NCBI GenBank assembly: GCA_003223325.1
Contig: QHYS01000038.1
Coordinates: 1 to 32,831 of the forward strand
DNA from: Acidobacteriota bacterium
Lineage (GTDB): Bacteria > Acidobacteriota > Terriglobia > Acidiferrales > UBA7541
Direction: 5' to 3'
DNA: 32,831 nucleotides
The notes beneath the pieces were generated by a model. It did not search any database and was not told the DNA's origin. It saw only the letters and a list, made by a program, of their open reading frames with translations. The first letter of the stretch is position 1. Each line of letters begins with the position of its first letter. Shown piece by piece: positions 1 through 32,831 of the stretch. The translations under genes and the position numbers were made by a program.

Positions 1-1177
1 TCGTGCCCAGATGCCGCGAAATGATCTCGCCGAGCACAGACCGGAAATCGGTCGTCAGCGCGAGGTCGCGCCCTTCGTTGAGCTGCTCAGGGCCGAGCCC
101 TGGCCATTTGCCGTAAACTTTCCCGCCCTTTACCGGCCCGCCCAGCACAAACATGCAGTTGGCGTGGCCATGATCGGTGCCGCGATTGCCATTTTCGTGC
201 GCGGTGCGGCCGAATTCGGACATCGTGACCACGACGATATCGTCCATTCGGTCGCCCATATCCTGAGCGAAAGCCGCGAGCGATTGTCCGAGATCGTGCA
301 ATAAGTTCGCAAGCTGGCCCTGCGCCCCGCCTTCGTTGACGTGATTGTCCCAGCCCCCGGTATCCACGAACGTGACTTCGAGTCCGATATTGGCTTTGTG
401 AAGCTGGGCCACTTGCTTCAGTGCCTGGCCCACACGATTTCGCGGATAATCGGCGCCATTTTCAGGCTGGAGACGTGAAGGATCAGCTTTCCGCAACATG
501 TTGATGGCTTCGAACGTTTCGGTGCCGGTGCCGCGCAGCGCTTCGTCAACCGTTTGCGCATACAGGGTCTCGAAGCCGCCTTCCACCGCGGGCGATAGCG
601 CAAACACGCGGAACTGGCGCACGTCCGGCAGCGCGATGGCCGGTGCGGAACCGCGCAGCGTGAGCGGAAGATTTGGCCCCATGGCTACGGCGCGGAACGG
701 AGAAGCGCCCGGTTCGGGATCCGACTGCAGAGCGCGGTTAAGCCACCCGTCTTCGGTAGACTTCACGCCGGGCGTGCCCGATTCCATATAATCTTGCGCA
801 TCGAAATGCGAGCGCGTTGTATCGGGCGAACCCGCAGCGTGCACGATCGCAAGTTGCTGTTTGCGGAAAAAGGACATCAGCGGCGCGAGGCTGGGATGCA
901 GGCCGAAAAAGCCGTCCAGGTCGAGGGCCGCCAATTCGCCCCCCTGCCGAGGCTGCGGAATAGCGATGGTTGGACGGATACGATAGTAATTGGGTTCGGC
1001 AAAGGGCACCACGATATTCAGCCCGTCGGCGGCGCCGCGCTGGAAAAGCACGACGAGCTTCTTGCGATTGGGCGTGGGCGTCGCGGCGATGGCGCGGCGC
1101 AGGAATCCCGGCAGCGTGCTCATGCCGATCATGGCTACGCCGCCGTTCTTCAGAAATGCCCGTCGTGGTATGGTCAC
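1..1177 (-). CDS. DUF1501 family Tat-exported protein (partial, 3' end outside window)
   Basis: The reading frame is open from a GTG at 1177 to the window edge, about 392 residues, so the C-terminus is missing. The start is chosen because GGAGGGG lies 8 nt upstream. The N-terminus reads PRRAFLKNG, a twin-arginine (Tat) signal, so the protein is probably exported folded. Family hallmarks are an LFQRGAADGLNIVVP block near residue 45, a histidine-rich SHFDAQDYMESG block, and further on VDTGGWDNH and MSEFGRTAHENGNRGTDHGH, which resemble the metal-binding motifs of the alkaline-phosphatase/sulfatase fold. DUF1501 genes usually sit beside DUF1800 genes, as here, with 29 nt between them. The biochemical role is unknown. 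Confidence 0.9.
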   Translation of the reverse strand, partial: MTIPRRAFLKNGGVAMIGMSTLPGFLRRAIAATPTPNRKKLVVLFQRGAADGLNIVVPFAEPNYYRIRPTIAIPQPRQGGELAALDLDGFFGLHPSLAPLMSFFRKQQLAIVHAAGSPDTTRSHFDAQDYMESGTPGVKSTEDGWLNRALQSDPEPGASPFRAVAMGPNLPLTLRGSAPAIALPDVRQFRVFALSPAVEGGFETLYAQTVDEALRGTGTETFEAINMLRKADPSRLQPENGADYPRNRVGQALKQVAQLHKANIGLEVTFVDTGGWDNHVNEGGAQGQLANLLHDLGQSLAAFAQDMGDRMDDIVVVTMSEFGRTAHENGNRGTDHGHANCMFVLGGPVKGGKVYGKWPGLGPEQLNEGRDLALTTDFRSVLGEIISRHLGT

Positions 1178-1206
1178 CGTGATTCTCCCCTCCGTGGCAT
1201 CTTCTT

Positions 1207-3285
1207 TCAGCGTCTCTGGAATTCCGGCGCGCCCAGCACCAAGCCGGCGATCATGCCTTCGTTTACCTGCGTAATCGGATCATCCAGACTGGCTTGCAGC
1301 ACGCGTGGATCGCTCATCTGCTTCTCCAGCGTCTCCCGCGTTTGTTGAGACGCTTCTCCTGAAAGCAAAACGGAGATGGCTTGATTCAGCACCGCACCGG
1401 GCTGCCTGGCAGCGTCGCCTCCCAGCAGCTCACGAATCTCCGTTCGCACGCCAGGCAACCGATTCCCCGCCAGCGCCAGCGAATAGTTCAGGCGGTTGAG
1501 CAAAGCTCCGGTGCTCACCCAGGCGTCCGCTTTATCCAAGTAACCCGTGGGCGGCTGGCACTGATAAAGCGGCTCGCCGATTCGGCCCGTCCACTGCACC
1601 AGCGCAAGCGGCACATCGCTATCCGCTCCCACGGCGCGCGCCGCCGATGCTACTAACTCGAATGGCGTTTTGATCTTGGCGCGGTAAGCCTCGCGCGACC
1701 AGAAATCCGGCGAGTAGATCATGGTGTGCAGAACGGCGCGGATATCGCCGGCGGTGCTCTCGTAGGTTTGCGCCATGCGGTCCACCAGAGCGGCTGGCGG
1801 ATTATCGGAGACGAAATGTCGCGCAATCTCGAACGAAAGATGACGCGCTGTGTGCGGATCGCGCGCCAGCAGATCCAACACCTCTTCCCCATCCTTCATC
1901 CCGCCAGCATCGATCTTATGGCCGAGCACCATCTTCGGATTGGGATCATGGAGGCGTTCGTTAAACCAGAACTGCGGGTCCCGCTGCGGGTGCCGAATGG
2001 TCCAGCCCGTGAAGCAACGCGCCACTTCGACGACGTCCCCCTGTGAGTATCCTCCGTCGACGCCAAGCGTATGTAGCTCCATCAGCTCGCGGCCGTAATT
2101 TTCGTTCAAACCGCGCTCTTGCCTTTTAGCCTGATTTGGATTCGCGCCTAGAGGGCCTGGAGGAGGAAAAGGAGGTCTACCGAAAGGGCCCCCGAATCGA
2201 GCGCGATGGGCTCTGCGTTCCGCTTGTTCCTGCTGCAGGAGCCCCCACGCCTTGGGATCGACGCTCTGCCAGTTATCAAGAAAAAAAAGCATGGCCGGGC
2301 TTTTTGCCGTCGCCCCCAGAAGGTCGCGGAACTTGCCCATCGCGTGCGGGCGAATCGTGTCGCGCTCATAGGAGGTAAGCAGCCAGCGGTCCGCGCCCTT
2401 CCCGGCAAAGACGTTAAAGTGGTTGAACCAGAAATCCACCATCTGCTCGTAGAGCTGCTTTTCGCTGTTGACGGCGCGATCCATCTTGGCCATCGCCAAC
2501 TCGGCGATCACGCGCTGCGGCGTTTGGATTTGATCGTATTTCATCATCGGATTGGCGCGGGGATTGCCAGAGACGCTTTGGTTATTGAGGTTCTTGGCGC
2601 CAGGCAGAAGAATTTCCGCAAGCTCATCGGGAGCCATCGTCTGCGCCGACGCTTTGCCCGCGCCCTGCTGCGAGTTTCCGCTGGTCTGCGCGCTTTCCTG
2701 CCGGGAATCGTCATTCGGCTGTCCAGAATTCTGATCCGTCATCTGTTCTCGCTGGCTGTCTGCGGTCTGCTGGGTCTCCGCAGCCTGCCGCGAGGCCTGC
2801 AGTTTCTCTCGTTGCTCTTTACGATATTGCTGCGGGCTGACGCCCTCGCGCCGGGCGGCGACTTGTGGCCGAGGGAATCTCTCTAAGAGCGCTTCGGAGG
2901 ACATAGCGAGCGTCGGAAAGCGCGAGAGGCGCGATTGCAGTCGCGAGTCATTCAGAGATTCGGGATGAAGCTGCCGGTCAATCCACTTTGCCAGACCTGT
3001 ATCTCTGACTCGTTGCAGGTCGCCCGGCCGCGGGCCATAGCCCAGGCGGTTCAGCGCATGTACGATGGCTTGGTCTTCGGTCAGATCGGTGGGCGGTAAA
3101 CCCTTGAGACTTGTCGCCTGTCCCGAGCGGTTCAATTGCGGATCGCTAACCGCGTGTTCTGCGCCGCCCGCAGCCAGGTAGGGCAGCAGAATAATGAGAC
3201 TGGCACACATCAGGCTAGTCAGTGCAGCGAAAATAACGCCTACCCGTGGTGAGGAATGCTTGCGTCGCAGTCTTTGTGCGGCCAT
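1207..3285 (-). CDS. DUF1800 domain-containing protein
   Basis: About 692 residues. I chose ATG 3285 because GGGAG lies 7 nt upstream; a TTG eight codons earlier (3309) has no ribosome site. The N-terminus has a basic stretch and one hydrophobic segment (VGVIFAALTSLMCASLIILL), a signal anchor or signal peptide. The DUF1800 domain begins near residue 67 with the typical 'A..LNRLGYGPRPGDLQRV...G...WIDRQLHPE' pattern and runs to the C-terminus (NYGRELMELHTLGVDGGYSQGDV, CFTGWTI, HFVSDNPP). A Q/S/N-rich low-complexity insert of about 70 residues (roughly 147-217) and a P/G-rich patch make it longer than many relatives. It is the upstream gene of a DUF1800-DUF1501 pair; the function is unknown, probably at the cell surface. 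Confidence 0.9.
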   Translation of the reverse strand: MAAQRLRRKHSSPRVGVIFAALTSLMCASLIILLPYLAAGGAEHAVSDPQLNRSGQATSLKGLPPTDLTEDQAIVHALNRLGYGPRPGDLQRVRDTGLAKWIDRQLHPESLNDSRLQSRLSRFPTLAMSSEALLERFPRPQVAARREGVSPQQYRKEQREKLQASRQAAETQQTADSQREQMTDQNSGQPNDDSRQESAQTSGNSQQGAGKASAQTMAPDELAEILLPGAKNLNNQSVSGNPRANPMMKYDQIQTPQRVIAELAMAKMDRAVNSEKQLYEQMVDFWFNHFNVFAGKGADRWLLTSYERDTIRPHAMGKFRDLLGATAKSPAMLFFLDNWQSVDPKAWGLLQQEQAERRAHRARFGGPFGRPPFPPPGPLGANPNQAKRQERGLNENYGRELMELHTLGVDGGYSQGDVVEVARCFTGWTIRHPQRDPQFWFNERLHDPNPKMVLGHKIDAGGMKDGEEVLDLLARDPHTARHLSFEIARHFVSDNPPAALVDRMAQTYESTAGDIRAVLHTMIYSPDFWSREAYRAKIKTPFELVASAARAVGADSDVPLALVQWTGRIGEPLYQCQPPTGYLDKADAWVSTGALLNRLNYSLALAGNRLPGVRTEIRELLGGDAARQPGAVLNQAISVLLSGEASQQTRETLEKQMSDPRVLQASLDDPITQVNEGMIAGLVLGAPEFQRR

Positions 3286-3585
3286 TTTCGGGCTCCCGGC
3301 GAGTGACAAACTATTACGAGGAACGCCTGCAATCTCCTGAATTGTAAACCCATAGCGGAGCGAAAAGTTGTGCCCTCGCCGCCTTGCTGCGCAAGCCTAA
3401 CTCCCTTCTTCTTCGCCATTTTGAGGGCAGCGTCCCGCCCCCGGAAGCGGGCTTTTAGGATTTCCAGTTGGGACGGGAGCCGACCAAACACTCTTCGATT
3501 TCGCCGACAGACCAGGGATGTAATCAAGCCAATTCGGACGCGGGCTGCCGCGCGGTCCCGGATGTCGCGCGGTACTGAATAAGGG

Positions 3586-4827
3586 CTAATCACCCTGAAG
3601 AAGAACTAGGAATAGAACAAGATAGCGTTTGAGGTTCTGCGTCAGCAGAAAATGCTCTTTGACGTGCTGATGCCCATTTTCGCCGAGTATTCTGGCAAAG
3701 GAAGGATTGGCAAGCAGAAACCGAATTTGGTAGGCCGTCCCTTCCACCGAATGCACCAGCATTCCCGTAAGTTTGTGAATGACTTGCGAGGGAATGCCTC
3801 CGACGGCCGAAGCTACTACCGGCTTCTTCTTCCATAGTGCCTCGCTCACCGTCAGGCCAAAACCCTCCCGCAGCGATTTCTGGATCACGATCGTTGATCC
3901 CCGCTGCAAAGCATTGATTTGCAAGTGACTCCAGGGCGGTAAATTGAGGATGTGTATATCTGGATCATCCGCGGCGGCTTGCTCCACTTCGGCTAACACA
4001 GCCGCGCCTTCAGGATCGTCCGTTGCGCTGCCGCCCGCCAGCACCAGCTGGCAATCTTCATATTTTTTCACCAGGCGATAAGCGCGAATCACGCCCACCG
4101 GATCCTTGAGCCGATCGAAGCGCGAAATCTGCGTGAGAATCGGCCGCGTGGGATCGAGATGAAATTGTTCGAGAACGTTGCGCACGAACTCGGGGTCGAG
4201 AGCGCGATTCTTGTCCGCCAGCGGATCAATGTTGGGGAAAAACAGATATTGCGGAATGCGCAGGCCGCGCGTGAATTGAGGCGACGAAAACAGCGAGGCG
4301 TCATAGCGATCTACCCAAGGCTTGAGAAAGTCCCACACCTGAGCGTTCGGATAGGAGAGATCGATGTGGCAGCGCCAAACCCAGCGGTGCGGGCCGGAAT
4401 TGCGCTCGGCGATCAGCGCGACCGGCTGCGGGTCGTGAATGACGATGAAATCCTCATCGAACCGCATGCGGCGCCGGTTCTCTTCATTCGTGGCCAGAAA
4501 CGTCTCGAACCAGTCTGCCGCGCCGTCATATGGTGCGCCGTGCAGGGCGTTGTGAAAAGCCTTGGTGATATGAAAGAACTTCTCGCCTCCGGTGATCACT
4601 TCCCAGCGCGTCGGCACATTAACTTCTTCCATCAGGGGAACAAGCCGATTCAGGATTTCCGCCACGCCTCCGCCCACTGCGGTGGAATTGACCATTTTCA
4701 CGCGGCGTCCGGCTAGCCGGCGGGCCAGTTCCCGCAGCTCGTTGATTTCAGGCTCACCCACGATTGCGGCGTAGTCCTCGAGCACCGGCAGAACTGCGGA
4801 CGGTTTGGCAACTTCAGTTGTGCTCAT
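3586..4827 (-). CDS. treT: Trehalose synthase TreT-type glycosyltransferase (GT4)
   Basis: 413 residues, a full-length retaining GT4 glycosyltransferase. TreT enzymes make trehalose from NDP-glucose and glucose in one step. Visible marks are the N-terminal nucleotide-sugar transferase loop NSTAVGGGVAEIL (about residues 47-59), VWRCHIDLSYPN in the middle, the second Rossmann half beginning TQISRFDRLKDPVGVI, and the C-terminal donor-site block REGFGLTVSEALWKKKPVVASAVGG with the family E-x7-E spacing. The ATG overlaps the stop of the upstream DUF5752 gene as ATGA (4824-4827), so the two are translationally coupled. The acceptor specificity is inferred from family resemblance; another GT4 activity is possible. 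Confidence 0.85.
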   Translation of the reverse strand: MSTTEVAKPSAVLPVLEDYAAIVGEPEINELRELARRLAGRRVKMVNSTAVGGGVAEILNRLVPLMEEVNVPTRWEVITGGEKFFHITKAFHNALHGAPYDGAADWFETFLATNEENRRRMRFDEDFIVIHDPQPVALIAERNSGPHRWVWRCHIDLSYPNAQVWDFLKPWVDRYDASLFSSPQFTRGLRIPQYLFFPNIDPLADKNRALDPEFVRNVLEQFHLDPTRPILTQISRFDRLKDPVGVIRAYRLVKKYEDCQLVLAGGSATDDPEGAAVLAEVEQAAADDPDIHILNLPPWSHLQINALQRGSTIVIQKSLREGFGLTVSEALWKKKPVVASAVGGIPSQVIHKLTGMLVHSVEGTAYQIRFLLANPSFARILGENGHQHVKEHFLLTQNLKRYLVLFLVLLQGD

Positions 4828-5573
4828 CGGCTTTCCGGCGGCTCGAGAACATCCAGAATGCCTTGGCGCAGTTCGTCGAGAGTATTGTTGTAGAAATCGA
4901 TGCGATTGAGGCGGGCGGCGAGCCAGGGATGATCCAAGCTGTGCTCAATCCAAAAAGAGAAATCATTCGTCCGGAGTTGCAGCCGCAGCCTTGAATTGAT
5001 GAAGTGATAGTGCAGCGACTGATGTCCCAGGTGGCGAATTCCTTCGGCCAATTCGGTGAGCGTCCAGGCTGGCGATCCCGATGACACCGTCACTTCTCTC
5101 GCTTCGCAGAAATAGAAAGCCTCAAATGCCCGGCGGTCCGCCGCTTGTGGGTGCTCTTTCAGGTAATCGCTGACAATGTCCGCCAGAATTCCGCGCAAGT
5201 CCTCGAGCGACACGATCTCACGAAGGTCCACGATGGCTAACTGCTCCGCCAGAGCCGCTTCACTGCATGCGCTCAGCGCCCACTGCGCAAAATCGCAGGA
5301 AAAAGGCGTGTAATGATGCGCTTCCAGGCTTTGGAACGTATGATAAAAAATAGAGGCCTGCGGACAGCTCCGTAAACTTTTGGCTAACTCCCCGAGCGTT
5401 TCAACAGGCTCCGCCCCGATGCGAATCAGATAAGAGGCCGCCATGAACTGAAAGGGCTGGTCAGCTCGCTTCGCTTCGAGCAATGCCGTCATCGTGCTGG
5501 AAATTGGCCCGTCCTCCCCGTGAAATGGTTTATCGCGCGTCGCAAACGCGGTTCTACCGGTGAGATGCAACAC
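4824..5573 (-). CDS. DUF5752 family protein
   Basis: Up to 249 residues from GTG 5573; ATG 5492 (222 residues, beginning MTALLEAKRADQPF) is an equally plausible start, and neither has a strong ribosome site. The protein is soluble, with no signal peptide. The segment 'FQFMAASYLIRIGAEPVETLGELAKSL' and a histidine-rich YHTFQSLEAHHYTPFSCDFAQW block are typical of DUF5752, a family found next to TreT-type trehalose synthases. It is the first gene of the pair and overlaps treT by 4 nt. The tight coupling suggests a role with TreT in trehalose or compatible-solute metabolism; the molecular function is unknown. Confidence 0.8.
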   Translation of the reverse strand: MLHLTGRTAFATRDKPFHGEDGPISSTMTALLEAKRADQPFQFMAASYLIRIGAEPVETLGELAKSLRSCPQASIFYHTFQSLEAHHYTPFSCDFAQWALSACSEAALAEQLAIVDLREIVSLEDLRGILADIVSDYLKEHPQAADRRAFEAFYFCEAREVTVSSGSPAWTLTELAEGIRHLGHQSLHYHFINSRLRLQLRTNDFSFWIEHSLDHPWLAARLNRIDFYNNTLDELRQGILDVLEPPESR

Positions 5574-5720
5574 TCAGCCCAAAAGACATCCTCGATCATC
5601 GAAATGCCCACTGCGGCTAATGCAGGGCCGAACCTGCGAGCTGTCCACTTGCAACCCATGGCCTTGGGCTCTGATTTGCAGGCCGAACTGCGCGCGGGGG
5701 AAGAGAGCAGGGTAGGCCAT

Positions 5721-5739
5721 TCTAACGCGTTCTGTTAGA
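5721..5739. promoter_or_regulatory. Small inverted repeat in the divergent intergenic region
   Basis: TCTAAC (5721-5726) and GTTAGA (5734-5739) form a 6-bp inverted repeat with a 7-nt spacer, 31 nt before the proline dehydrogenase start and between two divergent genes. It has the size of a dimeric repressor operator, but six pairs can arise by chance and no regulator is assigned. Confidence 0.3.
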
Positions 5740-5770
5740 TTCTCAACGGCAAATCAAGCAAAAAGGGCGA

Positions 5771-6733
5771 ATGACGAACCCGCTGCGCAATCTGATCTTC
5801 TGGCTCTCGACAAAGAAAACAGTGACGCATAGCATCGGGCGCCTGGGCACGAGATATGGCTTCGCTCGGAGATTCATTGCTGGTGAGGCGCTCGACGAAG
5901 CGCTCCGAGCTATCGCTCCGCTTTCTCGTGACGGTCAGCCCATCATCCTCAATCATCTTGGCGAAAACGTCTCCACGCCTGAAGAGGCGCTAAGGGCCCG
6001 CGATGGTTACGTGCAGATCCTGCGCTCGTTGCGCGAGGCCGGCATCACCGGGAATATCGCTGTCAAGCTAACCCAGCTTGGGCTCGATCTCGATCCTCAA
6101 CTGTGCCTCTCTTTGACGCATGACATTGCCGCAGCGGCCGCAGCAATGGAGAACAGCATCGAGATCGACATGGAGGGCTCCGCCTACACGGAGGCAACCC
6201 TAAGAATCCTGGAAGAAATACAAAAACAACACGGCAATGCTGGCGTTGCCGTACAAGCCTATCTCTTTCGCAGCCAGGGCGACCTGCACAGGCTAGCGCC
6301 ACTCAAGCCGAAGATACGTCTAGTCAAGGGGGCCTATCGGGAACCGGCATCCATCGCGTTCCAGAAAAAGAGCGACGTCGACGGCAATTACCGGACGCTT
6401 CTGAATCAGATGCTGGACTGGCTCATTCACTCGGACGGCCCGGGTCTGCGTGTGGCTGTCGCCACGCACGATCCGGCGCTCATTGATTACGCCTGCGCAA
6501 AAATCCGGCAACTCAGTTTGCCCCCCAAACAATATGAATTCCAGATGTTGCTGGGAATTCGGCGTGACTTGCAGCAAAAAGTCCTCTCCCAAGGGCATCC
6601 CTTTCGCGTTTACGTTCCTTTTGGCGAAGCCTGGGTGCCCTATTTCATGAGGCGGCTTTCTGAGCGGCCGGCTAACTTATCCTTCGTCCTGCGAAGCCTG
6701 CTTGCGGAAAACAAGAAGACGAACTCCAATTAG
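5771..6733 (+). CDS. Proline dehydrogenase (monofunctional, FAD-dependent)
   Basis: 320 residues, the length of single-domain proline dehydrogenases rather than bifunctional PutA. It oxidises proline to pyrroline-5-carboxylate with FAD, usually feeding electrons to the quinone pool at the membrane. The TIM-barrel markers are present: ILNHLGENVST near residue 60, IAVKLTQLGLDLD, IEIDMEG, VQAYLFRSQGDL, RLVKGAYREP, VATHDP, EFQMLLGIR, and the C-terminal substrate-binding RVYVPFGEAWVPYFMRRLSERP, which holds the paired arginines that bind the proline carboxylate. An AAGGG lies just upstream of the ATG. No P5C dehydrogenase gene is adjacent, so the second catabolic step must be encoded elsewhere. Confidence 0.93.
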   Translation: MTNPLRNLIFWLSTKKTVTHSIGRLGTRYGFARRFIAGEALDEALRAIAPLSRDGQPIILNHLGENVSTPEEALRARDGYVQILRSLREAGITGNIAVKLTQLGLDLDPQLCLSLTHDIAAAAAAMENSIEIDMEGSAYTEATLRILEEIQKQHGNAGVAVQAYLFRSQGDLHRLAPLKPKIRLVKGAYREPASIAFQKKSDVDGNYRTLLNQMLDWLIHSDGPGLRVAVATHDPALIDYACAKIRQLSLPPKQYEFQMLLGIRRDLQQKVLSQGHPFRVYVPFGEAWVPYFMRRLSERPANLSFVLRSLLAENKKTNSN

Positions 6734-6895
6734 CCGCAGGTATCCTACGAGCGCAACCTCTTTCGGGTGAAACCAGAGCGTCCTGAGCCACATCGATAAG
6801 TAATGGAGCCCTTGAATCGTAGCTCAGAGTCGTGTATCAATATGCCGCAATCAGAGCGTCTGCGCACATCGCCCAAAAGGGCCCGAGGACTTAAG

Positions 6896-7849
6896 ATGAG
6901 AAATTCTATGTGGCTTTTGATGCCTGCCTTGTTGTCCATAATTGCCATCGCCGCTGAGTCTCCGCAACAAAATACTGAGGATCATCCAGCCTGGGCCTTC
7001 CTCGTCCCTGACGCGACTCCACCTGCGGGCACCGAGGCCAGCGGACCGATCAAAGTACCGGGCAGCACGAAGAGCTACACGCAAAAAGAAATCGATGATT
7101 TGGCCAATCCGCCAGATTGGTTCCCGGACGAGCACGGTCCTGCGCCGCAGATTGTTCGCGGCGGTGCCTCGAACAAAGGCTTTGCCTGCGGCTCCTGCCA
7201 TCTTTTTGCCGGGTACGGCCATCCTGAATCGGCCAACCTCGCGGGTCTTTCCGCCGATTTCCTCGTGCAGCAGATGGCCGACTTCAAAAGCGGAGACAGA
7301 ATCGATCCTGCCCGGATGAATACGATCTCTCAGGCCACCTCGGATGAGGATGCCAAGCAAGCCGCCGATTATTTCGCATCGCTCAAGCCGACCGTCTGGG
7401 TCAAAGTCACGGAAGCCGATACCGTGCCGAAGAGCTGGGTGAACGCAGCGCGCATGCGCCTGCCGCTGCCCAATGGAGGCACCGAGCCGCTCGGCAGCCG
7501 CATCATCGAACTGCCGCAGGATCCTGCACTCGCTACCGCACGCGATCCGAAGTCAGGCTTCATCGCTTACGTTCCGCCCGGCAGCATTGCCAAAGGTGAA
7601 ATGCTGGCCACCACTGGCGGCGGCAAGACAATTTCCTGCACCGTATGTCACGGCGACGGCTTGAAAGGCTTCGGCAACATACCCGAACTTGCAGGGCAAC
7701 ACCCGATCTATATTGCCCGGCAGCTCTTTGGTTTCAAGGCCGGAACAAGCAAATCAGCCGCGGCCCAGCAGATGCAAAAAGTGGTTGAGAACCTGACGAC
7801 GGATGACATCGTGGCGTTGTCTGCCTACGCAGCATCTCTGGCCCCCTAA
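6896..7849 (+). CDS. Di-haem c-type cytochrome
   Basis: 317 residues from ATG 6896, chosen because GAGGA stands 6 nt upstream and a signal peptide (MRNSMWLLMPALLSIIAIAAES) follows; the frame is open further upstream but without a ribosome site. Two CxxCH haem-attachment motifs are visible: ACGSCHLF about 100 residues in and SCTVCHGDG near residue 245, each followed by a possible axial methionine region (QMADF, QMQKV). The arrangement resembles two fused class I cytochrome c domains of the cytochrome c553/c4 type. It would be a periplasmic electron carrier. The partner is unknown; the neighbouring proline dehydrogenase is on the same strand but separated by about 160 nt. Confidence 0.88.
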   Translation: MRNSMWLLMPALLSIIAIAAESPQQNTEDHPAWAFLVPDATPPAGTEASGPIKVPGSTKSYTQKEIDDLANPPDWFPDEHGPAPQIVRGGASNKGFACGSCHLFAGYGHPESANLAGLSADFLVQQMADFKSGDRIDPARMNTISQATSDEDAKQAADYFASLKPTVWVKVTEADTVPKSWVNAARMRLPLPNGGTEPLGSRIIELPQDPALATARDPKSGFIAYVPPGSIAKGEMLATTGGGKTISCTVCHGDGLKGFGNIPELAGQHPIYIARQLFGFKAGTSKSAAAQQMQKVVENLTTDDIVALSAYAASLAP

Positions 7850-7989
7850 AGGCGTAGGGCGCAGCTCGCTTTGTGTTTGCGGGAGCCTCGCTCGATCCAT
7901 GTAAAATCTTTTTTAAGACGAGCACTTCTAGATACGCCGCGAGGTATTCTGGGGTCAGTAATGGCGGCTTGATTCAGGAGAACCCTTAG

Positions 7990-8349
7990 ATGAGAAAAGT
8001 CATAATTGCTTTGCTCGCCTCGGCCTCACTTCTGGCGGCCCTTTCAACAGTAAGTTTGGCTGATCAGAAAGCCCAGACGTTTACCGGCGAAATCATGGAT
8101 CAGCAGTGCGCGTTACTGGGAGGACATTCGATCATGATGAACCAGGGCGAGAGCGCCAAAGATTGCGCCAACCGCTGCGTGAGCATTGGCGGCAAGTATG
8201 TTTTGTTCGATAGCTCCAAAAAGACCCTCTATCAACTGGATGACCAGAAAAAGGCGCAGCTTTTCGCCGGCACCAAGGTCAAGATTACAGGCACCTACGA
8301 CACTTCTAGCAAAACAATACACGTCGCAAACATCCAGGCGGGCTCCTAG
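7990..8349 (+). CDS. Small secreted protein, DUF5818-like
   Basis: 119 residues with a clear Sec signal peptide (MRKVIIALLASASLLAALSTVSLA). AGGAG is 9 nt before the ATG. The mature part of about 95 residues begins 'QTFTGEIMDQQCALLGGH', contains three cysteines (MDQQCALL, KDCANRCV), and ends in a beta-rich 'KVKITGTYDTSSKTIHVANI' that looks like a small OB-fold or barrel. This resembles DUF5818, a family common in Acidobacteriota. It stands alone and is followed by a strong intrinsic terminator. The function is unknown. Confidence 0.82.
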   Translation: MRKVIIALLASASLLAALSTVSLADQKAQTFTGEIMDQQCALLGGHSIMMNQGESAKDCANRCVSIGGKYVLFDSSKKTLYQLDDQKKAQLFAGTKVKITGTYDTSSKTIHVANIQAGS

Positions 8350-8350
8350 T

Positions 8351-8384
8351 TCCGGCGACGGAGCTGGTCGCCGGACGCCTTTTG
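8351..8384 (+). terminator. Intrinsic terminator after the DUF5818-like gene
   Basis: A perfect 9-bp stem, TCCGGCGAC (8351-8359) with GTCGCCGGA (8367-8375), 7-nt loop, followed by CGCC and TTTTG. It starts right after the stop codon of the preceding gene. Confidence 0.75.
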
Positions 8385-8401
8385 TCAGCAGCCTTGAGGC
8401 C

Positions 8402-8644
8402 TTACACCCTCTTCGAGTCTGTGCGATAGCCCTTGAGGTGTGCCAAGGCTTCTCGCGCCATCGTTTCAACCACGTGGCTACTTCTGGTGATCCTGCCCAT
8501 GAGCATCGCGCCTTGAATGGTGGCTATGCAAAAGTCAGCCATGCGATTTTCATCGGCCGCTCGGGCCAGGCGGCCTAGTGATTTTTCTCTGACAAAAAAA
8601 ATGGCAAGCTTGTTTTTCGGGTTACGCCGGCAATACCCCGAAAT
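8402..8644 (-). pseudogene. TetR/AcrR-family regulator, C-terminal remnant
   Basis: On the minus strand a frame of about 80 codons is open from 8644 to a TAA at 8402-8404. Its last 45 residues (RMADFCIATIQGAMLMGRIT, then a helix ending ALAHLKGYR) match the ligand-domain C-terminus of TetR/AcrR repressors, where 'A.f..a.iQGAmLmaR' is characteristic. No helix-turn-helix is encoded upstream and the frame is closed by TGA at 8645-8647, so only the tail survives. The region up to 8838 shows no other gene. It is called from motif resemblance alone. Confidence 0.5.
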
Positions 8645-8838
8645 TCATCTCCATACTCTCGAAGAATGGCTGCGTGAAGATGGATGGGACCGCCGGGCCC
8701 TGCGATTTCGCCCTCCGAAAGTATGATTTCTGTCACTGCAATAGGTCTGTTTTGTAGGTTGCGGCTCCAGTCGCGACATTAAGCCGGGGCGCGCAGTCGA
8801 GGGATAGCTCCTCGATTTTGCCGAACGATCACGCTCCA

Positions 8839-9937
8839 CTATCGTGACGAAGACACCGCGCTTTTCGCTCTCGCCGGATACTCTCGCATGAATCCGTTGC
8901 GCCCGTTGATCATGCCGAAGCTGCCATCGGCGCGCACAGACATCTTCAGATTGTGACCATGATCGGTTTCGTTGATGTTGGCCAGAAACTGCTCCGGCGA
9001 GTTGTGGTCCGTCCCGCCTGCCGCCGAGCGGTGCAACTGCCAGAAATCCACCAGCCCCGGCGCTTCGTGAACGGTTTGCCAGTACGTCGGGTCGCCGCCT
9101 TTTCTCTCTCCGTTATTCATCACTGCGACCCTGGCGCGGATGGCATGCACCAGCTGTGGAGCTCCGGAGTGCGGATCGCCGTGCCGAGTCGTGTGAAACA
9201 CGTCGAAGTTGCCCAGCAGATTATTGGGGCAAACCAGCGCGTGCTCTTGATTCCAGGTTAAATCGCCCAGATCGAGCAGCCGAAAACTCCCATACTGTAC
9301 GACAACGCCCACCGATTCAAAATTCTCCGGCGTGGGATCCTGTTCCTTCAATTTGGCATCCCGGCAGAGCGGATTGGGCAAGCCTGCGCCGGGCGCCGCC
9401 TGCCGGGGCGTCCCTTGCATGGGAACTTTGATCAATTCGCCTGCCGAAGAAACGACCTCTACGTCCAGCCCGGGCACCGGGATCTTGTCTCCCGGCTTCG
9501 CCACCATGGCGCGGCCTTTGTCCCGCACTGCCATGTAAATGACGAACCGGAATGCGGCTCGCAAGCTCCGCGGCATTGCCGACGTGGTCGCCATGATAAT
9601 GCGAGATCACCATCCAATCGAGGACCGTCACACCAGCCTGCTTGAAGACCGTGCTAATGCGGTCGGCATCGCGCGTGATGGGCGCGCCGGAGGAGCTCGT
9701 CGCCGTCGCATCCGGCATGCCCTGGTTTGCCGCAAAACCCGTATCAACGAGCATCGACTCACCCGATGGAGTCACGAATAGCGTGGCCTGGCCGCCCTCC
9801 GTATCAATGAAATAAATATCGAGCGCGCGTTGAGCCTGGCCCTTTTGCACCGGTCCTTGCGCCCATAGAAAAGCCGGCAGTGGCACAATCGCAGCGAGCA
9901 GCACCAAAAATACGAGAGGTCCCAGAAATCTGCGCAT
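8839..9937 (-). pseudogene. Secreted metallo-beta-lactamase-fold hydrolase, frame-disrupted
   Basis: Two overlapping minus-strand frames encode successive halves of one protein. The first starts at ATG 9937 (GGAGG 5 nt upstream), has a signal peptide (MRRFLGPLVFLVLLAAIVPLPAFLWA), then IYFIDTEGGQATLFVTP, MLVDTGF and the metal motif HYHGDHVGNAAEL. The second supplies YMAVRDKGRAMVAKPGDKIPVPGLDVEVV, LLDLGDLTW, the DVFHTTRHGDPHSGA metal region and the C-terminus up to TAG 8839. The switch is near 9538, where 'VRH' of frame one should continue; about 20 residues normally found between this point and 'Y.AVRDK' in relatives seem to be missing. This suggests an internal deletion not divisible by three. 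The fold is ComEC/Rec2-like; the substrate is unknown. Confidence 0.8.
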
Positions 9938-10056
9938 GTCAGCCTCCATGCGAAATGCAAATGGTTTGTTAATGGTGACTACGCTACAGCGCGGCGGGCG
10001 CTGACGCAAGCCTCCGGCTCGAGTGGGCGTGCAGAAAATCGGAACTGTAAGTGGAA

Positions 10057-10350
10057 CTAGGAAGCCCCGTAGGGGCCTGGAGGCGTGGTCACGTCCAGAG
10101 GTTGCGGCGTGATCTCGTATTCACGACAGGTCCGGAATGCGTCCAACGTCCACACGTCTATGCCCTCATCGTGCCGAAGAATATAGAAATTCCCATCCTC
10201 GGCACGGACACGGAAGTAGGTTGTGCCCGGAGAATACCAGCGGTCTTCTACCTCGGTAACTTCAAAGATCCGCCCTCGTAGCTCAAAACGCAAAGGATAC
10301 TCGTCGGCTCGATAACCGGCATGACACTCTACGCGAATCTGAATTTTCAT
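10057..10350 (-). CDS. Small protein of unknown function
   Basis: 97 residues, start supported by GGAGG 6 nt before ATG 10350. The sequence is soluble, beta-rich and aromatic-rich (EVEDRWYSPGTTYFRVRAEDGNFYILRHDEGIDVWTL split across the centre), with no signal peptide and a proline-rich tail. The 'YFRVRAEDG.FYILRHDE...W.L' core looks like a small conserved beta-barrel, but I cannot assign a named family. It stands alone between the broken hydrolase gene and the mobile-element scar. Confidence 0.6.
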   Translation of the reverse strand: MKIQIRVECHAGYRADEYPLRFELRGRIFEVTEVEDRWYSPGTTYFRVRAEDGNFYILRHDEGIDVWTLDAFRTCREYEITPQPLDVTTPPGPYGAS

Positions 10351-10617
10351 GCGCGGCCTCCTTCGCGTTAAATTCCGCCCCAGTGTAGCGCCGTTGCGAG
10401 CCCGCTGTCACGCTAAGCCCACCAAAATTCGCGCAATCTGGTGCCCTGCCCCCCACTGTTTCCAGGTCCTCGCACGGAGTGCCATGGGGGTCTTGTCGGC
10501 TCCGAACGCGCGGAGTAGACTCGCTTGAGCGCTCGCGCAGAACCTACAAAGCAATCCTCTCTCTGCCGAGAAAGGGAAAATCTTGTGGGCCCACAAGGGG
10601 CAGTCGACAGGTACATG
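10351..10617. other. Intergenic stretch before the group II intron remnant
   Basis: 267 bases between the small unknown gene and the 5' end of the intron. Short open frames exist on both strands, but none has a ribosome site and a recognisable protein. It should include the 5' exon flank of the intron insertion site; the exon gene is not recognisable. Confidence 0.4.
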
Positions 10618-11280
10618 GTGCGTCCTGAAAGACGCAATGTCCTGGCAGGTGAAAGTCCTGCCCGGGTAAGTGCCGGAGCGCCCGGTAGCAGGCTCCAACC
10701 GGGAGGAGAGATCCGACTGGGCCAAGCGGAGTGTCAAAAGCTTTTTCTACGGAAAGGGGAGCAAACCAGCGGGCCGCAACAATCAGTGAACGCGATAGCC
10801 TCGTCAAATACTCAGCCGAAAGGTGTTTGGGAGAGCCGAGCCGCTCATGTCACGGCGAAGGCAACAAACAACATCATAGACCGGAACGGATGTTGGATCT
10901 CCCCGGGGTCTCAGGCGACGGCACGGTGGGACAGAAGGAGAGAGCCTACCTGGCAGCCGAGTCGTGGCAAAGACCGAGCCTATAAGGTCGGAAGGCTGAA
11001 AGTGCGCGGAGCCGGGAGGGAGTCCGAGGTCCGTAGTACCGAGGAAGGCTTGCAAGAGAACACGCTGGAGGGAACCATGCCGGCAACGGCCAACACCCCC
11101 AACGAAAAAGTACGAGAACTCCAACGCAAGCTATGTGTGTGTGCCAAGCAGAGTAGGACACGGCGTTTTCATGCACTGTATGACCGGATCTACAGGAGTG
11201 ACGTCCTGTGCGAAGCATGGAGGCGAGTGCGCAGCAACCGTGGGGCAGCAGGAGTCGATGCGGAAACCATCCAGGCCATC
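10618..11280 (+). mobile_element. Group II intron, 5' portion only
   Basis: The segment begins GTGCGTCCTGAAAGACGC, a typical group II intron 5' end with an immediate 5-bp hairpin (GCGTC/GACGC). It continues through about 460 nt of structured, purine-rich, non-coding sequence like intron domains I-III before an intron-encoded protein ORF at 11077. The 3' half of the ORF and domains V and VI are absent; the sequence passes directly into an IS607-type recombinase tail near 11280. The intron therefore cannot splice or move by itself. The exact 5' boundary is inferred from the consensus. Confidence 0.75.
11077..11280 (+). pseudogene. Group II intron reverse transcriptase/maturase, N-terminal fragment
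   Basis: ATG 11077 with GGAGG 5 nt upstream starts about 68 residues of a maturase N-terminus: 'EKVRELQRKLCVCAKQS', 'RRFHALYDRIYRSDVL', 'AWRRVRSNRGAAGVDAETIQ'. This is the RT-0 region of bacterial group II intron proteins (LtrA-like). None of the later reverse transcriptase motifs (YxDD), domain X or endonuclease domain follow. The frame runs without a stop across the junction into the recombinase fragment and then ends after a frameshift. Confidence 0.8.
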
Positions 11281-11431
11281 GTGGTGGTTGACGGTGTGGA
11301 GATAACCCGACGATCTTGTGCGTGACCTGCAGGAAGTGATTGTTTGCATGTGCGGCAGGCTGTACGGCAAGAGGGTCACGAAGCATCGAGCCAAGAAAGC
11401 CATCGAGGCCATGCAGTGCGAGTCGTGCTGA
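11281..11431 (+). pseudogene. IS607-type serine recombinase TnpA, C-terminal fragment (frameshifted)
   Basis: Directly after the intron fragment the frame reads VVVDGVEI; one extra base at about 11305 then shifts it, and the next frame continues PDDLVRDLQEVIVCMCGRLYGKRV to a TGA at 11429-11431. This matches the C-terminal end of IS607-family TnpA serine recombinases ('vvVD..E..dDLVrDL.evlts.caRLYGkR'). The catalytic serine domain and the MerR-like DNA-binding domain are missing, so it is inactive. Its stop overlaps the probable tnpB start by 7 nt, the usual arrangement in IS607 elements. Confidence 0.7.
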
Positions 11432-12618
11432 GCCATCGTATCGCGCTTGTCCCCACAGCCAGGCAAGAAGTGTTGTTGCGCCAGGCAGTGGGTGTCTCCC
11501 GCTTTGCTTACAACTGGGCGCTGGCCGAGTGGCAGCGGCAGTACCAAGGGGGCGAAAAACCCAGCGAAGCCGCTCTGCGCCGCCAGCTAGATTCCATCAA
11601 GCGCCAACAGTTTCCGTGGATGCTGTTGATTCCCAAGTCCGTGCCGCAGCAAGCCATCAAGAATTGCGGGGCGGCATTCCGGCGATACTTCCAGAAGCAG
11701 AGCCGCTGTCCTAAGTTCAAGAAGAAAGGCGTGCGCGATTCCGCACGCTTGGACAATGGCCCCGGCACCTTCAAGTTTGACGGCAAGCGAGTCCGTTTGC
11801 CGGTCATTGGCTGGGTGAAACTCAGGGAAGAACTGCGCTTCAGCGGCAAAGCGCTTTCCACCACGGTCCGGCGCGTCGAGGATCGCTGGTTTGTCTGTGT
11901 TCCTGTCGAGGTGGAGATGCCCGAACCTGTCCGCGAAAGCCAAGCGGCAGTAGGCATTGATCTCGGCGTGAGCACGGCGGCGACGCTATCGAGCGGAGAA
12001 AAGCTGGCTGGGCCGAAAGCGCTAGGTGTCCATCTGGAAAGACGGCAAAGGTTTTCCCGGTGGCACAGCCGGAAGCAGAAAGGCAGCAGCAACAGACGCA
12101 AATCGGCCCTGCGTGTGGCCTGCTTGCACGCACGCATCGCGAACGTCCGGCAAGACTGGTTGCACCAGACCACCACACGGCTGGTGCGCCAGTTTGGTGT
12201 GCTGGGCATCGAGGATTTGAACGTGCGGGGCATGATGGCGAGCGAGAAACTGGCCCGGAGGATCGCCGACATCGGCTTTCATGAGTTCCGGTGCCAGCTG
12301 GAGTACAAAGCCAACCTGTACGGGGCGGAGCTGGTGACGGCCAGCCGCTGGTTCCCCAGCAGCAAGATGTGTTGTGAATGCGGTGTGATCGCGGAAGAAC
12401 TACCGTTGTCCCTCCGGGAGTGGACCTGCGCGTGTGGCACGTTCCATGAGCGGGATATTAACGCGGCGAGGAATCTCCGCCGCTACGCACTCGATAGGGC
12501 GAGTTGCGCCCGAATCAACGCCTGTGGAGAGGAGGGCTCTGGCGCTGGTCCTACCGACAGCGTGAAACCGGCCTCGCTGAAGCAGGAATCAGCCATGTCT
12601 TATTTGGGCATGGATTGA
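11425..12618 (+). CDS. tnpB: TnpB RNA-guided endonuclease of an IS607-type element
   Basis: 397 residues from GTG 11425, which overlaps the end of the tnpA remnant; GTG 11416 is also possible. The protein appears complete. It has the N-terminal helix-turn-helix-like start (LVPTARQEVLLRQAVGVSRFAYNWALAEW), the RuvC aspartate in GIDLGVSTAATL, the RuvC glutamate in GIEDLNVRGM, a zinc ribbon (CCECG ... CACG) and the last catalytic aspartate in ERDINAARN. TnpB nucleases use a guide RNA made from the element's right end and keep the element in place by cutting empty sites. The transposase partner is only a fragment, so this copy is a solo TnpB. It ends 35 nt before the aminotransferase start. Confidence 0.9.
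   Translation: MLSHRIALVPTARQEVLLRQAVGVSRFAYNWALAEWQRQYQGGEKPSEAALRRQLDSIKRQQFPWMLLIPKSVPQQAIKNCGAAFRRYFQKQSRCPKFKKKGVRDSARLDNGPGTFKFDGKRVRLPVIGWVKLREELRFSGKALSTTVRRVEDRWFVCVPVEVEMPEPVRESQAAVGIDLGVSTAATLSSGEKLAGPKALGVHLERRQRFSRWHSRKQKGSSNRRKSALRVACLHARIANVRQDWLHQTTTRLVRQFGVLGIEDLNVRGMMASEKLARRIADIGFHEFRCQLEYKANLYGAELVTASRWFPSSKMCCECGVIAEELPLSLREWTCACGTFHERDINAARNLRRYALDRASCARINACGEEGSGAGPTDSVKPASLKQESAMSYLGMD
12594..12614 (+). other. Hairpin at the tnpB 3' end, candidate right-end/guide-RNA element
   Basis: CCATG (12594-12598) pairs with CATGG (12610-12614); extra inner pairs including G-T wobbles extend the stem to about 7. It overlaps the last codons of tnpB. TnpB guide RNAs come from this part of the element, so the hairpin may belong to the guide scaffold, but the element boundary cannot be fixed without relatives. 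Confidence 0.35.
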
Positions 12619-12653
12619 GCAACGGCGGCTTCGTGGGAACGATCAATCTCAAT

Positions 12654-13946
12654 ATGGGCAAGAGCGACGAGGCTATTCGGAAGCATAAGGAGTATCTCTG
12701 GCCCGCCGTGGCCAATTTCTACCAGCACCCTCTGGTCGCCGACCGGGCCCACATGCAGTACGTGTGGGACCTCGAGGGCCGCAAGTATCTGGATTTTTTC
12801 GGCGGCATTTTGACCATTTCCGTCGGCCACACCAATCCAAAAGTCACCTCGAAAATCAAAGCTCAAGTCGATCGCCTGCAGCACACCTCTACGTTATATC
12901 CAACCGAGCCCATTGTCGCTTTGGCAGAAAAAGTCGCCCAGATCACGCCTGGTAAGTTGCAGAAAAGTTTCTTCACAAATTCCGGCACCGAGGCCAATGA
13001 AGCCGCTCTCCTGCTGGCCCGCATGGCCACAGGCTCATTCGACGTCATCGCCTTGCGGCATGGGTATTCGGGCGCGTCCACGCTCGCCAAGTCCGTTACG
13101 GCCCAAGGCCCCTGGCGCGCGGGCGGCGTGGTCAGCGTGGGCGTGGCGCACGCCATCAATCCGTATTGTTACCGCTGCCCGCTCGGCCTGAAGTATCCGG
13201 ATTGCGGCGTGGCTTGCGCCAACGATGTCGAAAATCTCATTCAGACCGGAACCAGCGGCCACATCGCCGCTTTCATTGCCGAACCCATTCAGGGCGTCGG
13301 AGGATTCATCACGCCGCCGCCCGAATATTTCAAGATCGTATTCAACGCGGTCAAAAAATACGGCGGACTCTTCATCTCCGACGAAGTGCAAACCGGCTTC
13401 GGCCGCACTGGCAGGCACTGGTTCGGTATCGAGCACTGGGAAGTCATCCCCGACATCATCACCTGTGCCAAAGGCATGGGCAACGGCGTGCCCATCGGTG
13501 CCACGGTCACTACCTCAGAACTCGCCGCCTCTTATCGCGGTCTCACCATCTCGACTTTTGGCGGCAATCCGGTAACCAGCGTCGCCGCGCTCGCCACCAT
13601 CGAGGTCATCGAAGAAGAACACCTGCGCGTCAACGCCGACTCCGTCGGCGCCCACTTCCGCGACAAATTAGAAGAGTTACGGCAGAAACATGCGCTCATC
13701 GGCGACGTGCGCGGCAAAGACCTGATGCAAGGCCTGGAACTCGTCAAAGATCGCGCCACTAAAGAACCTGCTCCCCAAGCAACCACGCAGTTGCTCGAGC
13801 GCACACGGGAAAATGGGCTGCTGATTGGCAAGGGCGGCCTCTATGGCAATGTCGTCCGGCTCTCGCCCATGCTCAATATCTCCAAAGCTGACGTGGACGA
13901 GGCCATTCGCCTCCTCGACAAGTCCTTTTCCGAAATGCAGTCCTAG
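12654..13946 (+). CDS. Class III (AGXT2-like) PLP-dependent aminotransferase
   Basis: 430 residues from ATG 12654; the frame is open upstream, but that part is mobile-element sequence. Fold-type I aminotransferase marks are KSFFTNSGTEANEAALLLAR (PLP phosphate loop), RHGYSGAS, AAFIAEPIQGVGG, FISDEVQTGFGRTG (the aspartate that binds the PLP nitrogen) and CAKGMGNGVPIGA with the Schiff-base lysine. The cysteine-rich YCYRCPLGLKYPDCGVACAND insert is typical of alanine-glyoxylate aminotransferase 2-like proteins. The amino donor (alanine, beta-alanine, GABA or similar) cannot be told from the sequence. The ribosome site is weak, and the IS607/intron scar ends just upstream, so the native promoter may have been displaced. 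Confidence 0.9.
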   Translation: MGKSDEAIRKHKEYLWPAVANFYQHPLVADRAHMQYVWDLEGRKYLDFFGGILTISVGHTNPKVTSKIKAQVDRLQHTSTLYPTEPIVALAEKVAQITPGKLQKSFFTNSGTEANEAALLLARMATGSFDVIALRHGYSGASTLAKSVTAQGPWRAGGVVSVGVAHAINPYCYRCPLGLKYPDCGVACANDVENLIQTGTSGHIAAFIAEPIQGVGGFITPPPEYFKIVFNAVKKYGGLFISDEVQTGFGRTGRHWFGIEHWEVIPDIITCAKGMGNGVPIGATVTTSELAASYRGLTISTFGGNPVTSVAALATIEVIEEEHLRVNADSVGAHFRDKLEELRQKHALIGDVRGKDLMQGLELVKDRATKEPAPQATTQLLERTRENGLLIGKGGLYGNVVRLSPMLNISKADVDEAIRLLDKSFSEMQS

Positions 13947-14047
13947 CCATGGCCCGACGCATCCATTTTTGTCATCCCGAGCGACGAGCCGGGTCTGCTC
14001 TTGTAGCCCACGGTGCCGCAACGCACTCTTCGTCGTTGGGGTCCCCA

Positions 14048-14533
14048 ATGCGCACGGCCTTTGGGTGTGTTGGGGCGGAGTTGCGGGCCCTGGGGATCTG
14101 TTCTCTTTTTTCTTGCATCATCGCCGTCTGGCTGCTGACCGCGCCTGCCGTGTTTGCCGGCGATAAAAATAAGCGCGTGGCCTGGAAGCCCATCCAGCAA
14201 GCCGTGTTGCGCGTGGATGACCAGCCCGTCAAAAGTTGGAATGTCTACGAGGAAAGCAAGAAAGGCGACCCGCTGCTGCTCGAGATGAACAATCGCTTTC
14301 TGTTGATCGTAGTCCACGAACGGAAGATTTTCGAACTCGCCCCCGCGAAAATCGAGCGTAAGGGCCCCGAACTTCTATGGGACCCCACCGGCCTCCCCGC
14401 CGAACCGCTAGCGACCTCGAACTGGGCCATCCGCGACGTTGGCTTCGCCTATCGCATCAGCGCCCAGCTCGTGGCCGAAAATCGTGTGCTGGACCTCCAG
14501 CTTCCCCATCCCATGGATCTGCGCTACTTGTAG
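14048..14533 (+). CDS. Secreted or membrane-anchored protein of unknown function
   Basis: 161 residues from ATG 14048. A frame open from 13949 would add 33 residues encoded by a dispersed-repeat-like sequence (GTCATCCCGAGCGA), so the shorter start is preferred. A hydrophobic segment (LGICSLFSCIIAVWLLTAPAVFAG) looks like a signal peptide with cleavage after VFA. The mature domain of about 120 residues is beta-rich (QAVLRVDDQPVKSWNVYE, NRFLLIVVHERKIFEL, DVGFAYRISAQL) with no motif I recognise. It lies about 100 nt downstream of the aminotransferase on the same strand. Confidence 0.6.
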   Translation: MRTAFGCVGAELRALGICSLFSCIIAVWLLTAPAVFAGDKNKRVAWKPIQQAVLRVDDQPVKSWNVYEESKKGDPLLLEMNNRFLLIVVHERKIFELAPAKIERKGPELLWDPTGLPAEPLATSNWAIRDVGFAYRISAQLVAENRVLDLQLPHPMDLRYL

Positions 14534-14596
14534 ATTTGGCGTTAAGTCCCGTGTCGGGGCGACACAAACACCCGGACCGAGCTTGGGCTCCGATGA

Positions 14597-15892
14597 TCAC
14601 TTCCCTGCCCGCGCTCGAAAACCCCGCCCCACCGCGCCCTCGCAGATCTTGCATTGGGTCGGCCGCCGCAAGATCGAAGCATCCCGCGGAAACACAGTGC
14701 CCAGCATCCAGTCCATGGCCACCTGCAACTGCTTTTTTAGGCCCACAAGTTTGTAAAGGTGCGCTGCATTCCAGAAAAGCCACGCAAAATATCCGCTGAA
14801 CTGGAGCCGCCCCAGGCTAACCACCGCGTAATCCATCCCCAGCGAAACGAGCATGCCTCGGTTCTTGTACGCGTACGATTCTAGCGGCTCGCCGCGCAAA
14901 AAAAGCGCCACATTGCGCGCCGCGATTCCCCCCTGCGCGATCGCCACCGGAGCAACCAACGGCGCTTCCGGAGCCGTCGCCGCCGCAGCGGAATCGCCTG
15001 TCACAAAAACTTCCGGATAGCCATCGAGTTGTAACGCAGAATTCACGACCGCTCGCCCGACGCGGTCGTGCGGCCCCGGCAAGGCTTCCACCAACGCATT
15101 CGCCCGCACGCCCGCCGCCCATACGATCGTCGCCGAGCGAATGATTTGGCCGCCATTGATCTCCACGTAATCTTCGCCGCAGCGCGTGACCTTCGCCGAC
15201 GTGTGCACCTCGATGCCACGCTCATTGAGGCGGCTCAACGCATGCGTCTTCAGTCGTGGCGAAATACCGCGCAGAATCTCCGGCGTGGCCTCCAGGACAA
15301 TCAGTTGCACGTCCCCGGGCCGGATGCCCCGGTATTTGCGCGCCACATACTGCGAGAAGAAATCGCTTAGCTCCGTGACCAGCTCCACTCCCGTGTACCC
15401 GCCGCCTACGACCGCAAATCGCAGCAGCTCCCGCCGCGTGGCCTCTTCCGTCGTGTGGTCCGCGTGCTCGCACATGTCGAGAACGTGGTCGCGCAGCGCC
15501 ACCGCATCTTCCAGCGTCTTGAAGTCCCAGGTATTCTCACGCGCTCCGCTGACCCCGAAATATTCGCTGCGGCTGCCCAGCGCGATCACCAGCACGTCGT
15601 AATCAATTACCCCGGAAGTCAAAATCACGCGGCGCGCCGCTAGATCAATGCTCACCGCCGTATCGCGGCGAAACGCGAACCGGCGTTTGCCGCGAATGTC
15701 GCGGATGGTCTGCACAATGTGGCGAGGATTGATCTTGCTCGAGACAATCTGCGGCAAGAGCGGCGTAAACAGCAAAAAATTCTGCTCGCTTACGAGTAGA
15801 ATTTCGTCTTCTCTCCATAGCCGCCGCTCTAGTCCGACGGCGGCTTGCAAGCCGCCAAATCCCCCGCCGAGCACGACAACGCGCCGACGCAA
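14597..15892 (-). CDS. ndh: Type II NADH dehydrogenase / FAD-dependent pyridine nucleotide oxidoreductase
   Basis: 431 residues. NDH-2 enzymes oxidise NADH and reduce quinone at the inner face of the membrane without pumping protons. The FAD-binding Rossmann motif VVLGGGFGGLQAA is at the N-terminus, the NADH-binding motif VVGGGYTGVELVTEL is near residue 160, the ATIVWAAGVRAN block is near 260, and the second FAD block (VFVTGDSAAA) is near 295. An APVAIAQGG motif near 315, seen at the quinone site of NDH-2 proteins, is followed by an aromatic, hydrophobic C-terminus (LQFSGYFAWLFWNAAHLYKLVG) fit for membrane association. The length fits NDH-2. It faces proB across about 260 nt of divergent intergenic sequence. 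Confidence 0.88.
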   Translation of the reverse strand: MRRRVVVLGGGFGGLQAAVGLERRLWREDEILLVSEQNFLLFTPLLPQIVSSKINPRHIVQTIRDIRGKRRFAFRRDTAVSIDLAARRVILTSGVIDYDVLVIALGSRSEYFGVSGARENTWDFKTLEDAVALRDHVLDMCEHADHTTEEATRRELLRFAVVGGGYTGVELVTELSDFFSQYVARKYRGIRPGDVQLIVLEATPEILRGISPRLKTHALSRLNERGIEVHTSAKVTRCGEDYVEINGGQIIRSATIVWAAGVRANALVEALPGPHDRVGRAVVNSALQLDGYPEVFVTGDSAAAATAPEAPLVAPVAIAQGGIAARNVALFLRGEPLESYAYKNRGMLVSLGMDYAVVSLGRLQFSGYFAWLFWNAAHLYKLVGLKKQLQVAMDWMLGTVFPRDASILRRPTQCKICEGAVGRGFRARAGK

Positions 15893-16152
15893 ATCCCCAC
15901 CTCGGTATCCATAATAAGGCGAACGATCCGCGAAGAAACGCGAAAAGGTTCACCTGACGCAACGGTAGGCTCCGAGACAGAATGATCTGGGTATTTTAAA
16001 CGTCAAGATCACCAAAATATCGTGGCCGTCTCCCGATGTACGCGTAAGCGGCCAAACCTTGCGGTCTTTTTCCGGCGCTGGCAAAATACGGTTAAGCTCA
16101 TTCTGATTGCGGCAAAGTGCATCGACAGAAAGTCGATCCTGACTTCCGGCGC

Positions 16153-17055
16153 ATGGATCAGCGTACGACGGTCGGCTTAGCGAGGAGAAAAGCCATAGGA
16201 ACCGCCAAATCCCAGCGGACTGAACTCTCGCCGCGAGAAAAGGTTGCCGCTTCTGCCCGCATCGTCGTCAAAATCGGCACCAATGTGCTCATGCGCGACG
16301 ATGGCGGTGTCTCCATCGGCGCCTTTTACGGCATTGCCGAGTCGCTCGCCAATTTCCGCCGTGCTGGACGCGAAGTTCTGCTCGTCTCTTCCGGCGCCGT
16401 CGGATTGGGTGTGCAGCGCCTGGAACTCTCAGCGCGACCATCCGAGCTCGCTGTCGTGCAGGCCTGCGCCGCCGTCGGCCAGAGCCGCCTGATGAGCATG
16501 TACGACGATGCTTTTGAGAAGCTGGGATTTCGCGTGGCGCAAGTGTTGTTAACTGAAGACGATTTTCTCGATTCGCGCCGCCACGAGAATCTGCGCGCCA
16601 CGCTTACCACTCTGCTCCAACTGGGAGTGATTCCCGTTATCAACGAAAATGACACCGTCTCGACGGCCGAGCTCGATAGTCCCGCCGGCGGCCCAGAACG
16701 AGTCCGCGTCTTTGGCGACAACGACAAGCTCTCTGCCCTGGTGATGACGCATATCGACGCTGATCTGCTGGTGCTGCTTTCCGATGTGGACGGTCTGTAT
16801 ACCGACGATCCTCAGAGCAAAGGCGCAACGCTAATCCCCGAACTAGATTCACTCGACGAACGCGTTCGTCGCTTTGCCCGCCGCGGCAATGGCCGTGGTC
16901 GCGGCGGCATGGAAACAAAACTCGAAGCCGTGCGCATCGCCAATGAAGTGGGCCGTCCCGCCATCATCGCCAATGGCCGCACGCCCGGCATCCTCGACAC
17001 CATTCTTGCGGGCAAGCCAGTCGGAACGCTCTTTTCCCCCAGGAAACGCCGGTGA
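16153..17055 (+). CDS. proB: Glutamate 5-kinase
   Basis: Phosphorylates glutamate, the first committed step of proline synthesis. About 300 residues from ATG 16153. Kinase-domain motifs are complete: VVKIGTNVLM, VSSGAVGLG, INENDTVS, VFGDNDKLSALV, LLSDVDGLYTDDP and GRGRGGMETKLEA. The protein stops after the amino acid kinase domain (KPVGTLFSPRKRR) and lacks the C-terminal PUA domain of the approximately 367-residue E. coli enzyme. The start is uncertain: the first kinase motif begins 36 codons in, GTG 16117 is also in frame, and the only good ribosome site (AGGAG at 16182-16186) precedes an ATA codon at 16195. It overlaps proA by GTGA (17052-17055). Confidence 0.93.
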   Translation: MDQRTTVGLARRKAIGTAKSQRTELSPREKVAASARIVVKIGTNVLMRDDGGVSIGAFYGIAESLANFRRAGREVLLVSSGAVGLGVQRLELSARPSELAVVQACAAVGQSRLMSMYDDAFEKLGFRVAQVLLTEDDFLDSRRHENLRATLTTLLQLGVIPVINENDTVSTAELDSPAGGPERVRVFGDNDKLSALVMTHIDADLLVLLSDVDGLYTDDPQSKGATLIPELDSLDERVRRFARRGNGRGRGGMETKLEAVRIANEVGRPAIIANGRTPGILDTILAGKPVGTLFSPRKRR

Positions 17056-18404
17056 GCGAAGCCGTCCGCGCTCTGGCGCAGGCCGCTAAACAGGCGGCGC
17101 GATCGATCGCCTCAGCTCCGATCGAACAGCGCGACGGTGCTCTTGAGGATGTCGCTCGAGCGCTCGAGCACAGCGCGCCCAAAATCCTGGAAGCAAATGC
17201 CCAAGACGTCGCCGAATCGGAACCCGCCTTCACCCGCGGCGAGTTATCGAAAGCTCTGGTCGATCGCCTGAAGCTTTCCTCGGAGAAGCTTCAGTCTTTG
17301 ATCGAAGGGGTGCGCGCTGTAATTGCTTTGCCCGATCCCGTTGGACGCGTGCTCGACCGCATCGAACTCGACGAAGGCCTCGAACTCGAAAAGGTAAGTT
17401 GTCCGCTCGGTCTCCTCGCGGTGATTTTTGAGGCGCGCCCCGACGCGATCACGCAAATCACTGCACTGGCCATCAAATCCGCAAACGCCGTAATTCTCAA
17501 GCCCGGCCGCGAGGTGGAACGAACAGCACGCGTAATCGTCGAAAATATTCGCGCCGCCCTGCGCTCGCACGCGATTCCGGAATCGCTGGTCACAAACATT
17601 CAGCAGCGCGCCGAAGTCCGCGAACTCCTCAAGCTTGATGATGTGATTGATCTGGTGATTCCTCGCGGCGGGTACGATCTGGTGCGCTACGTTCAATCCA
17701 ATACGCGCATTCCTGTGCTCGGCCATTCCGAAGGTGTTTGCCACATTTACGTCGACGCCGCAGCGGATTTCAACATGGCTCTCGATGTCATCGATGACGC
17801 GAAGACCGACTACCCCGCCGTTTGCAATGCCGTCGAGACGGTTTTAGTCGACCAAGCCGTTGCCAGCCGTTTTCTGCCGCTGCTTGCCGCGCGCATGAAA
17901 GAAAAAGGCGTTCGCCTGCGCGGCTGCCCTCAATCTGTCGGCGCCATTCATGGCGTTGCGGTCGAGCCTGTCGCCGAAAACGAGTGGCACACCGAATATG
18001 GCGACCTGATCCTAGCCCTGAAAGTTGTGCGCGGCGTGAGTGAAGCCATCGACCACATTCAGCGTTTTGGCTCCGCGCACACCGACGCGATCGTTACCAA
18101 CGATCTCAGCACCGCGCGCACATTTTTGCAGCAGGTGGATTCTGCAGGCGTCTTCCACAACGCTTCCACTCGCTTTGCGGATGGCTATCGCTACGGATTC
18201 GGCGCCGAAGTTGGCATCAGCACGAGCAGGCTGCATGCCCGCGGCCCGGTGGGATTAGAGGGGCTCACAACCTATAAGTACATTCTCCGCGGACACGGTC
18301 AAGTCGTGCGGGATTATCGAGGCTCGAACGCCCGCCCGTTTCTGCATCGTCGCGAAACGCGCTGTGATTCGGGCGATTCGCGCGGCAAGACTGCCCGCGA
18401 TTAA
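17052..18404 (+). CDS. proA: Glutamate-5-semialdehyde dehydrogenase
   Basis: Reduces glutamyl 5-phosphate to glutamate semialdehyde with NADPH, the second step of proline synthesis. 450 residues from GTG 17052, which overlaps the proB stop by 4 nt and implies coupled translation. Family blocks are GLLAVIFEARPDAITQI, NAVILKPGREVERTA, LVIPRGGYDLVRYV, PVLGHSEGVCHIYVD, the active-site cysteine in YPAVCNAVETVL, EYGDLILALKVV and the C-terminal RGPVGLEGLTTYKYILRGHGQ. A tail of about 20 residues after the usual end is unusual and poorly conserved in appearance. The next gene starts 10 nt after the stop. Confidence 0.95.
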   Translation: MSEAVRALAQAAKQAARSIASAPIEQRDGALEDVARALEHSAPKILEANAQDVAESEPAFTRGELSKALVDRLKLSSEKLQSLIEGVRAVIALPDPVGRVLDRIELDEGLELEKVSCPLGLLAVIFEARPDAITQITALAIKSANAVILKPGREVERTARVIVENIRAALRSHAIPESLVTNIQQRAEVRELLKLDDVIDLVIPRGGYDLVRYVQSNTRIPVLGHSEGVCHIYVDAAADFNMALDVIDDAKTDYPAVCNAVETVLVDQAVASRFLPLLAARMKEKGVRLRGCPQSVGAIHGVAVEPVAENEWHTEYGDLILALKVVRGVSEAIDHIQRFGSAHTDAIVTNDLSTARTFLQQVDSAGVFHNASTRFADGYRYGFGAEVGISTSRLHARGPVGLEGLTTYKYILRGHGQVVRDYRGSNARPFLHRRETRCDSGDSRGKTARD

Positions 18405-18413
18405 AAGTTTCAC

Positions 18414-19697
18414 GTGGCGAAGATTAACGAGGTCAAAATTAACCGGGAGAAGGCTAGGAAGCGCGACGATCACGGAAAAGCCTCGACGCTCGAGTTGCTC
18501 TCCATGGTTCGTGAGGCCGCCGAGCGCATTCGCGACTCTATCTACTATTCGCCGTGCCCTTATTCCGCCGAACTATCTGCCTCCACCGGCCAGCAGATCT
18601 ATCTCAAGCTCGAAAATCTTCAGATGACCGGCGCTTATAAGGAACGCGGCGCGCTCAACAAAATCTTGCTGCTCAGCCCGGAAGAAAGAGACCGCGGCGT
18701 GATCTGCGCCTCTGCGGGAAATCATGCGCAGGCGGTCGCCTATCACGCCACACTTCGCAAAATCCGCAGCACCATCGTCATGCCGACGACGACGCCCATG
18801 GTGAAGGTCGCGGCCACGCAGAACTACGGAGGAAATGTAATCCTCCACGGCGTGAATTATGACGAGGCTTGCGAACATGCCTTCAAACTCGCCCGCGAAC
18901 AGGAACTCACTTTTGTTCACGCTTTTGACGACATCGCCGTAATCGCTGGCCAGGGCACGATCGGCCTGGAGCTGCTCGAGCAATGTCCGCAATTGGAAGC
19001 GGTAGTGGTACCGGTGGGCGGCGGCGGCCTCGTTGCCGGCGTGGCTTGCGCTATCAGAGAATTGCGGCCCGAAGTAAGAATCGTCGGCGTGGAGACAGTG
19101 CGATTGCCGTCTATGCTGCTCGCTATCGAAAAGCACGAGCTTGTCACCATTCCCGCTGCGTCAACCATCGCCGACGGAATTGCCGTGCGCCGCGCGGGTG
19201 AAGTCACGTTTCCCTTGGTCGCCAAGTATGTCGACGAGATCGTTACCGTCGAGGAAGAAGAGATTGCCAGCGCGATTTTGACCCTGCTGGAACGCGAAAA
19301 GACCCTCGCCGAGGGTGCCGGAGCGGCCGGCATTGCCGCACTACTCCAGCACAAAACTTCGCTGAATGGTCAGCACACTGCCGTGATCATCGGCGGTGGG
19401 AATATCGACGTTTCGCTCTTGAGCCGTATCATCGAACGAGGATTGGTGAAAGACGGGCGGCTGGTGCGCATCCGTATTTATCTGCCGGATCGGCCCGGCG
19501 CTCTCGCCGAACTTTCCTCCGTGATCGCCGCGCAGCGCGCCAACATTGTCGAGCTTCTGTTCAACCGCGCTTATTACGGAGTCAGCCTCGGCGATACGGC
19601 CATCGATGTGACGGTCGAAACGCGCGGCGCCGAACATCTGGCCGGGTTGCTCGCCGCCATCAGCAGTGCCGGTTACACCCACGAAAGAATTCTCTAG
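18414..19697 (+). CDS. ilvA: Threonine ammonia-lyase (threonine dehydratase) with ACT domain
   Basis: Converts threonine to 2-oxobutyrate and ammonia, feeding isoleucine synthesis or threonine catabolism. 427 residues from GTG 18414, 10 nt after proA. PLP marks are the Schiff-base lysine in GAYKERGALNKI (about residue 76), SAGNHAQAVAYHA, the glycine loop VPVGGGGLVAG and IGGGNIDVSLL. The last 80 or so residues (RIRIYLPDRPGALAELSSVIA...) form a single ACT domain, as in the roughly 400-residue enzymes, rather than the two regulatory domains of E. coli IlvA. The first 25 residues are basic and atypical, so the true start may be later. Co-oriented with proBA and probably co-transcribed. Confidence 0.9.
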   Translation: MAKINEVKINREKARKRDDHGKASTLELLSMVREAAERIRDSIYYSPCPYSAELSASTGQQIYLKLENLQMTGAYKERGALNKILLLSPEERDRGVICASAGNHAQAVAYHATLRKIRSTIVMPTTTPMVKVAATQNYGGNVILHGVNYDEACEHAFKLAREQELTFVHAFDDIAVIAGQGTIGLELLEQCPQLEAVVVPVGGGGLVAGVACAIRELRPEVRIVGVETVRLPSMLLAIEKHELVTIPAASTIADGIAVRRAGEVTFPLVAKYVDEIVTVEEEEIASAILTLLEREKTLAEGAGAAGIAALLQHKTSLNGQHTAVIIGGGNIDVSLLSRIIERGLVKDGRLVRIRIYLPDRPGALAELSSVIAAQRANIVELLFNRAYYGVSLGDTAIDVTVETRGAEHLAGLLAAISSAGYTHERIL

Positions 19698-19721
19698 GCG
19701 ACTTTCGAGAAATTTTCTTAT

Positions 19722-19741
19722 GCTGTCATTCTGATGACAGC
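19722..19741. repeat. Palindromic REP-like unit between convergent genes
   Basis: GCTGTCAT (19722-19729) and ATGACAGC (19734-19741) form a perfect 8-bp stem with a TCTG loop, followed by GAGGAATCTC. It sits between the convergent ilvA and DAHP synthase genes and belongs to the GTCATyCyGA-type repeats also seen near 13969, 22556 and 23340. There is no T-tract, so terminator function is doubtful. Confidence 0.55.
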
Positions 19742-19769
19742 GAGGAATCTCTCTCAGACTCGGAAGCCA

Positions 19770-20750
19770 TTAGACTTTAACCGTCGTGCGAGCGCGTTTC
19801 CTTTCCGGCCGATCCAGCTCCGCCATCAACTGCGCGAACGCCTTCAAATCGAGCGATTGTGGCCCGTCGGAAAGCGCGCGCTCGGGACAGGGGTGCACCT
19901 CGATCATGATGCCATCCGCGCCCGCGGCGATTGCCGACGGATCCGCGACCACAGGCAGATGTGACAGCTCCTTTGCCAGCGCAATCGCCGCGAGATCAAA
20001 CGTGTTGCGCAACTCGGATTCAAACGTCTTGATTCCGCGCTCGCAAAGCACTACGTTGGGGTTTCCGCCGCTGAGCAGATATTCGGCCGCCAGCAGCCAT
20101 TCTTTTACCGTGGCCGAAGGGCTGCGCTTCAGCAGGATGGGCTTTTCCGCGCGAGAGAGGCGCCGCAGCAGCGGGAAATTCTGCATGTTGCGCGCGCCCA
20201 CTTGCAGCATGTCCGTATATTCGGAAACCAGATCAACGTCTTCGGTGCTCATCACTTCCGTTACGATCGGTAGCCCTGTTTCTTCGCGCGCTTCGCGCAG
20301 CAATTCGAGCGCTTCTACTCCGAGGCCCTGAAAATCGTACGGCGAAGTGCGTGGCTTGTACGCGCCGCCGCGCAGGATAGAGCCGCCTGCATCGCGCACG
20401 GCGCGGGCCGTGGCCAGCAGTTGCTCGCGCGATTCCACCGAGCACGGCCCCGCCATCACGATCCAGTGCTCGCCTCCAATTGGCACGCCGCCCACGTTGA
20501 CGACGGAGGGCTCCGGGCGCAGCTGCCGGCTCACCAGCTTGAACGGTTGCGAGATGGGAACGAGCTCCTCGACTCCGGGCGCGGCCTGCAGAGCTTCCAG
20601 CTCCGCGCGTCGGCCGTTGCTCCCGACCGCTCCGATGACGGTACGTTCCGCGCCGCGGATGACGTGCGCCTGATAACCGCATTCCTTGATCCGTTCAACC
20701 ACGTGGTCAATCTGTTCCTGGGTCGCGTTTCGGCTCATGTTGACAATCAT
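19770..20750 (-). CDS. aroF: 3-deoxy-7-phosphoheptulonate (DAHP) synthase, type I-beta
   Basis: Condenses phosphoenolpyruvate and erythrose 4-phosphate, the entry step of the shikimate pathway. 326 residues from ATG 20750, with AGGAGG 10 nt upstream; an upstream in-frame start would fall in the leader and lacks a ribosome site. Residues 1-70 are a ferredoxin-like regulatory domain ([21 protein letters not shown]...). The catalytic barrel follows: [80 protein letters not shown] and [18 protein letters not shown]. The upstream region holds a promoter, an aromatic-rich leader peptide and a terminator with a competing antiterminator, so expression is probably set by transcription attenuation. Confidence 0.95.
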
Positions 20751-20830
20751 TCCGAGAATGCCTCCTGTTCGGTTGCGCTGTTCGTTTGCCCGCCAGCGCC
20801 AGATTCCTGATTTTGTTTCGCTCACCCTCA

Positions 20831-20864
20831 CAACAAAAAAGCCAGCTTCATGGGGGAGCTGGCT
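20831..20864 (-). terminator. Intrinsic terminator (attenuator, arms 3:4) ahead of DAHP synthase
   Basis: On the minus strand AGCCAGCT (20864-20857) and AGCTGGCT (20847-20840) form a perfect 8-bp stem with a 9-nt C-rich loop. TTTTTTGTTGT follows at once. It lies after the leader ORF stop and 80 nt before the DAHP synthase start, in the same orientation, so it would stop transcription before the gene. Confidence 0.85.
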
Positions 20865-20901
20865 CGGTAGAAACGGCTTGCGGCTTTTCGGCCCTAGATG
20901 T

Positions 20902-20997
20902 TCAGGCGACCACCCGCAATCGCGCCTCTACTTTGCCGCTCCCTCGCCAGAGGAAGCGGCCCGTAAAGGCGAAGCGATAATATCGAATCAGATTCAT
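20902..20997 (-). CDS. Aromatic leader peptide of the DAHP synthase attenuator
   Basis: 31 codons from ATG 20997 to TGA 20902-20904. The peptide begins [19 protein letters not shown] and has Y6, Y7, F9, F11, F15 and W17: all six aromatic residues fall within twelve codons, and none come after. The promoter at 21028-21056 places the transcript start about 24 nt before this ATG, so the longer in-frame ORF reaching 21162 would not be transcribed whole. The F-L-W codons form the 5' arm of the first attenuator hairpin. The ribosome site is weak (GAGAG 13 nt upstream). The role is to sense charged Tyr/Phe/Trp tRNA by ribosome stalling; this is inferred from layout. Confidence 0.75.
20935..20960 (-). 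promoter_or_regulatory. Attenuator hairpin 1:2, alternative to the antiterminator 2:3
   Basis: On the minus strand GCCGCTTCCTC (20960-20950) pairs with GAGGGAGCGGC (20945-20935), 11 pairs including one G-U, loop of 4. Within the 3' arm, GGGAGC (20943-20938) is also complementary to GCTCCC (20859-20854), and GGC (20937-20935) to GCC (20863-20861), with one bulged A. That 9-bp pairing would take up the 5' arm and loop of the terminator, so hairpins 1:2 and 3:4 exclude 2:3. Confidence 0.75.
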
Positions 20998-21027
20998 CCG
21001 AGAAGAAAATCTCTCAAATCGTACCCT

Positions 21028-21056
21028 AGCATATCTTTCGCTCGGTCCTCTGTCAA
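21028..21056 (-). promoter_or_regulatory. Sigma70-type promoter of the leader-DAHP synthase transcript
   Basis: On the minus strand TTGACA (21056-21051) is followed by a 17-bp spacer and TATGCT (21033-21028). The -35 is a perfect consensus and the -10 matches at four positions, including the key A2 and T6. Transcription would start near 21021, about 24 nt before the leader ATG. Confidence 0.75.
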
Positions 21057-21231
21057 TAGCAGGGATCGAGAGGGCAAAGTAGCATCCCGGATCGACATTC
21101 ATTTTGAACGACCGTAACGCCCATAGAAACAAGACGACGATCGCCACAACAAGCAAAATCATAGCGACGCGCTGTTCGTTTTTGCGTTCAGAGGCTTACC
21201 AAGTCCTTAAATGCCTTGCGCCCGCATCCGG

Positions 21232-22341
21232 CTAGGCATTGAGGTGCGAGCGCAGGATGCCGAGCATGCGGCGCAGTGGTTCCGCGGCGCCCCAAAGGAG
21301 CTGATCGCCCACAGTGAAAGCTCCCACAAATTTCGGCCCCATCTTCAATTTGTGAATCCGGCCAATCGGAACACTCAGCGTACCGGAGACCGCAGTAGGA
21401 GTGAGGCAGCGCGTCGTCGACTCTTTGTTATTGGGGATGACGCGCACCCAGGCGTTGCCGCCGGCCAGAATCTGCTCGATATCGGCCAGCGGCACGTCCT
21501 TCTTTAATTTAATGCACAAGCCTTGACTATGGCAGCGCATCGTGCCGACGCGAACGCAGATGCCGTCCACGGGCACGGGCGGATCGATACCCATAATCTT
21601 GTTGGTTTCGGCCATGCCTTTCCATTCTTCCTTGGTCTGACCCTCGGGCATTTCTTCCGCGATCCACGGGATGAGGCTTCCCGCGAGCGGCACACCAAAC
21701 TCCTTCACGGGCAGGCGCGGCGAACGCTGTTCCAGAATCATGGCGCGATCGACTTCCAGCGCATTCTCCGATGGAGTCTTGCGCGTCGCGTCGGTGAGAA
21801 ATCCGATCTGCTTCACCAGTTCGAGCATCTTGGCGGCGCCGGCGCCGGAAGCGGCTTGATAGGTCATCGTGGTCATCCACTCGACCAGGCCAGCTCGGAA
21901 GAGCCCGCTCACGGCCATGAGCATCAGGCTCACCGTGCAGTTTCCGCCGATGTAGGCGCGAACGTTTTTGGCCAACGCGCTCCGGATCACCTCCGCGTTC
22001 ACCGGATCGAGAATGATCACGGCGTCTTCGCTCATGCGCAGGGCAGAGGCCGCGTCGATCCAGTATCCCGTCCATTTGCCTTTGCGCAGCGGTCCGTAAA
22101 CTTCCCCGGTGTATTCTCCCCCCTGGCAGCTAATGAGGACGTCGCAACGCGCGAGTTCGCGGAGATCAGCGCCGTCTTTGAGCAGGCCGCCGTCAGCGCA
22201 TTCTTTGGGCGCGGCGCCGCCGACATTCGAGGTGGAGAAGAAGACCGGATCGAGTCCGGCAAAATCCTTTTCTTCGCGCATCCTTTGCATCAGGACGCTG
22301 CCGACCATGCCTCTCCAGCCGATGAATCCAACGCGTAACAT
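21232..22341 (-). CDS. asd: Aspartate-semialdehyde dehydrogenase
   Basis: Reduces aspartyl phosphate to aspartate semialdehyde, the branch point to lysine/diaminopimelate, threonine and methionine. 369 residues from ATG 22341, with AGGAG 5 nt upstream; an earlier in-frame start at 22371 has no such site. It is of the longer E. coli-like type: NADP-binding VGFIGWRGMVGSVLMQRM at the N-terminus, FFSTSNVGG, the catalytic cysteine in YIGGNCTVSLMLMA, TYQAASGAG, VGTMRCHSQGLCIKLK with the catalytic histidine, and a C-terminal VGAFTVGDQLLWGAAEPLRRML. It lies upstream of the DAHP synthase promoter on the same strand, 176 nt before the -35. Confidence 0.95.
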   Translation of the reverse strand: MLRVGFIGWRGMVGSVLMQRMREEKDFAGLDPVFFSTSNVGGAAPKECADGGLLKDGADLRELARCDVLISCQGGEYTGEVYGPLRKGKWTGYWIDAASALRMSEDAVIILDPVNAEVIRSALAKNVRAYIGGNCTVSLMLMAVSGLFRAGLVEWMTTMTYQAASGAGAAKMLELVKQIGFLTDATRKTPSENALEVDRAMILEQRSPRLPVKEFGVPLAGSLIPWIAEEMPEGQTKEEWKGMAETNKIMGIDPPVPVDGICVRVGTMRCHSQGLCIKLKKDVPLADIEQILAGGNAWVRVIPNNKESTTRCLTPTAVSGTLSVPIGRIHKLKMGPKFVGAFTVGDQLLWGAAEPLRRMLGILRSHLNA

Positions 22342-22649
22342 CGTCTCTCCTTGGGAGATTATGTCTACCACGCCAGCAGTCGCTAACGATTACTGTTTCG
22401 ACTGACGCCCCGAAAAGCTCTCATTTTATACTGACTTTGCTGGCGCCGCGAAGCTGCTCTGTTGAGACACGGTCGCGGCCAAAACGTGAATTGCCGTATG
22501 TATCCTGAGACTTACGAGTTCTACTCAAAGAGTGGGAAATCCTGGAAAGTAGAGAGCTTTCTTCGCTGCCGCTTTCGGAATGACACTAATTTTCTGGGTC
22601 GCGAGTGGCTTGACGACGGGAACGGAGGCACATAGCATCAAATTTGCAG
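22342..22649. other. Divergent intergenic region, asd / zinc-ribbon gene
   Basis: About 300 bases. It should hold promoters for both genes; a TATAAA on the minus strand (about 22425-22430) is a possible asd -10 but lacks a convincing -35. A degenerate dispersed repeat (CTTCGCTGCC...TTTCGGAATGACAC) lies at about 22556-22586. No gene or RNA is recognised. Confidence 0.4.
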
Positions 22650-23237
22650 ATGACACGATGCTTGGATTGCGGGGCTGAACGCGAAACCGACCAGTGTCCG
22701 ACGTGCGGGCTGACGTCGGCGGCGGCCGAAGTGATGCTGCGGCGCAGGCTGGTGCGGCGCACGGCGTTATTTCTCGTCGGTGCGATTATTTTTGTGCCGG
22801 CGAGCCAGGTTTTCCCGCCGCTGGAGGAAGACGGCATCCTGATTTTTGTGGGTGTGCTGTTTTTCCTGGTTCTGGGGCTGGGGCTGTGGATGGTGAATCG
22901 CGCCAACCACGGGCGGGAGATCGAAGTGATCAAGCGAGTCTATTTTGGCCTGCTGCCGGTGCCCTGGATTCTGGCGGCGCTTCTATTCATCAACGGCAAA
23001 TTCGACGCCGCTCCTCCACGGCCGGAGACGGTGTCGGTAGTGGGGAAATTCAGCATGCCGGGCTTTTTACGCACCGAGCGGCTGGTGGTGACGTCTTGGC
23101 GCCAGGGCCGGGCAGTGGAGCGCTTGCAGGTGAGCCGGGACGATTATGGCCGGTTCCGGCCGGGCGATTCCGTGATCGTAGAAGTGCAGTCGGGAGTCGT
23201 GGGCATTCCCTGGGTGTACGCCGTTTACAGGCCCTAA
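22650..23237 (+). CDS. Zinc-ribbon membrane protein of unknown function
   Basis: About 195 residues from ATG 22650; a TTG two codons earlier is also in frame. A GGAGG lies about 20 nt upstream, too far to decide. The N-terminus is a four-cysteine zinc ribbon (RCLDCGAERETDQCPTCGL). Three hydrophobic segments follow (TALFLVGAIIFVPASQVF; ILIFVGVLFFLVLGLGLWMV; YFGLLPVPWILAALLFI). The last 80 residues form a soluble beta-rich domain (VVGKFSMPGFLRTERLVVTSW, GDSVIVEVQSGVVGIPWVYAVYRP). The layout, zinc ribbon plus membrane core plus extracytoplasmic tail, recurs in acidobacterial genomes but I know of no function. Confidence 0.75.
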   Translation: MTRCLDCGAERETDQCPTCGLTSAAAEVMLRRRLVRRTALFLVGAIIFVPASQVFPPLEEDGILIFVGVLFFLVLGLGLWMVNRANHGREIEVIKRVYFGLLPVPWILAALLFINGKFDAAPPRPETVSVVGKFSMPGFLRTERLVVTSWRQGRAVERLQVSRDDYGRFRPGDSVIVEVQSGVVGIPWVYAVYRP

Positions 23238-23465
23238 CTAACGTTCATCCTCAACACGCGAAAAAGCGGCGCGTCTTAAGAAAGAAGATCCCTCGTGTCC
23301 GTTCGGCTCACGATAGGGGCATACGCGAGGCTGCGGACGCTCGGGATGACAGCGCGCGAAGCGGCGTACGGCCGGGAGTGGCTGTGCCACAAGAAAATTC
23401 AGGCCTAAAGAAAAAATCCCCAGGAGAACGCAGGGCGCCGTGGAGCTACAAACTTTGCGGCTTGG
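23238..23465. repeat. Convergent intergenic region with a REP-like repeat
   Basis: The stretch between the stop codons of two convergent genes contains GAAGATCCCTCG (23284-23295) and CTCGGGATGACAG (23340-23352). Together they look like an interrupted copy, in reverse orientation, of the GTCATCCCGAGCGA...GGGATC dispersed repeat. No gene is seen. Confidence 0.45.
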
Positions 23466-24794
23466 CTATTTCGGCTGTGGGAAGTTGACTTCGTCGAAAA
23501 CGCGCTTGGCGAATTTGAAGATGGCGGGGCTGGAATCGCTGCGGCCGTAAATGGAGTCGCCGGTGATGCCCGAAAAAATGAGCTGCGATTTCTTGCCGTT
23601 TTTGTCGGTGACGGTGATTTGCACGGCGGGCTTGGCCAGCTCTTTGGCAATAGACGCGGGAGGAGTGTCGTAAACTTCGTCGGCCTGATCCTCGCCGAGC
23701 TCGCCAATGAAATCGGGGCAGGAAGGCGGCGCGGCTTTCTTATCCGCAGTCTTATCGGCAGATTGCTCGAGGACGAGGCCGCTGCCCGAGCCTTTGACGC
23801 AGGCAAAGGTCTCGTTGAGATTGTGGACCTCGGCGCGGGTGACATCGTCCGGCATGATATGCGTGATCTGCTTATCGCGCAGATCGAAATATTTATCGCT
23901 CAGAATGGCGTGAAGATTGTCGTTGATCTGAAAAACGCCGGGACGCGAAAGATCGCGGGCGTAATAGTCGGCGCCTTCCTTTTTTCCCACTTCTAATTGA
24001 ATGGATTTGCCATCGGCCAGTTTGGCCTGGAAACGGACGGCCGGCTTGTCGAGGCCGTATTTCGCGAGAGAAGCATTCGTGTCGCTGACGAACTTCGTGA
24101 TCTGGCCGGTGCCGACGGCGCCAAGCAGCGCGTCGATCTTGCTGCGGTCTCCGCCGACGGCGCGGGGCTTGCTCAGCGTCCAATTGTTGTCTTTCTTGGT
24201 GCCCGAAATTTCGCCGGAAGAGTTCACCAAGTCAAAGAAATTGGCGTCGGAGACAGAGAAGGTGGTGAGGGCTTTGTCGCGGAAATCGTCAGGCGATTTA
24301 TTGGCGCTGGAGTAGACGGAATCCGGAATCAGCGAAATCTGCTTTCCATCGTCGATCAGCGCGTAAATAGAGGACGCCGAAAAATCTTTGGAGCCGAAGC
24401 GCAGTTCGTGGCTCGTGCCGTTATTGAGCATGAAATCCACGGTGAGGGTGGGATCTTTCAGGCCGAAGGAATTGAGATTATCCGGCGTGGCCGGAAAAGT
24501 GCGGTCCACGCTGACGAACGAGAGCTCGCTGGCGATGCCATCGAGCGCCAAGCTTTCGGCGCGAAGCGAGCGAGGCTGGGTCATATACCAGCCGTCACTC
24601 TTGCGCTCAAAATTCATAGCCAGACCGGTGCGCTGGATCTTAATCTGCTTCACGTCAGTGGAGGTGAGGGAGAAAGCGGGCTTCGAGCTTGCCGAGGATG
24701 TGTCGCTCGCGGGTTTGCGCTTCACATCGTAGAAATAGACAAAGGCGGCCAGGGCTACCGCCACCAGGAAGACGATTCCAGTATTTCGCTTCAT
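23466..24794 (-). CDS. DUF4340 domain-containing protein
   Basis: 442 residues. A single N-terminal transmembrane segment (GIVFLVAVALAAFVYFYDV) anchors a large extracytoplasmic part. It has tandem beta-rich repeats in which phrases recur ('FSLTSTDVKQIKIQRTG', 'FGLKDPTLTVDFMLNNG' and 'YGLDKPAVRFQAKLADG'), typical of DUF4340 proteins. The family lies downstream of GldG-type ABC components, as here, 19 nt after the gldG-like gene. GGGGA precedes the ATG. It probably forms part of the same envelope complex; its ligand is unknown. Confidence 0.85.
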   Translation of the reverse strand: MKRNTGIVFLVAVALAAFVYFYDVKRKPASDTSSASSKPAFSLTSTDVKQIKIQRTGLAMNFERKSDGWYMTQPRSLRAESLALDGIASELSFVSVDRTFPATPDNLNSFGLKDPTLTVDFMLNNGTSHELRFGSKDFSASSIYALIDDGKQISLIPDSVYSSANKSPDDFRDKALTTFSVSDANFFDLVNSSGEISGTKKDNNWTLSKPRAVGGDRSKIDALLGAVGTGQITKFVSDTNASLAKYGLDKPAVRFQAKLADGKSIQLEVGKKEGADYYARDLSRPGVFQINDNLHAILSDKYFDLRDKQITHIMPDDVTRAEVHNLNETFACVKGSGSGLVLEQSADKTADKKAAPPSCPDFIGELGEDQADEVYDTPPASIAKELAKPAVQITVTDKNGKKSQLIFSGITGDSIYGRSDSSPAIFKFAKRVFDEVNFPQPK

Positions 24795-24813
24795 AAGCGT
24801 TCCCCGAGGCTCT

Positions 24814-26349
24814 TCAGCGGCGCCGGAACCAGATAACGACGCCGGAAATGATTACCAGCCCGGGCAGAAAAATCATGCTGGCGAAAAACAGCTCGCGCTG
24901 CTGCGTTTCGGTGAGGATGACGCGGCGGTTGGTCGGGTTTTTGGGCCGAACGGAAATGAGATCTTCATCCTGCGCCAACCAGTTGACGGTGTTCACGAAA
25001 AGATCGCCATTGCGCTGCAAGCCTGCCCACTGATTGGTGGCAAAGGCGGAATTGCCGATGACGACGAGCCGCGCGCTCTTGCCGCTCGTGCCCGTGCCGG
25101 TATGGCGTTCCGCAGCCACGCCGAGAGAGAGCGGGCCAGCCTGGTCCTTGGCGGGGTCGTAGCGAACTTCCTTGGTCTTCAAATTGGGGACGGTGAAGCT
25201 GCGCGGCGAAGTTTTGAGCAGTTCGGTGGCTGTCGGGTCGCTCTTGCCTTTATCTTTCAGGGAAACCGTGCGCGCCAAATTGAAAAACGTCATCGTTCCA
25301 GTGAAGTTTTGAACGATAGGGCTGGGACCGTAGTCCACGACGAGAGGGACAGCGGGCCCGGTGCCAAAGAGGCGGCCGACGCCACTCGCGTCGATGACCA
25401 CGTTGCTGCCCAAGGAGATGTTCCAGGCGTCAAGGACAGTGTCGACTTTGGGATCGGTTTCGGGATCGAGCAGAAGCAAGGCTCTGCCGCCACCATCGAG
25501 GTACCTGGAGATAAAACCGGCCTCCTGTGGGAAGAGCGACTGCTTCGGGCCGGCGTCAACCAGGACGCTGCAATCCGAGGGTACTTCTCCGGACGAGACG
25601 AGATTGACGGTCTTGGTCTGGTAGCCTTCGCCCTTGAGCGCTTTATCGCCACCCTCCAAGCCATCCTGCTCGCCGGAAGCGAGGGATTTCTCGCCGTGGC
25701 CTTCGACGAAGCAGACCGTCTTCACGGCGTCGCGGGTCACCTTAATAATGGCGTTGGTGATGTCCTGCTCTCCGGTGCCGCTGAGCGTTTCGTTATGCGA
25801 GCCGGAGGAGACCACGATATCGTTCATGTGCGTGACGTTATATTGGCGGGCCACTTCAGGCTTCTCCTGCGGATCCACTTCGCGATAGTGCACGTGAGTG
25901 CCGGCATTGGCGTATTCCGTGGCCAAATCCTTGAAGGTTTGGTCCGGGGAGCGCGCGAAGCGGATGATGTCCACGTCCTTCTTGAGCTGAGTTGCGGTGC
26001 GGCGGGACTGATCGGAGAGGGTATAGAGCTTTTCGGTGGTGACATCGAGGCGCTTTTTATGGCGGTAACCGAGAAAATTCACCAGGCCGAGGACCACGAG
26101 CACCAGAAACGTGATGGTGAGCGCATTGGCGCCAAGCTGGGAGGAGCGGGCGCTGAAGAACGTGACGAAATCGCGATAGCTTAGGACCAGACCGGCGAGA
26201 AACAGGACCCCGCCGCCGATCAGCAGAATTTCGCTCAAACGCGTGAACTCGCCCTGCGTGGAATAACGGACCAACCCGGCCGCAGCCAAGGCAAGACCGA
26301 AGGACGCGAGCCAACGGCGCTCTCGTTTCCAGTCCAGCTTTATTGCCAT
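24814..26349 (-). CDS. GldG-family ABC transporter auxiliary protein
   Basis: 511 residues with a strong AGGAGG ribosome site. Three N-terminal transmembrane segments (residues about 13-28, 40-58, 75-95) are followed by RLDVTTEKLYTLSDQS, the start of the GldG/IFT52-like extracytoplasmic domain, with VCFVEGHGEKSL and SVLVDAGPKQSLFPQEAGFISRYLDGGGRALLLLDPE in the centre. A last membrane segment (FASMIFLPGLVIISGVVIWF) ends in RRR. The family is named from Bacteroidetes gliding motility, but the ATPase-permease-GldG-DUF4340 set also occurs in non-gliding bacteria. It is probably an exporter or envelope-remodelling complex here. Confidence 0.87.
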   Translation of the reverse strand: MAIKLDWKRERRWLASFGLALAAAGLVRYSTQGEFTRLSEILLIGGGVLFLAGLVLSYRDFVTFFSARSSQLGANALTITFLVLVVLGLVNFLGYRHKKRLDVTTEKLYTLSDQSRRTATQLKKDVDIIRFARSPDQTFKDLATEYANAGTHVHYREVDPQEKPEVARQYNVTHMNDIVVSSGSHNETLSGTGEQDITNAIIKVTRDAVKTVCFVEGHGEKSLASGEQDGLEGGDKALKGEGYQTKTVNLVSSGEVPSDCSVLVDAGPKQSLFPQEAGFISRYLDGGGRALLLLDPETDPKVDTVLDAWNISLGSNVVIDASGVGRLFGTGPAVPLVVDYGPSPIVQNFTGTMTFFNLARTVSLKDKGKSDPTATELLKTSPRSFTVPNLKTKEVRYDPAKDQAGPLSLGVAAERHTGTGTSGKSARLVVIGNSAFATNQWAGLQRNGDLFVNTVNWLAQDEDLISVRPKNPTNRRVILTETQQRELFFASMIFLPGLVIISGVVIWFRRR

Positions 26350-26400
26350 TTCCCCTCCTTATGCCTCGTTACAGAGGACCAAAAGCCTCAGCAAACCTCA

Positions 26401-26425
26401 GCGCCCCCGCAAGAAGCGCGGGCGC
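26401..26425 (-). other. GC-rich hairpin between permease and gldG-like genes
   Basis: In the 113-nt gap inside the operon the minus strand reads GCGCCCGC, a 7-nt loop, then GCGGGGGCGC: a stem of six pairs plus two after a bulge. A TTTTT follows only about 20 nt later, so it is not a classic terminator; it may be a partial terminator or an mRNA-stability element. Confidence 0.35.
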
Positions 26426-26462
26426 CCTGCGTTAGAAAGCCATAGCGCGACCCAGCAAGACT

Positions 26463-27251
26463 TCAAGCACGCCGCCAGCGCATGGAATCCACGCTGCGGA
26501 TCGTCAGAAAAACGCCCAGGAAAATAAAGCTGAGATAGAAAATCACGTTCGAGGTATCGATGACGCCGCGCGTGAAATCATCATAATGGCGAAAAACAGA
26601 AAGATATTCGAGGCTGGAGGCCCAGACGCTGGAACCAGCCTGCGAACCGAAATCGAGCACCCACAGCAGCAGAATCGCGCCGAAGCTGAGCATCGCGGCA
26701 ATGAGCTGGCTTTCGGTTACGGAAGAAAAAAACGAACCGAGGGCCAGCAGCGCGGCGCCCAGAAGCAAGACTCCCAGATACTCGCTGCCCAGTACACGCC
26801 ACGGGGCGGTAGGTTCGGCATGGCGAAGCATGTAGGCGAAGCCGATCGCCGTTGGCAGGAGCATGATAACGAGCAAAGTGAGCGAAGCGAAAAACTTGCC
26901 GAGGACGATCTCAAGATCCGTGACCGGGGAAGTCATCAGCAATTCCATGGTTCCGCGGCGGCGCTCTTCGGCGTAGACGCTCATAGTCAGCATGGGCGTG
27001 AGAAAAAGCAGGAGCGTGGAGAGCACGCCGAAGAAATTGCGCATCACCAGGGAAGGAACATCGAAGGCCTGCCCTCCGCCGAACTGCGCTTCCTCAATGC
27101 TGGCCTGGAACGATTCCTGAATGATCAGGACCATTAGCCGGTTAAAGAAATACGCTGTCAAAATAAGGAAAACGGCGACGATGATGTAAGCCACGGGCGA
27201 GACGAAGTAGTGGCCCATCTCCTTGCGATAAACGGCATATATTCCTTTCAT
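26463..27251 (-). CDS. ABC transporter permease (GldF/ABC-2 type)
   Basis: 262 residues with six hydrophobic segments. Typical ABC-2 permease features are an N-terminal YRKEMGHYFVSPVAYIIVAVF, the central MSVYAEERRRGTMELLMTSPVTDLEIVLGKF coupling region, and the C-terminal IFYLSFIFLGVFLTIRSVDSMRWRR. It starts 10 nt after the ATPase gene stop, so the two are co-translated. With the GldG-like and DUF4340 proteins it would form one membrane complex driven by the ATPase. Confidence 0.9.
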   Translation of the reverse strand: MKGIYAVYRKEMGHYFVSPVAYIIVAVFLILTAYFFNRLMVLIIQESFQASIEEAQFGGGQAFDVPSLVMRNFFGVLSTLLLFLTPMLTMSVYAEERRRGTMELLMTSPVTDLEIVLGKFFASLTLLVIMLLPTAIGFAYMLRHAEPTAPWRVLGSEYLGVLLLGAALLALGSFFSSVTESQLIAAMLSFGAILLLWVLDFGSQAGSSVWASSLEYLSVFRHYDDFTRGVIDTSNVIFYLSFIFLGVFLTIRSVDSMRWRRA

Positions 27252-27261
27252 AGCTTCGCCC

Positions 27262-28212
27262 TCAGTTTGGACTTGCGGAATCTTCGGTAGTGAGCTCGAG
27301 GAAGATCTCTTCGAGGCTCAGACTCACTCCTCGCAATTCATATAACGGCCAGCCTTTGCCGACGACCTTGGAAGCAATCTGGCTGCGCACATCTTGGCCC
27401 GGCGAGGCTTCCACCGTAACGACAACCCGGCCATTGCCGCCGGCAGGTTCTCCGCTCACTTTGCGCACTCCGGGAAGCTCGCGAATGGCGGCACACACGG
27501 CATTTTGGTCCGCTCCTACTTCGAGGCGCACGTTCTGGCCGCCCTTGAGCTGCGTGGTGAGGTTGGCGGGCGTATCGATGGCAGCGATTCGCCCGCGGTT
27601 GATGATCACTACGCGATCGCAGGTCATGCTGACTTCCGGCAAGATGTGCGTAGAAAGAATGATGGTATGGCTGCCGGCGAGACCTTTGATGAGGTGGCGC
27701 ACTTCGATAATCTGTTTGGGATCGAGGCCGGCCGTGGGTTCATCGAGGATGATTATCTCAGGATCGTGTACCAGCGCCTGGGCCAGGCCGACGCGCTGTT
27801 TATATCCGCGCGAGAGACGCTTGATCAATTCGTGGCGCTTGTCCACAATATTGGTTTTCGCCAGGGCGTCTTCGACCAGCGCCGCGCGCTTCTCGGCGGG
27901 AACATTCTTGATGCGAGCGACGAATTCCAGATAAGCGGTAACGGTCATGTCGAGGTAGAGCGGCGGGTTTTCGGGCAGGTAGCCGATGCGCTTGCGAACT
28001 TCGAGCGAGTCGTTGAAGACGTCGAAGCCGGCGACTTGCGCGCTCCCACTGGTGGCCGGCAGAAAACCGGTCAAGATACGCATGGTCGTGGTCTTACCGG
28101 CGCCGTTGGGACCGAGGAAGCCGAGAATCTCGCCCTTGTTCACCACAAAAGAGACGTGATCCACCGCGGTTTGCTCCGCGAACCTCTTCGTCAAATCTTT
28201 AACTTCAATCAA
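27262..28212 (-). CDS. ABC transporter ATP-binding protein (GldA-like)
   Basis: 316 residues starting at a TTG (28212) with CGGAGG 6 nt upstream; no ATG fits as well. Walker A is FLGPNGAGKTTTMRIL (about residues 33-48), the Q-loop region reads GYLPENPPLYLDMTV, the signature is LSRGYKQRVGLAQALVHDP, Walker B is IIILDEPTAGLDP, and the switch histidine lies in ILSTHILPE. A C-terminal domain of about 90 residues after the core (NVRLEVGADQNAVCAAIRELPGV) is typical of drug- and Gld-type ATPases. It is the first gene of the four-gene operon. Confidence 0.93.
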   Translation of the reverse strand: MIEVKDLTKRFAEQTAVDHVSFVVNKGEILGFLGPNGAGKTTTMRILTGFLPATSGSAQVAGFDVFNDSLEVRKRIGYLPENPPLYLDMTVTAYLEFVARIKNVPAEKRAALVEDALAKTNIVDKRHELIKRLSRGYKQRVGLAQALVHDPEIIILDEPTAGLDPKQIIEVRHLIKGLAGSHTIILSTHILPEVSMTCDRVVIINRGRIAAIDTPANLTTQLKGGQNVRLEVGADQNAVCAAIRELPGVRKVSGEPAGGNGRVVVTVEASPGQDVRSQIASKVVGKGWPLYELRGVSLSLEEIFLELTTEDSASPN

Positions 28213-28429
28213 CTGTAACCTCCGACCGCAAACGTGCGCTTGCCGGTTACGCGGGATACTCCCCTATTGTAAAGAACCAAAATGAAAATGGAAGATTTTC
28301 GACTCTGTTCACCGCGACGGCACGTATATCTCAAAATAGATGCAGGGCAAAACCAGTTGGTTTCCCGAAATTTGCGGCCGACAGCGCGGCGGCCCAGATT
28401 CATGCGGGGCGATCCTGGATCTTTCAGGA

Positions 28430-28482
28430 TGTGGAAATGGATGTGAAAAGGTGTGAAAAACGTGTGAAAAAAGGTCTGAAAT
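28430..28482 (+). repeat. Helically phased TGTGAAAA direct repeats
   Basis: TGTGGAAA (28430), TGTGAAAA (28442), TGTGAAAA (28452), TGTGAAAA (28463) and TCTGAAAT (28475) recur at 12, 10, 11 and 12 nt, close to one helical turn. Such in-phase arrays suit a cooperative DNA-binding protein or bending; no known regulator is assigned. Confidence 0.55.
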
Positions 28483-28505
28483 GGAAGTACAGCTGGCCGC
28501 TTCCT

Positions 28506-28541
28506 GCACTTTCGTACAGGGTGTCTTCACGGCGAAAGTGC
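28506..28541. promoter_or_regulatory. Inverted repeat upstream of the sensor gene
   Basis: GCACTTTCG (28506-28514) and CGAAAGTGC (28533-28541) are perfect 9-bp inverted copies 18 nt apart. They lie between the phased repeats and the sensor start, so an operator or an mRNA hairpin is possible. There is no T-tract after it. Confidence 0.45.
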
Positions 28542-28589
28542 CCCAAAACGAAACTGTAACGGAATAGTTTATGGACTCATTTGAGGGAC

Positions 28590-29333
28590 ATGATCAACGC
28601 CAGCTCAAAACGAAACATACGCATTTTTCTGCCGGCTGTGGCGCTCTCCGGCTGCGTGACGCTAATCGCACATTTTCTCAGGCAGCTCGGGCTTTCCTTT
28701 AATCCTGTCCTATGGGCCGGCGCCGAAATCATCGCGGCGCTTCTCGGCTTCACCATTGCGGCAAACATTTTGGTACGATTTCACGGAACGGAAGATCGCT
28801 TCTCGTTGTTCTTGGGGGCGGCGTTCGGGCTCGATGGATTGATCCAGCTGAGCGGGATCGTGCAGCTCCACGGAGAGTCGTTAAGCGGGACGACCACTGT
28901 GCGTGTTCCGATCTACTGGATGGCTGGCGGGACATTGCTGGGCGTGCTTTTATTAGCGGCCCTTGCACTGGATAAATGGCTGCCCTGGCCGCGGCAGTCC
29001 AGCAGGACAATTCTCGCAGTGCTGAGCGTTGTGGGGGCCATTGCCGGCATGATGGGGCTGCTGTTTCTGGTGCTGGGCAACGGGCCTATGATTCGAGGTA
29101 CCAGGCCGGTGCCGCGCCCCTGGGACCTGTTACCGGCGGCAATGTTCCTGACCGGCACCATCCTTTTGTATCGCAGTCCGTACCAGCTTAGCTCCGCTGT
29201 TGGAGGCTCGCTGCCATGGGTGGTGGGGATGAATGCCGCGTGTCATCTGACAGCCGCACAATCGGCTCAGTTGCTGGATGCACCGGCGCTCACGGCGCAG
29301 CAGCGGTTATACCGATATCGGCATAACCGCTGA
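28590..29333 (+). pseudogene. Membrane sensor protein truncated by the RIT element
   Basis: ATG 28590 (a TTG at 28581 is also in frame) starts about 247 residues. At least six hydrophobic helices are visible (FLPAVALSGCVTLIAHFL; VLWAGAEIIAALLGFTIAANIL; SLFLGAAFGLDGLIQLSGIV; IYWMAGGTLLGVLLLAALAL; ILAVLSVVGAIAGMMGLLFLVLG; an LLPAAMFLTGTILL helix). This resembles the N-terminal membrane sensing domain of histidine kinases or diguanylate cyclases. The last readable native residues are about HLTAAQSAQLLDAPALTAQ; the frame then enters the palindrome at the mobile element's left end and stops at 29333 with no kinase or GGDEF output domain. Loss of the output domain is inferred; an intact relative would confirm it. 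Confidence 0.65.
29302..29331. repeat. Near-perfect palindrome at the left edge of the RIT element
   Basis: 30 bp with arms AGCGGTTAT and ATAACCGCT around a CCGATATCGG core; only one symmetric base pair position departs from the palindrome. It contains two inverted copies of the 9-mer TTATrCCGA separated by TA, and its right end overlaps the first bases of the terminal inverted repeat. Confidence 0.8.
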
Positions 29334-29436
29334 CATGCCGAGTCCCGGATTATGCCGAATCTGGCGAGGTGGCTCTTCTGTCCTCTGCGTTTGGCGCTAC
29401 TTTCCGCACTTTTCAGACTGATTAAACTCGGCATAA
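29318..29436. repeat. Left-end recombinase core sites (TCGGCATAA, three copies)
   Basis: TCGGCATAA occurs at 29318-29326 and 29428-29436, and its reverse complement TTATGCCGA at 29350-29358. Two more copies lie at the right end (32639-32647 and 32694-32702). These are probable binding half-sites for the element's tyrosine recombinases; binding is inferred from position and symmetry. Confidence 0.65.
29327..29360 (+). repeat. RIT left terminal inverted repeat (34 bp)
   Basis: Starts CCGCTGACATGCCGAGTCCC and ends TTATGCCGAAT; every base matches the reverse complement of 32692-32725. Confidence 0.9.
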
Positions 29437-29484
29437 TCCGTCTATCTTCCCCTTGCTGGCGTACAGCCAGTAAGGAGGAGATAC

Positions 29485-30714
29485 ATGATTGGAAGTTCTT
29501 TCCAAAACCTGGTAGCAGTCAACCGTCTTCCCGACCCACTCATTGTCCAGCTTCGGAGATTCACCTCCTCGCTGATAGAGCAAGGTTACGCAGATAAGAC
29601 GGTGCGATTGAAAGTAAAGCTGATTACGAATTTTGTGCAGTGGCTGAAACGAAACAGAGTCGCTGTTGCAGATCTTGATGAGCGGCTGGTGGAGGCATTT
29701 CTCAAGCGCAAGCACCGAGAGCGCGAGGGCGGTTTAAGAACCCTCCAGGAGTTTCTCGATCATCTGCGGAGGCAGAACGTTGTTCCAGCTCGGAATCTGC
29801 CTTGTGACAGGTCACCGCTGGCTCACATTCTCAACCGCTACGAAACACATTTGCGTACAGAGCGCGGGCTGGTCGCCCACACGATCCTGGAATACCAATC
29901 TTTCGTTCGTAAGTTTCTCCTGAAGCGCTTTCGCGGCCAACCGCTTCTTCTGAAAGCCGTGAAAGCTTCCGATATTTCAGACTTTGTTTTGCGGCACACC
30001 GGCGGCATGAGTGTCAAAAGCGCGCAACTGATGACGACGGCTTTCCGCTCTTTCTTCCGGTTCCTGTTTCATAAAGGAGAACTGCAAACTGACTTGGCCG
30101 GTTCGGTGCCCACGGTGGCGAATTGGCGGCTGTCCACCGTGCCCAAATACCTGACTCCGCAGGAAGTCGAACGTGTGCTCAAGGCCTGTGACCGCCGCAC
30201 CTCGGTCGGTCGCCGCGACTACGCCATCCTTCTTCTACTAGCCCGTCTGGGTCTTCGCGCAGGGGAAGTATTCGGTCTCCAGCTCGAGGACATCAACTGG
30301 AGAGCCGGCGAAATCCTCGTTCGAGGCAAGGGACTGCTTCACGAACGGATGCCTGTGCCTTCAGATGTGGGCCAGGCCCTGACATCCTACCTGCGTCGCG
30401 GTCGTCCCGCTTGTCAAACACGCCGAGTATTCGTTCGCATGAGGGCGCCACGCCGGGGCTTTGCGAACCCTGCCACTCTGTCGGGGATCGTTCGCCGAGC
30501 ACTCGCTCGCGCAGACTTACATCCTCCTCGCCGGGGAGCCCACTTGCTTCGTCACAGCCTAGCGACTTCCATGTTGCGCTCCGGGGCCACCATGAGGGAA
30601 ATCGCAGAGATCCTTCGGCACCGAGCAATCAACTCAACGGAGATCTACGCCAAGGTCGACTTCCAGGGCCTGCGGTCACTGGCTCACCCCTGGCCGATGG
30701 GAGGTGGACAGTGA
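29485..30714 (+). CDS. ritA: Tyrosine recombinase RitA of the RIT element
   Basis: 409 residues, with AGGAGG 6 nt before the ATG. An N-terminal SAM-like DNA-binding domain (LIEQGYADKTVRLKVKLITNFVQWL), a second core-binding segment (RGLVAHTILEYQSFVRKFLL) and the catalytic domain from about residue 225 are present. Catalytic residues are R in LGLRAGEVFGL, H-x-x-R in HLLRHSLATSML, H in LRHRAINST and the nucleophile Y in EIYAKVD. The longer N-terminus, with two helical modules, fits the first recombinase of RIT trios. Its stop overlaps the ritB start as GTGA (30711-30714). Confidence 0.9.
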   Translation: MIGSSFQNLVAVNRLPDPLIVQLRRFTSSLIEQGYADKTVRLKVKLITNFVQWLKRNRVAVADLDERLVEAFLKRKHREREGGLRTLQEFLDHLRRQNVVPARNLPCDRSPLAHILNRYETHLRTERGLVAHTILEYQSFVRKFLLKRFRGQPLLLKAVKASDISDFVLRHTGGMSVKSAQLMTTAFRSFFRFLFHKGELQTDLAGSVPTVANWRLSTVPKYLTPQEVERVLKACDRRTSVGRRDYAILLLLARLGLRAGEVFGLQLEDINWRAGEILVRGKGLLHERMPVPSDVGQALTSYLRRGRPACQTRRVFVRMRAPRRGFANPATLSGIVRRALARADLHPPRRGAHLLRHSLATSMLRSGATMREIAEILRHRAINSTEIYAKVDFQGLRSLAHPWPMGGGQ

Positions 30715-31646
30715 AGTCCCTGAAACAGGCATTGAAGGACTACCTCCGCATCCGCCGCAGCCTCGGGTTCCGGCTCCGGAACGAGGAAGGTTCGTTGCGG
30801 AATTTTGTGGCTTTTCTCCACTCCGCGCGTGCGCCTTACATCACCAGGGAACTGGCTCTTCGCTGGGCCACACAGCCCGCCACGGCCCAACCCGCTACCT
30901 GGGCTGGGCACTTAAGGATGATCCGGCGCTTCGCCATTTGGCATAGCGCCAGCGAACCGCGCACCGAGATTCCCCCCGTAGGGATTCTCCCGCATCGGTA
31001 CCGACGCAAGTCCCCTCACATCTATAGCGACGAAGAGATTGAAAAACTCCTTCGCCGAGCTCAACAACTCCCCTCTCCCAAGGGACTCCGCGCCCTCACC
31101 TATACGACCCTTTTCGGCTTGCTGGTAGCAACAGGAATGCGGGTGAACGAAGCCTTGGGTCTGAACCGGTCCGATGTCGACCTCCAACTCGGCATCCTTC
31201 ATATCCGATGGGCGAAGTTCGGAAAATCGCGTTATGTTCCGGTTCACGCTTCCACTGTAGAGGCTTTGAAAAAGTACGCCGAAACCCGAGATCGCCTTTT
31301 TCCTGCACCTCTCACTCTGACGTTCTTTATCTCCGAACACGGCCGCCGGATGACAGGCTACATGGCACGATACACCTTTGCCAAAGTGTCCCAACAACTC
31401 GGCCTCCGCGCCCCAGCCAAAGGTTCCGGCTGTGGTCCCCGGCTGCAGGACATGCGTCATCGATTCGCCACCCGCACCTTGATCCACTGGTATCGCTCCG
31501 GGCTCGACGTCGAACGGGAACTCCCCAAGCTGTCCACCTACCTGGGGCACGTCCACGTGAACGACACCTATTGGTACCTTCAAGCCGTGCCTGAACTCCT
31601 TCAGCTGGCTACCGACCGGTTGACTCCGCGGGAGGTGCAACCGTGA
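30711..31646 (+). CDS. ritB: Tyrosine recombinase RitB of the RIT element
   Basis: 311 residues from GTG 30711, supported by GGAGG 6 nt upstream and by the GTGA overlap with ritA; the frame is open 100 codons further upstream, but that part is antiparallel shadow of ritA. The N-terminal domain (LKDYLRIRRSLGFRLRNEEGSL) is followed by the catalytic core: R in TGMRVNEALGL, the beta-hairpin lysine region AKFGKSRYVPV, H-x-x-R given as DMRHRFATRTL (here R-H-R), H in LGHVHVNDTYWYL and the probable nucleophile Y in that same block. It overlaps ritC by GTGA (31643-31646), so all three recombinases are translationally coupled. Confidence 0.9.
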   Translation: MKSLKQALKDYLRIRRSLGFRLRNEEGSLRNFVAFLHSARAPYITRELALRWATQPATAQPATWAGHLRMIRRFAIWHSASEPRTEIPPVGILPHRYRRKSPHIYSDEEIEKLLRRAQQLPSPKGLRALTYTTLFGLLVATGMRVNEALGLNRSDVDLQLGILHIRWAKFGKSRYVPVHASTVEALKKYAETRDRLFPAPLTLTFFISEHGRRMTGYMARYTFAKVSQQLGLRAPAKGSGCGPRLQDMRHRFATRTLIHWYRSGLDVERELPKLSTYLGHVHVNDTYWYLQAVPELLQLATDRLTPREVQP

Positions 31647-32638
31647 TGATCGCCAGCTTTCCTTCTTTCCTCCAAGCTTTCTTCACCGATCGTTTGCTTC
31701 GCCAGCGGCAAGCGAGCCCACATACCGTAGCGGGATATCGCGATTCGTTTCGCCTGCTGCTGAAATTCGCCAAAGAACGACTCCGCAAAAGCCCATCCCA
31801 ACTCCGCATCGAAGACCTTGATGCTCCCTTCCTTGGTCTCTTCCTCGAGCACCTGGAAAGCACTCGCAAAAACAGCGCTCGTACGCGGAACGTTCGGTTG
31901 GGAGCCATCCACTCTTTCTTCCGGTACGTGGCTTTGGAAGAACCCGCGCATGCCTTGCATTGCCAGCGGATCCTGGCGGTGCCCAATAAGCGCCACGTAC
32001 GAAAACCGATCGAATTTCTCAACCGAGAGGAGATCGATGCACTGCTCGCGGCTCCGAATCGTTCCACCTGGATAGGGCGTCGGGATCGAACCTTTATCCT
32101 GGTCGCGGTCCAAACCGGTCTGCGGGTTTCCGAGTTGATTGGGCTGAATTGCCAGGATGTCGCGCTGGGAACCGGTGCCCACGTGCGCTGTCTCGGGAAA
32201 GGCAGAAAACTGCGTTGCACGCCACTCCGTCCAGAAACGACAAAGATGGTAGGTGCATGGCTAAGGGAGCGCCACGGTCAGCCAGAGGATCCAGTCTTTC
32301 CGAGCATCCGTGGCGGCAGACTCAGTCGCGATGCGATCGAGTACCTCCTCACCAAATACGCCCATCTGGCCGCGCGGAGTTGCCCGTCGCTCAAACGGAA
32401 GAAGGTCACCCCACATGTCTGTCGGCACGCCGCCGCCATGGACCTTCTCCACCACGGTGTGGATCGCTCGGTGATCGCACTCTGGCTGGGGCACGAATCT
32501 CCGGAAACAACCAACGTGTATCTCCACGCGGACATGCGTTTGAAGGAGAAAGCGCTCTCGTGCACTGAGCCCCTCGGCGTCAAGCCAACACGATACCGTC
32601 CAGATGACAAGCTGTTGGCCTTCCTGGAAGGCCTCTGA
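31643..32638 (+). CDS. ritC: Tyrosine recombinase RitC of the RIT element
   Basis: 331 residues from GTG 31643 (an ATG follows as the next codon), with GGAGG 8 nt upstream. A SAM-like domain (QRQASPHTVAGYRDSFRLLLKFA) precedes the catalytic domain: R in TGLRVSELIGL, K in LGKGRKLRCTPL, H-x-x-R in HVCRHAAAMDLL, H in LGHESPETT and the nucleophile in VYLHADM. All catalytic residues are present. The stop lies directly before the right-end copy of TTATGCCGA, so no cargo gene fits between ritC and the element end. Confidence 0.9.
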   Translation: MMIASFPSFLQAFFTDRLLRQRQASPHTVAGYRDSFRLLLKFAKERLRKSPSQLRIEDLDAPFLGLFLEHLESTRKNSARTRNVRLGAIHSFFRYVALEEPAHALHCQRILAVPNKRHVRKPIEFLNREEIDALLAAPNRSTWIGRRDRTFILVAVQTGLRVSELIGLNCQDVALGTGAHVRCLGKGRKLRCTPLRPETTKMVGAWLRERHGQPEDPVFPSIRGGRLSRDAIEYLLTKYAHLAARSCPSLKRKKVTPHVCRHAAAMDLLHHGVDRSVIALWLGHESPETTNVYLHADMRLKEKALSCTEPLGVKPTRYRPDDKLLAFLEGL

Positions 32639-32702
32639 TTATGCCGAATGAGAACATGGCTCGATCTCCTCCAGCCGAGGTATTGAAAAGAATTCGGCAT
32701 AA
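32639..32702. repeat. Right-end recombinase core sites
   Basis: TTATGCCGA at 32639-32647, directly after the ritC stop, and TCGGCATAA at 32694-32702 inside the terminal repeat. The pair mirrors the inner and outer copies at the left end. Confidence 0.65.
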
Positions 32703-32725
32703 TCCGGGACTCGGCATGTCAGCGG
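32692..32725 (-). repeat. RIT right terminal inverted repeat (34 bp)
   Basis: Exact reverse complement of 29327-29360; reads ATTCGGCATAATCCGGGACT at its left part. Confidence 0.9.
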
Positions 32726-32808
32726 AGAGCGATGATGGTGTTTGCGCCCTTTACGGTCCAATGCATGCCCGCGCGCTTGAGCCGGGTGCCGATCACCACT
32801 TTACAGCC
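32719..32808 (-). pseudogene. ISKra4-like transposase scrap
   Basis: The minus strand encodes NGCKVVIGTRLKRAGMHWTV and then KGANTIIALR before a TGA that lies in the RIT terminal repeat. This resembles the conserved 'GCK.VIG.RLKRSGMhW...GAN.I.ALRC' block near the C-terminus of ISKra4-family transposases. Only about 30 residues remain in the window; an in-frame TAA lies just upstream in the flanking palindrome. The missing C-terminal part is not found at the RIT left flank. Confidence 0.5.
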
Positions 32809-32831
32809 GTTACGCTTTTAAATGCGTAACG
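32808..32831. repeat. Palindrome at the right edge of the window
   Basis: CGTTACGC (32808-32815) and GCGTAACG (32824-32831) are perfect 8-bp inverted arms with an 8-nt A/T centre. It borders the transposase scrap and may continue outside the window. Confidence 0.6.

Follow-up and report, generated by a model that had tools for sequence, protein, structure and literature searches.

Recombinase-in-trio (RIT) elements, as described by Van Houdt (2009, 2012), carry three tyrosine recombinase genes in the order ritA-ritB-ritC, joined by short overlaps, on about 3.4-3.5 kb of DNA closed by terminal inverted repeats of ~34 bp, and RIT insertions in IS66 and radC have been reported for C. metallidurans. 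Van Houdt (2012) also recorded an inverted repeat of 28-9 bp together with an 'overlapping palindromic sequence', to which no role was assigned. How RITs move and why they have three recombinases has been open since the first description, and according to a 2023 paper (PMC10214605) neither their target specificity nor the empty site nor their movement has been tested.

We analyzed a 32,831-nt stretch of DNA from an Acidobacteriota bacterium (hereafter the window), that is, contig C300 of the 6.1-Mb draft genome G000, which ends 106 bp past the right arm of an element sharing this layout. A genome search revealed this to be the sole full RIT copy in G000, with a partial RIT on contig C30. Elsewhere in the window, positions 10643-10784 (+) match the Rfam group II intron model D1-D4 (RF02003) and adjoin long ORFs at 10525-12618. 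The element comprises ritA (29485-30714; 409 aa), ritB (30711-31646; 311 aa) and ritC (31643-32638; 331 aa), all on the + strand, the latter two with GTG starts, and both gene joints (30711 and 31643) consist of a GTGA overlap, within the 4-8 bp that typify the three adjacent, same-direction recombinase genes of RITs. The trio lies between 34-nt inverted arms (29327-29360 and 32692-32725) that are 3331 nt apart and 100% complementary, RIT repeats being of about 28-34 bp, and the ORF list holds no further gene between them. RitA, RitB and RitC all matched Phage_integrase (PF00589) in Pfam. Two core-binding domains are a mark of RitA (PMC8138268), and the window RitA has two N-terminal SAM-like matches, SAM_1 at residues 116-198 and, slightly under its gathering score, a weaker SAM_4 at 24-81. 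RitC extends by more than 30 residues past the catalytic Tyr in its sequence, where RITs have an extra C-terminal helix, and the fourth conserved gene of srap/ginD type that defines SE/GInt elements is lacking. The window element is a RIT, a new member of an already-known kind, and the perfect repeats, trio order, two GTGA overlaps and absence of cargo that a sequence-only reading had put forward together with this identity were all borne out.

That reading had further held all catalytic motifs to be present. The R-K-HxxR-H-Y set is indeed complete in RitA and RitC, whereas RitB has QDMRH in place of the HDxRH of most RitBs. A possible catalytic motif is found in all three proteins, with Gln for the HxxR His in RitB. 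The same replacement occurs in L043, L051, L052, L057, L079 and L102. A terminal repeat without the trio, named beforehand as a sign against RIT identity, does exist at positions 41827-42008 of contig C69 in G000, as a 75%-identical relic made of the ritC 3' end and the right RIT end; since this is a decayed copy, the identity stands.

The same reading took this copy to define both ends of the element, a point that has to be revised. Just outside the left repeat lies a 20-bp palindrome (PAL), TTATACCGATATCGGCATAA, at 29307-29326, in the same position as in relatives, which we infer to be made of back-to-back recombination arms and to belong to the mobile unit. The overall palindrome CAGCGGTTATACCGAT/ATCGGCATAACCGCTG spans 29301-29332, overlapping the left arm, and scored 13, against a maximum of 9.75 among 1920 shuffled flanks. 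With the palindrome counted into the unit, and only then, the target core becomes visible as a direct repeat of 6 bp, CAGCGG, at 29301-29306 (core3, on the PAL side) and at 32720-32725, and joining of the flanks makes the two copies overlap. The 34-bp ends themselves show no direct repeat, and we therefore rejected an ordinary inverted-repeat transposon that conventionally duplicates its target there. Judging from the sequence, the mobile unit most likely runs from 29307 to 32725, outer palindrome included, and the 34-bp repeats are not its true ends.

Within the left repeat, the inner core CCGCTG (29327-29332) is followed by site a (ATGCCGA, 29335-29341) and site b (ATGCCGA, 29352-29358), and the right repeat carries sites b and a and then the core CAGCGG. 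An inner inverted site c lies on the left at 29428-29440 (TCGGCATAATCCG), 94 bp from site a, and its counterpart on the right at 32636-32647 (TGATTATGCCGA) overlaps the ritC stop codon. Alignment of relatives from the genome scans revealed that all GCCG-type elements (15/15) keep sites a and b precisely 17 bp apart on either end, and that 2 bp separate site a from a 6-bp core that differs between elements. Inverted site c is located ~72, 83, 94 or 116 bp from site a, in steps of roughly one helical turn, and on the ritC end 14 of the 15 elements have it overlapping the ritC stop codon.

These scans uncovered RIT relatives in several phyla and in different targets, an indirect sign of mobility. 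Many of the loci are draft or metagenome contigs, in which chimaeras are possible. Palindromes were scored in 24 two-ended elements against 40 dinucleotide shuffles per flank (1920 in total; 99% and 99.9% levels of 7.0 and 9.0, respectively). Above 9.0, the cut-off set in the script, 14 of the 24 elements have a palindrome on exactly one side; at scores of at least 7.0, a level chosen afterwards that leaves 14 as the stricter count, the one-sided palindrome is found in 19/24, on the ritA side in 11 and on the ritC side in 8. Palindromes on both sides were detected in none of the 24 at either level. Lack of a palindrome at 7.0 is restricted to L043, L045, L085 (the left flank of which is also unrecognised) and one L103 element, and L160 is a further exception, with imperfect palindromes discernible by eye at both ends. 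The same anatomy recurs on closed plasmids of Rhodococcus, Paraburkholderia, Acidiphilium, Mesorhizobium and Bradyrhizobium, and IMG/VR contigs picked by the end motif alone have one palindrome (L171, L173, L175, L182 and L184) or none (L183). The sequence-only reading had taken the identical ends to suggest recent movement. Relatives often have arms that are identical or nearly so, and such arms hence say little on age; better evidence for such movement is a near-identical copy in another genome of the family (L075; 98.2% over 113 bp), with PAL on the right and not on the left as in the window.

An exact-palindrome search of viral contigs returned no matches, and a looser palindrome pattern returned 20 loci. 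One pattern search hit 13 places versus 6 in its control, which implies that about half of its matches may be due to chance, and the ambiguous lone-palindrome matches L110, L112, L114 and L121 were left out. At positions 75-94 of L120, a single palindrome is flanked on either side by RIT-like ends, an arrangement that a circle junction or tandem copies would produce. In genome G505, a palindrome adjoins a RIT-like end at L073/L077 and L071/L076 while rit genes are absent, which may represent a relic or miniature element.

Inspection of 31 distinct PAL-core-RIT junctions yielded CGGCATAA-N6-TNATGCCG or close variants, a number that gives the frequency of this geometry and not its exclusivity, for the pattern demanded a 6-bp core and other spacings would escape; junctions read independently of this fixed pattern have the same 6-bp spacing. 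The core ends in CA at 23 of these 31 junctions, that of the window not being among them. PAL arms mostly resemble the terminal motif of their own element, also where this is one of the variants TATGTC and TTCCG. L050, L052, L079, L086, L093, L165, L171 and L173 have equal cores at both target junctions, and L048, L162, L168, L175, L182 and L184, all of them standard elements, have unequal ones.

We then left PAL and RIT out and merged the outer flanks at the shared core. This restored a long open frame across the junction in L044, L050, L052, L086, L092, L093, L165, L171 and L173. The proteins regained are an IS66 transposase (L052 and L079, and L051 with a small gap), an rve transposase (L044), an integron integrase (L086 and L093), another tyrosine recombinase matching Phage_integrase (L092), ArdC (L165) and DUF3489 (L171 and L173), and the joined frame of L050, of 608 aa, has no Pfam match. 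Further targets are ritB box II, recognised by eye in L048 and L167, RadC (L094) and a gene matching rve and Mu-type transposase models (L161). Automatic joining was poor or gave no clean frame in L001, L091, L168, L182 and L184. DUF3489 genes of IMG/VR contigs are interrupted at GWQxH in L171, L173, L175, L182, L183 and L184, and PAL occupies opposite ends of the element (ritA vs ritC end) in L171/L173/L182/L184 and in L175. Like known RITs, the relatives are thus found in IS66 tnpA and radC, and the set examined, which was not randomly drawn, shows an apparent tendency towards conserved motifs of mobile-element and plasmid genes, including those of other RITs (ritB).

The flanks of the window element are different genes and not halves of one target. 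On the right, positions 32722-32808 (−) encode the 5' part of the target, an ISKra4-like transposase gene, matched over residues 423-451 and cut after ...IIALR. On the left, a MASE-GGDEF diguanylate cyclase gene (28581-29303, +) is truncated at about residue 241, where the element begins. The left flank was also considered as the ISKra4 3' half, which was ruled out by its identification as the MASE-GGDEF gene. An intact ortholog of the latter is present in G001, a genome of the same genus, and its GGDEF half was not found in the window's own assembly at ortholog identity (best match, 59%). Deletion or flank exchange could explain the left flank. At the contig end (32808-32831), the palindrome CGTTACGCATTTAAAAGCGTAACG stands where the ISKra4-like gene has conserved residues immediately before GCK, and is perhaps a second insertion.

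We propose that the RIT mobile unit comprises the palindrome and the inverted-repeat trio (29307-32725 in the window), with two attP sites around PAL, one of which is retained upon insertion and can be reused, and we give this reading a probability of roughly 0.7. The anatomy, the 6-bp and 17-bp spacings, the one-PAL rule with its exceptions, many restored frames and examples of two product classes are read directly from the sequences. The recombinases would act at two inverted arms around the 6-bp core, one arm provided by PAL and the other by the RIT end, such that PAL-core-RIT end constitutes an attP, of which each element would have two. As two arms back to back, PAL would form an attP on each side, in opposite orientation, and either of them could exchange at the core with the target to generate T5'-core-RIT-core-PAL-core-T3', the attP used determining whether PAL comes to lie beside ritA or beside ritC. 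The insert would retain one intact attP (RIT-core-PAL) and could therefore recombine again, now with a second target, an exchange predicted to leave the RIT with a 5' target half on either side and a lone PAL flanked by 3' halves on both sides. The order of events, a circular intermediate, the Rit protein acting at each place and the double-strand route of exchange are conjectured from these observations.

Examples of both predicted products were identified. In L043 and L045 each flank is a ritB 5' half that ends at HD(F/L/W)R, and the junction sequences of L183 correspond to two different DUF3489 5' halves, one of the two being confirmed in frame and by Pfam. This class was known before the model and helped to shape it; L074 was examined after lone PALs had been predicted. 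Both sides of the lone PAL in L074, the only one with both flanks identified, match residues 451-467 of the ISKra4-like transposase on opposite strands, with 17 residues per match, and these residues continue from the 423-451 match of the window right flank. One flank could be identified for each of the further lone palindromes L116 and L187/L193.

The palindrome might instead have been present in the target beforehand, or be a terminator, with RITs inserting next to it and the 34-bp repeats being the true ends, an idea that accommodates its position outside the repeat and the elements without any palindrome (L043, L045 and L085). However, in many cases the flanks joined without PAL and RIT encode uninterrupted conserved proteins, which means that the palindrome was absent from the original target, and both the similarity of PAL arms to the element's own terminal motif, variants included, and the constant 6-bp spacing also speak against this idea, rendering it very improbable.

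A palindrome belonging to the mobile unit could also travel by single-strand copy-out/copy-in, the route suggested for SE elements and Tn554, being carried or regenerated in each round, and not by double-strand exchange through a two-attP circle. The element encodes tyrosine recombinases only, and where an element has unequal 6-bp cores at its junctions, this recalls the fingerprint/footprint rule of SEs (PMC10214605). Such a route is nonetheless unlikely in our view, given the elements with equal cores at both target junctions and the two-5'-half and lone-PAL products, which are simplest as reciprocal exchange. We similarly doubt that the two-5'-half elements stem from homologous recombination of RIT copies whose PALs lie at opposite ends rather than from second use of attP. 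Homologous recombination predicts zero-PAL and double-PAL elements, and L160 does look like the latter, but it offers no direct route to a lone PAL between two 3' halves, as in L074.

Collectively, the comparison of relatives suggests how RITs may choose targets, insert either way round and keep rearranging the surrounding DNA. Reuse of the retained attP leads to a broader proposition, towards which we lean with less confidence: RITs would be two-faced, with PAL partnering both ends, every insertion keeping a live attP and every copy able to join two target genes, the targets being conserved motifs of other mobile elements, rival RITs included. The model could explain RIT-in-RIT nests and mismatched flanks, and the palindrome-inclusive unit would correct the annotation of RIT ends. 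Given an attP of defined layout (two inverted arms plus a 6-bp core), a tendency in target choice and side products that can be predicted, RIT movement becomes testable in the laboratory.

Tn916/CTnDOT-type elements carry a short core, the coupling sequence, between sites, as proposed here for RITs; the RIT core differs in being 6 bp long between symmetric arms, with two att sites around a palindrome. In the excerpts available on SE/GInt elements and Tn554, several tyrosine recombinases likewise act together and integration occurs within genes, and SEs share the 6-bp spacer with RITs. According to the same excerpts, SE/GInt and Tn554 differ in having a further conserved gene of another kind, and no comparable palindrome is mentioned there. 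The attP model is the part that is possibly new, some of which Ricker (2013) may describe, and unlike Van Houdt (2012) it assigns the palindrome to attP and to the mobile unit.
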